DNA of 57,653 nt, from the NCBI RefSeq assembly GCF_009498735.1, contig NZ_ML762438.1:25599-83251 (forward strand). The letters run 5' to 3'. Source of the stretch: Gracilibacillus oryzae (GTDB taxonomy: Bacteria > Bacillota > Bacilli > Bacillales > Amphibacillaceae). Below the pieces are notes generated by a model that did no database searches, had not been told where the DNA came from, and saw nothing but the letters and a program-made list of their open reading frames with translations. This document shows positions 1 through 57,653 of this stretch, in pieces (positions within the stretch are counted from its first letter, which is position 1; each line of letters begins with the position of its first letter). The translations under genes and the position numbers were made by a program.

Positions 1-137
1 GCAAATGAGAAGCAAGAAGGTCGAGGCGGTGCAGTGAGGAGCCTCGGAACGTATGGTTTGAATACGTGAGAAGCGGATTCAAAAACCAACAAAGAGATTC
101 GCCGGTTATCAATTGGTGACTTTTTGAACATCCTCCA
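1..137 (+). repeat. Structured interspersed repeat, copy 1 (5' end cut by window)
   Basis: Near-identical to the copy at 147-288 and recognisable again at 26965-27107 and 39866-39997. It lacks the left terminal repeat because the window starts inside it. Visible hairpins are CGAGGC with GCCTCG, CGTAT with ATACG, and GAAGCGG with a later CCG-rich arm. It ends in the right terminal repeat GGTGACTTTTTGAAC. It encodes no convincing protein. The layout resembles the bcr1 repeats of the B. cereus group; that comparison is from memory, not a search. Confidence 0.85.
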
Positions 138-146
138 CTAGTAAGA

Positions 147-288
147 GTTCAAAGAACCGGCAAATGAGAAGCAAGAAGGTCGAGGCGGTGCAGTGAGGAG
201 CCTCGGAACGTATGGTTTGAATACGTGAGAAGCGGACTCGCAAACCAACGAAGAGATTCGCCGCTTATCATTTGGTGACTTTTTGAAC
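147..288 (+). repeat. Structured interspersed repeat, copy 2
   Basis: Starts GTTCAAAGAACCGGC and ends GGTGACTTTTTGAAC, so the ends are an imperfect terminal inverted repeat. The interior is almost identical to copy 1, which lies directly upstream in the same orientation, separated by about 10 bp. The tandem arrangement suggests duplication or insertion next to an existing copy. It lies upstream of the NfeD-like gene, whose own promoter must lie in the approximately 80 bp that follow. Confidence 0.88.
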
Positions 289-368
289 ATCCTTTTTTAA
301 AATAATGAAACTATTTATGTCTTTTGAACGTATGTTAAAATATAGAGACTACCTTGAGGGGTGATCAA

Positions 369-1007
369 ATGTTTTCGATGGAAACAGAATGGATAAGTTT
401 ATTGGTTGTAGGTTTTGCCACATTATTTTTAATTGGCGAAATACTCGTTAACGCAAAAGGTATTTTCAGTTTGCTCGGTTTAGGTTTTATTACTGTATAT
501 TTCTCGAGTCTACTGGATACAGGCATGTTCTTTATTATGATTATTATTTATTTCGTCGGAATTTTACTTATTGTTATTGATGGAAAAATAATGAATGACG
601 GAACATTGGCTGTCATTGGAGCAGCACTAATGATTATTTCTGTAGGGTTTGCTTCCCCTAATTGGTTAGCTGGAGCGTATGCAGTATTAGGTGTTTTTGT
701 CGGTGGGCTTTCATCCTTGCTATTTCTTAAAGTTTTTAAAAAGCGGAAGATGTGGACGAAAATTACCTTGTTTGATCAATTAACCGAAGAAGCTGGTTAT
801 TCCAGTATTAATTCTTCTTATAAATCGTTAAAAGGGAAAAAAGGTGTAACCGTAACAGATATGAGACCAATCGGTACAATAAAGGTAGAGGACAAGGAAT
901 ACAGTGCCATTACACAAGGGAAATGGCTGGAAAGAGATACGGAAATTATTATTGAATCAGTTGATGGGACGAGAATATTAGTAAAGGAATTAGATCAGGG
1001 AGCATAG
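369..1007 (+). CDS. NfeD-like membrane protein
   Basis: A 212-residue protein. The first 140 residues form several hydrophobic membrane segments; after a basic linker (KVFKKRKMW) comes a soluble C-terminal domain of about 65 residues. That domain has the NfeD OB-fold pattern: GKKGVTVTDMRPIGTIKVED, then a YSA...GKWLERDTEI...V-G-LVKEL ending. NfeD proteins are thought to assist flotillin or stomatin membrane scaffolds, but no flotillin gene is adjacent here. I chose ATG 369 over an upstream TTG (354) because GAGGGGTGATC lies at good spacing before it. It is followed at once by a terminator, so it looks monocistronic. Confidence 0.8.
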   Translation: MFSMETEWISLLVVGFATLFLIGEILVNAKGIFSLLGLGFITVYFSSLLDTGMFFIMIIIYFVGILLIVIDGKIMNDGTLAVIGAALMIISVGFASPNWLAGAYAVLGVFVGGLSSLLFLKVFKKRKMWTKITLFDQLTEEAGYSSINSSYKSLKGKKGVTVTDMRPIGTIKVEDKEYSAITQGKWLERDTEIIIESVDGTRILVKELDQGA

Positions 1008-1034
1008 AGAAGAATTATTCTCTATGTTTTTTTT
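1003..1034 (+). terminator. Rho-independent terminator of the NfeD-like gene
   Basis: Nine-base-pair stem CATAGAGAA / TTCTCTATG with a 6-nt loop followed by eight T. It overlaps the stop codon of the gene. Confidence 0.85.
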
Positions 1035-1232
1035 GTTGTTATTTGGCAAAACTACTATATTACAGAGGTTTATGTTAAGAAATTGTAAATTTTTCTTTAA
1101 TACCTTTACAAAACGTTAATAAATAATTAATATAAAATCGTATGTGTTTACGAATTATGTCTAACATTGTCATTCGTAAATCCATTCAACCTGTACAATA
1201 CATATATGATACAAATGAAGGGATGAAAACTT

Positions 1233-2864
1233 TTGGATGTAAATGTACAAGCAATGATATTTGAATTTATAGGTGGACTCGGTATCTTTCTTCTAGGGAT
1301 CAAGTACATGGGGGAAGGACTGCAAAAATCGGCAGGAGACAGATTAAGAGATATTCTTGATAAAACAACGAGTAACCCTTTTATGGGTGTTTTAGCTGGT
1401 ATCCTCGTAACAATTCTCATCCAGTCAAGTTCTGGGACAACTGTTTTAACAGTAGGTCTCGTAAATGCTGGTTTTATGACGTTAAGACAATCCATTGGTG
1501 TTATAATGGGAGCAAACATCGGTACAACTGTCACAGCATTTATTATCGGATTTGATCTAGGTGCATATTCTTTGCCGATTATTGCTGTAGGTGCATTCTT
1601 ATTGTTCTTCTTTAAAAATAGCAGATTGACGAATATTGGACTTACTATTTTTGGATTTGGTTCTTTGTTTTATGGATTAGAGCTGATGAGCTCCGGTCTT
1701 AAGCCATTAAGAGATGTAGAGATGTTCCATGATTTAACTGTCAGTATGTCTGATAATCCTATTTTAGGTGTTGTTATTGGAACAGTTTTTACAATTCTCG
1801 TACAAAGTTCAAGTGCAACAATTGGGATACTGCAGAGTTTAATGATGGAAGGTGCCATTGAATTAAAAGCAGCATTGCCTGTTTTATTTGGGGATAATAT
1901 CGGGACTACCATTACAGCGGTACTAGCCTCCATTGGAGCAAGTGTTGCTGCAAAAAGGGCTGCTTTAACCCACGTTATTTTTAATGTAATTGGAGCAACT
2001 GTCATCATAATCTTTATCAATTTTTACACAATTTTAATTGAAAGAATTCAAACAGCATTAGAGCTGAATTCATCAATGACAATTGCATTTGCACATGGAA
2101 TTTTCAATGTACTGAATACAATTATTCAATTTCCGTTTATCGGCCTATTGGCATTGCTTGTAACGAAAATAATTCCAGGACAAGATACAATTGTCGAATA
2201 TAAGCCAAAACATCTTGATCCGATATTTATCAAACAATCGCCAGCTGTTGCTCTAGATCAGGCAAAAGCAGAGATCGTCCGCATGGGGGAATATGCAATA
2301 AATGGTTTAGAAGAAACAAGTTCATTCCTTAATACCAATAACTCGAAGCATGAAGATATGGCAATACAGTTAGAAGGTGCGATCAATAATTTAGATAGAG
2401 AAATCACTGCTTATTTAGTTGAACTGTCAGGTACAGATTTTACAGAAATGGAAAGACTGAATCATTCAACATTAATTAACTCGGTTAGAGATATAGAAAG
2501 AATCGGGGATCATTTTGAAAATATTGCGGAATTGATTAATTATAAAATATCGAATAAAGTGGACATTACTGAACAAGGTATGATTGATTTGAATGAGATG
2601 TTTGATTTAACCATTCTGACAGTAAAAGAAGCTGTGAAAGCACTGGATAAACTGGACAGAGAAGCAGCTATGTCTGTTGTACAAAAGGAAAATGAAATTG
2701 ACAATATGGAAAGAAAATACCGTAAAAAGCATATCATCCGTCTAAATGAGGGTGTTTGTACAGGTGCAGCCGGTATTGTTTTTGCAGATATTATCAGTAA
2801 TTTAGAACGTATCGGAGACCATGCAGTTAACATTGCAGATGAAGTTCTTGGTGAAAAACATTAA
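1233..2864 (+). CDS. Na+/Pi cotransporter family protein with PhoU-like C-terminal domain
   Basis: 543 residues. The N-terminal 330 residues hold two inverted Na/Pi-cotransporter repeats with the hallmark QSSSGTT (Q64) and QSSSAT (Q191) segments inside hydrophobic helices. GANIGTT and GDNIGTT follow each repeat. The last 200 residues are a helical PhoU-like domain with the paired RDIERIGDH and SNLERIGDH motifs. The family (NptA/YjbB) moves phosphate coupled to sodium, often for export or overflow; direction cannot be told here. The start is TTG 1233, preceded by GAAGGGATG; no better in-frame ATG is near. A stem-loop follows. Sodium coupling would suit a salt-tolerant host. Confidence 0.9.
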   Translation: MDVNVQAMIFEFIGGLGIFLLGIKYMGEGLQKSAGDRLRDILDKTTSNPFMGVLAGILVTILIQSSSGTTVLTVGLVNAGFMTLRQSIGVIMGANIGTTVTAFIIGFDLGAYSLPIIAVGAFLLFFFKNSRLTNIGLTIFGFGSLFYGLELMSSGLKPLRDVEMFHDLTVSMSDNPILGVVIGTVFTILVQSSSATIGILQSLMMEGAIELKAALPVLFGDNIGTTITAVLASIGASVAAKRAALTHVIFNVIGATVIIIFINFYTILIERIQTALELNSSMTIAFAHGIFNVLNTIIQFPFIGLLALLVTKIIPGQDTIVEYKPKHLDPIFIKQSPAVALDQAKAEIVRMGEYAINGLEETSSFLNTNNSKHEDMAIQLEGAINNLDREITAYLVELSGTDFTEMERLNHSTLINSVRDIERIGDHFENIAELINYKISNKVDITEQGMIDLNEMFDLTILTVKEAVKALDKLDREAAMSVVQKENEIDNMERKYRKKHIIRLNEGVCTGAAGIVFADIISNLERIGDHAVNIADEVLGEKH

Positions 2865-2874
2865 TTAGATAGCA

Positions 2875-2912
2875 GGAATGGCCAGTCGAAAAAGCTGGTC
2901 ATTCCTTGCCAT
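2875..2912 (+). terminator. Stem-loop terminator after Na/Pi cotransporter
   Basis: Eleven-base-pair stem GGAATGGCCAG / CTGGTCATTCC (with G-T pairs) at 2875-2905. The T tract is weak, so it may be a partial terminator or an RNA-stabilising stem. Confidence 0.6.
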
Positions 2913-3051
2913 TTACAAGGAGAAATGGTACTTTAGAGATGGTTTTTATCAATTTTTCATAAAAAAACAAAAAAAATATTAAAAAAGTATTGACGCTATT
3001 TATAATATATGATAAATTATTAAATGTCGCTTCGGTGATTACATAAAACAT

Positions 3052-3126
3052 TCCACAGTAGCTCAGTGGTAGAGCTATCGGCTGTTAACCGATCGGTCGT
3101 AGGTTCGAATCCTACCTGTGGAGCCA
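3052..3126 (+). tRNA. tRNA-Asn (GTT)
   Basis: Full cloverleaf with encoded CCA; acceptor arm TCCACAG / CTGTGGA, anticodon GTT in the loop CTGTTAA, T arm GGTTCGAATCC. First of six tRNA genes in the same orientation, three nucleotides before the next. Confidence 0.97.
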
Positions 3127-3129
3127 TTT

Positions 3130-3206
3130 GGCGGTGTAGCTCAGCTGGCTAGAGCGTACGGTTCATACCCGTGAGGTCGGGGGTTCGATCCCCTCCGCCG
3201 CTACCA
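3130..3206 (+). tRNA. tRNA-Met (CAT), probably elongator
   Basis: 77-nt cloverleaf with encoded CCA, acceptor GGCGGTG and anticodon loop TTCATAC. The body matches what I recall of the B. subtilis elongator methionine tRNA. It lacks the G-C run in the anticodon stem expected of an initiator. Confidence 0.9.
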
Positions 3207-3223
3207 AAAAAACATAAAATAAT

Positions 3224-3300
3224 GGCGGTCGTGGTGAAGTGGTTAACACATCGGATTGTGGTTCCGACATGCGTGGGTTCGATCCCCACCGGTCGCCCCA
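3224..3300 (+). tRNA. tRNA-His (GTG)
   Basis: Anticodon loop TTGTGGT. The gene encodes the extra 5' G (G-1) at 3224 opposite the C discriminator, which is diagnostic for histidine tRNA in bacteria. CCA is encoded. Confidence 0.96.
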
Positions 3301-3314
3301 TTATTAAGCAAGAA

Positions 3315-3391
3315 GGACCCTTAGCTCAGTTGGTTAGAGCTATCGGCTCATAACCGATCGGTCGCAGGTTCGAGTCCTGCAGGGTCCACCA
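3315..3391 (+). tRNA. tRNA with CAT anticodon, probably tRNA-Ile2 (lysidine)
   Basis: 77 nt with encoded CCA, acceptor GGACCCT / AGGGTCC and anticodon loop CTCATAA. The acceptor and D-arm resemble the AUA-reading Ile2 tRNAs, whose C34 is changed to lysidine by TilS, more than the methionine tRNA at 3130. Anticodon alone cannot decide between Ile2 and Met. Confidence 0.75.
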
Positions 3392-3402
3392 ATTAAATAT
3401 AC

Positions 3403-3495
3403 GGAGGAATACCCAAGTCTGGCTGAAGGGATCGGTCTTGAAAACCGACAGGGGTGTCAAAGCCCGCGGGGGTTCGAATCCCTCTTCCTCCTCCA
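3403..3495 (+). tRNA. tRNA-Ser (TGA)
   Basis: 93 nt with the long variable arm typical of serine tRNA, acceptor GGAGGAA / TTCCTCC, anticodon loop CTTGAAA and encoded CCA. Confidence 0.96.
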
Positions 3496-3515
3496 TTCAT
3501 TACATAATACCAGAT

Positions 3516-3591
<76 letters not shown>

Positions 3592-3596
3592 TCTTT

Positions 3597-3625
3597 AACA
3601 AGCTATGAGAAGAGCTTGTTTTTTT
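3597..3625 (+). terminator. Terminator of the tRNA operon
   Basis: Stem AACAAGCT / AGCTTGTT with an 8-nt loop and a run of T immediately after, directly downstream of tRNA-Phe. Confidence 0.9.
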
Positions 3626-3781
3626 GTGTTTAGGAGTATAAAAAATATTAGTTGCAAGGGACTTTCTCGTAATTAAAATTGTAAGTGCCAAGTATAAGAA
3701 AATTAGCACGCGCTAAAGAAGAGCGAGTGGGGAATATATCCAATCCGGAAATTTAGTGGAATATTCCTTAATTCGAATTAT

Positions 3782-3809
3782 TTGCATTTTATTCAGACTA
3801 TTTGATAAT
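3782..3809 (+). promoter_or_regulatory. Candidate sigma-A promoter of sodA
   Basis: TTGCAT and GATAAT separated by 16 bp, about 50 bp upstream of the sodA start codon. Both boxes deviate from consensus. Confidence 0.35.
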
Positions 3810-3858
3810 ATTTGATGTGTAGAGAAAACATCAATACTTATTAATAGGAGGAATAAAC

Positions 3859-4470
3859 ATGGCAAACTTTACATTACCAGATTTACCTTATGCATATGAT
3901 GCACTTGAGCCGCATATCGATAAGGAAACAATGAACATTCATCACACTAAACATCACAATACTTATGTTACAAAGCTAAATGCTGCATTAGAAGGTCATG
4001 ATGATCTAGCAAACAAATCAATTGAAGACATCTTAGCAAACCTTGATGCTGTACCGGAAAATATCCGTACTGCTGTTCGTAACAATGGTGGCGGACATGC
4101 TAACCACAGTTTATTCTGGACACTTTTATCATCAAATGGTGGTGGAGAACCAACTGGAGAATTAGCAGAAGCAATTAACAGCAAGTTTGGCAGTTTGGAT
4201 TCATTCAAAGAAGAATTTGCAAATGCTGCAGCGGGCCGCTTTGGATCTGGCTGGGCTTGGCTAGTTGTTGAAAATGGTAACTTAGCTATTACAAGCACAC
4301 CAAATCAAGATACTCCTATTTCTGAAGGAAAAACTCCAATTTTAGGTCTTGATGTATGGGAACATGCTTACTACCTAAAATATCAAAATAAACGCCCTGA
4401 TTACATTGCAGCATTCTGGAATGTAGTGGATTGGGATAAAGTAGCAAGCTTATATAATGAAGCAAAATAA
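3859..4470 (+). CDS. sodA: Superoxide dismutase (Mn)
   Basis: 203 residues, the normal length for the Fe/Mn family. It converts superoxide to oxygen and hydrogen peroxide in the cytosol. Metal ligands are visible as H28, H83, D165 and H169, the last two in the signature DVWEHAYY. The [11 protein letters not shown] segment and Q150 in the second half fit the manganese-type enzyme. The start is well supported by AGGAGGAA before ATG 3859. It is followed by a terminator and then by yqgE, as in B. subtilis, where this sodA-yqgE-pbpA order is also found. Confidence 0.97.
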
Positions 4471-4477
4471 AGATTTT

Positions 4478-4512
4478 AAAAGGATATCTCTTTAAAAGGG
4501 GTATCCTTTTTC
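4478..4512 (+). terminator. Terminator of sodA
   Basis: Stem AAAGGATA / TATCCTTT followed by five T, directly after the sodA stop codon. Confidence 0.85.
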
Positions 4513-4575
4513 ATTTGCATATCTCATTTCATCTAGAGAACACTAATAGCTAGATGGAAAATGAGGTGTATGGAG

Positions 4576-5784
4576 ATGTTGTTTTTTAAGAAGTATAAAA
4601 GTGAGATACCAGTGAGTCGTGATTTGAAAATCCTTCTAGTTATTGGGGGACTGTATGCACTGGCAACATTATTATCCAATACGTTTGTTAATATATTTCT
4701 ATGGAAAAAATCAGGAGAGTATCTGGACATCGCTACATATAATCTTTCTATTTATATTGTGCAGCCCATTGCTTTCTCTCTCGCTGGAAAATTGGCGAAG
4801 AAAGTGGACAGGGCATTAATTCTAAGGGCTGGTGTCATAGTTCTCTCTTTTTTTTATATCTTAGTTTTGCTTTTTGGCGATAAAGCAACTACCTATCCTT
4901 ATCTGTTAGGCGGTCTATTGGGTTTTGGGTATGGTTTTTACTGGCTTTCCTTTAATGTGTTAACATTCGAGATTACGGAGCCGGAAACAAGAGACATTTT
5001 TAATGGAATGCTTGGTACATTTCAATCTTTTGGCGGAATGACTGGACCATTGTTTGCAGGTTATATTATCTCTAAGTTAAATAATTTCACTGGCTATACC
5101 GTAATTTTTTTAATTTCCTTTTTACTGTTTGCTGTTGCTGTTTTTTTCTCCTTTTATTTACAAAAGCGCAGAGCTGAAGGGAAATTTATGTTTCGAGAAG
5201 TATTGCTGGAGCGGAAAAGGAATAAAAACTGGAATCAGATTCTCTTAGCTCATATTGCGCAAGGTTTACGGGAAGGATTGTTTATCTTTATTGTGGCAAT
5301 TTGGGTGTACTTAGCGACTGGCAGCGAATTTGCCCTTGGTGTTTATAATCTGCTTTTTTCATTTTGTTCACTGATCTGTTATTTCCTTGCTTCAAGACTG
5401 ATTAAAAACCAGCATCGGAAAAGAATGATATTAATTAGTGGAAGTTTTTTATATATGGCAGTGCTTATCTTAGTTGTTCAGACAAATTATATGATGCTCC
5501 TTATTTATGGGGTGATTGTAGGTTTAAGCTACCCATTATTTAATGTGCCATTTGTTTCGCTGACATATGACATTATCGGTAAGTCATATAAAGCAAAAGA
5601 ATTAAGAATCGAATATATTATCGTTCGTGAGTTATATATCAATATAGGGAGGATTGCAGCTATTCTTATTTTCATTGCAGGTGTAATAATGTTTAAACCA
5701 ACATTAATTATCCTTATCTTGATTCTCAGTTTAGGCGGCGGGAATTTTATCGCAGCATTCTTAATAAGAAAAACTGTAACTTAA
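4576..5784 (+). CDS. yqgE: Major facilitator superfamily transporter (YqgE-like)
   Basis: About 402 residues with roughly 12 hydrophobic helices and a central basic loop near residues 195-220 (QKRRAEGKF...LLERKRNKNW), the MFS layout. Substrate is unknown. Position between sodA and pbpA is the same as B. subtilis yqgE, which supports orthology. ATG 4576 is preferred over 4561 because GAGGTG lies 7 nt before it. It ends about 50 bp before pbpA with no clear terminator, so some co-transcription is possible. Confidence 0.85.
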   Translation: MLFFKKYKSEIPVSRDLKILLVIGGLYALATLLSNTFVNIFLWKKSGEYLDIATYNLSIYIVQPIAFSLAGKLAKKVDRALILRAGVIVLSFFYILVLLFGDKATTYPYLLGGLLGFGYGFYWLSFNVLTFEITEPETRDIFNGMLGTFQSFGGMTGPLFAGYIISKLNNFTGYTVIFLISFLLFAVAVFFSFYLQKRRAEGKFMFREVLLERKRNKNWNQILLAHIAQGLREGLFIFIVAIWVYLATGSEFALGVYNLLFSFCSLICYFLASRLIKNQHRKRMILISGSFLYMAVLILVVQTNYMMLLIYGVIVGLSYPLFNVPFVSLTYDIIGKSYKAKELRIEYIIVRELYINIGRIAAILIFIAGVIMFKPTLIILILILSLGGGNFIAAFLIRKTVT

Positions 5785-5837
5785 AGGTCTCTTCGTGATA
5801 TAATACAATGGGATTGAATGATCGGGGAGGAGAAACA

Positions 5838-7979
5838 ATGGTAACACAAAATAAATTATTTAAAAGAAAGAAGAATAAAAAGAAAAAGCCGCAATTGCCG
5901 TTCCGATTAAATATTTTATTTGTTGCTGTATTTTTTATTTTTTCCTTGTTAATTGTTCAATTGGGAATTGTACAAATTCTTAATGGGGAAGAAGCACAAA
6001 GGGAAATTGACCAGACGGAAAATACACCATCAGAAAAACCTGTGCCAAGAGGGAAAATGTATGATCGGGATCATCAATTGATATTAGATAACGCTGCCGT
6101 AAAGTCCATCACTTATACTCCGCCGAAAAACGGGGAAACAGCAGATGTTAAACTGGATTTAGCGAGAAAATTGGCAAGTTATGTCACAATAATCAAAGAC
6201 CCTGAAGAATTAAGGGATGAAATTACTGAAAGAGATAAAAAGGAATATTTTTATCTTCTCCATGCAGAAGAAGTGGCCAAAAGACTATCTGCAAAGGAGA
6301 AAGAGTTAGAAGCAGGGGAAAGATATGCTGCAGAGCTTAAAAAGATTACGGAAGCAGACTTGAATACAATCGAGTGGACGGACGAGTTATTAAATATTAT
6401 AGCAATAAAGAAAGAATTAGACTCAGCTTACGAGCTCTCGCCACATGTGATTGTTAATGAAGGTATAACTGACAAAGAATACGCCCAGGTAGCCGAACAT
6501 CTTAATGACTTACCCGGTATTGATGCAGCGATCGATTGGGAAAGAAATAAAGTATTCGGCGAAACCCTGTCATCCTTTATCGGTAATATTACAAGTGCAG
6601 ATGAAGGAATTCCACGCGAGAATAGTGATTTCTACCTTGCTAATGGCTATACATGGAATGACCGTGTGGGAACAAGTGGACTTGAACAGGAATATGAGCA
6701 TATCCTGCGCGGCAGAAAAGAAAAAGTTCAATATACGACTGATTCTAATGGCAATGTGATAAGTTCAGAAGTAGTAGTGGAAGGACAACGTGGGAAAGAC
6801 TTGGTTTTAACAGTGGATATGGACCTTCAGCAAGCGATGGATCAAATCGTGGAAGAAGAGCTGAGAAATGCGATGGCTTCTCCAATCAATAATAATGGTT
6901 ATCTCGAAGATGCAATGGCTGTGATGATGAACCCGCAAACAGGTGAGATTCTGGGGATGTCTGCTATCAGATATGATAGAGAGAATAATGAATATCTAAA
7001 TAATTCTTACAGGGTTATTTATGATGCACATGCTCCAGGATCTTCGATAAAAGGAGCAACCGTATTAGCTGGATACCAGTCAGGTGTGCTGGATATTGGC
7101 CAACATCTTGATGAATCTACTATTAAAATTAAAGGATCTGAAGAAAAAAGTTCCTATAAAAATTTGGGCGCTGCACTAAACGATTTACAAGCATTACAAA
7201 AATCCTCCAACGTTTATATGATGCGAATTGCGATTATGATGAGTGGTGCGACTTATCGATAAAATGAACCGTTATACAATTTTGATTTTGATACATTTGA
7301 TGAAATGCGCTATTACTATAATCAATTTGGTCTTGGCGTGGAGACTGGAATTGATATGCCTTTTGAATCAATTGGAGTGATAGGTAACCCAACGAATGCA
7401 GGTAATTTACTGGACTTTTCGATTGGACAGTTTGACACATATACAACAATGCAATTAGCACAATATGTTTCTACTGTCGCGAACGAAGGTTATCGTGTGC
7501 AGCCGCATTTATTAAAGGAAATTCGCCAGCCTGGCTCGGATGAGCAGGAACTTGGCCCTGTCCTAAAGGTGGAGAATACAGAAGTAATGAACCGGGTTGA
7601 AATGGGCCAGGATTATATTGACAGAGTGCAGCAAGGTTTCAGTTTAGTATTTTCTCCTGGAGGTACAGCATCCAACAGTACGTGGAGCGGTTTTCCTTAT
7701 CCCATTGCAGGAAAAACAGGTACTGCGGAAAATCCGCAATTTAAAAATGGTGAACTTGTTGCCAACACGGAAAATTTAACATTAGTGGGTTATAGTCCGA
7801 TAGAGGATCCTGAAGTAGCCTTTGCGGTAGTGGTACCGAAGAATGGTACAGGAATCGGGCAGTATCCGATTAACCATAAAATTGGCAGACGAATCCTTGA
7901 TAAATATTATGAACTGAAAGAGAATAAGGAAGAGGACCAAGGAACAGAAAGTGAATCAGATGCAAGTCAGACAGAATAA
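5838..7979 (+). pseudogene. pbpA: Penicillin-binding protein 2 (PbpA), interrupted by an in-frame TAA
   Basis: The two open segments (to 7259, and from 7263) lie in one reading frame and together give a normal class B transpeptidase of about 713 codons. It has an N-terminal membrane anchor after a very basic start (KRKKNKKKK), a dimerisation domain, then catalytic motifs SSIK (S402), SSN (456-458) and KTGT (K626). Codon 475 is TAA at 7260-7262, between TYR and NEPLYN. A truncated product would keep the catalytic serine but lose KTGT, so it could not work. PBP2 crosslinks side-wall peptidoglycan. A C-to-T change in a CAA codon is the simplest cause; a sequencing error is possible. Start ATG 5838 has GGGGAGGAG before it. 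Confidence 0.9.
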
Positions 7980-8000
7980 TAGAGTTTTATAATCATAGAA

Positions 8001-8038
8001 AAAACCACGGGAGCTATTATTCAGCTTCCGTGGTTTTT
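8001..8038. terminator. Bidirectional terminator between pbpA and the MltG-like gene
   Basis: Fifteen-base-pair stem (8001-8015 with 8023-8037, one G-T pair), AAAACCACGG on one side and CCGTGGTTTT on the other. A-rich and T-rich flanks let it serve both converging genes. Confidence 0.9.
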
Positions 8039-8502
8039 GTAATGTGTGCCGCAATTTCTTCGACAGACATTTGATTGTTGATAAGGAATTCACCTGGCTG
8101 GATCAATCTGGTCAATTGGTTTTCTTCCAAATAGGTAATAAAATCATTGCGGTTATCTATTAAATTATATTGCTCCAATTGATCTACAATTTGCGGTAAT
8201 TTCATCCCCTGGTCAATGCGGAACATAAAGTTGACTACTTCCTTATCCGCAGTATCACTGTTTTGATCGGCTGTTTGGTCTTCTGATAAGTTAGCTATCT
8301 CTGTTTCCAATGCCGCTATTTTTTCTTCCATATCTGTATCATAGATAAAATATCCTTGCTCTTGCGCTTCCGTTAATATATCTTTTCCATCCTCAACCGT
8401 TTCATTATCTTTCTGGCGATCCTCTGCTAGATAATAGACAATCCCGATAATTAAGGATGCTGTTAATAATCCTAAAGAGAATGCTCGCACAATTTGTTTC
8501 AT
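8017..8502 (-). CDS. Small membrane-anchored MltG/YceG-like protein without catalytic domain
   Basis: 161 residues: one N-terminal membrane helix (about 7-27), a charged helical stretch (about 30-85) and a C-terminal 60-residue part that resembles the LysM-like N-terminal domain of endolytic transglycosylase MltG. It shows G-K-IVDQLEQYNLI, a middle helix with FITYLE, then IQPGEFLINNQMSVEEIAAHI. The catalytic part of MltG, with its conserved glutamate, is absent. The protein might bind cell-wall glycan or modulate an MltG enzyme; that is inference. It converges on pbpA across a shared terminator. Confidence 0.6.
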   Translation of the reverse strand: MKQIVRAFSLGLLTASLIIGIVYYLAEDRQKDNETVEDGKDILTEAQEQGYFIYDTDMEEKIAALETEIANLSEDQTADQNSDTADKEVVNFMFRIDQGMKLPQIVDQLEQYNLIDNRNDFITYLEENQLTRLIQPGEFLINNQMSVEEIAAHITKTTEAE

Positions 8503-8545
8503 TTTTATCCCTCATTTACTATCCAACTATGACGATTAGTTTTTA

Positions 8546-8568
8546 TCACAGTGCCAACCGTCTGTAAT
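8546..8568 (-). repeat. Short 3' motif, copy A
   Basis: 23-nt motif TCACAGTGCC + AACCGTCTGTAAT, 21 of 23 positions identical to 18935-18957. On the minus strand it contains ACAG...CTGT arms and lies just downstream of a minus-strand gene, as does copy B. Confidence 0.55.
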
Positions 8569-8579
8569 GCCCCCACTGA

Positions 8580-8819
8580 TCAAGGTCTCGCTTTATTCGA
8601 CTGGTTGAATGAATTGTCATCCATAAAGTTATCATCTATTAATAACTCTTCTTCTAGTATGTTTACCTTTTTCTTTAACTGATAGGTTTCCTGGAGTGTA
8701 CTGATAGAAAACTGCTCAATCTGGTTTTCTAATTGTTTAAACTTATCCTGCATAAAAAAGGAAACAATCCAAAGGATAACAGCTATTGAAATAACAGTTG
8801 CAACAGCAACATATATCAT
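8580..8819 (-). CDS. Small membrane protein with coiled-coil tail, unknown function
   Basis: 79 residues: one N-terminal membrane helix (about 2-25) followed by a heptad-like charged helix with [10 protein letters not shown] and [13 protein letters not shown] strong AGGAGGAA precedes the ATG at 8819. I do not recognise the family. The layout suggests a single-pass anchor with a cytoplasmic or surface coiled coil. It lies upstream of the MltG-like gene on the same strand, 77 bp away. Confidence 0.6.
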
Positions 8820-8903
8820 AGAAATTCCTCCTAAATATCTGTAATTAAAAAAATCCCATAAATATAGTTATACCACAACTGTACAATCGGTGAAAAGATG
8901 TAC

Positions 8904-8932
8904 TTGAAATTTTGAAAAGTTTTTGCTATTAT
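8904..8932 (+). promoter_or_regulatory. Sigma-A promoter of rpmG
   Basis: TTGAAA, 17-bp spacer, TATTAT, about 60 bp before the rpmG start codon and diverging from the minus-strand small gene. Confidence 0.55.
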
Positions 8933-8991
8933 ATTGTAGGTAAAGATTCGATAAGAAATTATGATGATTGTGATAGTTTGGAGGGAAAAAC

Positions 8992-9141
8992 ATGCGCGTT
9001 AACATTACATTAGCTTGTACTGAAACTGGTGACCGTAATTATATTACGACTAAAAATAAACGTAAACACCCTGAACGTTTGGAGCTGAAAAAATATTGCC
9101 CACGTTTGAAAAAACATACGTTACACCGTGAAACTAAATAA
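8992..9141 (+). CDS. rpmG: Ribosomal protein bL33
   Basis: 49 residues beginning [20 protein letters not shown] and ending LHRETK, a clear bL33 of the large ribosomal subunit near the E site. The ribbon positions carry only C9 and C36: each CXXC pair of the zinc-binding form has lost its second cysteine (T12, L39), so this copy should not bind zinc. Such forms coexist with zinc-binding paralogues in Bacillaceae. TTTGGAGGG precedes ATG 8992, and the gene has its own promoter and terminator. Confidence 0.95.
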
Positions 9142-9148
9142 TTTAGTG

Positions 9149-9186
9149 AAAAAACTCTTACTTTATTAGAAGTAAGAGTTTTTTCA
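9149..9186 (+). terminator. Terminator of rpmG
   Basis: Stem AAAAACTCTTACTT / AGTAAGAGTTTTTT around a short loop, ending in six T. Confidence 0.9.
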
Positions 9187-9260
9187 TAGTACGAATAGTA
9201 AATTAACATAGTCAGGATTAAGTTCGGCTTACTTAAATAAATACTAGAAAGGGGTAAACG

Positions 9261-9848
9261 ATGAACGATAAGAAATTGATCAGAGAAAAGATGAAAAACT
9301 TGATAGTAGATAGAAAAAACAAAACGGAAATCGAACAGAAAATCAAGCAGAATTTACTTAACACTGAACAATGGCTTTATGCAGAAACGATTGCCCTTAC
9401 TTTATCAAGAGAAACAGAATGGAATACAACTACGATCATCCAGGCAGCTTGGGAACAAGGAAAAACTATAGTATTACCAAAGTGCGATCCACTAACTTTC
9501 CAGATGTCCTTTCATCACTGCAACAGTTTTGCTCAACTGGAGAATGTATATTTAGATTTATATGAGCCTGATCCTGTAAAATGCTCCAAACTGAAAAAGG
9601 AAAAAATTGATTTGATGATTGTTCCTGGGCTGGCTTTTGACCTTGAAGGGAACAGGATTGGTTATGGAGGAGGTTATTATGACAGGTATTTAGAGAATTA
9701 TGACGGTATAAAATTCGCAATAGCAGCAGATTTCCAAATTATCGAAAAAATAAAAAAGGAATCTCATGATATAGGTTTGGATTATATTATAACAGAATCG
9801 TCGGTTATTGATTGTAGTATACATAAGAAGAAAACATTCAGGGAATGA
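9261..9848 (+). CDS. yqgN: 5-formyltetrahydrofolate cyclo-ligase (YqgN)
   Basis: 195 residues. The enzyme uses ATP to turn 5-formyl-THF into 5,10-methenyl-THF, returning a storage folate to one-carbon metabolism. Diagnostic are the N-terminal KKLIREKMKNL basic helix, the central VPGLAFDLEGNRIGYGGGYYDRYL substrate/ATP loop (split here: VPGLAFD near 120, GYGGGYYDRYL near 134) and the full family length. AAAGGGG lies before ATG 9261. The order rpmG-yqgN-small ORF-gluP matches B. subtilis. Confidence 0.95.
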   Translation: MNDKKLIREKMKNLIVDRKNKTEIEQKIKQNLLNTEQWLYAETIALTLSRETEWNTTTIIQAAWEQGKTIVLPKCDPLTFQMSFHHCNSFAQLENVYLDLYEPDPVKCSKLKKEKIDLMIVPGLAFDLEGNRIGYGGGYYDRYLENYDGIKFAIAADFQIIEKIKKESHDIGLDYIITESSVIDCSIHKKKTFRE

Positions 9849-9883
9849 TAAGCCTATTCCAATATTGAATAGGAGTGTTATAG

Positions 9884-10066
9884 ATGCGTCTATTTAGAAC
9901 GCTGTTAACAATTTTTGCTTTAGCCGGTGTGATTTACCGATTTAGAATGAAAGTTATTAACTTTATCGCTTCCGTCCCTTTTTTACGAAAAATCTCTGTT
10001 AGGTTTGCTATGCAAATCCCATTTATCAGAAAAAAATTTATGCAGTCCATGTTTTTAAAACAATAG
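9884..10066 (+). CDS. Small basic membrane-associated protein (yqgO position)
   Basis: 60 residues, strongly basic and amphipathic, with a hydrophobic N-terminal segment (LLTIFALAGVIYRF) and repeated FLRK/FIRKK patterns. AGGAGTG precedes the ATG. B. subtilis has a similarly short gene (yqgO) at this place. No function is known to me. It lies 35 bp after yqgN and about 70 bp before gluP. Confidence 0.6.
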   Translation: MRLFRTLLTIFALAGVIYRFRMKVINFIASVPFLRKISVRFAMQIPFIRKKFMQSMFLKQ

Positions 10067-10133
10067 GATAGGAAAGCAAACCAGCCTAAATCATATTGAT
10101 ACGCTATTAAAAGGGATCATGGTATGATGGGAA

Positions 10134-11672
10134 GTGAAAAGGTTGGTGTTTTATTTGTATATAAAAAGACAATTTCAGCAAAATCAATTTGTCCTGTATC
10201 TGATGGAACAACAGTTTGAAATTATCTCAACAACTCGGTCCCAGGATGAGTATTTACTTGAGCGCAAAAATAAATCATCGATTGAAATTGTTCATGTCTC
10301 ATTGAAACAGCATGATTGGAAGAGAGATCTGGAGCAGCATATCATTCGGGTGCAGAGAAAATATAAAGAAATAAAAACAAATATATTCTCAAAAAATAAA
10401 TACCATTTTTATCATATCTTTATAGTTGATTATCCGCCTGTTGATGATTGGACAGAGCTGATATCTTCTCCTGATAATGTTTCGATCACAATGGTTGATG
10501 AGCCGGATGAATGGCAAAAGGTTCAAAAACAGCTGGAGCTCAATGATCTTGGCCAATTCACAGAACCAGTCAACCCTTTGGAAATGGAACAAGCTGTGTA
10601 TTTTTTGAAGAATCGCATTTTAATGAAATTCAATACGGAACAAGAGAAAAGAAAAAAGCTGTTTGAACAAGGAAAGCCCTTTTGGACATATGTTTTACTG
10701 GTGATTAATGTCATCATGTATGGGTTATTGGAATTAAATGGCGGCTCTACTTCCATTGAAACATTACTGGCATTTGGTGCGAAATATAATCTGGCAATCG
10801 TAGATGGAGAGTGGTGGAGAATTATCTCCTCAATGTTTCTTCATATTGGTTTGCCGCACATTATTCTAAATATGATGGCATTATATTTTATCGGAACATT
10901 AGTGGAGCGAATCTATGGCAATATGCGATTTCTTATCATCTACTTTCTGGCAGGGATAGCAGGCGGTATTGCAAGCTTTGCCTTTAATAGCAGCATTGCT
11001 GCAGGTGCTTCTGGTGCTATATTTGGATTATTTGGTGCATTAGTCTTTTTTGGTACACAGTTTCCAAAAGAATTCTTTCGTACCATTGGCTGGAATGTTA
11101 TTTTTGTTATCGGGCTGAACGTTGTGTTCGGATTCACGGTTGCACAAATAGACAATGGGGCGCATATTGGTGGCCTTATTGGCGGGTTTATTGCATCTGC
11201 TGTTGTTATGTTTCGTCAATACAAACGATTATGGCTGCAAATAATGGCCGCTTTGGGATTTGTTCTTCTGACAGGTGGCATCTTTGTTTATGGTTATACC
11301 AATGATGCCAATCATTATAACGAAGCGGTACAATTAGGTGAGATACAGCAACAATTAGAAGAAGAAAATTATCAGGAAGTAGTCAGTTTAACTACAGAAA
11401 TACTGCCATATGCTGACCAGCAAAAAGCAGAATTGTATTTTCAACGTTCCTATGCCCATATATTATTGGGTAATTCAAATGAAGCTATTAGTGATCTGAA
11501 AAGATGCTTAGAATTGAAACCGAACTTTGAACAAGCGTTATATAATTTAGCTCTATTATATGCAAACAATAACCAGATTAATGAGGCTGTTCCTTTATTG
11601 GAGAAAGCGATGCGAATCGATCCGGATAATACTGATTATCAAACATTATATGAGCAATTGAAACAAAACTAA
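10134..11672 (+). CDS. gluP: Rhomboid intramembrane serine protease GluP (YqgP)
   Basis: 512 residues with the three-part layout of B. subtilis YqgP. There is a cytosolic N-terminal domain (1-180, with the DYPPVDDW segment), a seven-helix rhomboid core (about 184-390), and C-terminal TPR repeats (about 395-510). The catalytic dyad is S293 in GASGAIFG and H344 in NGAHIGG. In B. subtilis the protease works with FtsH in membrane quality control, including cleavage of the magnesium transporter MgtE. The start is GTG 10134; TTG 10143 is an alternative. The gene converges tail to tail with the next one. Confidence 0.94.
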   Translation: MKRLVFYLYIKRQFQQNQFVLYLMEQQFEIISTTRSQDEYLLERKNKSSIEIVHVSLKQHDWKRDLEQHIIRVQRKYKEIKTNIFSKNKYHFYHIFIVDYPPVDDWTELISSPDNVSITMVDEPDEWQKVQKQLELNDLGQFTEPVNPLEMEQAVYFLKNRILMKFNTEQEKRKKLFEQGKPFWTYVLLVINVIMYGLLELNGGSTSIETLLAFGAKYNLAIVDGEWWRIISSMFLHIGLPHIILNMMALYFIGTLVERIYGNMRFLIIYFLAGIAGGIASFAFNSSIAAGASGAIFGLFGALVFFGTQFPKEFFRTIGWNVIFVIGLNVVFGFTVAQIDNGAHIGGLIGGFIASAVVMFRQYKRLWLQIMAALGFVLLTGGIFVYGYTNDANHYNEAVQLGEIQQQLEEENYQEVVSLTTEILPYADQQKAELYFQRSYAHILLGNSNEAISDLKRCLELKPNFEQALYNLALLYANNNQINEAVPLLEKAMRIDPDNTDYQTLYEQLKQN

Positions 11673-11673
11673 A

Positions 11674-12528
11674 CTAGCTTTTTGTAATGTTTTGTTTTAA
11701 CAGTTTGCGTTGGTTGTTTTCATCTTTAAACAGTACAAGCAGATATTCTCTATTTTTATCAATTAAAATGATTGGAATAACATGCTGAGATATTATTTTC
11801 TTTTGAGAAAATGGCAAAATATACTCTCTGTATAATCCTTCCCATAATTGACCAATCACACGGTCTGTTTGATCTTGAGTAAGTCCTGTGATTGGTTGTT
11901 CGTTGTACAGATAAAGAGAAGTTAAGGGAATCAGGTCATAGTTGTCTGGATTGATTTTCTCGGCATCCATCCATTGTTTCCAGCGAAAATGCAATTGCTG
12001 ATTAGTTGCATGGTCGAGTGTTTCCTGCCAATTTTTTTGCAGGTCCGTCTCTGCCTTCTGAAAAGCTTCGAGTGGAGAATATGGTGAATCAATCACATAT
12101 AGATCATCATAAGACATTGTTTGGGCGCTCTTGATGATATCATTAGGATAATGTACTTCACCGTGATGGTAGCTGATCGCCTGGAAATGGCTGCTGTCAC
12201 TTTCCTCAAAATCTAATTTTAATGTAATATCTTTTTCTTCCTCTTTCCATAATCCTTTCATACCAATTAAGATTCCGTCCATGTATAAAATGCTAATATC
12301 CTGTCTTAAATAAACAGGCTCATTCATTTTGCTTGAGGAAACCCATCTGATTTGATACTGGTCATTACTTAATTGCTGCAGCAGAGACAGATTCGTTTCA
12401 GCTTCGGTAAACTGAATGGTTTCATCTATTGGGAAAAACTTCATTGTTTCACTTGTTTTATTTTCTGCAAAGATAAAAAGCAACACAATCATTGTAATGA
12501 AGGCAGTAGATATATGTAAGATTCGCAT
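11674..12528 (-). CDS. Membrane-anchored extracytoplasmic protein, unknown function
   Basis: 284 residues. An N-terminal membrane helix (about 5-24, ending FIFAENK) is followed by a soluble region with no cysteine lipobox, so it is a single-pass anchored or secreted protein. The rest is rich in beta-like segments and aromatic residues (WEGLYREYILPF, HFRWKQW). I do not recognise the family. ATG 12528 is chosen because AAGGAG stands 7 nt before it; an upstream ATG would overlap the ribosome-binding site. It is divergent from the SpoVAF-like gene, with about 105 bp between them, so a sporulation link is possible but unproved. Confidence 0.65.
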   Translation of the reverse strand: MRILHISTAFITMIVLLFIFAENKTSETMKFFPIDETIQFTEAETNLSLLQQLSNDQYQIRWVSSSKMNEPVYLRQDISILYMDGILIGMKGLWKEEEKDITLKLDFEESDSSHFQAISYHHGEVHYPNDIIKSAQTMSYDDLYVIDSPYSPLEAFQKAETDLQKNWQETLDHATNQQLHFRWKQWMDAEKINPDNYDLIPLTSLYLYNEQPITGLTQDQTDRVIGQLWEGLYREYILPFSQKKIISQHVIPIILIDKNREYLLVLFKDENNQRKLLKQNITKS

Positions 12529-12632
12529 CAGCATTCTCCTTAATTCATTTAATAACTCGTCCAACTTCGAATTATAATTGCGCGATTTATGTGTAAACTA
12601 ATCTTAAACATAAAAAAGCAGGTGTTAAAACA

Positions 12633-14087
12633 ATGGTTGGACAAAAGCATTTATCCAATAATTATGAAAAGAATGTCCAATATATACGTGATTATTTAGA
12701 GGTTGATAAAAGTTTTGACTTGATTCATTTAGATTTAGAGTATGCCAAAAGGAAAATGTCCTTATTTCTAGTTGATGGATTTGTGAAAGACGACATTCTC
12801 CATCTTTTGATGAAATTCCTGGCAAAACTGGAGGAGGAAGATTTAGCTGAGGACACTCTCCAAATGCTGTTAAAAAGATATCTGCCATATGTCGAAATTG
12901 ATGTAGAACAAGATATAGAAAAAGCTGCAGATTTAGTCTTGGCAGGACCAACAGCATTAGTTGTTGATGGAATTGACCGCATTATTATGATTGACGCAAG
13001 AACCTATCCTGTTAGAAGTCCTGCTGAACCGGATTTAGAGAAAGTAGTCAGGGGCTCAAGAGATGGATATGTTGAAACAATTATCTTTAATACAGCCCTC
13101 ACAAGAAGAAAAGTTCGGGACAGGTCCTTAAGAATGGAGTATAAATCCATTGGCAGGAGATCCAAGACAGATGTTTGTGTGTGCTATTTAGAAGATATTG
13201 CAGATCAAAAGAAAGTCAAACAATTAATGGATCATCTTGATACCATTGATACAGATGGATTGCCAATGGCAGAAAAAACAATTGAAGAGTTTTTGAGCGG
13301 GAAAACCTGGAATCCTTATCCGACCATACGTTATACAGAAAGACCAGACACGGCAGCTTCTCATTTATATGAGGGACATATCTTAATCATAATAGATGGA
13401 TCCCCAAGTGTGATGATAACACCGGCTACCTTCTGGCACCATTTACAGCATGCTGAAGAATACCGCCAAAAACCTTTTGTTGGAGTTTATTTACGATTAG
13501 TTCGATTTATCGCTATTTTTGCATCCATTTTCCTGTTGCCTCTTTATTATTTGTTATCAACAGAAATGGGTTTACTTCCGGAATCTTTGCATTTTATTGG
13601 TCCAAAAGAGGTAGGGCTGATTCCTTTGATTTTTCAGTTTTTAATAGCAGAGGTTGGCGTAGATGTTTTAAGGATGGCTGCGATTCATACACCTTCCGCA
13701 TTGACAACAGCTTTAGGACTCGTTTCTGCCATATTGATTGGGCAAATTGCGGTTGAAGTAGGGTTATTTTCAAATGAAGTCATTCTTTATTTAGCGGCTG
13801 TCGTAATGGGGACATTTGCAACACCAAGTTATGAATTAAGTCTGGCCAATCGGATCATTCGGTTGCTGTTATTAATACTTACAGCCATTTTTGGGGTAGA
13901 AGGGTTTATGATTTCTATTACGGTTTACTTACTGTATTTAATTCAGTTAAAAACATTCTATATTGGTTATTTTTGGCCATTTATCCCATTTGATTTTAAA
14001 GCGATGCTAAATATCATTATAAGACAACCGATACCATCTGCTAACTCACGACCTTCATTTCTTAATCCGCAAGATCCAGATCGTTAA
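12633..14087 (+). CDS. SpoVAF/GerA-family spore germination protein
   Basis: 484 residues. A long soluble N-terminal part (1-285) is followed by about five membrane helices and a short tail, as in GerA-type A subunits. Segments VRSPAEPD, VRGSRDGYVETIIFNTAL, RRSKTDVCVCYLEDIAD and WNPYPTIRYTERPDTAA match the SpoVAF branch rather than classic GerAA receptors. SpoVAF works with FigP as an ion channel that amplifies the germination response. Usually it lies in the spoVA operon; here it stands alone between gluP and yqgQ. GCAGGTG precedes ATG 12633. Confidence 0.88.
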   Translation: MVGQKHLSNNYEKNVQYIRDYLEVDKSFDLIHLDLEYAKRKMSLFLVDGFVKDDILHLLMKFLAKLEEEDLAEDTLQMLLKRYLPYVEIDVEQDIEKAADLVLAGPTALVVDGIDRIIMIDARTYPVRSPAEPDLEKVVRGSRDGYVETIIFNTALTRRKVRDRSLRMEYKSIGRRSKTDVCVCYLEDIADQKKVKQLMDHLDTIDTDGLPMAEKTIEEFLSGKTWNPYPTIRYTERPDTAASHLYEGHILIIIDGSPSVMITPATFWHHLQHAEEYRQKPFVGVYLRLVRFIAIFASIFLLPLYYLLSTEMGLLPESLHFIGPKEVGLIPLIFQFLIAEVGVDVLRMAAIHTPSALTTALGLVSAILIGQIAVEVGLFSNEVILYLAAVVMGTFATPSYELSLANRIIRLLLLILTAIFGVEGFMISITVYLLYLIQLKTFYIGYFWPFIPFDFKAMLNIIIRQPIPSANSRPSFLNPQDPDR

Positions 14088-14152
14088 GAATAAGTAAAGT
14101 TTTTGATTCCCTTTTAAATATTGTTTTGTTATAATATGTTAGGTGATTAACA

Positions 14153-14371
14153 TTGAACAGTATTTACGATATTAGAAAATTATTATTGAAATTCGGGACG
14201 GTCATCTACATAGGTGATCGTCTTGCAGATTTAGAATTAATGGAAGAAGAAATTATGGAGCTTTATCAAGTGAAGATGATCACAAAAGAGCAATTTCTTC
14301 AATCAAGATTAATAATAAAAAGAGAAATCGAAAAAACGAAAAGGGAGTTAGATGGGGAAAATGACAAATAA
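14153..14371 (+). CDS. yqgQ: YqgQ family protein (DUF910)
   Basis: 72 residues, very charged and helical (LLLKFGTVIYIGDRLADLELM then ELYQVKMITKEQF), matching the small YqgQ family. The start is TTG 14153. It overlaps the following glcK start by about 20 nt, so the pair is probably translationally coupled, as in B. subtilis. YqgQ is a helical protein suggested to bind nucleic acid; its function is unknown. Confidence 0.85.
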   Translation: MNSIYDIRKLLLKFGTVIYIGDRLADLELMEEEIMELYQVKMITKEQFLQSRLIIKREIEKTKRELDGENDK

Positions 14372-15327
14372 AGATTTGTTAATCGGAATTGATATTGGTG
14401 GTACAACAGTTAAAAATGCCATAATTGATGTAAATGGAACATTGATCTCCAAATGGGAAATTGTAACAAACACTGATAATCAAGGGGCAAGTGTGCCAAA
14501 GGATATTTGGGAGTCAGTAAGAAACAGGTTAGAAGAGCTGGAATTGGGGTATGATAGAATCATAGGAATGGGCGTTGGCGCACCAGGCTTTATTGAGCCG
14601 GATACTGGATCAGTTGCTATAGCCGTAAATATTGGCTGGAGAGATTTTCAGCTGAAAGATATTTTAGAAGATTTGGCAGGAGTACCAGTGTTTGTCGATA
14701 ATGATGCAAATATCGCCGCACTGGGGGAAAACTGGAAAGGGTCTGGTGACCAGGCAGAAAATATGCTTGCAGTAACATTAGGAACAGGAGTTGGAGGTGG
14801 AATAATCTCTAATGGTCAAATAGTCAGCGGTGCAAATGGTACTGGTGGCGAAATTGGACATATGACGGTTGTCCCGGAACATGGTGCACCATGTAATTGC
14901 GGGAGAACTGGTTGTCTGGAAACAGTCGCATCTGCTACTGCCTTTGTTCGGACAGCAAATGAATGGATGAAAGCAGGTAATGCTCCTAACCTTCAACTAA
15001 AGCAAGAACAGCTTGGTATGATAACAACAAAAGATATTTTTGAATTAGCCAATGATGGAGACAAATGCCATTATTCACCAGATAATGGATCAACTCGGTT
15101 TAGCGTTAGCAAATGTTGCTGTTACAGTAAATCCTTCGAAAATTGTCGTTGGTGGAGGAGTATCAAAGGCAGGTGAGCAGTTACTGCTGCCATTAAAAGA
15201 AGCATTTGATAAGTATGCTCTTCCTCGAATTAAAGAGGCATGTGATATTGTAATTGCTAAGTTAGGGAATGATGCAGGTGTATATGGTGGCGCATATTTA
15301 GTTTTACAACATAAAAATAGTAATTAA
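14352..15327 (+). pseudogene. glcK: Glucokinase (ROK family), frameshifted
   Basis: The first frame gives LIGIDIGGTTVK (phosphate loop), FVDNDANIAALGE (catalytic D), GTGVGGG, and the ROK zinc signature HGAPCNCGRTGCLE. It then runs off frame near 15060 after ELANDGDK. The correct C-terminus (NAIIHQIMDQLGLALANVAV, then VGGGVSKAGEQL) continues in the +1 frame to 15327. A net shift of +1 (or -2) in the GACAAATGCC stretch explains it. The intact enzyme would be about 320 residues and phosphorylate glucose with ATP. ATG 14352 and 14361 are both possible starts. A sequencing error is possible. Confidence 0.9.
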
Positions 15328-15458
15328 CTATTAATTTTGTAAATACTTTGTAACTTTTTTTAAGATTTATGAAACTTTCCTGTGATAATGTTCGTCTATA
15401 ATAGAGAGAAAACTAAACAAATGATAAAATGGGGCATTTTTTTTGAGGAGGAAATTAT

Positions 15459-17375
15459 ATGTTTAATAAAAAGCTGCAGATGCCGCTCTTTATTATCGCT
15501 GCAATTCTATTTGGTTTAAAAACATATATTGTCTATCGATTCGTATTCAATATATCACTAGAGAATCCAATGCAAGAGCTTATCTTGTTAATTAATGCTT
15601 TTGTCGTGTCATTCTTTTTATTTTCCCTTAGTGTTTGGTTTAAAGAAAGAAGACAAAAGAAGTTTATTAAATATCTGATATTGATAGGATCACTGATTAT
15701 TTACTTTAACATTGTTTTCTATCGGAACTTTTCAGATTTTATTACAATACCATTACTATTCCAGGGGAGTAATGCTGCTGATTTAGGTTCTAGTGTATTG
15801 ACATTACTTGAACCATGGGATTTCTTATTGTTTGCAGATGTAGTCGTTGTATGGTATTTGGCAATTAAAAAAGGTGATCAGCTATTAGCTATTTTCAAAC
15901 ATAGATACAAGACTGTTGTATTAACAGCTTCCATTGCTTTACTTGTTGGAAACTATGTTTTAGCTGAAATCGAACGTCCGCAGTTATTACAAAGAACGTT
16001 TGACCGTGAATATCTAGTAAAGAACTTAGGATTATTCAGTTATCATGTTTATGATGCGGTAATGCATTCCAAGTCAAAAGCTCAAAGAGTGTTTGCTGAT
16101 GGAAATGAATTAACTGAAATAGAAGAATATATGAAAGATGAGACATCTGTTGAAGATAAAACTGACTTGTATGGTATTGCAAAAGATAAGAATGTAATTT
16201 TTATCTCACTAGAGTCATTACAGACCTTTGTCATTAACAATACAGTAAATGGGGAAGAGGTTACTCCTTTCCTTAATGACTTAATTAATGATAGTTATTA
16301 TTTTGACAATTTCTATCATCAAACAGAACAGGGGAAAACTTCTGATTCTGAATTTATTATAGAAAATTCTCTTTATCCGTCTCCAAGAGGAGCAGTATAC
16401 TTTACACATGCACAAAATGATTTTCATTCATTACCTGAGATCATAGGAAACGAAGGATACTACAGTGCTGTTTTGCATGCTAATAACAAAAGTTTCTGGA
16501 ATCGTGATGTAATGTATGAGAATCTTGGTTATGATAAGTTCTTTGATATAGATGCATATGAAGTTACAGAAGAAAACTCGGTTGGCTGGGGCTTGAAAGA
16601 TAAAGATTTCTTCCGTCAATCAATGAAGTATCTTGAATCAATGAAGCAGCCTTTTTATACGAAGTTTATTACACTGACAAATCATTATCCATTTGAACTG
16701 GATCCGGAAGATGCAACGATTGAGAAGTATGATTCTAATTCAAATACGTTAAACAGCTATTTCCAGACAGTAAAATATATGGATGAATCAATCGAGGAAT
16801 TTTTCAATTATTTGAAAGAAACTGGTATATATGAAGATTCTATTATTGTGCTGATGGGTGACCACTATGGTATTAGTGATTTCCACAAAAAAGCAATGAG
16901 CACATATTTAGATAAAGAATACAACGATTATTTACATGTCCAATTACAACGAGTACCTTTCTACATCCATATTCCTGGTCAAGAAGGGAAAGTAATCTCA
17001 AAAGTTGCCGGACAAATTGATGTAAAACCAACATTATTACATTTGTTAGGTATTGACGATTCCACTGATCTTTCTTTCGGAACAAATTTATTTGCTGAGG
17101 ATAGAAAAGATTTCGTTGCCTTACGGGATGGAAGTTTTATTACTGATAATTATGTATATACGAAAGACCAGTGCTTTAACAGAGCAACAGGTGAGTTATT
17201 AGACACTACTACCGGATTAGATGAAGGTTTATCTGCTTGTCAGCCATATATTGAACAAGTGGAGAAAGAATTGTCATATTCTGACCAGATAATATTCGGG
17301 GACTTGTTCCGATTCTATGATTTTAAAGATAATACTTCAAAATCAAACACAGAAGAAGTGAACGAAGAGGAATAA
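15459..17375 (+). CDS. Lipoteichoic acid synthase family protein (YqgS/LtaS-like)
   Basis: 638 residues. Five N-terminal membrane helices (1-175) are followed by a linker (about 200-235) and an extracellular sulfatase-like domain from about residue 245. The nucleophile is T294 in GKTSDSEF, and metal-site motifs include ISLESLQ, MGDHYG and a later histidine. LtaS enzymes polymerise glycerol phosphate from phosphatidylglycerol onto a glycolipid anchor. The position after glcK is that of B. subtilis yqgS, a paralogue of ltaS. GAGGAGGAAATT precedes ATG 15459, and a strong terminator follows. Confidence 0.93.
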   Translation: MFNKKLQMPLFIIAAILFGLKTYIVYRFVFNISLENPMQELILLINAFVVSFFLFSLSVWFKERRQKKFIKYLILIGSLIIYFNIVFYRNFSDFITIPLLFQGSNAADLGSSVLTLLEPWDFLLFADVVVVWYLAIKKGDQLLAIFKHRYKTVVLTASIALLVGNYVLAEIERPQLLQRTFDREYLVKNLGLFSYHVYDAVMHSKSKAQRVFADGNELTEIEEYMKDETSVEDKTDLYGIAKDKNVIFISLESLQTFVINNTVNGEEVTPFLNDLINDSYYFDNFYHQTEQGKTSDSEFIIENSLYPSPRGAVYFTHAQNDFHSLPEIIGNEGYYSAVLHANNKSFWNRDVMYENLGYDKFFDIDAYEVTEENSVGWGLKDKDFFRQSMKYLESMKQPFYTKFITLTNHYPFELDPEDATIEKYDSNSNTLNSYFQTVKYMDESIEEFFNYLKETGIYEDSIIVLMGDHYGISDFHKKAMSTYLDKEYNDYLHVQLQRVPFYIHIPGQEGKVISKVAGQIDVKPTLLHLLGIDDSTDLSFGTNLFAEDRKDFVALRDGSFITDNYVYTKDQCFNRATGELLDTTTGLDEGLSACQPYIEQVEKELSYSDQIIFGDLFRFYDFKDNTSKSNTEEVNEEE

Positions 17376-17382
17376 ATACAAA

Positions 17383-17426
17383 AAAACTGCTCCAGATCAA
17401 ATCAAATTTGACCCGGGGCAGTTTTT
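17383..17426 (+). terminator. Terminator of the LtaS-like gene
   Basis: Stem AAAACTGCTCC / GGGGCAGTTTT with an inner pairing of ATCAAAT and ATTTGA, and a T run. Confidence 0.88.
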
Positions 17427-17520
17427 AAAAACTCGAAAAAGAGCAGGTTTGTGTGCTATCTGCAACAGTAAGGAAAGCTTCATGCAACTAGTATTTATCA
17501 AATACAACATACTAAAGGAT

Positions 17521-17556
17521 AAAAAAACATTGGATGATCATCATCCAATGTTTTTT
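17521..17556. terminator. Bidirectional palindromic terminator
   Basis: Near-perfect palindrome: AAAAAACATTGGATGAT pairs with ATCATCCAATGTTTTTT. It serves the minus-strand yqgW; for the plus strand it lies 100 bp beyond the LtaS terminator. Nothing coding is seen in 17427-17520. Confidence 0.85.
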
Positions 17557-17568
17557 ATTTATTATGAA

Positions 17569-17751
17569 TTATTCACCTGTAAAGATTGGTCGAATAAGTT
17601 CCCAGTATAGTGTAGCAATAGAGAAAAAACCAAACACTAAGGCAGATATTGCGGAGAAAGCGGCTCCAAACATATTTTGCTTTTTAAACTCACGAAAAAT
17701 GGCTATCAAACAAATAATAGCTACAGCTAATAAAATTATTCCAAGTACCAT
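17569..17751 (-). CDS. YqgW-like small membrane protein (DUF2759)
   Basis: 60 residues, two membrane helices (about 2-20 and 27-48) joined by FREFKKQNMFGAAFS, the DUF2759 pattern. TAGGAGGATG precedes the ATG at 17751. It is divergent from yqgX as in B. subtilis. Function unknown. Confidence 0.8.
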   Translation of the reverse strand: MVLGIILLAVAIICLIAIFREFKKQNMFGAAFSAISALVFGFFSIATLYWELIRPIFTGE

Positions 17752-17913
17752 AAGTTCATCCTCCTAACTTTACTTTTCATTACATTAGATTCACGTTATA
17801 ATATGTATTATTATTCACTTTATCATTCTAAAACAAAAGTGAAGTTTTGTCTATTAATATTCGATATTTCATTAGCTCTTGCGTGTAATAGCAAGGAAAG
17901 AGAGGGAATTCAT

Positions 17914-18534
17914 ATGGAGATAAAAAAACTGACATTAGGACCACTCCAGACAAATTGTTATATTGTACATAATCAGACGGAAGCGTTAATCATTGATCCG
18001 TCGTTTGATGGAGAATATATCATTAATACAATTGATAAATTAAAATTGTCGGCTAAAGCTATCTTGCTGACTCATGCTCACTTTGATCATATTGGTGCAT
18101 TGGAGGAAGTAAGGAGTCATTATAATATCCCTGTTTATATTCATGCGATAGAGAAAGGCTGGCTAAGGGATCCCAGTCTAAATGGATCGTCGCGATTCGG
18201 GATGAAACCAGTTGTGTGCAAGGAAGCAGAACACGAATTAACGGAAGGAAAAATGAATATCGGTAACTTTAGCATCGACATATTGCATGTTCCCGGACAT
18301 TCACCAGGGAGCTTAGCCTTTGTTTTCCATCAATCTTCCTTTGCTATTGGCGGTGATTGCTTGTTTAGGGAAGGAATTGGAAGGACAGATTTAGTTGGAG
18401 GTAATTTTGAAGAGATTCAAAAAAGCATTCAGGAGAAATTATTTTTACTGCCTGATTCTTTTACAGTTTATCCGGGACATGGACCCAAGACGACAATAAG
18501 ACATGAAAAAAGTAATAATCCATTCATCAGTTGA
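17914..18534 (+). CDS. yqgX: Metallo-beta-lactamase fold hydrolase (YqgX)
   Basis: 206 residues of the glyoxalase-II-like MBL class. The metal motif THAHFDHIG gives H54, H56, D58 and H59; further ligands sit in VPGHSPGS, GGDCLF and YPGHGPKT. The short length lacks the C-terminal domain of true glyoxalase II, as in other YqgX proteins. The exact substrate is unknown. ATG 17914 is preferred to upstream in-frame codons since AGAGGGA lies just before it and family members begin at this point (MEIKKLTLGPLQTNCYI). Confidence 0.92.
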   Translation: MEIKKLTLGPLQTNCYIVHNQTEALIIDPSFDGEYIINTIDKLKLSAKAILLTHAHFDHIGALEEVRSHYNIPVYIHAIEKGWLRDPSLNGSSRFGMKPVVCKEAEHELTEGKMNIGNFSIDILHVPGHSPGSLAFVFHQSSFAIGGDCLFREGIGRTDLVGGNFEEIQKSIQEKLFLLPDSFTVYPGHGPKTTIRHEKSNNPFIS

Positions 18535-18548
18535 AAGAAATTTACTTA

Positions 18549-18590
18549 ATAATAAAAACGCTCTGGTATCCCCAAAGCGTTTTTATTATT
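18549..18590. terminator. Bidirectional terminator between yqgX and DUF2626 gene
   Basis: Stem of about 14 bp: AATAATAAAAACGCT against AGCGTTTTTATTATT with a 13-nt loop. The minus-strand gene ends inside it. Confidence 0.88.
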
Positions 18591-18831
18591 AATGTCCAAA
18601 TCCAGGAACAAGAATAAAGTTTGAGTAGAATGTAAACCCTACAAAAAATACTGTACAATATGCAGCGAACAAATAAATATACATTCTTTCAGACAATTTT
18701 AAAAATCCAACACCTAAGAAAAAGATCGTTTGAGCCAAAAATAAATATGCCATTGCTTCCATATGGCCTACATAAAACATAACTGCGAATATCCCTGTCC
18801 AAAAGGAAAGCATACGAAATACACGATCCAT
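18589..18831 (-). CDS. YqgY-like small membrane protein (DUF2626)
   Basis: 80 residues with three hydrophobic segments, beginning MDRVFRMLSFWTGIFAVMF and ending in a GFGH tail, the DUF2626 pattern. ATG 18831 is chosen because GAGGAGGGG precedes it. It follows yqgX tail to tail, like yqgY in B. subtilis. Function unknown. Confidence 0.8.
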   Translation of the reverse strand: MDRVFRMLSFWTGIFAVMFYVGHMEAMAYLFLAQTIFFLGVGFLKLSERMYIYLFAAYCTVFFVGFTFYSNFILVPGFGH

Positions 18832-18934
18832 TGTTCCCCTCCTCATCTCTGACTATGTATCAAAACTATTATAAACGACAATATACAAAAAGTAAATTAA
18901 TGTTGAACATCTTTTGAAATCGCTGCATTATTTG

Positions 18935-18957
18935 TCACAGCGCAAACCGTCTGTAAT
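18935..18957 (-). repeat. Short 3' motif, copy B
   Basis: TCACAGCGCA + AACCGTCTGTAAT, the partner of 8546-8568. It lies about 70 bp downstream of the comGG stop codon on the transcribed minus strand, so it may mark the 3' end of the comG transcript. Confidence 0.55.
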
Positions 18958-19023
18958 ATAAAGTTCCAAACAGCACAAAGAAAGTAATTGGAGATAAACA
19001 GACACTATGCACTCTGAAAAGTC

Positions 19024-19440
19024 TCACTTTATCTTATCCAATTCCTTGTAGATTATTTGCTCATTTTTCACTGGTAATTCTTTTTGGATAAATTTTATTT
19101 GATAGGATCCATCATTTGTCGTAATTTCAGTCTTATAGTAGTTTGTATTGTCAATCATACTGTGATGCGTTATCTTTACTTCACCATCAGGGAAAGTAAA
19201 ATCAGTCTGATCAGGGATGGATTCTAACAGATCAAGCTTGTCATCAGCCATACGATAGAGAGTTTTTAACCGGTATTGTTCCATGTCTGTCATTGCAATT
19301 TTCTGGTTTATTTCATAATTCTCTATTTCATGCAATAATAACATAAATATTAATGCAATAATAAATAATACATAAGGGAAGACATAACCACATTCATTTT
19401 TTCTATTCAGTTGAGAATTTTTTTTCAAATAATTGCCCAC
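19024..19440 (-). CDS. comGG: Competence pseudopilus protein ComGG
   Basis: 138 residues; last gene of the comG operon. One N-terminal hydrophobic helix (about 19-39, GYVFPYVLFIIALIFMLL) without a classic prepilin cleavage motif, then a soluble region ending in lysine-rich sequence. ComGG in B. subtilis is a minor pseudopilin that needs other ComG proteins for localisation. The assignment rests on position and layout, because ComGG diverges fast. It overlaps the end of comGF. Confidence 0.85.
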   Translation of the reverse strand: MGNYLKKNSQLNRKNECGYVFPYVLFIIALIFMLLLHEIENYEINQKIAMTDMEQYRLKTLYRMADDKLDLLESIPDQTDFTFPDGEVKITHHSMIDNTNYYKTEITTNDGSYQIKFIQKELPVKNEQIIYKELDKIK

Positions 19441-19852
19441 CTTCTGTTTCTACTCTAAGGAGTATTTGATTATTTGCAGTATCCTCTAATGTATATTCTG
19501 CAATATTCCTCAGCATTATCTCATGCCCCCTTCCATTCACTTGTCTTCTAACAAGATTTCCATATCTGGAATAAGTGACCTTTTCATTATTTTCATTGAT
19601 AATTGCTAATTTATTATCATCCCTGAAAAATTGTTGCGAACCAAGCAATTCATCTTCGACAAAGTGAAAAAACTGAAGGGTCTGGAAGGAATGTGAGGAA
19701 TTTTGCGTTAGAATAACATGAAGAATTTGCATTGAGAAAGCCAGGATAGTCATCGTGATAATAATACTGACTAGTAGAGATATTAATGTAAAACCAGCTT
19801 CTTTATTTTTAGTCAGTATAAAGGCAGATTGTTTCAGTCTCCGATTTAACAT
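19403..19852 (-). CDS. comGF: Competence pseudopilin ComGF
   Basis: About 149 residues with a prepilin-like N-terminus: KNKEAGFTLISLLVSIIITM, in which the usual E at +5 is S. The C-terminal part (VRRQVNGRGHEIML...ILLRVETEGGQLFEKKF) matches B. subtilis ComGF well. ATG 19852 is the likely start; an in-frame ATG at 19897 is an alternative and would overlap comGE further. It acts as a minor pseudopilin for DNA uptake. Confidence 0.9.
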   Translation of the reverse strand: MLNRRLKQSAFILTKNKEAGFTLISLLVSIIITMTILAFSMQILHVILTQNSSHSFQTLQFFHFVEDELLGSQQFFRDDNKLAIINENNEKVTYSRYGNLVRRQVNGRGHEIMLRNIAEYTLEDTANNQILLRVETEGGQLFEKKFSTE

Positions 19853-20162
19853 TTTGCCATCTTGCACATCCTTTCCAATAAGGTGCTGCTTTCTCATAAT
19901 TCAGAACAACGTCAGCTGAAATCCAGTTGGAATAAGTCGTGCTGTAGGAGATTGACTTGTCAAACAGCACGACAGAATCATAAAGCTTTTGGGTAACAAT
20001 CATTCTTTCCAGAAGTTTTTGATTTTCTATTTTAAGCTGGTAAAGCAATGGGAAGATAGTAAGACAAATGCTGAACAATAGAAAGGCTGCAAACATTACT
20101 TCCAATAAGAAATAACCAGCTTCTTTATCATTTTTCTTCAGAATAACACCTTCCTTTTCCAA
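19809..20162 (-). CDS. comGE: Competence pseudopilin ComGE
   Basis: 117 residues with KKNDKEAGYFLLEVMFAAFLLF as type IV prepilin-like signal and helix. The start is uncertain: TTG 20162 is the only standard in-frame start, but the best ribosome-binding site (AAAGGAAGG) lies after it, so a later non-ATG codon may be used. It overlaps comGD by 35 bp and comGF by 44 bp. Confidence 0.82.
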   Translation of the reverse strand: MEKEGVILKKNDKEAGYFLLEVMFAAFLLFSICLTIFPLLYQLKIENQKLLERMIVTQKLYDSVVLFDKSISYSTTYSNWISADVVLNYEKAAPYWKGCARWQNVKSETETICLYTD

Positions 20163-20565
20163 AAGAACATGTAATAAAATAAGTCCTGTATTTAGTCTCT
20201 ATTCTTAATGTTCCAGGATTTTTAAGTGTTCCATTTTTGGAATACTTGATGGGAAGTTTCAATGTGTTTGGCTCAATTACCCATTCATCTGGATAGTCTC
20301 TTGTAAAAACAACATTTCCTCTTCCTGATGAACGAATATGATACTTGCTGACAATGGGGTCAAAATTCAGTGTGTAAGCACTTTTTGAAGAAATGTTTAA
20401 CTGCTGGAGATACAGCAGATCAAGATTAAATTCTTCATAAAACTGCTGAAATTGTTTCCGATCAAGAGATTGCAGTGTAAAGCCTTGTCCAACAATAAAC
20501 AGGATACCAGCAAGTGATAATACAAGTAAAACTTCAATTAATGTAAAGCCTTTCGCAGAAAACAT
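20128..20565 (-). CDS. comGD: Competence pseudopilin ComGD
   Basis: 145 residues. Starts MFSAKGFTLIEVLLVLSLAGILF, a clear prepilin peptidase site (G/FTLIE) with hydrophobic helix; ComC should process it. Its start overlaps the stop of comGC by one base, giving tight translational coupling. A minor pseudopilin in the DNA-uptake pilus. Confidence 0.92.
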   Translation of the reverse strand: MFSAKGFTLIEVLLVLSLAGILFIVGQGFTLQSLDRKQFQQFYEEFNLDLLYLQQLNISSKSAYTLNFDPIVSKYHIRSSGRGNVVFTRDYPDEWVIEPNTLKLPIKYSKNGTLKNPGTLRIETKYRTYFITCSFGKGRCYSEEK

Positions 20566-20882
20566 TACGTTTTTGGCTCCGTTGAAAAAAGTGCTTCCCC
20601 ATCAGGAGTATAAACAAGTTGCATTGTGCCATTTGCACATTCAGTTGATTTTAGGTAGCCTGCAGATTTTAAATCGTCTGCTGATGTTATGGTACTGTTT
20701 CCTTCCAGTTGATATGCTAGTAACTGGTTTTCTGCTAATGCAATCAGGGCATCACAACCTTTCGACTGAATTGATTGATTTTTTTCAGACAGATTGGGGA
20801 TAAAGAGTATTAACAACAAACTTATTACCGCCAGTACGATAAGCATTTCGATTAAAGTAAAGCCTGATTCCTTTTTTAACAT
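20565..20882 (-). CDS. comGC: Major competence pseudopilin ComGC
   Basis: 105 residues. Prepilin motif KKESGFTLIEMLIVLAVISLL, then an assembly domain with two cysteines (GCDALIALAENQ, STECANG) fit for a disulphide. ComGC is the main subunit of the transformation pilus. ATG 20882 has AAGAGGAATC before it and gives the family length; an upstream in-frame ATG (20921) would overlap comGB. Confidence 0.95.
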   Translation of the reverse strand: MLKKESGFTLIEMLIVLAVISLLLILFIPNLSEKNQSIQSKGCDALIALAENQLLAYQLEGNSTITSADDLKSAGYLKSTECANGTMQLVYTPDGEALFSTEPKT

Positions 20883-20898
20883 GTTGATTCCTCTTTTC

Positions 20899-21963
20899 TT
20901 ATATTGTTTGGATATAATCAAACATTGGCAACATCATGGTTATATAGACGAAGACAATTAACAATGCCAATATTGTTAATAAAATTGGCTGAAGGATTTT
21001 TAGCCATTTCTGAAGCAACTCTTCCATCATCGTTAATAAGTGCTCCGAATAGAGCTGCAATTCTTCGGTAAGTTGCTTTGCATTACGATCTTTCTGCATA
21101 ATGTTTTGTAAATCTTTTTCAAACAATTGAAATATTGGCAATATAGAAGTTGCTTCATATCCTTTGATTAAATGACTGTCAATTATTTCAACATAATGAG
21201 TAATAATTGGTTCAATATTGCTTTGGTGCAGGATATGAAAACACTCTTTCATGTTCAGACCTGAGTGGAGAAGGGAAGAAAGGTGTGTAGTGAAAAGAAA
21301 AGTCAGCTGCATTTTTTTGTAATTTCTCCAGAGAGGGATTTTACTGTGAAGCTTTATTTTTTGTTTGATCGAAAATCGATGTTTAATTTTTGGGTAAAAG
21401 ATCGCCAACAGTATGAGAAAACATATGGTCACCAATATGCCGTAATAGAAGGTGTCAACAATAAGAGAGGTTGTTTGAAAAATAGATGCAGTTGAAGTTT
21501 CGGCAGTTAATAATGATTGAAATGAAGGAAATATAAAGGTGCGTAATACATACAGAATCAGAATGAAAAATACAAACAGAAGCAGGGGATAGGTGGAAAG
21601 CTGTTTAAAACGTTTGATCAAGTCAATTTGCTGTTTCAAAATATAACAGCAATGTTTCACTCCATATGTTATATTGCCGTATTGTGAAGAGATTTCTAAA
21701 TAATGAACGATATTTGTTTGAAACCGGGCTTTTGCTAATGCTTTAGCCAATGATTGTCCTTCAAAAAATGACATCCTGACACTGTTTACTACTGCGTTTA
21801 ACTCTTTGTCCCAACTGATCACTTCTATTGCATCATGAAGGTTATAATTTCTTTCTAATAATTGTTTCAAGCGGTACATAAATTTATATTGTTTGCGAAT
21901 GGAAAGCTTATTGTTTAATTCTAATTTAGTAGCAGCTTTCTTCGCTAATATAGCCATAGGCAA
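20899..21963 (-). CDS. comGB: Competence type II/IV assembly protein ComGB
   Basis: 354 residues of the GspF/PilC platform family: two T2SF domains, each followed by hydrophobic helices (about 118-140, 168-190, 325-345). It anchors pilus assembly in the membrane with ComGA. The likely start is TTG 21963, 7 nt after GGAGG; the ATG six bases on is too far from it. The gene overlaps the comGA end by 38 bp. Confidence 0.93.
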   Translation of the reverse strand: MPMAILAKKAATKLELNNKLSIRKQYKFMYRLKQLLERNYNLHDAIEVISWDKELNAVVNSVRMSFFEGQSLAKALAKARFQTNIVHYLEISSQYGNITYGVKHCCYILKQQIDLIKRFKQLSTYPLLLFVFFILILYVLRTFIFPSFQSLLTAETSTASIFQTTSLIVDTFYYGILVTICFLILLAIFYPKIKHRFSIKQKIKLHSKIPLWRNYKKMQLTFLFTTHLSSLLHSGLNMKECFHILHQSNIEPIITHYVEIIDSHLIKGYEATSILPIFQLFEKDLQNIMQKDRNAKQLTEELQLYSEHLLTMMEELLQKWLKILQPILLTILALLIVFVYITMMLPMFDYIQTI

Positions 21964-22915
21964 AAGCTTTCCTCCTTAATTTCTGAAAGTCATCTGTAGT
22001 GTGTGTCAGTTTTGGTTGAGTTAGTGCACAGGAGAGGGTTTGACCTTCCAAACGTTCAATAATGGCAGCACGTTGTTTGTTGAATTTTTGTAATTTCAAT
22101 GGCAATAATTCAAGGGAAGCAATTGCAATAAGGTTCTGTTGAAGATCCAGTTTCTTGATTCCCATGTCCAATAGTCTCAGAATCGTTCCATGCGTATCTT
22201 TGGCATGAAGTGTTGTTAAGACTAAGTGTCCTGTATATGCTGCATGAAATACAAACTCTGCTGTTGCTTTATCACGTATTTCCCCAACCATAATGATATC
22301 TGGGTCATGTCTTAATACTGCTTTCAGGCCAGCTTGATAAGTTAGACCGGAAGATTGGTTGATTTGTACTTGTAAGGCGTTTTCAAGGTTTTTTTCAATA
22401 GGATCTTCTAAAGTAATGGTATGGTAATTATACTCGTTAATAAAACTTTTAAGCATGGCATAAAGGGTGGTTGTTTTACCTGAACCAGTAGGACCTGTAA
22501 GTAAAATTACACCTGTTTTGTTGTTTAGCCATTTCTTCACTTGCGAAAATTGATTAGGGAATAAAAACAGTTCATGAAGTGATTGAGTACTCTCTTGAGG
22601 AAGAATGCGGATGGAAAGGCTCTCTGTATTGTTGGTCGGTAATGTTGAAATTCTTAGTGTGTACAGGAGGTCAGCTTGCTTGTAAGATATGACTCCTTGT
22701 TGAGGCAGACGTGATTCACCAATGTCTAACTTGCCAGTATATTTAAAATAAGCAAGAATAAGTTTATACTTAGCTGTGGGAATTTCTTTATAGTGAATCC
22801 GTTGCCCTTGAATTCTCAAATGTACTTCAACAAATTCCTGCTGAGGCTGGAAATGGATATCAGAGGCAGATTGATCAATGGCATCCATCACGATATGATA
22901 GGCAGGCTCTTTCAA
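21926..22915 (-). CDS. comGA: Competence assembly ATPase ComGA
   Basis: About 329 residues of the GspE/PilB secretion ATPase family. Walker A GPTGSGKTT, aspartate box TITLEDPIE, Walker B-like DPDIIMVGEIRD and His box TTLHAKD are all present. It powers pseudopilus assembly and begins the comG operon. The best start is TTG 22915, nine bases after AAAGGAGGTG; codons further upstream overlap that site. It diverges from aroK; the operon should depend on ComK, but I found no convincing ComK box in the short gap. Confidence 0.94.
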   Translation of the reverse strand: MKEPAYHIVMDAIDQSASDIHFQPQQEFVEVHLRIQGQRIHYKEIPTAKYKLILAYFKYTGKLDIGESRLPQQGVISYKQADLLYTLRISTLPTNNTESLSIRILPQESTQSLHELFLFPNQFSQVKKWLNNKTGVILLTGPTGSGKTTTLYAMLKSFINEYNYHTITLEDPIEKNLENALQVQINQSSGLTYQAGLKAVLRHDPDIIMVGEIRDKATAEFVFHAAYTGHLVLTTLHAKDTHGTILRLLDMGIKKLDLQQNLIAIASLELLPLKLQKFNKQRAAIIERLEGQTLSCALTQPKLTHTTDDFQKLRRKAFAYGYISEESCY

Positions 22916-23018
22916 TTTAATGTTCACCTCCTTTTTTAAACATGCTACAATTACTAATATTCGACAACTTATGGTAAATTCCTGCAATAAAAATAAAAAA
23001 ATATGGAGGCAAAATGAT

Positions 23019-23519
23019 ATGCGAAGTATATATTTAGTAGGTTTTATGGGAAGTGGGAAGTCCAGTGTAGCAGAGGCTCTTTATGAAAAAACAAAAAAAC
23101 CGATTTTGGATACAGACCAATTGATTGTGGAGAAATATAATTTAACAATTCCGGAAATATTTGCCCAAAAAGGTGAGCCAGTATTCAGGGAGTATGAAAC
23201 AAATATATTAAAGTCTACACCAATCGAGGATGCAATTATCGCAACAGGCGGGGGAATAATTGAGAAAGATGAAAACCGAACATGGTTAAAGGAGAATGGC
23301 AGAGTGATTTTTCTTCAGACATCATGGGAAGAAATTAGTCTCCGCTTAGTTGATGATCAATCAAGGCCGATTTGGAACAACCAAGCACGTGATAAACAAA
23401 AGTTATTGGAAGATCGAACGCCATTCTATCTTGAAGTTGCCGATACAATTGTTTCGACAAATGGAAAAAAAGTTGAAGACATTGTAAAAGAAATATTAGC
23501 AGATGAAAATAATTTATAA
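23019..23519 (+). CDS. aroK: Shikimate kinase
   Basis: 166 residues, normal family size. Walker A GFMGSGKSS (residues 8-16), shikimate-binding DTDQLI (D31/D33 region), R in PVFREYE, GGGII glycine loop, and the lid with RPIW. It phosphorylates shikimate with ATP in the chorismate pathway; aroQ lies 7 kb downstream. ATATGGAGG precedes ATG 23019. Divergent from comGA. Confidence 0.94.
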   Translation: MRSIYLVGFMGSGKSSVAEALYEKTKKPILDTDQLIVEKYNLTIPEIFAQKGEPVFREYETNILKSTPIEDAIIATGGGIIEKDENRTWLKENGRVIFLQTSWEEISLRLVDDQSRPIWNNQARDKQKLLEDRTPFYLEVADTIVSTNGKKVEDIVKEILADENNL

Positions 23520-23590
23520 ATGTTGCATAAAAACTGATAGAGTGTCAAATATATTCATAAAAGAGCTTGGTTGAAAAGGATGTGAATATT

Positions 23591-23773
23591 TTGGCTAATG
23601 ATGATTATGTAAAATATGTAACACAAAGAATTGTGAAATATATGGATACCCCAAAAAATGAACGCAGGAAAGATCATAAAGAAATAAAGAAGGAAGAACA
23701 ATTTTATTCAAATCGCTGGTTCGGAGTTTTGCCTTTTGCTTTCAGGCTGTTTTTACAAAAAAGAAAAGGCTGA
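23591..23773 (+). CDS. yqzE: YqzE family small protein
   Basis: 60 residues beginning DDYVKYVTQRIVKYMDTPKNERR and ending SNRWFGVLPFAFRLFLQKRKG, the pattern of B. subtilis YqzE, which also lies beside the comG operon. The start is TTG 23591, after AAAGGATGTG. Function unknown; in B. subtilis it is linked to the ComK regulon. Confidence 0.8.
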   Translation: MANDDYVKYVTQRIVKYMDTPKNERRKDHKEIKKEEQFYSNRWFGVLPFAFRLFLQKRKG

Positions 23774-23790
23774 ACCTGATACCTGGTTGG

Positions 23791-23825
23791 AACTGTGCAG
23801 TCTGCTTTGCAGCGGCACAGTTTTC
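23791..23825 (+). terminator. Terminator after yqzE
   Basis: Stem AACTGTGC / GCACAGTT around an inner CTGC/GCAG pairing, then TTTTC. The rest of 23826-23997 shows no supported gene. Confidence 0.7.
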
Positions 23826-23997
23826 TTTGTGGTAATTAACTTTTTATGGAAGAAGGGAGCCGGAATTCCTCATATGAGTGTGAAAACAGGCATCCCTATT
23901 TTAATCATGCCATTCTAAGTGTGCGATGCGTTAAATATGACATTTATTTTTCTTTTATTACAAGTTTTCTCCTATATCCGTGCTTGACTTCCTCGTT

Positions 23998-24795
23998 TCA
24001 GGATAATAATTGATTGATGGATTTTTCACTAATATAGAAGATCCCGGCATTAATTATATTGATATTTATTCTTGGTTCAAATCTTTCTTTTAGACGTACT
24101 GCTTCATTATGGAAAAGGTCCTCATCTGCATCCTGATCTTGAAAAAAGTGTCTAAGTAAATTTAATTCTTCTTCTAAAGCTTCTTTTGACTGAATCGCCC
24201 ATGTATGGTCTTTTTTTAGCAGTTCCTGTTCAGAATACCGGAAGATACGATGAAAACCACTTGAAGGTGTGATTATTGGGGTAATGGTATAACTGTAATC
24301 AGAGACCTTTTCCTTAAAGTCTATTTTCTGTAAAATTTCCATCATTTGGTTCAATATCGTTCCATTAATTAAATGAAGACCAAGAGAGTTTACTTCTTCT
24401 TTTTTTTGTTTCCCAATATAATCAATTTTTAAATTAACAATCAACCACGGATATAAAGCAGTTTTTTGTTCTGTCTGTATTTCTTCATATAAGACTGTTG
24501 TTTTTGCGTGAGTCTGGATGTAATGGAATATTTGCTGGAGTCTTGGGCTGCCGTAATGAATCCACTCTTTCTTGGGATCATTGTGACTTTCTCCTGTGTG
24601 GAGGTGTAAGGACATCGGCATTCCCTGCTGTCCAATTTTATCCATATAGTGCCAATAAAAAGGACGATTCATTAAGGCAATGTCTAATTCTCTCGTTAAT
24701 TGAACGACTAATTCATTTTCTTCAGGCTTTGTTACATGGCAGCCATTATCAGTAAAAAATTGATCCAGAAAGAAGTAGAGGTTGTCTATTCTCAT
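23998..24795 (-). CDS. yqhG: YqhG family protein
   Basis: 265 residues matching B. subtilis YqhG in length and place, immediately downstream of the yqhH helicase and overlapping it by four bases. Recognisable parts are the N-terminal FLDQFFTDNGC, the PFYWHYMDKIGQQGMP segment, and PRLQQIFHYIQ. No catalytic motif is evident. The strict pairing with the SNF2 helicase suggests a joint nucleic-acid role. Confidence 0.85.
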   Translation of the reverse strand: MRIDNLYFFLDQFFTDNGCHVTKPEENELVVQLTRELDIALMNRPFYWHYMDKIGQQGMPMSLHLHTGESHNDPKKEWIHYGSPRLQQIFHYIQTHAKTTVLYEEIQTEQKTALYPWLIVNLKIDYIGKQKKEEVNSLGLHLINGTILNQMMEILQKIDFKEKVSDYSYTITPIITPSSGFHRIFRYSEQELLKKDHTWAIQSKEALEEELNLLRHFFQDQDADEDLFHNEAVRLKERFEPRININIINAGIFYISEKSINQLLS

Positions 24796-26423
24796 ACTGA
24801 TTCACCAACCTGTTCTTCAGCTAAAGAGTTAATAACAGATGTCAGATTATCCAGTTTTATTTTTGTTTCACCTATTGTCTTTGATTCACTGAAAATTTGA
24901 CTAATCTCAGATTCTAAGTTCTTCATGTCAAGTTTTGATAATATTTGATCAAGTTGACCGATTACGTTTTCAAATAAGTTAATTTTATTATACAGAAGGT
25001 TCATCACATGTTCTTCCATCGTATTCCGAATAGCAAAATTAAAGATCTTTACATCATGTTCCTGCCCGAATCTGTGAATTCTTCCAATTCGTTGTTCTAA
25101 CCGCATCGGATTCCAGGGTAGATCATAATTCACTAAGTTATGGCAGAATTGGAGGTTAATACCTTCACCTGCTGCTTCCGTTGCGATCATCGCTTGAGCA
25201 TGATCATGGAATAACTGTCTCATCCAGTCTCTTTTTCCTTTTTTAAAACCACCACGAAAAATGACTGATTTAATCCCTTCTTGCTGCAGGAGCCATTGCA
25301 GATAAATTTGTGTTGCTCGATATTCGGTAAAAACAATAAACTTCTCATTGTTTTGGTTTTTAATTAATTCTACTAGCTTTAATGCTTTCGCATGATGTGG
25401 CAATTGCTCAATATTCTTTAGCACGTGATGGAGTGTTGTCTCATGGTTATTTAATTCTTTCATTTCCATCCATTTTTTTAATGACAGATAACATGCCTCC
25501 CGGGAACTGCAAAATTCACGTTTATAGGTTATGGAGGAAACGACTTGCAGATCTCGGCACCCGTCATCAATTTTCTGGTAGGTGTTCAGCTCTTCTTCCG
25601 TAAAATCTACCCAAATGGTGGAGACATGGCGGTCTGTCCATTGTACGCCAGTTTCCTCTCTTCTGTTCCTTATCATCACTTGCTGTATTAATTGCTTTAA
25701 ATAAGGATCTGTGCTCTGATGCTTTTTATTAAAATTCTCGTATGTTCCCAGATACCCTGGTTTTAATAAACTAATAAGGTTAAAAATATCCGTTAATTTA
25801 TTTTGAACAGGAGTAGCAGTAAGTAGCAGAAAATATTTTTTTTGCAGAGCCTGAACGAATTGATAATTTTTTGTTTTATGATTTTTCAATTTGTGTGCCT
25901 CATCTATAATAACCATATCATATACTTGATTTAAAATAGCTGACCTGTGAGGCTCTCTTTTTGCCAAATCCATTGTGGCAATGATGATATTGGAATGTTC
26001 CCAGTTTACTCTTTTACCAGCAGTAACTGCGGGTATATAGAATTTTTGATTTAGTTCCAGTGCCCATTGATTTACGAGGGATGCAGGGGCTAAAATCAGG
26101 ACTTTCTTAACAACCCCGCGAATAAGATACTCTTTTAAAATCAATCCAGCTTCGATTGTTTTCCCAAGGCCTACTTCATCTGCAAGCAATGCGCGACCAC
26201 TCATATCTTGTATTACTTTTTCTGCACATTGTACCTGGTGTGGCAGGAATTTCATATGAGGCAGAAAATTCATGGAAACTAGTGTGTGAAAAGAATCAAC
26301 TTTAAATGTTTCAGCAATTTGATAGGATTGCTGGAACATTTCCCAAGTGGCTAATTGGCTGGGATTATCTATTGTTTCCGTAAAATCTGTTAGGAAGTCT
26401 ATATCTTTTACGATTGGTAACAT
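24792..26423 (-). CDS. yqhH: SNF2-family DEAH helicase/ATPase (YqhH)
   Basis: 543 residues with both RecA-like lobes. Motif I DEVGLGKTIEAG, motif II IIDEAHKLKN, motif III LTATPVQNK, and the C-terminal lobe with TEAAGEGINLQFC and QRIGRIHRFGQ. It is a short SNF2/HepA-like translocase, probably acting on DNA or on transcription complexes; the substrate is unknown. A gcvT-gcvPA-gcvPB operon lies upstream in B. subtilis; here the gene before it is yqhL. Confidence 0.92.
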   Translation of the reverse strand: MLPIVKDIDFLTDFTETIDNPSQLATWEMFQQSYQIAETFKVDSFHTLVSMNFLPHMKFLPHQVQCAEKVIQDMSGRALLADEVGLGKTIEAGLILKEYLIRGVVKKVLILAPASLVNQWALELNQKFYIPAVTAGKRVNWEHSNIIIATMDLAKREPHRSAILNQVYDMVIIDEAHKLKNHKTKNYQFVQALQKKYFLLLTATPVQNKLTDIFNLISLLKPGYLGTYENFNKKHQSTDPYLKQLIQQVMIRNRREETGVQWTDRHVSTIWVDFTEEELNTYQKIDDGCRDLQVVSSITYKREFCSSREACYLSLKKWMEMKELNNHETTLHHVLKNIEQLPHHAKALKLVELIKNQNNEKFIVFTEYRATQIYLQWLLQQEGIKSVIFRGGFKKGKRDWMRQLFHDHAQAMIATEAAGEGINLQFCHNLVNYDLPWNPMRLEQRIGRIHRFGQEHDVKIFNFAIRNTMEEHVMNLLYNKINLFENVIGQLDQILSKLDMKNLESEISQIFSESKTIGETKIKLDNLTSVINSLAEEQVGESV

Positions 26424-26477
26424 TATCTATCAACCACCTTGAGTATAATTTGCATTTTTATAGCTAGTTTATACGAA

Positions 26478-26511
26478 AATAAAAAAAATAATCAGGATTA
26501 CCCTGATTATT
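26478..26511 (-). terminator. Terminator of yqhL (minus strand)
   Basis: Stem AATAATCAGG / CCTGATTATT with a 5-nt loop. On the minus strand it is followed by a run of eight or more T. Confidence 0.88.
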
Positions 26512-26523
26512 TATACTTGTAAA

Positions 26524-26919
26524 TCAATAATCTAATTTTTTTGATTTCTTAATTTTACCTGACCATTTTTTGAAACCGCCTTGCAGCTGGTATAATTGGT
26601 GATATCCTTTTTTATTTAATGTTAAAGCAGCTCGTGCGGATCGTGAGCCGCTTTGACAATATAAATAGACAGGCTGATCTTTTCTCAGTTCAGTCAATCG
26701 TTGATTTAATTGTGTTAATGGTATATTTCGAGCACCTAATATATGACCGCCATCATATTCTTTTGGTTCCCTGACATCGATTAATTGTGCTTTTCTGTAT
26801 CCATTTCTGAAATCTTCTTCACTTAACGGTTTTAAAATTTTCTTTTGTTTGAAAAACCGGTAAAGTGTAAAAAGGATAAAGGCAATAAGTACCCCAATTA
26901 AAATGTATAATTCTGTCAT
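26524..26919 (-). CDS. yqhL: Membrane-anchored rhodanese-like protein (YqhL)
   Basis: 131 residues: an N-terminal membrane helix (about 3-20), a basic linker, then one rhodanese domain with LIDVREPKEYDGGHILGA and the active-site loop CQSGSRSA (C about 89). It likely carries persulfide sulfur for transfer. It has its own terminator and its neighbours match B. subtilis apart from the missing gcv and lipM genes. Confidence 0.92.
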   Translation of the reverse strand: MTELYILIGVLIAFILFTLYRFFKQKKILKPLSEEDFRNGYRKAQLIDVREPKEYDGGHILGARNIPLTQLNQRLTELRKDQPVYLYCQSGSRSARAALTLNKKGYHQLYQLQGGFKKWSGKIKKSKKLDY

Positions 26920-26964
26920 GCTATTTCCCCCATTTTGTATTAAAAAGTTCTACTAAAAGTGCGT

Positions 26965-27107
26965 GTTAAAAAAGTCGGCAAATAAGAAACAAGAAGATCG
27001 AGGCGGTCCAGTGAGAGCATCGGAACGTATGGTTTAAATACGTGAGAAGCAGACTCGCAAACCAACGAAGAGATTCGCCGCTCTTATCATTTGGTGACTT
27101 TTTAAAC
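26965..27107 (+). repeat. Structured interspersed repeat, copy 3
   Basis: 143 bp from GTTAAAAAAGTCGGC to GGTGACTTTTTAAAC, with 12-bp terminal inverted repeats. The interior keeps the CGTAT/ATACG hairpin and the ACGAAGAGATTCGCCGCT arm of copies 1 and 2. Both termini carry the matching change TTCAAA to TTAAAA, so the terminal pairing is preserved. It lies between the yqhL start and the mntR promoter. Confidence 0.88.
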
Positions 27108-27170
27108 GTCCTCTAAAAAGGATTATACCATTTCTTTGGTCTAAATAAAGTGATAACTATGGATTTCTAT

Positions 27171-27202
27171 TTGATTATTTTGCTAATATCGAAAATAATC
27201 AA
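27171..27202. promoter_or_regulatory. Perfect 11-bp inverted repeat upstream of mntR
   Basis: TTGATTATTTT and AAAATAATCAA separated by 10 nt, directly before the candidate mntR promoter. No T run follows on either strand, so it looks more like a binding site or RNA stem than a terminator. It does not resemble the known MntR box as I recall it. Confidence 0.55.
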
Positions 27203-27208
27203 GTTTAC

Positions 27209-27237
27209 TTGTCTGTATCTGTTTTCTATTGTATGCT
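27209..27237 (+). promoter_or_regulatory. Candidate sigma-A promoter of mntR
   Basis: TTGTCT, 17-bp spacer, TATGCT, about 55 bp before the mntR start codon. Confidence 0.45.
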
Positions 27238-27291
27238 ACTATTTATGTAGATCGACATATTGACTTGACAATGGTAGGATGGAGGATAATG

Positions 27292-27717
27292 ATGCCAACA
27301 CCAACAATGGAAGATTATATTGAACAAATTTATTTATTAATTGAAACGAAGGGATATGCCAGAGTTTCTGCTATAGCAGATGCTTTGCAGGTACAGCCTT
27401 CCTCTGTGACAAAAATGGTCCAAAAGCTAGACAAAGATGAATACTTAAATTATGAAAAGTACCAGGGGCTTGTCCTGACTCCCAAAGGACAAAAAATTGG
27501 AAAACGACTTGTTTACCGTCATGATTTATTAGAACAGTTTTTACGACTGATTGGGGTAGATGAGGAGAATATCTATAAGGATGTGGAAGGGATTGAACAC
27601 CACTTGAGCTGGAATTCCATTGATCGAATTGGTGATTTAGTCCAATTTCTGGAAGAAGATGAGGATAGATTAAATCATTTAAGACAAATGAAGCGGAGTA
27701 CTGAACAAAAAGATTAA
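27292..27717 (+). CDS. mntR: Manganese-responsive repressor MntR (DtxR family)
   Basis: 141 residues with all manganese ligands known from B. subtilis MntR at the same numbers: D8, E11, H77, E99, E102 and H103. N-terminal winged helix ([22 protein letters not shown]), then the dimerisation domain with [19 protein letters not shown]. It senses Mn(II) and represses manganese uptake genes, activating efflux. ATG 27292 follows GGATGGAGGAT. Manganese supply also matters for the SodA at 3859. Confidence 0.97.
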
Positions 27718-27792
27718 ATTATATCGTTCTATATCAGGCTTTGTGAGTATATATATCTTATATATGAAAAGCCTTGTATAAGGATGATTCAA

Positions 27793-28689
27793 ATGAAAAT
27801 TGATGGTGTATTTTCAGGTGGGGGTGTAAAAGCATTTGTCTATATTGGTGCTTTACGCGCACTGGAGGAAGAAAATATCTATTTTGAACGGGTTGCTGGT
27901 ACATCAGCAGGTGCACTTTTCGCTACATTGGTTATTGCTGGATATAAAGCAGAAGAATTAACTGATTTGTTTTTAAATCTCGATATAAAACAATTTCAGG
28001 ATGAATCAAAAATTAGTACTGTCTTTCCATTCATCAAATGGTTATCTTTATATAAAACGATGGGTTTCTATAAAGGTAAACAATTTGAACGATGGATCGA
28101 AGCATTATTAGAGTCGAAAGGGATAAAATCATTTGCTGATCTCCCGTTAGACCGGCTGAAGATCGTCGCTGCAGATATTACACTAAACCGTATCATAGTT
28201 TTTCCAGATGACTTAGCGGTTACTTACCATATTAACCCCACTTCTTTTTCGATTAGTAAAGCATTAAGAAGCAGTATATCGATACCGTTTTTCTTTCGAC
28301 CTTCCAATATTTCCAATCCATTAACAAAAACCAAAAGTATAATAGTAGATGGAATGATTTTGAGCAATTTTCCTTTATGGGTATTCGCCCGGGATGGCAG
28401 AGAGGAAAGGCCAATATTAGGGATGCAATTATCCAGTCCTAAGCAGTTTTCCGATCCAGGGACAATAAATAACTCAGTGGATTTACTTAAGGCGATGATT
28501 GGGACAATGAGAATAGCAACAGATCAAAGATATATTAATAAGAATATAGCCGATCATATTATTTTCTTCCCTGTAGAAGGGGTGGAGTCAACTGACTTTG
28601 ATATTTCAAAAGACACAAAATTACAATTAATCGATTATGGCTATGAAAGAATGAAAAAGTATCTTTCTACATGGAAAAACAGAGCTTAA
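27793..28689 (+). CDS. yqhO: Patatin-like phospholipase (YqhO)
   Basis: 298 residues. Oxyanion loop FSGGGVKA (residues 8-14), nucleophile S38 in GTSAG, and catalytic aspartate in VDGMILSNFPL complete the patatin Ser-Asp dyad. The family hydrolyses lipid acyl esters; the true substrate is unknown. ATG 27793 has AAGGATGATT before it; the ATG at 27784 is too close to that site. Its last codons form a shared hairpin terminator with the convergent yqhP. Confidence 0.9.
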   Translation: MKIDGVFSGGGVKAFVYIGALRALEEENIYFERVAGTSAGALFATLVIAGYKAEELTDLFLNLDIKQFQDESKISTVFPFIKWLSLYKTMGFYKGKQFERWIEALLESKGIKSFADLPLDRLKIVAADITLNRIIVFPDDLAVTYHINPTSFSISKALRSSISIPFFFRPSNISNPLTKTKSIIVDGMILSNFPLWVFARDGREERPILGMQLSSPKQFSDPGTINNSVDLLKAMIGTMRIATDQRYINKNIADHIIFFPVEGVESTDFDISKDTKLQLIDYGYERMKKYLSTWKNRA

Positions 28690-28708
28690 AGGGAAGCTCT
28701 GTTTTTTC
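28678..28708. terminator. Bidirectional terminator between yqhO and yqhP
   Basis: Perfect 10-bp stem AACAGAGCTT / AAGCTCTGTT with T run on the plus side and GTTTTT on the minus side. Both stop codons lie inside the hairpin. Confidence 0.85.
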
Positions 28709-29081
28709 TTTTTTTATTATTGTTGCCTTCAATTACTCTTAAATGAGGGACTTCTTTTCTTGGTTTATTATTTATTTTTCTTTTATGAATAGGGGTGTTT
28801 GTTTTGTCTGATTTAGAGGTAACATTATTATAGCGACTTGTATTAGTTTTGTACTTTTGCTTTGACTGTTTCACTGCTTTACGATATTTCTTCAATTCGT
28901 TTGTCGTACGTTTTCTAAGAAAGAAAAAGTACACCAGACCAAAGATAATGGCACCTGTCACCACTGCAATCAACAAATTCATGAGTAAGCTGATTGGGTT
29001 TGTGAACATAGAACTAATAATTCCGATAACAGCTAAACCGATTAAACCGTAAACCAGCCAAGTAATAAGATTTCTTGACAT
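28686..29081 (-). CDS. yqhP: YqhP/SA1362-like small membrane protein
   Basis: 131 residues: two membrane helices (about 7-27 and 32-54) and a long, very basic disordered tail rich in Lys, Asn and Thr. ATG 29081 is chosen because GGAAGGAGG stands before it. Position between yqhO and yqhR is as in B. subtilis. The basic tail may contact membrane lipid or RNA; unproved. Confidence 0.8.
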   Translation of the reverse strand: MSRNLITWLVYGLIGLAVIGIISSMFTNPISLLMNLLIAVVTGAIIFGLVYFFFLRKRTTNELKKYRKAVKQSKQKYKTNTSRYNNVTSKSDKTNTPIHKRKINNKPRKEVPHLRVIEGNNNKKRKNRASL

Positions 29082-29342
29082 TCGTTTTCCTCCTTCCATG
29101 TGTGCAACGAACATTGACCTTTGTTACTTAGTTATACCCGAAAATGAAAGGTAATTATACAGGAAAAAGTAAATTTGTCGAAATTTTAGTAAATTGATGA
29201 AAATAGAAACCGCTTCATTTGTTGAAACTTTTACTAATTCTTAACACTATTTTAATAAATTTTATTGTCCTTGACCAGTTTTGTTTCCAATTTAGGATGA
29301 ATTTTATTTATTTTGGTTACTATACTGTAAGAGGTGATAAAG

Positions 29343-29834
29343 ATGAGATATCAAGAAAAAGCGAATGGACCAATTGGTCAAGTAATGATACCAAAAGTGA
29401 TAAGCATAGGTTTTTTTGGAGGCTTTATTTGGAGCCTTGTTGCAAGCATTACGGCTTTTTTTAATTTTACGACCGTTTCTCCTAAAACGTTTGTATTAAG
29501 ATCCTGGTTACAAACGAATTGGACAGATCAGTGGTTGGGACAGCTTATCTCTATTCTCGTTTTAAGTGTCCTGTCAATTTTATTGGCATTGCTTTATTAT
29601 TTTGTATTTAAGAACGTCCAGGGAATCTGGATTGGCATCGTAATTGGTTTTGTTTTATGGTTTATCACATTTTGGTTAATGGACCCAGTTTTCACGAATA
29701 TCCCGGCATTTTATCTTTTAGACAGTGATACAATTGTCACTACCATTTGTTTATTCATTATATACGGTGTTTTTGTTAGTTACTCCATCTCTTTTGCCTA
29801 TTCTCAACAGTTGAGTGATGATAATTCTGGGTAA
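29343..29834 (+). CDS. yqhR: YqhR membrane protein
   Basis: 163 residues with four membrane helices (about 20-42, 68-90, 95-118, 132-152). AAGAGGTGAT precedes ATG 29343. The segment PKVISIGFFGGFIWSLVA and its position just before aroQ identify it as YqhR; the yqhQ gene that precedes it in B. subtilis is absent here. Function unknown. Confidence 0.85.
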   Translation: MRYQEKANGPIGQVMIPKVISIGFFGGFIWSLVASITAFFNFTTVSPKTFVLRSWLQTNWTDQWLGQLISILVLSVLSILLALLYYFVFKNVQGIWIGIVIGFVLWFITFWLMDPVFTNIPAFYLLDSDTIVTTICLFIIYGVFVSYSISFAYSQQLSDDNSG

Positions 29835-29887
29835 TTTATGTTATGATGTATATTGTTGATTATGTGTTCAGTAGGATGGTGTAAAAT

Positions 29888-30334
29888 ATGGGGAATATTA
29901 TGTTATTGAACGGACCCAATCTAAATAGATTAGGCAAACGAGAACCTGACATTTACGGGCATGAAACATTAGAAGATGTTGCCAGAATTGTGAATGAAAC
30001 ACTAAGGCCAGCTAATCATTCTCTTATCGCTAAACAGTCCAATCATGAAGGAGAACTTATAGACTGGATTCACGAAGCGGAAGGTACTGTTGATGGCATC
30101 ATATTTAATCCAGGTGCGTATACCCACACAAGTATTGCACTGCGAGATGCAATAAGTTCGATAAGCGTTCCTGTCATTGAAGTACATATTTCGAATGTTC
30201 ATAAAAGAGAAGAATTCCGTCATACCTCATTATTGGCCCCTGTATGTACCGGGCAGATTGTTGGATTAGGAATTCAAGGTTATCAATTGGCGGCAGTTTA
30301 TTTCAGTTCCCTAAGTTTCAGAGAGGAGAGATAA
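29888..30334 (+). CDS. aroQ: 3-dehydroquinate dehydratase, type II
   Basis: 148 residues, the family length. Type II hallmarks: LLNGPNLNRLGKREPDIYG with catalytic Y23 and the mobile loop arginine, NPGAYTHTSIALRDA, and EVHISN with the catalytic histidine. It dehydrates 3-dehydroquinate in the shikimate pathway that also uses AroK at 23019. AGGATGGTG precedes ATG 29888. Only two bases separate it from yqhT. Confidence 0.97.
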   Translation: MGNIMLLNGPNLNRLGKREPDIYGHETLEDVARIVNETLRPANHSLIAKQSNHEGELIDWIHEAEGTVDGIIFNPGAYTHTSIALRDAISSISVPVIEVHISNVHKREEFRHTSLLAPVCTGQIVGLGIQGYQLAAVYFSSLSFREER

Positions 30335-30336
30335 AA

Positions 30337-31407
30337 TTGGATAGAATTAACCAATTGCGGGACTTGTTAAAGGAAGAGAAAGTGGAAGCAATGCTGATCA
30401 CTAGTGCTGTTAACAGACGCTATATTACTGGATTTACTGGTACAGCAGGTGCAGCATTAATCACTCCTGACAAGGCATATTTTATTACAGATTTCCGTTA
30501 TACAGAGCAGGCAAAAGAACAAGTGAAGGATTTCCATATCATTGAACATAAAGAGCCAATTCCGGAAGTTATAAATAATTTACTAAAGGAAAATGACATT
30601 CATTCTATAGGATTTGAGAAATCAACTCTAACGTATGAAGGGTATGAACAATACCGATCAAAAATCGATGCAAACTTCGTGCCAGTTGGTGCCATTATCG
30701 AGAAAATACGCTTGATTAAAACAGAAGATGAGATTAATATATTAAAGAAAGCATGTAATATCGTTGATCAAACATTTGAACATATATTAAATTATATTAA
30801 ACCAGGTGTAAAAGAGATTGACGTTGCTAATGAATTAGAATTCTATATGCGAAAGCTAGGTGCACAATCTTCAAGTTTTGACATAATCGTTGCATCAGGG
30901 TATCGTTCAGCATTGCCTCACGGTGTCGCTTCTGAAAAAGAAATAAAAGCCGGAGAACTTGTCACAATGGACTTTGGTGCACTTTATCAAGGTTATTGCT
31001 CAGATATTACGAGAACGGTAGCAGTTGGTGAGATTTCTGATGAATTACATAATATTTATGATATTGTTCTGGAAGCTCAAAAAAGAGGTGTCGCTGGAAT
31101 TAAACCTGGGTTAACAGCCAAAGAAGCAGATGCTTTAACAAGAGACTATATCAAAAGCAAAGGATATGGTGAATACTTTGGTCACTCTACTGGCCACGGT
31201 TTAGGTCTTGAGGTACATGAAGTCCCAGGACTTTCCTTCCGTTCCGATGAAATATTAAAATCTGGAATGGTTGTAACTGTTGAACCAGGTATCTATGTTC
31301 CTGAAACAGGCGGTTGTCGAATTGAGGACGATATAATTATAACAGAAAATGGAAACGAAAGATTAACACATGCACCGAAGGAATTAATTACAATTCCTGT
31401 TTCTTAG
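30337..31407 (+). CDS. yqhT: M24 family Xaa-Pro aminopeptidase (YqhT)
   Basis: 356 residues: a creatinase-like N-terminal domain (1-125) and a pita-bread catalytic domain. Metal ligands are visible in TMDFGAL (D), CSDITRT (D), GHSTGHGLG (H), VTVEPGIY (E) and GCRIEDDI (E). The enzyme cleaves an N-terminal residue before proline. The start is TTG 30337, with GAGAGGAGAG before it. It lies directly upstream of efp, a pairing common in Firmicutes; EF-P helps ribosomes at polyproline stretches. Confidence 0.93.
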
Positions 31408-31433
31408 TTTTCGATCAAAAGAGGAGGAAAAAT

Positions 31434-31991
31434 ATGATTTCAGTAAACGAATTTAAAACAGGTTTAACAATTGAAGTTGATGGCGGAATTTGGCAAGTAT
31501 TGGAGTTCCAACATGTAAAGCCAGGTAAAGGTGCGGCTTTTGTGCGTTCCAAATTACGTAATTTAAGAAACGGAAACATTCAGGAAAAAACTTTCCGCGG
31601 TGGTGAGAAAGTGAACCGTGCCCATATTGAAAATCGTAAAATGCAATATTTGTATGCATCGGGAGATACACATACATTCATGGACACTAGTTCTTATGAA
31701 CAAACAGAACTTCCAGCAAACTCAATTGAACGTGAACTTCAATTTATCAAAGAAAATATGGAAGTGCATATTCTTTCTTATCAAGGCGAAACAATTGGCG
31801 TTGATCTACCTAATAATGTGGAATTAACAGTTACGGAAACAGAGCCTGGTATAAAAGGTGATACAGCAAGCGGCGGGACGAAACCGGCAACTTTAGAAAC
31901 AGGTTTAGTAGTCCAAGTACCATTTTTCGTCAATGTTGATGATGTGCTAGTGATCAGTACAAGTGATGGAAAATACGTATCACGTGCATAA
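31434..31991 (+). CDS. efp: Translation elongation factor P
   Basis: 185 residues in three beta domains. It rescues ribosomes stalled at consecutive prolines. The modifiable tip lysine is K32 in [10 protein letters not shown], as in B. subtilis EF-P, which carries 5-aminopentanol there. The C-terminal domain has the signature [28 protein letters not shown] stands before ATG 31434, and a terminator follows. Confidence 0.98.
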
Positions 31992-32003
31992 ACTATTGAA
32001 TAA

Positions 32004-32044
32004 TAGAGGTTATCAAGTGTAATGCTTGGTAGCCTCTTTTTTTG
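32004..32044 (+). terminator. Terminator of the aroQ-yqhT-efp operon
   Basis: Stem AGAGGTTATCAAG / CTTGGTAGCCTCT (one mismatch, one G-T) followed by seven T. Confidence 0.88.
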
Positions 32045-32105
32045 TTGCATATATATTAGAAAAAAGTAGAACAACGGGATGTGATAGAATTTGTTTTTCT
32101 ATTAT

Positions 32106-32134
32106 GTAATAACTAAAATCTTGCTGCATAGAAT
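32106..32134 (+). promoter_or_regulatory. Candidate sigma-E promoter of spoIIIA
   Basis: GTAATAA, 14-bp spacer, CATAGAAT, against the sigma-E consensus of an ATA-type -35 and CATACAAT -10. It lies about 40 bp before spoIIIAA, whose operon is sigma-E controlled in B. subtilis. Confidence 0.45.
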
Positions 32135-32172
32135 GAGTAGAGAAAAAGGTTAGATGGAAGTGAGGCTTTTGT

Positions 32173-33096
32173 ATGGAAGTAATCTATTCCTTATTACCTG
32201 AACATATTGCTTGGGAGATTCGACAATTCATTAAAACAGAACACTTTCATCCTCAAGAGATTCGACTAAGAATTGACAGGCCGATTGAATTAAATAAAGG
32301 CAGGCAAGTTCAATGGTTATCTCATCTTAGAATATCACAAAAAGATGCGAAATATATTTTAAATAGAATTAGTGATCACTCAATTTACAGGCTAGAGGAA
32401 GAATTACGGCAAGGATATATAACCATTAAAGGCGGGCACAGGATAGGAATATCGGGTTCTGTAATAGTAGAAAACAGTGCGGTAAAAGCAATTAAGCACA
32501 TTAGCTCTTTCAATATTAGAATATCAAATGATGTCTCAGGCATATCCAAACCATTCCTTCCATTATTATATGACCATCATTATCTAAGCACATTAATTAT
32601 AGGTCCTCCCCAATCTGGCAAGACCACACTATTAAGGGATATAGCGAGATATGTTTCAAGTGGCCTTCACAAGATACCTGCTCAGAAAACAGCAGTGGTT
32701 GATGAAAGATCAGAAATTTGTGCGTCATTAAATGGTATCCCCCAATCAGAAAGCGGCCTTCGAATTGATGTGCTTGATCAGTGTCCAAAATCAGAAGGGA
32801 TGATGATGCTTGTACGCTCTATGTCACCTGAGGTCATTATTGTCGATGAAATTGGAAACGAAAAAGATGTACAAGCAATCCTTGAAGTAATCAATGCAGG
32901 TGTATCTATTATGTGTTCCGTTCATGGCAGGAGCTATGAAGAAGTACTGAGAAGACCTGCTTTAGCACCTTTATTCACTCTAAACCTTTTTAACAGAATC
33001 CTTGTTTTGTCAAATTCCAATCAAGTGGGGGAAGTTATTCAAATTTTAGATAGTGAAGGAAATAATATAACAAAGCAAAGTGAGTATACAGTATGA
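32173..33096 (+). CDS. spoIIIAA: Stage III sporulation ATPase SpoIIIAA
   Basis: 307 residues. Walker A GPPQSGKTTLLRD, Walker B with VIIVDEIGNEKDVQ, and the family segment RQGYITIKGGHRIGISG in the N-terminal half. It is a secretion-type ATPase of the mother cell, powering the SpoIIIA-SpoIIQ feeding-tube complex that spans the two sporulation membranes. First gene of an eight-gene operon, overlapping spoIIIAB by four bases. Confidence 0.96.
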   Translation: MEVIYSLLPEHIAWEIRQFIKTEHFHPQEIRLRIDRPIELNKGRQVQWLSHLRISQKDAKYILNRISDHSIYRLEEELRQGYITIKGGHRIGISGSVIVENSAVKAIKHISSFNIRISNDVSGISKPFLPLLYDHHYLSTLIIGPPQSGKTTLLRDIARYVSSGLHKIPAQKTAVVDERSEICASLNGIPQSESGLRIDVLDQCPKSEGMMMLVRSMSPEVIIVDEIGNEKDVQAILEVINAGVSIMCSVHGRSYEEVLRRPALAPLFTLNLFNRILVLSNSNQVGEVIQILDSEGNNITKQSEYTV

Positions 33097-33605
33097 AATG
33101 GATAGGCGCTCTTTTCGTTGTGATCACTTGCTTATTTGCTGGTTTGGAATATGCCAGAAAATTAGAACAACGTCCGAAAATTATCAGATTGTGGAAAAAT
33201 TCCCTGCTCATACTGGAAGCAGAAATGGTCTACAGTCATGCTGCTGTCCATGAAGCATGTGATAACATTGCACAACAAATGAAAGGTCCCCTTGCCCATT
33301 TTTTTCAGACCATAAGCAGAAGATTACAAATGGAACCACTGGAGTTATATGAGATCTGGGATGAAGAAGTGGAAAAATTATGGACAAGAATTGCGCTAAA
33401 TAAAGAGGATAAAGAAATCATTAAACAATTTGGCAGGACGCTAGGACAACACGATATTATCCAACAGAAAAAATATATACAGTTAACAATTGCGCACTTG
33501 GAGAATAAACACCAGGAAGCAATCGAAATGAATCAACGCTACGGTAAAGTATCTGGAAGTCTTGGGCTGCTTTTTGGACTATTTATCGCGTTACTCTTGC
33601 TATAG
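33093..33605 (+). CDS. spoIIIAB: Stage III sporulation protein SpoIIIAB
   Basis: 170 residues: N-terminal membrane helix (about 3-20), a long helical body resembling a GspF domain, and a C-terminal membrane helix (about 152-170, LGLLFGLFIALLLL). Contains the family segments LLILEAEMVYS and GRTLGQHD. Needed for engulfed forespore development. Confidence 0.94.
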   Translation: MKWIGALFVVITCLFAGLEYARKLEQRPKIIRLWKNSLLILEAEMVYSHAAVHEACDNIAQQMKGPLAHFFQTISRRLQMEPLELYEIWDEEVEKLWTRIALNKEDKEIIKQFGRTLGQHDIIQQKKYIQLTIAHLENKHQEAIEMNQRYGKVSGSLGLLFGLFIALLLL

Positions 33606-33619
33606 AAAGGTGATTGGTG

Positions 33620-33826
33620 ATGGTTGGTGATACAAGTATATTATTTCAAATCGCAGGAATTGGCATTGTTGTAGCCATGATTCATACCGTTTTAAAACAG
33701 ATGGGGAAAGAAGAATTTGCTCAATTTGTCAGTCTTGTTGGGTTTATCATTGTTTTAATATTTGTTATCAATAGTATTTCAGATCTCTTTGAACAGATAA
33801 GAGCTGTATTTTTTTTTAGAGGATAA
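33620..33826 (+). CDS. spoIIIAC: Stage III sporulation protein SpoIIIAC
   Basis: 68 residues, the same length as in B. subtilis, with two membrane helices. ILFQIAGIGIVVAMIHTVLKQMGKEE and LFEQIRAVFFFRG are characteristic (each a clear family block). ATG 33620 is preferred over TTG 33614 by its spacing from AAAGGTGAT. Confidence 0.94.
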   Translation: MVGDTSILFQIAGIGIVVAMIHTVLKQMGKEEFAQFVSLVGFIIVLIFVINSISDLFEQIRAVFFFRG

Positions 33827-33831
33827 AGATA

Positions 33832-34224
33832 ATGGGAATATTTGAAGTCGTTAGTATAGGGATAGTAGCTGCCGTTCTCGTACTCCTGTTGAAAGATAAG
33901 CAGCCAGCCATTGCTTACTTAATTATTGTTCTCACTGTGCTATATTTCTTTATTTTTTTAATTCAATATGTCAATGAAATTCTTCAATTAGTAACATACC
34001 TTGGAGAAGAGGCAAACATCCAAAGTTTTTATATTAAAACGATATTACAAATTATAGGTATCTCTTATATCGCTGAAATAGGTTCCAACATTGTAAAAGA
34101 TGCAGGATTAGAGTCAGTTGCCTTTAAAATTGAACTAGTTGGCAAAATATTTATCCTGATTTTGGCGATACCGATTTTTCAGTCGTTAATTGAAACGATT
34201 ATTAACCTTTTTCCAATGTCGTAA
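33832..34224 (+). CDS. spoIIIAD: Stage III sporulation protein SpoIIIAD
   Basis: 130 residues with four hydrophobic segments; begins MGIFEVVSIGIVAAVLVLLL and has IIGISYIAEIGSNIVKDAGL, the SpoIIIAC/AD family core. Six nucleotides after spoIIIAC, with a weak ribosome-binding site, suggesting coupled translation. Confidence 0.94.
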   Translation: MGIFEVVSIGIVAAVLVLLLKDKQPAIAYLIIVLTVLYFFIFLIQYVNEILQLVTYLGEEANIQSFYIKTILQIIGISYIAEIGSNIVKDAGLESVAFKIELVGKIFILILAIPIFQSLIETIINLFPMS

Positions 34225-34242
34225 ATATGGGAAGGATTTATT

Positions 34243-35418
34243 ATGAAATTACGCTATAAATCATTCTGCTTATTCATTGTTATCTATTTATTTGGACAAC
34301 CTCTTGTTTCCTATATGGCAGTCGAGGAATCAGATCAAGTCTTTCATAATTATCAGGAAGTTCTTTCTGGAAGTGAACTGGAAAGTTATTGGCAGCATTT
34401 ATCAGAACAATACAGTAATGTTTTCCCGGAGTTAAGAAAAAACGACTTTTGGTCAATGGTACGAGATCAGAATCAGATCAGTCTTGATTCCTGGTTTAAA
34501 GGATTTATGCGATTTTTTCTTTATGAAATTATTGAGAATGGAAAATTGCTGGCTACATTAATGCTGTTAACTTTATTCTGTCTTTTATTACAAACAATCC
34601 AGAATGCCTTTGAGAGACAAGTTGTCAGCAAAGTTGCCTACGCTGTGGTCTATATTATGCTCATCATTATTGCAATGAAAAGCTTCAAGCTTGCTTCCAC
34701 ATATGTTACTGACACAATTAATATGGCGCAAAGTTTTTTGATTGCACTAATCCCGCTGCTTCTGGGCTTGTTAGCTTCACTGGGACACCTTTTATCAATC
34801 GCATTCTTTCACCCGATTATTATTTTTCTTATTCACACAAGCGTATTTGTAGTCTCAAAAGTAGTCATGCCTTTAATCCTGTTATCTGCCATTTTACAGA
34901 TTGTGAGTACTTTAAATTCTGAATATAAAGCGACAAAGCTAGCAAACCTGATTAAAAACATCGCAATAAGCATAATGGGGATTTTATTAACAGTTTTTCT
35001 GGGAGTGATCTCTGTCCAAGGGGCGGCTAGTGCTATTCAAGACGGAATTGAAATGAAAACAGCAAAATTCGTAACTGGCAACTTCATTCCCGTTATTGGA
35101 AGAATATTCACAGATGCTACCGATACGGTGTTAAGTGCGTCTGTTCTGGTCAAAAATGGAATCGGAATTATTGGCATCATCATATTAATTATAATCGTGA
35201 TGTTTCCTGCGATAAAAATCTTTATCATATCCTTGATGTACAAAGTAACAACAGCTATATTGCAGCCGATTGGGGATGGACCAGTGATTGAGTGTCTGGA
35301 TATAATCGGCAAACATATCCTGTATTTATTTGCCGCGTTGCTTCTAGTCTCTTTCATGTTCTTTTTCACCATTGTCATTTTAATCATTTCAAGCAATATA
35401 ACTATGATGGTTAGGTAG
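34243..35418 (+). CDS. spoIIIAE: Stage III sporulation protein SpoIIIAE
   Basis: 391 residues. A secretory N-terminal segment is followed by an extracytoplasmic region (about 25-95) and some seven membrane helices, the normal AE plan. Segments SIQGAASAIQDGI-type (here GVISVQGAASAIQDG) and KFVTGNFIPVIGR are family marks. Predicted membrane core of the channel complex. Confidence 0.94.
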   Translation: MKLRYKSFCLFIVIYLFGQPLVSYMAVEESDQVFHNYQEVLSGSELESYWQHLSEQYSNVFPELRKNDFWSMVRDQNQISLDSWFKGFMRFFLYEIIENGKLLATLMLLTLFCLLLQTIQNAFERQVVSKVAYAVVYIMLIIIAMKSFKLASTYVTDTINMAQSFLIALIPLLLGLLASLGHLLSIAFFHPIIIFLIHTSVFVVSKVVMPLILLSAILQIVSTLNSEYKATKLANLIKNIAISIMGILLTVFLGVISVQGAASAIQDGIEMKTAKFVTGNFIPVIGRIFTDATDTVLSASVLVKNGIGIIGIIILIIIVMFPAIKIFIISLMYKVTTAILQPIGDGPVIECLDIIGKHILYLFAALLLVSFMFFFTIVILIISSNITMMVR

Positions 35419-35429
35419 GTGGCAACGTT

Positions 35430-36047
35430 TTGGAATATTTCACTAACTGGATTTTGCAAATTGTTATCTATATGATACTGGCATTAATTGTAGACTTGAT
35501 CTTGCCAAGTTCCAAAATGAAACAATACGCTAAGCTTGTTATTGGCATACTGTTAATCCTTATTATACTCCAGCCTATTCTGTCCCTGTTTAAAGTGGAT
35601 CTTGATCAGTTCATTTCACCCATGATTGAGTCAGGTCAAATGGAATCACTCGATCAATTGGTTAAAAATGAAACAAATATTAATAAAAGTGAAATAGAAT
35701 CAGTTAATCAAGCATATGTATTAGAAGAAGTGGTTGTCCAAATGGAAAATTTAGTGGAGGAGGAATTAAAATCTGCCTTTCAATTATCTATCCATCATTT
35801 AGATGTGACGCTGGACAAAGAATCAAATGATGACAAAGCAATAATAGATAAAGTTTTTGTACAAGTTATCCCTTACGAAGAAGCAATGCAAGTTGTAGAA
35901 TCAGTGGAAATCCAAATCGGAGAACCCGAAGCCATTCAGGACACGGAACCTCCTGACAACAGTAAATTAATGAAGTTTCTGGCAGAAGAATGGCAAGTAA
36001 GTGAAGAAAATATCATCATAGAAAGGGAGGAGGAAGAAAGTGATTGA
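35430..36047 (+). CDS. spoIIIAF: Stage III sporulation protein SpoIIIAF
   Basis: 205 residues: two N-terminal membrane helices (about 8-24 and 34-52) and a soluble ring-building-motif-like domain from about residue 90, acidic at the end. The start is TTG 35430. It overlaps spoIIIAG by eight bases. Confidence 0.93.
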   Translation: MEYFTNWILQIVIYMILALIVDLILPSSKMKQYAKLVIGILLILIILQPILSLFKVDLDQFISPMIESGQMESLDQLVKNETNINKSEIESVNQAYVLEEVVVQMENLVEEELKSAFQLSIHHLDVTLDKESNDDKAIIDKVFVQVIPYEEAMQVVESVEIQIGEPEAIQDTEPPDNSKLMKFLAEEWQVSEENIIIEREEEESD

Positions 36048-36678
36048 TAAACTTAAAGAGTTATTTTCTTCATTAAAATCAAATGAAAAAAAACCAACGA
36101 AACTGCATTATATAGCATTTATTGGCCTTGTTGGTATTTTTCTCCTTTTAGTCAGCAATATGTTTCAACCAGGTTCTAATGGAGAATCAACCGTCACACC
36201 GATAAAAGAAGAGTTAGGAAATTCAACAGAGGAAGAAGCATGGAAGCAAAAAGAATCCGCAGATGCAACTTCAAAAATAGACAGTTTGGAGGAGGCTTAT
36301 GAAAATGATTTAAATCATTTACTTGAAGAGATGAATGGGGTATCCAATGTGGAAGTAATGGTTAATCTTGATGCAACCAACCAAAAGGTGTATCAGAAAA
36401 ATCTGATTATCGGTTCACAGGTAACAAATGAAACTGATCAAAATGGCGGCGAAAGAAAAATTGATGATGAAACAAGGGAACAATCTGTTGTGATATTGAG
36501 ACAAGGAGATCAAGAAGTGCCATTACTTGTCCAGACAAAGAAACCAGCAGTAAGAGGGGTTCTAATCGTTGCAACAGGCGTAGAAAACCTGGAAGTGAAA
36601 AAATGGGTGATAGATGCTGTCTCAAAAGTATTAGATGTACCTGAACACCGTGTATCTGTCATGCCTAAAAATAAATAA
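36040..36678 (+). CDS. spoIIIAG: Stage III sporulation protein SpoIIIAG
   Basis: 212 residues: one membrane helix (about 25-42) and an extracellular domain with a ring-building motif split by an insertion (about 110-145), as in the B. subtilis protein that forms a 30-subunit ring. KPAVRGVLIVATGVEN and VLDVPEHRVSVMPK are the conserved end. Confidence 0.95.
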   Translation: MIDKLKELFSSLKSNEKKPTKLHYIAFIGLVGIFLLLVSNMFQPGSNGESTVTPIKEELGNSTEEEAWKQKESADATSKIDSLEEAYENDLNHLLEEMNGVSNVEVMVNLDATNQKVYQKNLIIGSQVTNETDQNGGERKIDDETREQSVVILRQGDQEVPLLVQTKKPAVRGVLIVATGVENLEVKKWVIDAVSKVLDVPEHRVSVMPKNK

Positions 36679-36697
36679 TTTTCAAGGAGGAATAATA

Positions 36698-37279
36698 ATG
36701 TTAAAAAAGCAAACAGTATGGTTACTTACAATGTTAAGTTTAATGATTGTCTTAAGTGTCTATTATTTAAATGCACCAAATGAAGGGGATTTAGCATATT
36801 TTGACACAGATTTAGAGAATCCTGATCAAGTTGCTTCTCAATCTTTAAACAATCCAAATGAAGAAGGAGCATCAGAATTAGAGAGTGAACTTGGAACAGA
36901 ATTAGATACTTCTTCCATCTCTTCTGAGGAGTATTTTGCAGCAGTTAGAATGGAGATTACAAACCAGAGAAGCATGGAGAAAGAACGATTGGAAGCAATT
37001 GTGGCATCAGCAGAAGCATCTTCAGAAGAAAAGAACCAGGCATATGACGAAATGAAAGAAATTGAAATGCTGGAATCAAAAGAAGCTATTGTGGAAGATT
37101 CGATTAAATCATTAAACGGTTATGAGCAAGTATTAGTTCGCAATGTGTCAGACAATAATATTGTTGTAACCGTTCAAACAGACTCATTATCAAGTGCTGA
37201 AGCCAATCAGATTATCCAGCAGACAAAAGAAGAGTTTCGCCAGGCAGAAGACATTGAAGTCGTATATCAAACAAAGTAA
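36698..37279 (+). CDS. spoIIIAH: Stage III sporulation protein SpoIIIAH
   Basis: 193 residues: N-terminal membrane helix (about 6-25), acidic linker, then the ring-building domain (about 95-193) that binds SpoIIQ across the intermembrane space. Features QTVWLLTMLSLMIVLSVYYL, EEYFAAVRMEITNQRS and the QVLVRNVSDNNIVVTVQ strand. CAAGGAGG precedes ATG 36698. A terminator closes the operon. Confidence 0.95.
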   Translation: MLKKQTVWLLTMLSLMIVLSVYYLNAPNEGDLAYFDTDLENPDQVASQSLNNPNEEGASELESELGTELDTSSISSEEYFAAVRMEITNQRSMEKERLEAIVASAEASSEEKNQAYDEMKEIEMLESKEAIVEDSIKSLNGYEQVLVRNVSDNNIVVTVQTDSLSSAEANQIIQQTKEEFRQAEDIEVVYQTK

Positions 37280-37291
37280 ATAAGGCTAATG

Positions 37292-37325
37292 TTGACAGTA
37301 ATGATATGGTTACTGTCGTTTTTCT
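37292..37325 (+). terminator. Terminator of the spoIIIA operon
   Basis: Stem GACAGTAA / TTACTGTC with a 7-nt loop, then GTTTTTC. Confidence 0.85.
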
Positions 37326-37427
37326 TTTCTAAAATGGTTGCAGTTTTAAAATTGTTTGCGTAAAATGTTAGAAGGAGTTATTAGTACCTGTTATTAAATG
37401 TTACTAAGGATGAAAGGGTGCACTGAG

Positions 37428-37916
37428 ATGTTATCAATCAAAGAATTGGAAACACTAATTGAAAAATTAGATAAATCATCAATTGATGAATTTACTTATG
37501 AAGCAAATGGAGCAAAACTAAAATTAAAAAAGAATAATACAATTGCAGAACCAGTTAGTAAAGAGGTTGTACATAAACCAATAGAAGTTCAACCACAGCA
37601 AGTGGTTCAGAAAGAAGAAACGGTGGAGCAAGTTCAGCAGGAAGTTTCTGTTCCTCAAACTGCTGTGAAAGACTATGATCATGAAATTAAATCTCCGATG
37701 GTTGGAACTTTTTATAGTTCACCGTCTCCGGATCAGCCGGTATTTGTTCAGACTGGTGATACTGTAAGCGGAGATACAATTGTATGTATTGTGGAAGCAA
37801 TGAAATTATTTAATGAAATTGAAGCAGATGTAAATGGTACAATAACAGAAATTCTAGTTGAAAATGGTGAACTCGTAGAATACGGTCAACCACTATTTCG
37901 TATTAAGACAGTATAA
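37428..37916 (+). CDS. accB: Acetyl-CoA carboxylase biotin carboxyl carrier protein
   Basis: 162 residues. A helical N-terminal part, a Gln/Val-rich linker (about 50-85), and a biotinyl domain with the biotin lysine in [13 protein letters not shown] carries CO2 from AccC to the carboxyltransferase for malonyl-CoA synthesis. ATG 37428 is 7 nt after AAAGGGTG; upstream in-frame ATGs lack a site. Twelve bases separate it from accC. Confidence 0.96.
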
Positions 37917-37928
37917 GGGGATGAAACT

Positions 37929-39287
37929 GTGATTAAGAAACTCTTAATTGCGAATCGAGGAGAGATTGCTGTAAGAATCATTCGCACATGTAAAGAAATG
38001 GGGATCGAAACGGTTGCTGTTTATTCGGAAGCTGATCGTGAAGCTTTACACGTTAAAATGGCAGATGAGGCATACTGTATCGGTCCAAAATTAAGCAGTG
38101 AAAGCTATTTGAATTTTACTAACATTATGAGTGTAGCTACATTAACTGACTCAGATGCTATACATCCAGGATATGGGTTTTTGTCTGAAAATGCAGACTT
38201 TGCAGATATATGCCAAGCTTGTAATGTTACGTTTGTCGGTCCAAGTTCTTTTGCTATCCAGAAGATGGGTACGAAAGATGTTGCCAGAGAAACAATGAAA
38301 GCAGCAGGCGTTCCAGTTGTTCCAGGTTCAAACGGAATTATAGAATCTGAAGAACAAGGATTAGAAGTTGCGAACCAAATTGGTTTTCCTGTAATTATTA
38401 AGGCAACTGCTGGCGGCGGCGGGAAAGGAATCCGTGTGGCCCGCAATGAAGAAGAATTAACAAAAGGAATTCGTGTTACCCAAAACGAAGCGGAAAAAGC
38501 TTTTGGTAACCCAGGTGTTTATTTAGAGAAATATATTGAAGATTTTCGTCATGTTGAGATTCAGGTCTTAGCAGATAACCATGGGAATGCTATTCATTTA
38601 GGAGAGCGTGATTGTACTGTACAAAGGCGTCTTCAGAAATTAATAGAAGAAACTCCTTCGCCAGCTATCGATGAGAAGATGCGTAAGAAAATGGGAGATG
38701 CTGCAGTAAAAGCGGCCAAAGCTGTAAATTATTCTGGAGCTGGAACGATTGAATTTATTTTTGATAATAAAGAAAATAAATTTTACTTTATGGAAATGAA
38801 TACAAGAATTCAAGTAGAGCATCCTGTTACAGAGATGGTCACTGGCGTTGATTTGATTCGTGAACAGATTAATATTGCAAACAATGAACCTTTATCTTAT
38901 AAACAAGAGGATATTACTTTTGAAGGCTGGGCGATTGAATGTCGTATCAATGCAGAGAATCCGGAAAGAGATTTTATGCCATCCCCTGGAGAAATCACGA
39001 TGTATTTAGCCCCAGGCGGTTATGGTGTACGTGTAGATTCTGCTGCCTACCCTGGATATCAAATTCCGCCTTATTATGACTCTATGATTGCAAAACTTAT
39101 ATCATATGGCAAAACACGAAAAGAAGCCGTAGACAAAATGAAACGGGCATTAGATGAGTTTGTTATCGAAGGTGTTTACACAACGATACCTTTCCATCGA
39201 AAAATGATGGTCCATCCTGTTTTTGTTGAAGGTGATTTTAATACAAGGTTTTTAGAAAAGTATAGTATAATGAAGGATGAGGAGTAA
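37929..39287 (+). CDS. accC: Acetyl-CoA carboxylase biotin carboxylase subunit
   Basis: 452 residues with the ATP-grasp fold: LIANRGEIAVRIIRTCKEMG start, glycine loop TAGGGGKGIR, EKYIEDFRHVEIQ, the catalytic MEMNTRIQVEHPVTE, and the C-terminal INAENPERDFMPSPG. It carboxylates the biotin on AccB with bicarbonate and ATP. The start is GTG 37929, with AAGGGGATG before it. In an operon with accB and probably yqhY. Confidence 0.98.
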   Translation: MIKKLLIANRGEIAVRIIRTCKEMGIETVAVYSEADREALHVKMADEAYCIGPKLSSESYLNFTNIMSVATLTDSDAIHPGYGFLSENADFADICQACNVTFVGPSSFAIQKMGTKDVARETMKAAGVPVVPGSNGIIESEEQGLEVANQIGFPVIIKATAGGGGKGIRVARNEEELTKGIRVTQNEAEKAFGNPGVYLEKYIEDFRHVEIQVLADNHGNAIHLGERDCTVQRRLQKLIEETPSPAIDEKMRKKMGDAAVKAAKAVNYSGAGTIEFIFDNKENKFYFMEMNTRIQVEHPVTEMVTGVDLIREQINIANNEPLSYKQEDITFEGWAIECRINAENPERDFMPSPGEITMYLAPGGYGVRVDSAAYPGYQIPPYYDSMIAKLISYGKTRKEAVDKMKRALDEFVIEGVYTTIPFHRKMMVHPVFVEGDFNTRFLEKYSIMKDEE

Positions 39288-39320
39288 GGACTTCCGTATA
39301 TTTTGAATAGGAGGGAAATT

Positions 39321-39716
39321 ATGACGAATGCTAATTTGCTGCATGTAGGAGAACCTTCCCAACTTGGTAAAGTAGAAATTGCACCAGATGTCCTTGAAGT
39401 AATTGCAGGAATTGCTACAACAGAAGTAAAAGGTGTATCAAGTATGCGTGGCAATTTTGCATCAGGGGTCGCAGAGAAATTAGGCAAGAAAGCACATGGT
39501 AAAGGAATTAAAGTGGATTTAACAGATAGTGGTGTGGCAATAGATGTTCATACAGTAGTTGACTATGGGTATTCTATTCCAAAAGTGGCAGAAAATATCC
39601 AGATCAACATAAGACAGACGATTGAAAATATGACGGCAATTAACATTAAGGAAATTAACATTCATGTTGTTGGCGTTCAAATGGAAAATCAGGAATTCCC
39701 AGAAAGTGAAGAATAG
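39321..39716 (+). CDS. yqhY: Asp23/Gls24 family protein YqhY
   Basis: 131 residues of the Asp23 family: LGKVEIAPDVLEVIAGIATTEVKGV, GVKVD-type strand (here GIKVDLTDSGVAIDVH) and NIQINIRQTIENMTA. In B. subtilis YqhY modulates acetyl-CoA carboxylase and is conserved beside accBC, as here. ATG 39321 follows TAGGAGGGAAATT. Confidence 0.93.
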   Translation: MTNANLLHVGEPSQLGKVEIAPDVLEVIAGIATTEVKGVSSMRGNFASGVAEKLGKKAHGKGIKVDLTDSGVAIDVHTVVDYGYSIPKVAENIQINIRQTIENMTAINIKEINIHVVGVQMENQEFPESEE

Positions 39717-39722
39717 GAAAGG

Positions 39723-39755
39723 AGCCCACAATATATATAATTGTGGGCTTTATTT
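39723..39755 (+). terminator. Terminator of the accBC-yqhY operon
   Basis: Stem AGCCCACAATTAT-type: AGCCCACAAT pairs with ATTGTGGGCT around an AT-rich loop, then TTATTT. Confidence 0.85.
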
Positions 39756-39865
39756 CGCCTTTTGAAAAACGTGTTATAACTCAATGGACAGCAGAACGTC
39801 CTGTCTTAAAAATGATTAAAAAATGATTATTTGATAAACGATTTATCTTATAGGTTATAGTGCGA

Positions 39866-39997
39866 GTTCAAAAAGTCGGCAAGAAGGTCGAGGCAATGCA
39901 AGTGAGGAGCATTGGAACGTAGGTTTTGAATAAGTGAGAAGCGGACTAGCAAACCATCAAAGAGAATCTCCGCTTATCATTTGGTGACTTTTTGAAT
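39866..39997 (+). repeat. Structured interspersed repeat, copy 4
   Basis: 132 bp, from GTTCAAAAAGTCGGC to GGTGACTTTTTGAAT, so it keeps the best-matched termini of the family. It has lost about 10 bp of the left arm seen in copy 2. The first internal hairpin differs in sequence (GCAATGC / GCATTG) yet still pairs. It sits between the yqhY terminator and the nusB promoter region. Confidence 0.88.
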
Positions 39998-40090
39998 ATC
40001 CTCTTATACTCATTTGTAATCAAATTCATAACATGATATCATTTGTTAATGAAATAAATCATGAATTTGATCGTGATAAGGAGTAGAACA

Positions 40091-40468
40091 ATGAAACGAC
40101 GAACTGCACGAGAAAAAGCATTACAAATCCTTTTCCCGCTGGATCGTGAAGAGTATAATGTGAATGAAGCGATGAATTATTTAATTAGTGACGAAGAACA
40201 AGACTCATTTTTAATTAACTTAGTTAATGGAGTTGTTCAAAACAAAGAAGAAATTGATGAAAAAATCTCCGCAAATCTTCAGAAATGGTCACTGAATCGA
40301 TTGGCAACAGTCGAACGTACTTTACTGAGAATTGCAACATATGAGCTTTTTTATGCTCAAGATGCACCATCGAGTGTTGTCATTAATGAAGCAATCGAAA
40401 TTGCTCATATATTTGGTGATGATAAATCAGGTAAATTTATTAATGGTGTGTTATCAAAAATGTTATAA
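40091..40468 (+). CDS. nusB: Transcription antitermination factor NusB
   Basis: 125 residues, all-helical. RRTAREKALQILFPLD and the C-terminal APSSVVINEAIEIAHIFGDD with KFINGVLS identify NusB, which with NusE binds boxA RNA in rRNA operons. ATAAGGAGTAG stands before ATG 40091. First gene of the nusB-folD-xse-ispA block. Confidence 0.96.
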   Translation: MKRRTAREKALQILFPLDREEYNVNEAMNYLISDEEQDSFLINLVNGVVQNKEEIDEKISANLQKWSLNRLATVERTLLRIATYELFYAQDAPSSVVINEAIEIAHIFGDDKSGKFINGVLSKML

Positions 40469-40485
40469 TACAGGGGGAATATACA

Positions 40486-41349
40486 ATGACAGCAGAAGTT
40501 ATTTATGGAAGTGAATTAGCGCAGTCAATGAGAGATAACATGAAGGAAGAAGTCCAACAATTAAAGACAGAAGGAATTGTGCCTGGGCTAACGGTTATTT
40601 TAATTGGAGAGGATCCTGCTTCAAAATCATATGTACTTGGAAAACAGCGTGCATCTGAATATGTAGGGGTTGACTCTGACTTAATTACATTGCCGGAGTC
40701 AACAACGGAAACAGAATTGTTGACATTAATTCATGAACTGAATAATAAAGAGTCTGTTCATGGTATTTTAGTGCAATTGCCACTTCCTAAACATATTAAT
40801 GAACAAAAAGTGATTGAAACAATCTCACCAGAAAAAGATGTGGATGGTTTTCATCCGGTTAATATCGGAAGAATGATGACAGGGAAAGATACGTTTTTCC
40901 CGTGTACACCTTTCGGGATCATTCAAATGCTGAAATCAAAAGATATTAAAATTGAAGGGAAACATGCTGTAATTATCGGCAGAAGTAATATTGTTGGTAA
41001 ACCTGTGGGGCAATTACTGTTAAATGAAAATGCAACGGTGACATACTGCCATTCCAGAACCAAAGACATGGACCAATTTATATCACAAGCAGATATTCTG
41101 ATTGTAGCGGTTGGAATAGAACATTTTATAAAAGGTGACAATATTAAAGATGGCGCAATTGTAATTGATGTTGGTGTGAATCGCACGAAAGAAGGTACGC
41201 TAACCGGAGATGTCGAATTTGACAGTGCAAAAGAAAAGGCAAGTTTCATTACGCCGGTTCCTAAAGGTGTTGGACCAATGACCATTACAATGTTATTACA
41301 TAATACAATTAAGTCAGCCAAAATTCACCATGGGGTTTATAACCGTTAA
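40486..41349 (+). CDS. folD: Bifunctional methylenetetrahydrofolate dehydrogenase/cyclohydrolase
   Basis: 287 residues. Folate site VGEDPASKSYVLGKQ-type (IGEDPASKSYVLGK with the catalytic lysine), LVQLPLPKH, PEKDVDGFHPVNIGR, and the Rossmann part IIGRSNIVGKPV and PVPKGVGPMTITMLL. It interconverts 5,10-methylene-, methenyl- and 10-formyl-THF using NADP. GGGGGAAT precedes ATG 40486. A terminator-like stem follows. Confidence 0.98.
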   Translation: MTAEVIYGSELAQSMRDNMKEEVQQLKTEGIVPGLTVILIGEDPASKSYVLGKQRASEYVGVDSDLITLPESTTETELLTLIHELNNKESVHGILVQLPLPKHINEQKVIETISPEKDVDGFHPVNIGRMMTGKDTFFPCTPFGIIQMLKSKDIKIEGKHAVIIGRSNIVGKPVGQLLLNENATVTYCHSRTKDMDQFISQADILIVAVGIEHFIKGDNIKDGAIVIDVGVNRTKEGTLTGDVEFDSAKEKASFITPVPKGVGPMTITMLLHNTIKSAKIHHGVYNR

Positions 41350-41375
41350 TATTATTTGAATGTGGTTTCACACAT

Positions 41376-41410
41376 AAGGTCATTGCAGATATTGCTAATG
41401 GCCTTTTCTA
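41376..41410 (+). terminator. Terminator-like stem between folD and xseA
   Basis: Stem AAGGTCATT / AATGGCCTT (one G-T pair) with TTTTC after it. Confidence 0.7.
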
Positions 41411-41446
41411 ATAAAAATGACTAAGTACTAGAAATGAGTGTCAGGG

Positions 41447-42799
41447 ATGGAAGATAAATACCTTTCAGTTACTGCTTTAACAAAATATATTAAGAAAAAA
41501 TTTGATGTGGACAACCATTTAAGTAATGTCTGGTTAAGAGGGGAAATCTCTAACTTTAAGCACCACAGCAGAGGCCATATGTATCTGACAATAAAAGATG
41601 ACAATGCAAGTATTCGAGCAGTAATGTTCTCTCGCCAGAACATAAAGATGGATTTCCAGCCCGAAAATGGTATGAAAGTATTAGTACAAGGGAATGTAAG
41701 TGTTTTTGAATCAACTGGCCAATATCAACTATACATTCAGGAAATGCAGCCAGACGGAATAGGGGCCTTACATTTAGCATTTGAACAGTTGAAAGAGAAA
41801 CTGACAAAAGAGGGCTTATTTGAACAAGAGTACAAAAAAGATGTGCCTGCATATCCAAACAGAATTGCTGTCTTAACATCACCTACTGGAGCAGCTGTCC
41901 GAGATATTTTAACTACTCTGGAAAGAAGATATCCGCTAGTTAATGTCCTGGTTGTCCCTATTCTTGTTCAAGGTAAATATGCAAAAGAATCGATTTCTGA
42001 AGCAATCAAGAAAACGAACGCCTTATCAGATATTGATGTTATTATTCTTGGTCGTGGTGGTGGATCAATTGAAGAATTATGGGCATTTAATGAGGAAATT
42101 GTTGCTCGCTCGATATTTGATTCAACTATACCGATAATATCCGCAGTTGGCCATGAAACAGATTTCACTATCAGTGATTTTGTTGCAGATATCCGTGCAG
42201 CAACTCCAACAGCAGCTGCTGAAATTGCTGTGCCATCAAAAAAAGATCTTTTGGAGTATACCAGGCAGTTAAACCGGATGTTAACAACTACCGTGAACAA
42301 ACATATTCATCACAAGAAACAAAGCCTGCAGCATCTGCAGGAATCTTATGCGTTTAAATACCCGAAGCGTTTCATTGCAGAGAAAGAACAATTATTAGAC
42401 CGGTTAATTGAAAGAAAGCAGTTGTCTATAAGCCGTTTTGCAAAAGACAAGCACGATAAATGGAGCTACCTCGACAAACGGTTAGCTTACAATAATCCTG
42501 AGCGAATCATTCAGATTAAAGAAGAGAAATTAAGAAGTCTAAGCAATCAATTAAAGGTAAATGGAAAACAAACATTAGAGAGAAATAAAGCGAAATTCAG
42601 CCACCAATTGTCTCAACTGGAGTTGCTCAATCCAATGAATATTATGTTGAGAGGATATTCCATCTCATATAATGAGCAAAATCAATTGATTACAGAAACA
42701 AAGCAATTGAACGTTGGCGATAACTTTCATGTCCAAGTAGCGGATGGGAAAATATTTGCGGAAGTAACAGATTTGGAGGGGAAAAATGATGGCGACTGA
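41447..42799 (+). CDS. xseA: Exodeoxyribonuclease VII large subunit
   Basis: About 450 residues: OB-fold N-terminus (VWLRGEISNFKHHSRGHMYLT), catalytic region with LTSPTGAAVRDILTTLERRYP, GRGGGSIEELWAFNEE and SAVGHETDFTISDFVADIRA (each split by normal spacers), and a long coiled-coil C-terminus for XseB binding. It degrades single-stranded DNA. ATG 41447 gives the family start; GTG 41438 is an alternative. It overlaps xseB by 11 bp. Confidence 0.96.
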   Translation: MEDKYLSVTALTKYIKKKFDVDNHLSNVWLRGEISNFKHHSRGHMYLTIKDDNASIRAVMFSRQNIKMDFQPENGMKVLVQGNVSVFESTGQYQLYIQEMQPDGIGALHLAFEQLKEKLTKEGLFEQEYKKDVPAYPNRIAVLTSPTGAAVRDILTTLERRYPLVNVLVVPILVQGKYAKESISEAIKKTNALSDIDVIILGRGGGSIEELWAFNEEIVARSIFDSTIPIISAVGHETDFTISDFVADIRAATPTAAAEIAVPSKKDLLEYTRQLNRMLTTTVNKHIHHKKQSLQHLQESYAFKYPKRFIAEKEQLLDRLIERKQLSISRFAKDKHDKWSYLDKRLAYNNPERIIQIKEEKLRSLSNQLKVNGKQTLERNKAKFSHQLSQLELLNPMNIMLRGYSISYNEQNQLITETKQLNVGDNFHVQVADGKIFAEVTDLEGKNDGD

Positions 42800-43022
42800 T
42801 CAACCAATATCATTTGAAGAAGCACTAAAGCAGTTAGAAGAAATAGTGAATAAAATGGAGGCAGGCGATATTCCATTGGAGAAAGCAATGGAATATTATG
42901 CAGAAGGATCGAAACTGTCAAAAATTTGTCATGAAAAACTGGTGCAAGCTGATAAACAATTAAGAGAGATAATGGATGATAATGGTGAGTTATCGTTATT
43001 TACGATACAGGAGGAAAATTAG
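42789..43022 (+). CDS. xseB: Exodeoxyribonuclease VII small subunit
   Basis: 77 residues, a helical hairpin: SFEEALKQLEEIVNKMEAG and IPLEKAMEYYAEGSKL are the family marks. Two adjacent ATGs (42786 and 42789) are possible; the second has the better distance from GGAGGGG. Confidence 0.95.
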   Translation: MATDQPISFEEALKQLEEIVNKMEAGDIPLEKAMEYYAEGSKLSKICHEKLVQADKQLREIMDDNGELSLFTIQEEN

Positions 43023-43907
43023 GTGGAAGCAAACTTAGCAAGCTATATTCAGGAAGAACGCAGTAAACTTAATCAGTTATTATCCAGGTATTTAAATCAT
43101 CTTTCCACACCTGAAATACTGGGCCAATCAACAAAGTACTCCATCGAAGCAGGTGGCAAAAGATTACGGCCAATATTGATGAAACTGACTTGTGAAGGAT
43201 TAAATGGAGATCCTGAAAGGGTATATCCTGCAGCAATGGCTCTCGAGATGATTCATACATACTCACTTATTCATGATGACCTTCCTGCAATGGATAATGA
43301 TACATATCGGCGAGGCATGTTAACAAACCATAAAAAATTTGATGAAGCTACCGCAATTCTGGCAGGTGACGGGTTACTAACAAACAGTTTTCAATTAATT
43401 ACGGAGACAGATTATTATACCGACAGTGAAAAAGTTTTTATTATAAAGAAATTAGCAGAAGCAAGTGGGCTTGAAGGAATGGTTGCTGGACAAGTAATGG
43501 ATATGCAAGCAGAAAAAGAACTGACAACCGTTGAACAGTTAGAAAATATTCATCGTTTGAAAACAGGCAAGCTTTTAACATTTTCCGTAGTAACAGGGGC
43601 ATTTTTAGCGAACGCAAAACAAGAAATACTAGAAATGATGGAGCAATTCGGCACAACAATCGGGTTAATATTTCAAATTCAAGATGATATACTTGATGTC
43701 ATTGGGGATCAGGAAATTATGGGAAAAGCCTCTGGAAGTGATGAAGGCAATCAAAAATCAACTTATCCTTCCTTATTAGGTCTGGAAGGGGCTATAGAGC
43801 ATAAAAATCGATATGTAATGCAGGCAAAACATTTATTACATGAGATGAAATTAGACCAATCGTTATTGGAACAGCTTGTCGACTATTTAAGCAATCGTGA
43901 CCAATAA
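43023..43907 (+). CDS. ispA: Farnesyl diphosphate synthase (geranyltranstransferase)
   Basis: 294 residues of the trans-prenyl synthase family. First aspartate-rich motif HDDLPAMDND, second QDDILDVIGD, and GGKRLRPILM near the start. It builds farnesyl diphosphate from IPP and DMAPP, the pathway that Dxs starts. The start is GTG 43023, after CAGGAGGAAAA. The OLE RNA promoter begins only three bases past its stop codon. Confidence 0.97.
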   Translation: MEANLASYIQEERSKLNQLLSRYLNHLSTPEILGQSTKYSIEAGGKRLRPILMKLTCEGLNGDPERVYPAAMALEMIHTYSLIHDDLPAMDNDTYRRGMLTNHKKFDEATAILAGDGLLTNSFQLITETDYYTDSEKVFIIKKLAEASGLEGMVAGQVMDMQAEKELTTVEQLENIHRLKTGKLLTFSVVTGAFLANAKQEILEMMEQFGTTIGLIFQIQDDILDVIGDQEIMGKASGSDEGNQKSTYPSLLGLEGAIEHKNRYVMQAKHLLHEMKLDQSLLEQLVDYLSNRDQ

Positions 43908-43909
43908 TA

Positions 43910-43938
43910 TTGAGAAAAGATATAATTGATGGTATAAT
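43910..43938 (+). promoter_or_regulatory. Sigma-A promoter of OLE RNA
   Basis: TTGAGA (43910-43915), exactly 17 bp, TATAAT (43933-43938). The -10 box is perfect and the predicted start (about 43945) falls a few bases before the first paired base of OLE RNA. Confidence 0.7.
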
Positions 43939-43950
43939 GTATATACTAAA

Positions 43951-44560
43951 GTGGAATGGTGCAGTATCCTAGTCAATCCTCCATTTCTGAAGGCAGGCCT
44001 AAAAATCTGCCAAAGGGCACATCGATGAAGTTCCTTGTGTTGGCTTGAGGCGCCCAGCCTTGGGTCAATGCTGGGAGTTAAGGTTAAAGGGCGATCCACA
44101 AAGGCATGTGGGCGTAGACCCTTTTTCCGCGGAGGCCCATCTCTGTTTTTGTCGCTTAGCCGAGGGACGAGAATGGAATGGGGTATGAACCTACTTAAAT
44201 AAGGACGGGATTCTTATTAGTAGCGTAGCCTGCCTTGAGTGGTGCGAAGGGGATTACAGGCAATAAAGTGTCTTTATTAGGTGGCCACTAATGAGGACAT
44301 GTTTTTCTGTATGAAATTCGTACTGCAAAAGAGGCTAGGAAATGGTTAAGGATTGTTGAGGAAATCTCCTAGGCTGTTCTGTTCTAAGACATTGATGAGG
44401 GATTATAGTGCGGACTAAGTGGTAATCCAGTCTAGCTGTCGGTGACGGCGCTAAGACAGGTTTAAAGGGGAACCGCCAGAATGGCAACATTCGGTACTTG
44501 TCTGGGAAAACCTACTGGACCTAAGCCGTAGTCTTTACTTCTTCAATGACCAGTCCACAC
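43951..44560 (+). ncRNA. ole: OLE RNA (ornate, large, extremophilic)
   Basis: A protein-free, GC-richer block of about 610 nt, the size known for OLE RNA, lying between ispA and the oapA homologue, the same setting as in Bacillus halodurans. The ends pair: GTGGAATGGT (43951-43960) with ACCAGTCCAC (44549-44558), nine pairs with one A/G mismatch. Inner hairpins are visible, such as GGCAGGC/GTCTGCC-type pairing near 44000 and CCCAGC with GCTGGG near 44060. OLE RNA binds OapA in the membrane; loss causes sensitivity to cold, short-chain alcohol and magnesium in B. halodurans. The call rests on length, synteny and recognition of the sequence; no covariance search was run. Confidence 0.93.
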
Positions 44561-44626
44561 TATTTATCATATTATAGCTGTATTAATATAAAGGGTAAAA
44601 GATGAATACATAAATGAGGTAAATTC

Positions 44627-45202
44627 ATGAATAAGACTCAATTGAAAAAGTCAATAAAATTTAGTTTAAGTATTGCCGTTATCACATTCGTGCTAGCGGC
44701 TATTTTTTCAATCGTCTCTTCATCCGTGCTAGGTGGAGTTTTGTCCATCATCGGGTTATTGATCGTATTTATTATTGTGCTGATTGGTGTATTTTTTGAT
44801 ATGCTTGGTATTGCTGCTACTGCTGCAGATGAAGTTCCTTTCCATGCAATGGCAGCTGAGAGAGTAAACGGGGCCAAACAAGCAATTATTATTGTAAGAA
44901 ATGCAGACAGGTTCGCAAGCTTTTGTAATGATGTGATAGGTGATATTTCCGGTATTATCAGTGGAACAGCATCAGCCATTGTAATCTTGCAAATTGCAAA
45001 TAACTTCGGGTATAGTGAAGGTACAACTTTACATTTAACTTTATCCGTTTTCCTGACTAGTTTAGTTGCTGCATTGACTGTTGGAGGTAAGGCCTTAGGA
45101 AAGTATCTGGCAATACATGCATCAACTAAAATTATATTTTCTGTCGGTAAAATAATTGCATTTTTAGAAGATAAGCTTAAAATAAAAATACTATCTAAAT
45201 AA
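44627..45202 (+). CDS. oapA: OLE-associated membrane protein OapA
   Basis: 191 residues with about four membrane helices (about 14-35, 36-60, 105-125, 134-152). A conserved loop reads DMLGIAATAADEVPFHAMAAERVNGA-like (DMLGIAATAADEVPFHAM, residues about 58-75), then NADRFASFCNDVIGDISG. The PFHAMA and NDVIGDISGIISG segments are those I associate with OapA of B. halodurans. OapA binds OLE RNA and brings it to the membrane. TGAGGTAAATT precedes ATG 44627, 66 bp after the RNA, so the two are probably co-transcribed. Function depends on its RNA partner; magnesium homeostasis is implicated. Confidence 0.92.
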   Translation: MNKTQLKKSIKFSLSIAVITFVLAAIFSIVSSSVLGGVLSIIGLLIVFIIVLIGVFFDMLGIAATAADEVPFHAMAAERVNGAKQAIIIVRNADRFASFCNDVIGDISGIISGTASAIVILQIANNFGYSEGTTLHLTLSVFLTSLVAALTVGGKALGKYLAIHASTKIIFSVGKIIAFLEDKLKIKILSK

Positions 45203-45283
45203 ATATGTTATTTGCGTTTATGGATGGGTAAATGTTAAACATAGAGAAGACTATAAATGAATGAAGCAGGGAGGGCACCGATT

Positions 45284-47182
45284 GTGGACCTTACCAAAAT
45301 GAAAGATCCAAAATTTTTAAAACAATTGTCGGTGGAAGAATTAGATGAACTAGCGAAACATATTCGCCAGTTTTTAATTGAGAAATTATCAGTAACAGGT
45401 GGACATCTAGGTGCAAATTTAGGTGTTGTAGAATTAACATTGGCGTTACACAAACATTTTAACAGCCCAAAGGACAAGCTGATCTTTGATGTGGGCCATC
45501 AATCCTATATTCATAAGATGCTGACAGGAAGAACAGACCAGTTTGATACTTTACGTCAATTTAAAGGTCTTTGCGGATTTCCAAAAATGTCAGAAAGTGA
45601 GCATGATGTCTGGGAAACAGGTCACAGTTCTACATCATTATCTGCTGCAATGGGTATGGCTGTAGCTAGAGATATGAAAAATGAGGATCATGCAGTTGTA
45701 CCAATTATTGGTGATGGTGCATTAACCGGTGGAATGGCTTTAGAGGCATTAAACCATATTGGCCACGAAAAGAAGAAGTTAACAGTCATACTTAATGACA
45801 ATGAAATGTCCATTGCCGGAAATGTTGGAGCACTTCATAAAGCTCTAGGCAGAATGCGCAGTGCGGGTAAGTATAACAGGGTAAAAGACGAAATTGAATA
45901 CTTGATGAAAAGAATTCCGGCTGTTGGCGGAAAAATCGCCCAGACTGCAGAGCGTGTGAAAGACAGCATGAAGTATTTTATGGTTCCTGGTATGCTGTTT
46001 GAGGAATTTGGATTTACGTATTTCGGTCCAGTTGACGGTCATGATTTTAAAGATCTGGAAGAAAACCTGCAATATGCTTCCAAAACGGATGGACCAGTGC
46101 TCATTCATGTTATCACTAAGAAAGGGAAAGGTTATCAGCCTGCTGAAAGTGATAAAAAAGACAGATGGCATGGTGTAGGTCCTTATAAAATTGATTCTGG
46201 GGAAAAAATTAAACCAGTTGATAATAAACCAGCATGGAGTCAAGTTGTCAGTGATGCAGTGGAAAAAATTGCAGAAAAAGATGATCGGGTTGCAGTCATC
46301 ACTCCTGCCATGATTCTTGGATCGAAATTGGAGAAATTTCAAAAGCACTTTCCTGATCGCCTGTTTGATGTAGGGATAGCGGAGCAGCATGCTGTGACAA
46401 TGGCTGCAGGGATGGCAACACAAGGCATGAAACCATTTGTCGCCATTTATTCCACTTTTCTGCAGCGTGCTTATGATCAGATGGTTCATGATGTTTGCCG
46501 CCAGAAGTTAAATGTAGCGTTTGGTATTGACCGTGCAGGATTAGTTGGAGCTGATGGAGAGACTCATCAAGGCGTTTTTGATATTGCCTTTCTGAGACAC
46601 TTGCCAAACATTGTTCTGATGATGCCTAAGGATGAAAACGAATGTCAGCATATGGTGCATACTGCTTTGTCTTATAATGACGGTCCGATCGCCTTACGTT
46701 TTCCAAGAGGTAATGGATTAGGGGTGCATATGGACAAAGAATTTCAACAGCTTCCAATTGGAAAATGGGAAGTTCTTGAGAAGGGGAATGATGCAGTCAT
46801 TCTTACTTTTGGTACAACCATCGAAATGGCGTTATCTGCCAGTAAGAAATTGAAAAAAAGCGGCGTTAATGTTGAAGTAGTAAATGCGCGTTTTCTTAAA
46901 CCTTTAGATAATGAGATGCTTCATGACATAATGAAAAGAAATGTGCCGATTTTAACACTGGAAGAAGCAGTTCTCCAAGGTGGATTTGGAAGTTCAATTC
47001 TGGAATTCGCGGAGGAAAACAGTTATTATCCAAGATTAAAACGAATGGGAATACCTGATCAATATATCGAGCATGGAAGTGTCAACAAATTATTAGAAGA
47101 GATTGGCTTAACAGAAGATCAAGTTATAACGGAAATAAACCATTTATTGCATCCACAAAAGAATAATATAAAAAGGGCATGA
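45284..47182 (+). CDS. dxs: 1-deoxy-D-xylulose-5-phosphate synthase
   Basis: 632 residues, near the B. subtilis length. Thiamine-diphosphate motif GDGALTGG...[23 protein letters not shown] at the start, and the transketolase part with [17 protein letters not shown] and [18 protein letters not shown] (blocks along the chain). It makes DXP from pyruvate and glyceraldehyde 3-phosphate, the entry to the MEP isoprenoid pathway. GTG 45284, 9 nt after GGGAGG, fits the family start; an ATG at 45257 would add nine residues. Confidence 0.97.
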
Positions 47183-47189
47183 TAAGTAC

Positions 47190-48011
47190 ATGAGTAAAAA
47201 AATTCGTCTAGATCAATTAATTGTTGATCGTGGTCTGATTGATTCAAGAGAGAAAGCAAAAAGTACCATTATGGCTGGCTTGGTATTTTCGAATGGCCAA
47301 AGATTAGAGAAGCCTGGGACAAAGGTGAATGATGATATTCCGCTTGAGGTAAAAGGAAAGGTAATACCATATGTCGGCAGAGGCGGATTAAAATTGGAAA
47401 AAGCTCTTCATTTCTTTCATATTTCTCTGGAGGATCGCATTATGGTTGATGTTGGTTCATCTACAGGCGGTTTTACCGATTGTGGTTTGCAGAATGGTGT
47501 AAAGCTAAGTTATGCGATAGATGTGGGTTATAATCAATTAGATTGGAAACTAAGGAATGATCCGCGTGTTGTTGTTATGGAACGAACGAACTTTAGACAT
47601 GTAACACCAGATATGATCAGGCATGATATACCAGACTTCGCCACAGTGGACGTTTCCTTTATTTCTTTGAAATTAATCCTCCAGCCACTGTATAATATAC
47701 TTGCAAATGTATCAGACTGTGTCATATTAATTAAGCCGCAGTTTGAAGCAGGCAGAGAGCAAGTTGGAAAAAAAGGAATAGTCAGAGACCCGGCAATTCA
47801 CAAGCAAGTAATCGAAGAGATTTTATCCTTTGCTGATGGTATCGGTTTTTCGATGGAGGGATTAACATTCTCTCCTATAACGGGAGGAGACGGTAATATC
47901 GAATTTCTTGCCTGGCTGAAAAAAGGAACGGAAATGACTGACCAAAGCAGATTAACTGAACTTGTTGACAATGTGATCAGTGAAGCACACCTAGAGTTGA
48001 CGAAGAGATAA
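47190..48011 (+). CDS. yqxC: TlyA-family rRNA 2'-O-methyltransferase (YqxC)
   Basis: 273 residues: S4 RNA-binding domain (1-65, RLDQLIVDRGLIDSREKAK), then an FtsJ-like methyltransferase with SAM motif VDVGSSTGGFTDC and DVSFISLKLIL. TlyA proteins methylate ribose in 16S and/or 23S rRNA. Seven bases after dxs. A hairpin terminator follows before argR. Confidence 0.94.
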   Translation: MSKKIRLDQLIVDRGLIDSREKAKSTIMAGLVFSNGQRLEKPGTKVNDDIPLEVKGKVIPYVGRGGLKLEKALHFFHISLEDRIMVDVGSSTGGFTDCGLQNGVKLSYAIDVGYNQLDWKLRNDPRVVVMERTNFRHVTPDMIRHDIPDFATVDVSFISLKLILQPLYNILANVSDCVILIKPQFEAGREQVGKKGIVRDPAIHKQVIEEILSFADGIGFSMEGLTFSPITGGDGNIEFLAWLKKGTEMTDQSRLTELVDNVISEAHLELTKR

Positions 48012-48041
48012 TTGGACTACGAATATTGTAGTCCATTTTCG
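48012..48041 (+). terminator. Terminator after yqxC
   Basis: Perfect stem GGACTAC / GTAGTCC with ATTTTC after it. Confidence 0.75.
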
Positions 48042-48069
48042 TATGAAAAAATTTATTGGAGGAATATAG

Positions 48070-48519
48070 ATGAATAAAGCACAAAGGCATATTAAAATTA
48101 GGGAAATCATCTCCGAAAATGAAATAGAAACACAAGATGATCTGGTGAACTGCTTTAGAGATTTAGGTTATGCCATCACACAAGCGACAATCTCTCGCGA
48201 TATCAAAGAATTGCATTTAGTAAAAGTGCCGACGACGGAAGGGAAGTATAAATACAGTTTACCTGCTGATCAAAAATTTAACCCATTGAATAAGTTAAGA
48301 AGGTTTATAATGGATGCATTTATCAGTATTGATACAGCTACCCATTTTATTGTAATGAAAACACTCCCAGGTAATGCCCAGGCTATGGGAGCATTAATCG
48401 ATAACCTTGGCTGGGAAGAAATTATTGGCACTATATGTGGTGATGATACCATCCTTATTATATGCAAAACAAACGAAGACGCGGAAGCGTTAAAAGAAAA
48501 ATTCTTAGAAATGCTTTAA
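48070..48519 (+). CDS. argR: Arginine repressor ArgR/AhrC
   Basis: 149 residues. N-terminal winged helix with [17 protein letters not shown] and C-terminal arginine-binding hexamer domain ending in [14 protein letters not shown]. It represses arginine synthesis and activates catabolism in response to arginine. TTGGAGGAAT precedes ATG 48070. Adjacent to recN as in B. subtilis. Confidence 0.97.
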
Positions 48520-48535
48520 TCAGAGGAGTGTTAAA

Positions 48536-50260
48536 ATGTTAACAGAACTTTCGATTAAAAACTTTGCCATTATTGACCAGTTATCGATTACATTTCAAAA
48601 AGGGCTGACTGTCCTAACTGGGGAAACAGGTGCAGGGAAATCGATAATTATTGATGCTCTTAGTTTATTAACTGGTGGCAGAGGGTCAGTGGAGTATATT
48701 CGCCATGGGGAAAAGAAAGCGGAGTTAGAAGGTTTATTTATTATTGATGAAGAACATCATCCGATATTTGAAAAAGCTGAGCAATTAGGAATGGATATAA
48801 ATGAAGATAATATGGTAGTACTTCATCGCACGATCTCACAATCAGGCAAAAGTATTTGCAGGGTTAACGGGAAGTTAACAACGTTAGGGATTTTAAAAGA
48901 AATTGGTCAATTGATGCTCGACATACATAGTCAGCATGAAACACAAGCATTGTTAGACCCGGAAAAACACATTGAATTATTAGATTATTTTTATCAAACA
49001 GTCCAGCCGAATTTTATAGATGAGTACAAAGCCATCTATAAAAACTGGAAATCATTACAACTACGTTATGAGAGACAAAATAAAAATGAAAAAGAACTGG
49101 CACAGCGTCTTGATTTGCTGCAATTTCAACTGAAAGAAATTCAATCAGCAAATCTGATTCCAAATGAAGATGATGAACTTTTAGAGGAAAGAAACAAATT
49201 ACAGAATTTCGAAAAAATATATCAAAATTTAACAGATGCCTATAATGGATTATACGGAGACCAGCGTGCTTTAGATTGGCTTTCGTTTGCTTCTAATCAC
49301 TTAGAAATTGCCGGGGAAAACAATTATGAGTTAAAGGAAATTTATGAGCAATTTATCGATAATTATTATATTATAGAAGAATTATCCTACAAAATGAGAC
49401 AGCAGATTGATGAAATGGAGTTTGACCCAGAGCGGTTGCAAATAATTGAATCAAGGCTTAATGAAATCAGCCAATTAAAAAGAAAGTATGGATCAACGGT
49501 AGAAGAAATTATTGAATATAGTGCTAAAGTAGAAGAAGAATTAGATGAAATAGAAAATAATGATCAACATATTAAGAAGTTAGAAAAGCAATTAGCAGAA
49601 TTATCGGAAGATTTACTTTTAGAAGCTAAAAACTTGCATGATCTGCGCAAAAAAGCGGCTAACACTTTAGAGACAGCGGTTTTGAGCGAATTAAAGGAAT
49701 TATATTTAGAAAAATCCCAATTTATAGTAGATGTAGCAATATTACAGAGTTCATCAAATGAATTGGTGATAGGTGGGGAAAAGGTTAAAGCAACAGAAAA
49801 AGGAATTGATCAAGTACAGTTTTTCATTTCAACAAATCCTGGAGAGCCGCCGAAACCGCTGAACCGTATTGCTTCAGGCGGGGAAATGTCCCGGATTATG
49901 TTAGCATTGAAAAACATCTTTGCCAAACACCAAGGTATAACAAGTGTTATTTTTGATGAAGTCGATACTGGGGTTAGTGGAAGAGTTGCTCAAGCGATGG
50001 CAGAGAAAATGTACAATATATCGATTGGATCTCAAGTGTTGTGTATTAGTCATTTACCACAAGTTGCTGCCATTGCTGATAATCATTTAAGAATTGAAAA
50101 ACAGGTGAAAAACGAGCGAACTCATACCATTGTGAACGAATTGGATTTTGATGAACGAATTGCGGAAATTGGAAAAATGATGACAGGAACGGAGTTAACA
50201 GAAGCTTCTAAATTACACGCAAAGGAATTAATTGAAGCGAATAAACAATTGAAAAAATAA
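48536..50260 (+). CDS. recN: DNA repair protein RecN
   Basis: 574 residues, SMC-like. Walker A GETGAGKSIIIDAL near the N-terminus, two coiled-coil arms (about 150-225 and 300-385), signature NRIASGGEMSRIMLA, and Walker B VIFDEVDTGVSG. RecN gathers at double-strand breaks at an early step of recombination repair. GAGGAGTG precedes ATG 48536. Confidence 0.97.
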   Translation: MLTELSIKNFAIIDQLSITFQKGLTVLTGETGAGKSIIIDALSLLTGGRGSVEYIRHGEKKAELEGLFIIDEEHHPIFEKAEQLGMDINEDNMVVLHRTISQSGKSICRVNGKLTTLGILKEIGQLMLDIHSQHETQALLDPEKHIELLDYFYQTVQPNFIDEYKAIYKNWKSLQLRYERQNKNEKELAQRLDLLQFQLKEIQSANLIPNEDDELLEERNKLQNFEKIYQNLTDAYNGLYGDQRALDWLSFASNHLEIAGENNYELKEIYEQFIDNYYIIEELSYKMRQQIDEMEFDPERLQIIESRLNEISQLKRKYGSTVEEIIEYSAKVEEELDEIENNDQHIKKLEKQLAELSEDLLLEAKNLHDLRKKAANTLETAVLSELKELYLEKSQFIVDVAILQSSSNELVIGGEKVKATEKGIDQVQFFISTNPGEPPKPLNRIASGGEMSRIMLALKNIFAKHQGITSVIFDEVDTGVSGRVAQAMAEKMYNISIGSQVLCISHLPQVAAIADNHLRIEKQVKNERTHTIVNELDFDERIAEIGKMMTGTELTEASKLHAKELIEANKQLKK

Positions 50261-50522
50261 TAAATGGAGGCTTGAGTCAGCAGGGATTTTTTCGTTATTG
50301 ATCATTAGTAAAGCTTTGCGTCTGTGTTTATTTTTTTATTTTTCGTTATCTTAATATGTATAAACAAGTGCACACCCTTCAGGCTGAAAATAAGTCAATT
50401 TTTTCTAAGAAAAGTGGAAAACATCACAAGAAATTGCTATGTTTTACGGGTTTAAAAAACCTGTTCAAAGGCCAAATTAGTTATACAGATAAAATGATCT
50501 GTAAAACAAGGAGGGTGATGTA

Positions 50523-51803
50523 ATGAAAAATGATTGGATTAGAAAAAGTATAGGGTTAATACTCCTTGTCTCTTTATTGACACTACCTTGGACAACACCA
50601 TTTCAAATATATCTTTCAATCCCCAATCAGCTGAAAGTATTCAGCAGTATCGACCAGATTAATTTACCTGCATTAGGTGATGCTGTTACTGTTACAACAA
50701 GTGAACAGTCGCAAGCAAATTCAGCTGCGGAAATTATGCCATATGCTGAAGAGAGTGGCGACTCAGAAGTTATCTACACATTTTCAGATATTCCGTTAAA
50801 GAAAGTAGACATTTCCGTATATGACGATTATTATGTCGTCCCTGGCGGCCAATCAATCGGAATAAATTTACACACAGAAGGCGTACTTGTTGTAGGGCAT
50901 CATTTAGTGTCAACAAATAATGGGGAAATATCACCAGGTGAAGAAGCGAATATAAAAGTAGGAGACAGTATTATTCAAATAAATGATCAATCGATCAAGA
51001 ATATGAAAGAAGTTGCTCCCTTGGTGAAGAAAGCTGGTGAAAATAACAGTACATTGAAGGTGGAATTGAAACGAGGTAACCAAACCATTGAAACAAGTTT
51101 AAAACCATATAAAGATAAAGATGATAACCAATACCGAATCGGTTTATATATTCGCGATTCAGCTGCAGGAATCGGAACAATGACATTTTATGATCCGAAG
51201 ACAAAAAAATACGGTGCATTAGGTCATATTATTTCGGATATGGATACAAAAAAACCTGTTGAAATAAACAATGGTTCGATTGTTAAGTCAAACGTAAGAG
51301 AAATAAAAAGAGGCGAGAATGGTATACCTGGAGAGAAACGAGCAGATTTTGATTTGAATGATGAAAAATTAGGAAACATAACAAAAAACACACCATTCGG
51401 TATATTTGGATCATTAGAAAATTTGCTTGATAAAAATAAATGGTCTAAACCAATGCCTATCGCTCTTCCTAACCAAGTAAAAGAAGGTAAAGCACAAATT
51501 CTAACCGTCATTGAAGGCGAAAAAATTGAAGCATTTGATGTAGAAATAGTTAATAATGTAGTTCAGGAAGCTCCTGCGACCAAAGGAATGATTGTAAAAA
51601 TTACTGATGAAAGACTTTTGGACGCTACTGGGGGAATTGTTCAAGGGATGAGTGGAAGTCCTATTATTCAAAATGGACGTTTAATTGGAGCAGTCACTCA
51701 TGTATTTGTAAATGACCCGACAAGTGGTTACGGTGTTCATATTGAGTGGATGTTAAATGAAGCGGGAATAGATATTTATCAACAATCAAATAAAGCCAGT
51801 TAA
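50523..51803 (+). CDS. spoIVB: SpoIVB serine peptidase (S55)
   Basis: 426 residues: membrane anchor (about 10-25), PDZ domain (about 115-200) and S55 peptidase domain with [11 protein letters not shown] (catalytic H) and the nucleophile in [12 protein letters not shown]. It is secreted from the forespore and cleaves SpoIVFA to start sigma-K activation. Located upstream of spo0A as in B. subtilis. AAGGAGGGTGATG overlaps ATG 50523 spacing well. I found no clear sigma-F/G promoter in the 262-bp gap after recN. Confidence 0.96.
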
Positions 51804-51806
51804 TCG

Positions 51807-51837
51807 AAAGGTTGCCATGAATGGTAACCTTTTTCTT
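51807..51837 (+). terminator. Terminator of spoIVB
   Basis: Stem AAAGGTTGCCAT / ATGGTAACCTTT with a 2-nt loop and five T. Confidence 0.88.
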
Positions 51838-51882
51838 GTATATTTCAAGAAAAATTGGTATCTTTAACTATAGATTAAAGAT

Positions 51883-51893
51883 TTTTCGACAAA
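51883..51893 (-). promoter_or_regulatory. 0A box upstream of spo0A
   Basis: TTTGTCGAAAA on the minus strand contains the full TGTCGAA core bound by phosphorylated Spo0A. A third, weaker site (GGTCGAAAAA) is at 51926-51935. Confidence 0.6.
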
Positions 51894-51985
51894 CATAAAA
51901 TTATATATAATATATTATAGAAATTGGTCGAAAAACAGAGAAAAATCAAGCAAATCGAAAAAAATAAAAGTTTTTCCTAGGAAAA

Positions 51986-52014
51986 GAAGGATTTGTTATG
52001 CTTTTGTCGAAAAT
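51986..52014 (+). promoter_or_regulatory. Candidate sigma-H promoter of spo0A overlapped by a 0A box
   Basis: GAAGGATTT, 11 bp, GTCGAAAA resembles the sigma-H pattern (RNAGGAWWW, RNGAAT). The -10 region coincides with TTTTGTCGAAAAT (52002-52014), a perfect 0A core, suggesting direct autoregulation at the promoter. Confidence 0.5.
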
Positions 52015-52062
52015 ATTAACTATACGAAAATATGTCTATGACCATTTGGAGGAGGAACAGTT

Positions 52063-52842
52063 TTGGAAAAGTCGAGAGTATTGTTAGTGGACGACAATAG
52101 GGAACTTGTGCAGCTTATGGAAGAGTACTTAGAAGACCAAAATGACATGAAAGTTGTAGGGAAGGCTTACAATGGAAAAGAATGTTTGGACATGGTAGAG
52201 GAAGCGCAACCTGACGTTATTATTTTGGATATTATCATGCCGCATATAGATGGGTTGGCAGTTTTAAGTAAAATCAAGCAATCTGATCGAACAAAAGGGA
52301 TACATGTTATCATGCTGACAGCTTTTGGCCAGGAAGATGTAACTAAGAAGGCAGTAAATTTAGGAGCTTCTTACTTTATATTAAAGCCATTTGATTTAGA
52401 ACATTTGGCTGACCAGATTAGACAAGTGAAAGGTCAGCAAACAGCGATTCAGAGCAGTGATCGAAAAACAATCAGTAATAACAGAAAGTTTGATCTGGAA
52501 GCAAGTATTACTAATATTATCCATGAGATAGGTGTCCCCGCTCATATTAAAGGTTATATGTATTTACGTGAAGCTATAACTATGGTTTATAATGATATCG
52601 AATTATTAGGCTCCATTACAAAAGTGTTATATCCTGACATTGCGTCCAAATTTAATACTACTGCATCTCGGGTAGAACGAGCTATCCGTCATGCGATTGA
52701 AGTTGCCTGGAGCAGAGGTAATATTGATTCAATTTCCTCTTTATTCGGCTACACTGTCAGTGTTTCGAAGGCAAAACCGACGAATTCCGAGTTTATCGCA
52801 ATGGTTGCAGACAGATTAAGACTTGAACATCGGGCATCATAA
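52063..52842 (+). CDS. spo0A: Master sporulation response regulator Spo0A
   Basis: 259 residues. Receiver domain with acidic pocket D10-D11, phosphoacceptor D56 (ILDIIMP) and K108 (ILKPFD); C-terminal DNA-binding domain with [19 protein letters not shown] and [19 protein letters not shown]. Phosphorylated through the phosphorelay, it starts sporulation. The start is TTG 52063, after GGAGGAGGAAC. Full length and intact. Confidence 0.98.
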
Positions 52843-52950
52843 TTTCATAATAACCGTTGGTATTATAGGGTTTCGATAGGTGGAATTATATTACAGTTAT
52901 ACGGATATGCCAATAAACTTTGTAAAATGTGATAACAAGTAATTATTCAT

Positions 52951-52980
52951 AGGACAATTATTTTCTCAGTCCTCTTTTAT
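52951..52980 (+). terminator. Candidate terminator after spo0A
   Basis: Stem AGGAC / GTCCT with a 13-nt loop, then CTTTTAT. Lies just before the integrase gene; weak. Confidence 0.4.
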
Positions 52981-53009
52981 CGTCTTAATGATGGTAAAGG
53001 AGGATTTTT

Positions 53010-53981
53010 TTGTTTAATTTTTTAATTGAAATCGATAACTACATGACAGACTGCAATAGCAGAGGATTGTCACAAAAAACAATGAGATCATATGATCAAA
53101 CTTTAAGGTTATTTATGCGCTATTTGGAAGATGTTCACAATGTTAAGGATGTCAGAAAGGTTAAAACCGAGCATATTAAAGCTTATTTTACTTATATAAG
53201 AGAGCGAGGTAAATATGGAGCAATTGCAGATGAAAAGACTAGGCATATAAATAATTTACAGAATAGATCTGACACGGGTGAAAAGGTAAGCGAGACAACT
53301 TTAGCCAATTACCAACGAAATATAAATGCTTTCTTTGCTTATTTATACAAAGAAAAAGTAATAAGGAAAAACCCATGTGAAGGTATTGAAAAAATCAAAC
53401 CGCAACGAAAAGTAAAAAGTTTATTGTCGGAGCAAGAATTACAACTATTTTTCCGTTCATTCGATTTGTCAAAATTCCATGAGTTTAGGACATGGATGTT
53501 TGCTCGTTTAATTCTAGATACAGGGGCACGAATTAGCGAACTAAATGAAACAGTACCTAGTGATATTGATTTTCGTAATAATGCGCTACTACTAAGGATC
53601 ACCAAAAATAAAAAAGAGCGATTCGTATACTTCTCTGGTAAAACAGGAAGATACCTTAAGTCATGGTTGGAATATAGAGACAGGTATACTAACAGCCCAC
53701 ATGTTTTTCCGTCTATAAGAGGAAATAAGATGGACATACGGACAATTGAAACTGCATTTAGAAAGCATTCTAAATTATGTGGAGTAGAAGTAAGACCACA
53801 TCAATTACGTAATAATTTTGCTAAATATTACTTGTTGAATGGAGGCGATTTTGCTACTCTAAGTCGCTTATTAGATCACTCTTCAGTCGAGGTGACACAA
53901 CAAATATATCTAGATTTCGCTGACCAAGAAATAAGTAAAAAGTATCAACAACACTCACCGCTTAATAATTTGGATATATGA
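53010..53981 (+). CDS. Tyrosine recombinase/integrase
   Basis: 323 residues. An N-terminal SAM-like core-binding domain (1-125) is followed by a catalytic domain with R174 in TGARISEL, a beta-hairpin lysine near 199-202, H264 and R267 in HQLRNN, H290 in LLDHSS and nucleophile Y300 in QQIYLDF: the complete catalytic set. The start is TTG 53010, after AAAGGAGG. The gene is not part of the conserved Bacillaceae order after spo0A and marks the left part of an integrated element. Closest type (XerD-like plasmid, phage or ICE integrase) cannot be settled. Confidence 0.93.
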   Translation: MFNFLIEIDNYMTDCNSRGLSQKTMRSYDQTLRLFMRYLEDVHNVKDVRKVKTEHIKAYFTYIRERGKYGAIADEKTRHINNLQNRSDTGEKVSETTLANYQRNINAFFAYLYKEKVIRKNPCEGIEKIKPQRKVKSLLSEQELQLFFRSFDLSKFHEFRTWMFARLILDTGARISELNETVPSDIDFRNNALLLRITKNKKERFVYFSGKTGRYLKSWLEYRDRYTNSPHVFPSIRGNKMDIRTIETAFRKHSKLCGVEVRPHQLRNNFAKYYLLNGGDFATLSRLLDHSSVEVTQQIYLDFADQEISKKYQQHSPLNNLDI

Positions 53982-53994
53982 GGGGAAAATAACG

Positions 53995-54762
53995 ATGAGC
54001 AGCATTATAAAACGCAGAAAAACAGCAAATTATACACAAATCAATAACATGCCAATCCAAGAGGATATTATGGATTTAGGAGCAATTGGATTGCTTGTAT
54101 ATATTATGAGCCTTCCTGAGTCGTGGGAACTTCATAAGAGCCAATTACATAATCACTTCACCAGAAGAAAAGTTGATTCTTCTTGGAAAGTGCTTGTTGA
54201 GAAAAGATACATTATCGGATTCTATTGCCATGTAAATGGTAAGAAAAGGTATTATTATAATGTTTCAGACATTCCATTTACGCAAGATGATTATGAACAA
54301 TTTATTTTAGATGTAAAAGATGAATTAGAATCAGAAGAGAATACGGTATATAATATTGAAAAAATCAAAGACTCTCCCCTTGATATACCTGAATTACTTT
54401 CTATTGTACAAAACGAACAATAAAATGAGGACAATTCAGAATGTGCAACTATAAAAGAAATAAATACAAAAGAAACATCAAGAAATAAACATTCTTTATC
54501 AATTGTTAACAAAGAATCACTGACAAATATTTGTAATGAATATTTCGGCGAATTTGCCGTTGGAAGATGGAATAAGAAGCAGTGGAACACGTTAATTAAT
54601 CAGTTTGTGTCTGAAGTGTTAAAGAGGAATGATTTTGACCCGCATAAAATTAGAGGGTATATTTATCAATCCTTAAAAAACATATCGAATCACCATGATT
54701 ACAAACATTCCCAATCGTTTAAAGACTATCAATCTATCATGATGGGGGAGATGGTGGATTAA
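53995..54762 (+). pseudogene. Replication-initiator-like winged-helix protein, interrupted by in-frame TAA
   Basis: The first 142 codons (to 54420) encode a protein with YTQINNMPIQEDIMDLGAIGLL and YIMSLPESWELHKSQLHNHF, the start pattern of phage and ICE replication proteins with winged-helix domains. TAA at 54421-54423 ends it, but the same frame then stays open for 112 further codons. That part has coding-like content (NEYFGEFAVGRWNKKQW, KIRGYIYQSLKNISNHHDYK) and stops at 54760-54762. The intact product would be 255 residues. It lies 13 bp after the integrase gene. Whether the stop is real, or a second protein is made, is unknown. Confidence 0.7.
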
Positions 54763-54796
54763 AATAGACCTTCAGGCAATTACCCGAAAGTCTATG
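54763..54796 (-). terminator. Terminator of the XRE regulator (minus strand)
   Basis: ATAGAC / GTCTAT outer stem with TTC/GAA inner pairs. On the minus strand TTTTAAT follows. Confidence 0.5.
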
Positions 54797-54798
54797 TA

Positions 54799-55047
54799 CT
54801 ATGCTTGATTATCCGTTGGTACGAATTCAACGATATCAGTTATTTCACACTCTAAATATTCACACAATAAAGCAATGACATCCAAAGCAATATACTCATC
54901 ATGTTTCATTTTGTGAAGTGTAGATGGCGATATACCTAAGTTTTCTTTTAGATCTTTCTTCTTTACACCTTTATCAATCAGAGTTTTTTCAAATGGCTTG
55001 TAGCTAGGTTTAATTGTTGTTGCTTTACGTCTTGAATTTTTAGACAT
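54799..55047 (-). CDS. XRE-family helix-turn-helix regulator
   Basis: 82 residues. A basic N-terminus is followed by an XRE fold: FEKTLIDKGVKKKDLKENLGISPSTLHKMKHDEYIALDVIALLCEYLE spans the five helices (about 18-70), with recognition helix around SPSTLHKMK. ATG 55047 has AGGAGGTG at good distance. Divergent from the small-gene cluster on the plus strand, with paired operator-like sites between them, so it is the likely repressor of the element. Confidence 0.85.
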   Translation of the reverse strand: MSKNSRRKATTIKPSYKPFEKTLIDKGVKKKDLKENLGISPSTLHKMKHDEYIALDVIALLCEYLECEITDIVEFVPTDNQA

Positions 55048-55078
55048 ATGTAACACCTCCTATCCAATTATATCAAAA

Positions 55079-55154
55079 AAGTTCGAGAAGTTGTATAAAA
55101 AGTATTGACTTAATATTCTATAAGTTATACTATTATATACAAGAAGTCGAACTT
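55079..55154. promoter_or_regulatory. Inverted operator pair in the divergent region
   Basis: AAGTTCGAGAAGTTGTA (55079-55095) and TACAAGAAGTCGAACTT (55138-55154). The second, reversed, reads AAGTTCGACTTCTTGTA, so 13 of 17 positions agree with only the central four differing. The sites bracket the plus-strand promoter; one lies just past the -10 box. Confidence 0.65.
55105..55131 (+). promoter_or_regulatory. Promoter of the element's small-gene cluster
   Basis: TTGACT, 15-bp spacer, TATACT, placed between the two operator-like repeats and about 45 bp before the first gene. The spacer is short. Confidence 0.5.
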
Positions 55155-55176
55155 TCATGCGGGAGGGATATAAATA

Positions 55177-55494
55177 ATGAAACAAGAGAAATGGGTTATT
55201 TTCACTCGACAGCAAGAATACTTCATCTTTGACATTCATCAAGTATCTAAACACGAAGATTATTTGCGGCAAGAGAATCAGAAGTATCGCACAATATATT
55301 ATCTGGATAATGTTGCCACTCACTACAAAGTAGGCAAAGGATTAATCCCTATGACAAGAGATGAAGAGCAAGCGATTATTTGCAGCATTAAAGGTGTCGG
55401 AAATGAAATGCCTAGATCGTTTATAGAATACTTCTACCTAATTTGCTTCATTATCGGAATTGTGTTCCTGTATATATCTGCAATTAATATTTGA
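55177..55494 (+). CDS. Small protein with C-terminal membrane helix, unknown
   Basis: 105 residues. A soluble N-terminal part (WVIFTRQQEYFIFDIHQVSK, TRDEEQAIICSIKGVG) and a membrane helix at the end (about 83-103, YFYLICFIIGIVFLYISAI). GGGAGGGAT lies before the ATG. I do not recognise the family. First gene after the regulated promoter, so it would be expressed when the XRE repressor is released. Confidence 0.7.
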   Translation: MKQEKWVIFTRQQEYFIFDIHQVSKHEDYLRQENQKYRTIYYLDNVATHYKVGKGLIPMTRDEEQAIICSIKGVGNEMPRSFIEYFYLICFIIGIVFLYISAINI

Positions 55495-55499
55495 AAGGT

Positions 55500-55730
55500 G
55501 TGAGATCACTGAAGAAAGAAGTACATCCAATATTGATAGAGAAATTTGTACTTGAGATAGCTGTAGCTGAAAAGGAAATTGATGAAGCTAGACAATTGAT
55601 GGATGATGACTGTGAATATATCGGTTATAGAGAAGGTTTAGTAGATGCCTATAACAACGTATTGAGAAGCCTTAATGTGGGTGAAGATGAGGTAGAGCAC
55701 ATCATGGAAACCATAAATTATGGGAAATAG
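55500..55730 (+). CDS. Small acidic helical protein, unknown
   Basis: About 76 residues, acidic and helical (FVLEIAVAEKEIDEARQLM, VGEDEVEHIMETINYGK). The start is uncertain: GTG 55500 is close to AAAGG; CTG 55509 has better spacing but is rare. Overlaps or abuts the preceding gene, suggesting one operon. No family recognised. Confidence 0.6.
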   Translation: MRSLKKEVHPILIEKFVLEIAVAEKEIDEARQLMDDDCEYIGYREGLVDAYNNVLRSLNVGEDEVEHIMETINYGK

Positions 55731-55754
55731 GAACATATATGGGAATAGTCTCCT

Positions 55755-55773
55755 GTACTATAATTAGTACAAT
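55755..55773. promoter_or_regulatory. Palindrome GTACTA-TAAT-TAGTAC, copy 1
   Basis: Perfect 6-bp arms around TAAT, followed by AAT. An 18-nt part (55756-55773) recurs exactly at 56069-56086. A TATAAT string lies inside. No good -35 box precedes it. Confidence 0.6.
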
Positions 55774-55970
55774 CTACTATCATATCATGAAGAATTTCAT
55801 AAATCAACAATTAATTTAAATTTCATCTTGCATAATAAAGAATTTGTCATTATAATAAGAAGTGTAAGGAGGCGAATATTTCCATTCATGACAAATAGAC
55901 TTGTCAGACACCAATCTTTAAGACAAGCCTTTCACTAAGTATTAAGTTAATAGATCAATAGTAATACACT

Positions 55971-56001
55971 CGAACAAGTGTACTGCAATACACGGTGTTC
56001 G
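55971..56001 (+). promoter_or_regulatory. Strong hairpin in the noncoding region before the 84-residue gene
   Basis: CGAACA and GTGTA pair with TACAC and TGTTCG (11 pairs, small bulges, 6-nt loop), then CATCTTTATT. Upstream, a strong AAGGAGG (55866-55872) precedes only a 16-codon frame starting at ATG 55888. The layout is like a leader peptide and attenuator or a small RNA. Nothing else is recognised in 55774-56067. Confidence 0.45.
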
Positions 56002-56067
56002 CATCTTTATTGAACATTGACAACTGAATATCAAAAATCCACAAGGAATTAGGTGATATTTTTAATG

Positions 56068-56086
56068 ATACTATAATTAGTACAAT
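56068..56086. promoter_or_regulatory. Palindrome ATACTA-TAAT-TAGTAC, copy 2
   Basis: Shares TACTATAATTAGTACAAT exactly with copy 1, 313 bp upstream. The pair suggests a protein-binding site flanking the noncoding region. Confidence 0.6.
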
Positions 56087-56108
56087 GTCGTGTTATTTAT
56101 TATTATAC

Positions 56109-56128
56109 TGACATTTTGAACAATGTCA
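56109..56128. promoter_or_regulatory. Inverted repeat TGACATT...AATGTCA
   Basis: Perfect 7-bp arms with a 6-nt centre, 46 bp before the start codon of the next gene; operator-like. Confidence 0.45.
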
Positions 56129-56173
56129 ATGATTTATAAACTAAAAACTAAATTTCAAAGGAGAAATCGGATT

Positions 56174-56428
56174 ATGAACATGTTTACAAAACAACTATTA
56201 GAAGGTAGAACATTCGATGACTTATTCAACATGATAACGGATCTGAGTAATGTAGGTAAAGAAATTGAAATTATTAATATAGATGAATCAGTTACTAAAT
56301 TCCAAGTTGGAGAAAAGGGACGCATCATTGACTTTTCTTGTGAATTTGGAATTGTCATGTATAAAGCAGAATCAGAAAATGGAGTGGTAAGTTTCATTCC
56401 GCATGATTGTGTTCGTTTTGTAGAATAA
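56174..56428 (+). CDS. Small protein with beta-rich C-terminus, unknown
   Basis: 84 residues. ATG 56174 is chosen because AAAGGAG lies before it. N-terminal helix (FTKQLLEGRTFDDLFNMITD), then strands with VGEKGRIIDFSCEFGIVMYK and a VSFIPHDCVRFVE end, which could form a small SH3-like barrel. No family recognised. A terminator follows about 55 bp on. Confidence 0.65.
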   Translation: MNMFTKQLLEGRTFDDLFNMITDLSNVGKEIEIINIDESVTKFQVGEKGRIIDFSCEFGIVMYKAESENGVVSFIPHDCVRFVE

Positions 56429-56483
56429 TTTCATCCAGAATTTATTTAAGCAGCATGATTAGTAATAAACCATAGATTGCCAC

Positions 56484-56527
56484 GAGCACCATTTTCCTTT
56501 ATAACTAATGGATTCTGGTGCTTTTTA
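56484..56527 (+). terminator. Terminator after the 84-residue gene
   Basis: Stem GAGCACCA / TGGTGCT with a 24-nt loop holding further pairs, then five T. Confidence 0.75.
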
Positions 56528-56599
56528 AATTTACTCTTTATATTTTATTCCAAAATCATTTAAATATAATCAAGGATAAAAAATAAATTCAATCACAGC

Positions 56600-56710
56600 T
56601 TGCAGAAAGTAGTGAATCTAGGTTTAATCAATAAAAAGAAAGCAGAAGTGGAGGATAGTTCAGAAAACATCTATGGTGATTTAGACGAATTTATCAAAGA
56701 TTTCGATTAA
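56600..56710 (+). pseudogene. Possible C-terminal gene remnant
   Basis: An open frame of 36 codons with protein-like composition: KVVNLGLINKKKAEVED, then IYGDLDEFIKDFD and TAA. It has no ribosome-binding site and only a TTG as possible start. It probably is the end of a gene whose front part was lost. The following small gene starts 12 nt later. Confidence 0.4.
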
Positions 56711-56721
56711 AAAGGGCATCA

Positions 56722-56880
56722 ATGTCTCAATTTAGAGTTATCGTTAGTAGTGACAAAATGTCACGATCAAAAACAATTAAGGAGGTGTCAAGGAATAAAC
56801 GGGGTTGCAAGAAAAACTCAGTTAAGTGTGAGAATATCTCAAACTTAGAAATGAAGCTGATAAACACATTATGTGAGTGA
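56722..56880 (+). CDS. Very small basic protein, unknown
   Basis: 52 residues starting MSQFRVIVSSDKMSRSKTIK and ending KLINTLCE, with three cysteines and many lysines. AAAAGGG stands 5 nt before ATG 56722. Basic, nucleic-acid-binding-like composition. The combination of start site and composition makes it plausible, but nothing is recognised. Confidence 0.5.
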   Translation: MSQFRVIVSSDKMSRSKTIKEVSRNKRGCKKNSVKCENISNLEMKLINTLCE

Positions 56881-56912
56881 AAATTAAAAGAATCTAGGGT
56901 TTCTTTGATATT

Positions 56913-56944
56913 GTTTACAGGAATTATCATGAATGCCTGTAAAC
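56913..56944. other. Inverted repeat before the 109-residue gene
   Basis: Perfect 9-bp arms GTTTACAGG / CCTGTAAAC with a 14-nt loop, about 50 nt before GTG 56993. No T run, so not a terminator; could be a regulatory stem or operator. Confidence 0.5.
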
Positions 56945-56992
56945 GTCTCACAAGAAGGCTCAGAGCCAATAAAAATAAAGGAGAAATGAAAA

Positions 56993-57322
56993 GTGGATAA
57001 TGTAATTGATTTTAGCAAATGGCAGAATGAGGATATAAAGCAATTTGAAAAACATATTGAAGCACTAATCAAACTAAATCAGAGTAATCTCTTAACGATT
57101 ATTAATAAGACTAATGATTTGGATGAATTTATGCAATCCATGGAAGCATGTTCTCAAGGTATTATGGGAGGATATTTTTCTCAAATGGCAGAAATAACAT
57201 TAGATGATTTACTAGAGAATATTATTAATGGGAATTTTTATTTATTCACTCAGCATGTTAAAGGCATGGTTTTAGAAACTCCCAAAATTAAAGTAGCAAT
57301 TGAAATGAAAGAATGGAAATAA
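56993..57322 (+). CDS. Small helical protein, unknown
   Basis: 109 residues, mostly helical and acidic (DNVIDFSKWQNEDIKQFEKH; TLDDLLENIINGNFYLF). The start is GTG 56993, after AAAGGAG. No recognised motif. It precedes another small gene by 22 bp, likely in the same operon. Confidence 0.65.
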   Translation: MDNVIDFSKWQNEDIKQFEKHIEALIKLNQSNLLTIINKTNDLDEFMQSMEACSQGIMGGYFSQMAEITLDDLLENIINGNFYLFTQHVKGMVLETPKIKVAIEMKEWK

Positions 57323-57344
57323 TTCAAAAAGGAGAGTATCAAAA

Positions 57345-57590
57345 ATGAACACGCTAGAAGCAAAAGGTAATCTATTTATCTGTTACAGTCCGTATCTAAG
57401 GTGTCATATCGAATCAATCGGAATCGAGCCATTAATTGAAGGCTTGCACCCCAAAACTAATGGGAAATTTAAAGTGTATTGGCAAACTCCTGAGTTAAGT
57501 GTAGCCATTAAAGAATATAAACAAATGAGTAAAAAACTAAAAGAGGATGATGTTATTGAGATGGGTAGCCGAAGCCTGATGCTAGTCTAA
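57345..57590 (+). CDS. Small protein, unknown
   Basis: 81 residues, with LFICYSPYLRCHIESIGI and KFKVYWQTPELSVAIKEYKQ segments. AAAAGGAGAG precedes ATG 57345. Family not recognised. Last gene of the window; the element continues beyond. Confidence 0.65.
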   Translation: MNTLEAKGNLFICYSPYLRCHIESIGIEPLIEGLHPKTNGKFKVYWQTPELSVAIKEYKQMSKKLKEDDVIEMGSRSLMLV

Positions 57591-57593
57591 TAA

Positions 57594-57652
57594 TTGGACA
57601 CAGAGAATGGAGATTTTTATACTGAAACTAATAATTTCTTAGGAGTGTCCAA
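57594..57652. other. Inverted repeat at the window end
   Basis: TTGGACAC (57594-57601) and GTGTCCAA (57645-57652) are perfect 8-bp arms 43 nt apart. The window ends at the second arm, so the structure may be longer. Confidence 0.35.
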
Positions 57653-57653
57653 A

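Follow-up and report, generated by a model that had tools for sequence, protein, structure and literature searches.

A complete OLE RNA in Gracilibacillus oryzae and a conserved UACAUA hexamer, a candidate EndoA cutting site, between OLE and oapA

The OLE RNA of Halalkalibacterium halodurans lies in an ispA/dxs neighbourhood. In other species OLE dimerises, OapA holds it at the membrane, and together with OapB and OapC it helps cells grow in the cold and under alcohol, Mg2+ and carbon-source stress. The H. halodurans RNA of about 630 nt is described as located within a long operon with a promoter of its own, and its release from the longer transcript is worded as "presumably posttranscriptionally processed" in the accessible part of that report (PMC9723947). 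The contacts of the OLE dimer seen by cryo-EM are an A-rich L4 loop and a palindromic L9 loop (PMC12286853, accessible text), and the helices P1 and P2 are named in the unresolved end domain (PMC12265935, likewise). ArgR was named as an unpublished OLE partner, and a CCUCCU anti-Shine-Dalgarno mimic was reported in P6 of the H. halodurans RNA, both in the accessible sections of PMC12054373. The toxin nuclease EndoA (MazF) of Bacillus subtilis cuts U/ACAUA, only if A follows UACAU, and in the parts of PMC11780869 available to us this cutting was seen only in exonuclease mutants and not in the wild type. The role of the toxin-antitoxin system MazEF is still debated (PMC6562991, available text).

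The window analysed here, a stretch of 57,653 nt from Gracilibacillus oryzae (assembly GCF_009498735.1, contig NZ_ML762438.1, positions 25,599 to 83,251 of the forward strand), contains an RNA that the initial annotation had read as OLE. Through the search with the Rfam covariance model RF01071, we found a match over the whole model (1-616) at 43940-44569 on the + strand with 526.1 bits and E 1.7e-151, against a curated threshold of 50 bits. Conserved OLE helices were retained, 152 of 158 mapped Rfam pairs being standard in the window sequence. Both checks supported the annotated identity, and it is virtually certain that the RNA is OLE. One copy was found in the 53 contigs of the host genome. 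The features of the locus are:

43023..43907, + strand, ispA, farnesyl diphosphate synthase
43910..43938, + strand, predicted OLE promoter, 11 of 12 consensus letters, TG before the -10
43940..44569, + strand, OLE RNA, full-model match to RF01071
44607..44612, + strand, UACAUA in the OLE-oapA spacer, candidate site of EndoA (MazF) cutting
44627..45202, + strand, oapA, OLE-associated membrane protein A, 191 aa, weak CNNM match
45257..47182, + strand, dxs, 1-deoxy-D-xylulose-5-phosphate synthase
48070..48519, + strand, argR/ahrC

The gene order is xseB, ispA, OLE, oapA, dxs, tlyA and argR, with folD and xseA further upstream (named by reading the open reading frames, without a family scan). OLE occupies a noncoding block between ispA and oapA as annotated, and the annotated synteny and partner gene were also borne out, with ispA before OLE, oapA directly after it and dxs next. 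Six tRNA genes stand in a row at 3052-3588 (+) of the window.

The OapA protein scored 19.9 bits against CNNM, below the cut-off of 28.4. This weak match appears in line with the published likeness of OapA to MpfA (PMC11332333, accessible text). Its six best matches were all from Gracilibacillus, the closest being G. ureilyticus with 91%. The other two partners are encoded in the host genome as well. An OapB frame (L120, 9381-9716), between adk and infA, matched PDB 7k9b (OLE-associated protein B) with E 1.2e-30, and an OapC frame (L112, 1483-1734), before rpsL, matched PDB 3v7e (L7Ae-like) with E 4.5e-20 and PDB 4lck (YbxF) with E 5.6e-20; both placements were read from the open reading frames. 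MpfA has been reported as anticorrelated with OLE. CNNM proteins, counted as CNNM matches and not as MpfA orthologues as such, were found in 149 of 159 family genomes, OLE-bearing or not, and the host itself has two CNNM-domain proteins (G000:C35:19056-19592 and G000:C1:546167-546751).

Compared with H. halodurans OLE and RF01071, the window locus shares the full-length model match, oapA directly downstream, an own promoter (PMC9723947, accessible part), the presence of OapA, OapB and OapC, and the conserved dimer loops. It differs in that CCUCCU is missing from the window OLE, as checked in the sequence, and in one mismatch of the terminal helix. OLE variants 1 and 2 of the TANB77 and RF39 clades belong to the same RNA class, but according to the available text of PMC11332333 their P7-P9 are shortened or P7 and P8 are missing, whereas the window copy is full length.

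OLE was found in 17/17 genomes of the host genus and in 111/159 genomes of the host family. OapA was found in 111/159 family genomes too, and the two sets are the same when the listed genomes are compared by eye. For Bacillota, 2,822 OLE hits are in print (PMC11332333, in the accessible part). The copy had been presented as a natural variant that adds to the known members; it is a genuine full OLE, but not a rare one, and the gain is small because OLE copies are common in the family and in Bacillota. Considering its frequency in the genus and family, the window OLE is an ordinary, complete copy, one more genome in a well-populated class.

Some loci of the family depart from the usual arrangement. 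In G078, an OLE remnant of 394 nt (L116, G078:C10:442000-452000, positions 4797-5190, 133.8 bits) had most of the 3' domain gone and adjoined a broken oapA, with dxs absent at the site; OLE and oapA seem to have decayed together in this genome. Its genus (g24) showed any OLE match in 7 of 28 genomes, G078 counted. In G109, the main oapA (L128, G109:C1:2173000-2179500) was matched as two overlapping pieces, one with stops, beside a full-length OLE, which suggests a frameshift in this oapA. A stand-alone second OapA paralogue with 44-47% identity was found in G034 (G034:C1:295622-296149, L121) and once each in G139, G140, G143 and G145, and these five genomes also have the usual ole-oapA pair; stand-alone copies with stops were found in G138 and G141. 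A hidden second OLE beside the stand-alone paralogues was searched for in seven loci (L121-L127), and no match appeared at E up to 1.

The architecture of the RNA was studied by aligning 98 OLE sequences (alignment A1): the window, 80 named loci and 17 of 30 further loci, of which the other 13 are exact duplicates of named ones. The following parts are referred to below:

43951..43960, + strand, 5' strand of the terminal helix (taken as P1), covariation in 98 sequences
44549..44558, + strand, 3' strand of the terminal helix (taken as P1), covariation in 98 sequences
43961..43972, + strand, 5' strand of the second long-range helix (taken as P2), GCAGU...CUAG, alignment of 98
44369..44377, + strand, 3' strand of the second long-range helix (taken as P2), alignment of 98
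44282..44287, + strand, palindromic loop UGGCCA, GGCC 44283-44286 invariant in 98

Neither end helix stands in the structure line of RF01071, and we took them as P1 and P2 because the accessible text of PMC12265935 names these helices in the end domain. Nine pairs between 43951-43960 and 44549-44558 had been annotated and are correct letter for letter; the pairing goes beyond chance, both partners having changed in 6 of its 10 pairs among the 98 sequences. The helix was paired in 94.4% of cells and ends at 44558. Its tenth position, A43956-G44553, is unpaired in the window, the sole non-pair there among the 98 aligned OLE. The second long-range helix was 100% paired and nearly invariant. Taken jointly, the two helices exceeded all 500 shuffles on 4 of 5 measures (the fifth was reached by 7 of 500) and every slid version on 5 of 5. 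The structure including both of them has 177 pairs, of which 91.8% were paired across the 98 sequences, against 82.1% in shuffled and 39.5-45.2% in slid versions. In larger sets, the six innermost pairs of the terminal helix could form in 181 of 186 located sequences against 66 of 186 shuffled stretches; this count, in which the script placement looks wrong in L173, L210, L213 and L221, gives mild support to the helix. The GGCC loop at 44283-44286 matches the published dimer kissing loop, and both the A-rich L4 loop CUAAAAAU and GGCC are invariant in the alignment, window included.

The mismatch of the terminal helix, unique at that pair among 98, and the displaced position of UACAUA in the window (described below) could be considered signs that the OLE copy is present in this Gracilibacillus host with its function lost. 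The match of 526 bits, the intact OapA frame and promoter and the presence of OapB and OapC argue against this, and a decaying OLE looks different, as in G078, where the score is 134 bits, the 3' domain is lost and oapA is broken. We regard loss of function as hardly credible.

Upstream of the RNA, the predicted promoter consists of a -35 element TTGAGA at 43910-43915 and, after 17 nt, an extended -10 element TGgTATAAT with its hexamer at 43933-43938, and from its position the RNA start is expected near 43945. The extended -10 begins 20-24 nt upstream of the conserved UGGUGCAG in 92 of 98 loci, and TTGAG precedes the -10 by 17 or 18 nt in 62 of 98. The mean promoter score over the 98 loci was 7.4 against 5.4 in shuffles; the TG count of 98/98 arises partly by construction because the selection rewarded TG. 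Within 80 nt upstream of OLE, TGn with at least five of six -10 letters was found in 60/62 other Bacilli and 22/26 sequences outside Bacilli, counts taken without a shuffle control. Judged from these letters, the promoter is OLE's own and is conserved. The annotated ispA-OLE-oapA-dxs operon is thus only part of the picture: the gene order stands, but a conserved extended -10 promoter lies directly upstream of OLE.

The OLE copy itself adds little, and the part worth following is a conserved RNA-strand hexamer, UACAUA, in the ole-oapA spacer. It was found no more than 30 nt from the helix end in 90/98 sequences, where 1.9 were expected by mononucleotide shuffle, and all 90 start 0-9 nt after the helix. 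Counted over 70 nt from inside the terminal helix and against dinucleotide shuffles, it occurred in 93/98 near relatives (expected 5.9), in 47/62 other Bacilli (expected 1.8; 62 located of 69) and in 4/26 sequences outside Bacilli (expected 0.6; 26 located of 30). It topped all hexamers by z in the near and other-Bacilli sets and not outside Bacilli. At least one locus carries it in 20 of 22 named genera, and it appeared at least once in 16 and in the majority in 13 of 20 other Bacilli families. The loci are related, so the counts are not independent; we trusted them because the position slides and the spacer is otherwise poorly conserved. Eleven of 197 sequences (seven of the class set, four of the phylum set) were missed by the anchors and stand outside these counts. 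Among them, L181 and L135 had the hexamer near the OLE end, L191, L136, L138 and L140 had none, and L211, L212, L220, L224 and L228 were left out of the reading.

The enrichment is confined to this place. In the near set, UACAUA was found in 2/98 sequences within 80 nt before OLE, in 2/98 in the OLE body and in 0/80 within 70 nt downstream of the oapA stop; in other Bacilli it was found in 3/62 upstream and 1/62 in the OLE body. Upstream of other open reading frames it occurred in 19/586 cases, against 66/76 named loci with the oapA start placed by script. It was absent in 5/98 near relatives and in 15/62 other Bacilli, the latter including 8/8 sequences of four families.

The hexamer could also be read at the DNA level, as part of an oapA promoter (its -10 element) or as some other DNA site. 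A promoter-like match with TATTAT lies nearby (44546-44575, 9 of 12 letters), and CATAAT occurs in 29/98 flanks. On the other side, the hexamer is strand-specific: its reverse complement, found in 2/98 near relatives and 1/62 other Bacilli, shows no enrichment. TACATA is followed by no fixed base, its place in the spacer shifts, and in some relatives it overlaps the start codon. Promoter-like sites in the stretch numbered 12 against 8.3 (sd 2.4) in shuffles. A DNA-level site is accordingly very unlikely.

As RNA, the spacer of ole-oapA shares the exact hexamer U/ACAUA with the targets of B. subtilis EndoA (NdoA, MazF); those targets lie across the transcriptome (PMC11780869, accessible text), and the ole-oapA site is a candidate target. 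UACAU was followed by A in 97/101 cases in the near set and in 47/52 in other Bacilli. The host has an EndoA orthologue about 90% identical to that of B. subtilis (96 of 107 residues, counted from the alignment). We propose that EndoA, or another reader of the same site, may separate OLE from oapA mRNA under stress. In this proposal, OLE transcription would continue into oapA; a cut at the spacer UACAUA (44607/44608 in the window), most likely made by EndoA upon its activation by stress, would separate OLE from the oapA mRNA; and OLE would then be trimmed back to its terminal helix. The distance from predicted start to cut had a median of 613 nt in 94 near relatives and 618 nt in 48 other Bacilli, so that in most species a cut would release an OLE of about the size observed, which is about 630 nt in H. 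halodurans. In the window this distance is 663 nt, and a cut here would leave a longer tail to trim: the hexamer begins 49 nt beyond the terminal helix, close to the ribosome site of oapA, and in most relatives it stands next to the helix.

We consider the joint reading, a functional, canonical Gracilibacillus OLE to which a putative spacer cut by EndoA and trimming are added, very probable as a whole. For the EndoA step itself, the candidate cut at the spacer UACAUA, the chances appear even. Marginally less firmly we hold the claim for Bacilli at large, that the ole-oapA transcript has a conserved EndoA cutting site at which stress-freed EndoA would cut OLE from the oapA mRNA.

The same hexamer, uncut, may serve in the oapA leader as a site for an RNA-binding regulator, or be a component of the OLE particle not yet on record, setting the output or assembly of OapA. 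UACAUA stands at variable distance between the OLE end and the oapA start, and it abuts the start codon of oapA in several members of family f156 (TACATAATG). In L180 it lies beyond a hairpin and T-run resembling a terminator, and since the site follows this hairpin its role there may concern oapA and not OLE. Where it stands close to the oapA start, as in some families, or behind the L180 hairpin, the site would fit oapA control just as well as the EndoA step, and wild-type B. subtilis showed no EndoA cutting in the accessible text of PMC11780869. Against an uncut site, the conserved letters, sixth A included, equal the strict EndoA hexamer, and in 90/98 near relatives the hexamer begins 0-9 nt after the terminal helix, with no fixed spacing to the start codon. 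We judge an uncut regulatory site possible, though the less likely reading. Among other-Bacilli loci of sufficient length, 26 of 27 have oapA adjoining OLE, so the EndoA cut and oapA control cannot be told apart through loci lacking oapA.

Besides the lack of cutting in wild-type B. subtilis and the displaced hexamer of the window, two distributions speak against the proposed EndoA step. Outside Bacilli, an EndoA-like protein was found in 16/17 genomes tested (identity 67-75% in 15 and 47% in the remaining one), despite which the conservation of UACAUA is low there. The four families without UACAUA (8 sequences) have EndoA in all 8 genomes. The presence of EndoA against the presence of the site was tried as a test and set aside: EndoA was matched in 63/63 Bacilli tested and does not discriminate. 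One of these matches (G628, L189) is broken, split into two pieces and carrying a stop; that locus nevertheless has UACAUA.

Depletion of UACAUA within the transcript was also tried as support for cutting. OLE had 2 sites against 8.1 expected and oapA 3 against 12.9 (shuffles), but we did not count this because the neighbouring genes are low too (per kb, dxs 0.165, tlyA 0.151 and argR 0.055). The fold of 44520-44660 was no more stable than shuffles (z 0.38), a result that speaks neither for nor against the single-stranded UACAUA that an EndoA target requires.

If EndoA releases OLE, a stress-linked RNA particle and a debated toxin-antitoxin system would be directly joined: the OLE stress particle would be tied to MazEF, and the toxin nuclease would gain a constructive, conserved job in RNA processing. 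The link is testable in H. halodurans, where genetics exist. In the accessible portions of open-access papers, outside which the first OLE reports may lie, we found no link of UACAUA to OLE. No open-access paper was found with both "OLE RNA" and "EndoA", and "MazF" and "EndoA" are absent from the main texts of the OLE papers PMC10898510 and PMC11332333. "OLE RNA" and "MazF" occur once each, at the level of listings, in the available part of a Staphylococcus phage-host transcriptome study.

In family f166 (L214, L223, L225-L227 and L230), the hexamer stands well after the terminal helix with a GGAAAA-like run just before it, and this shared context is possibly another conserved element.
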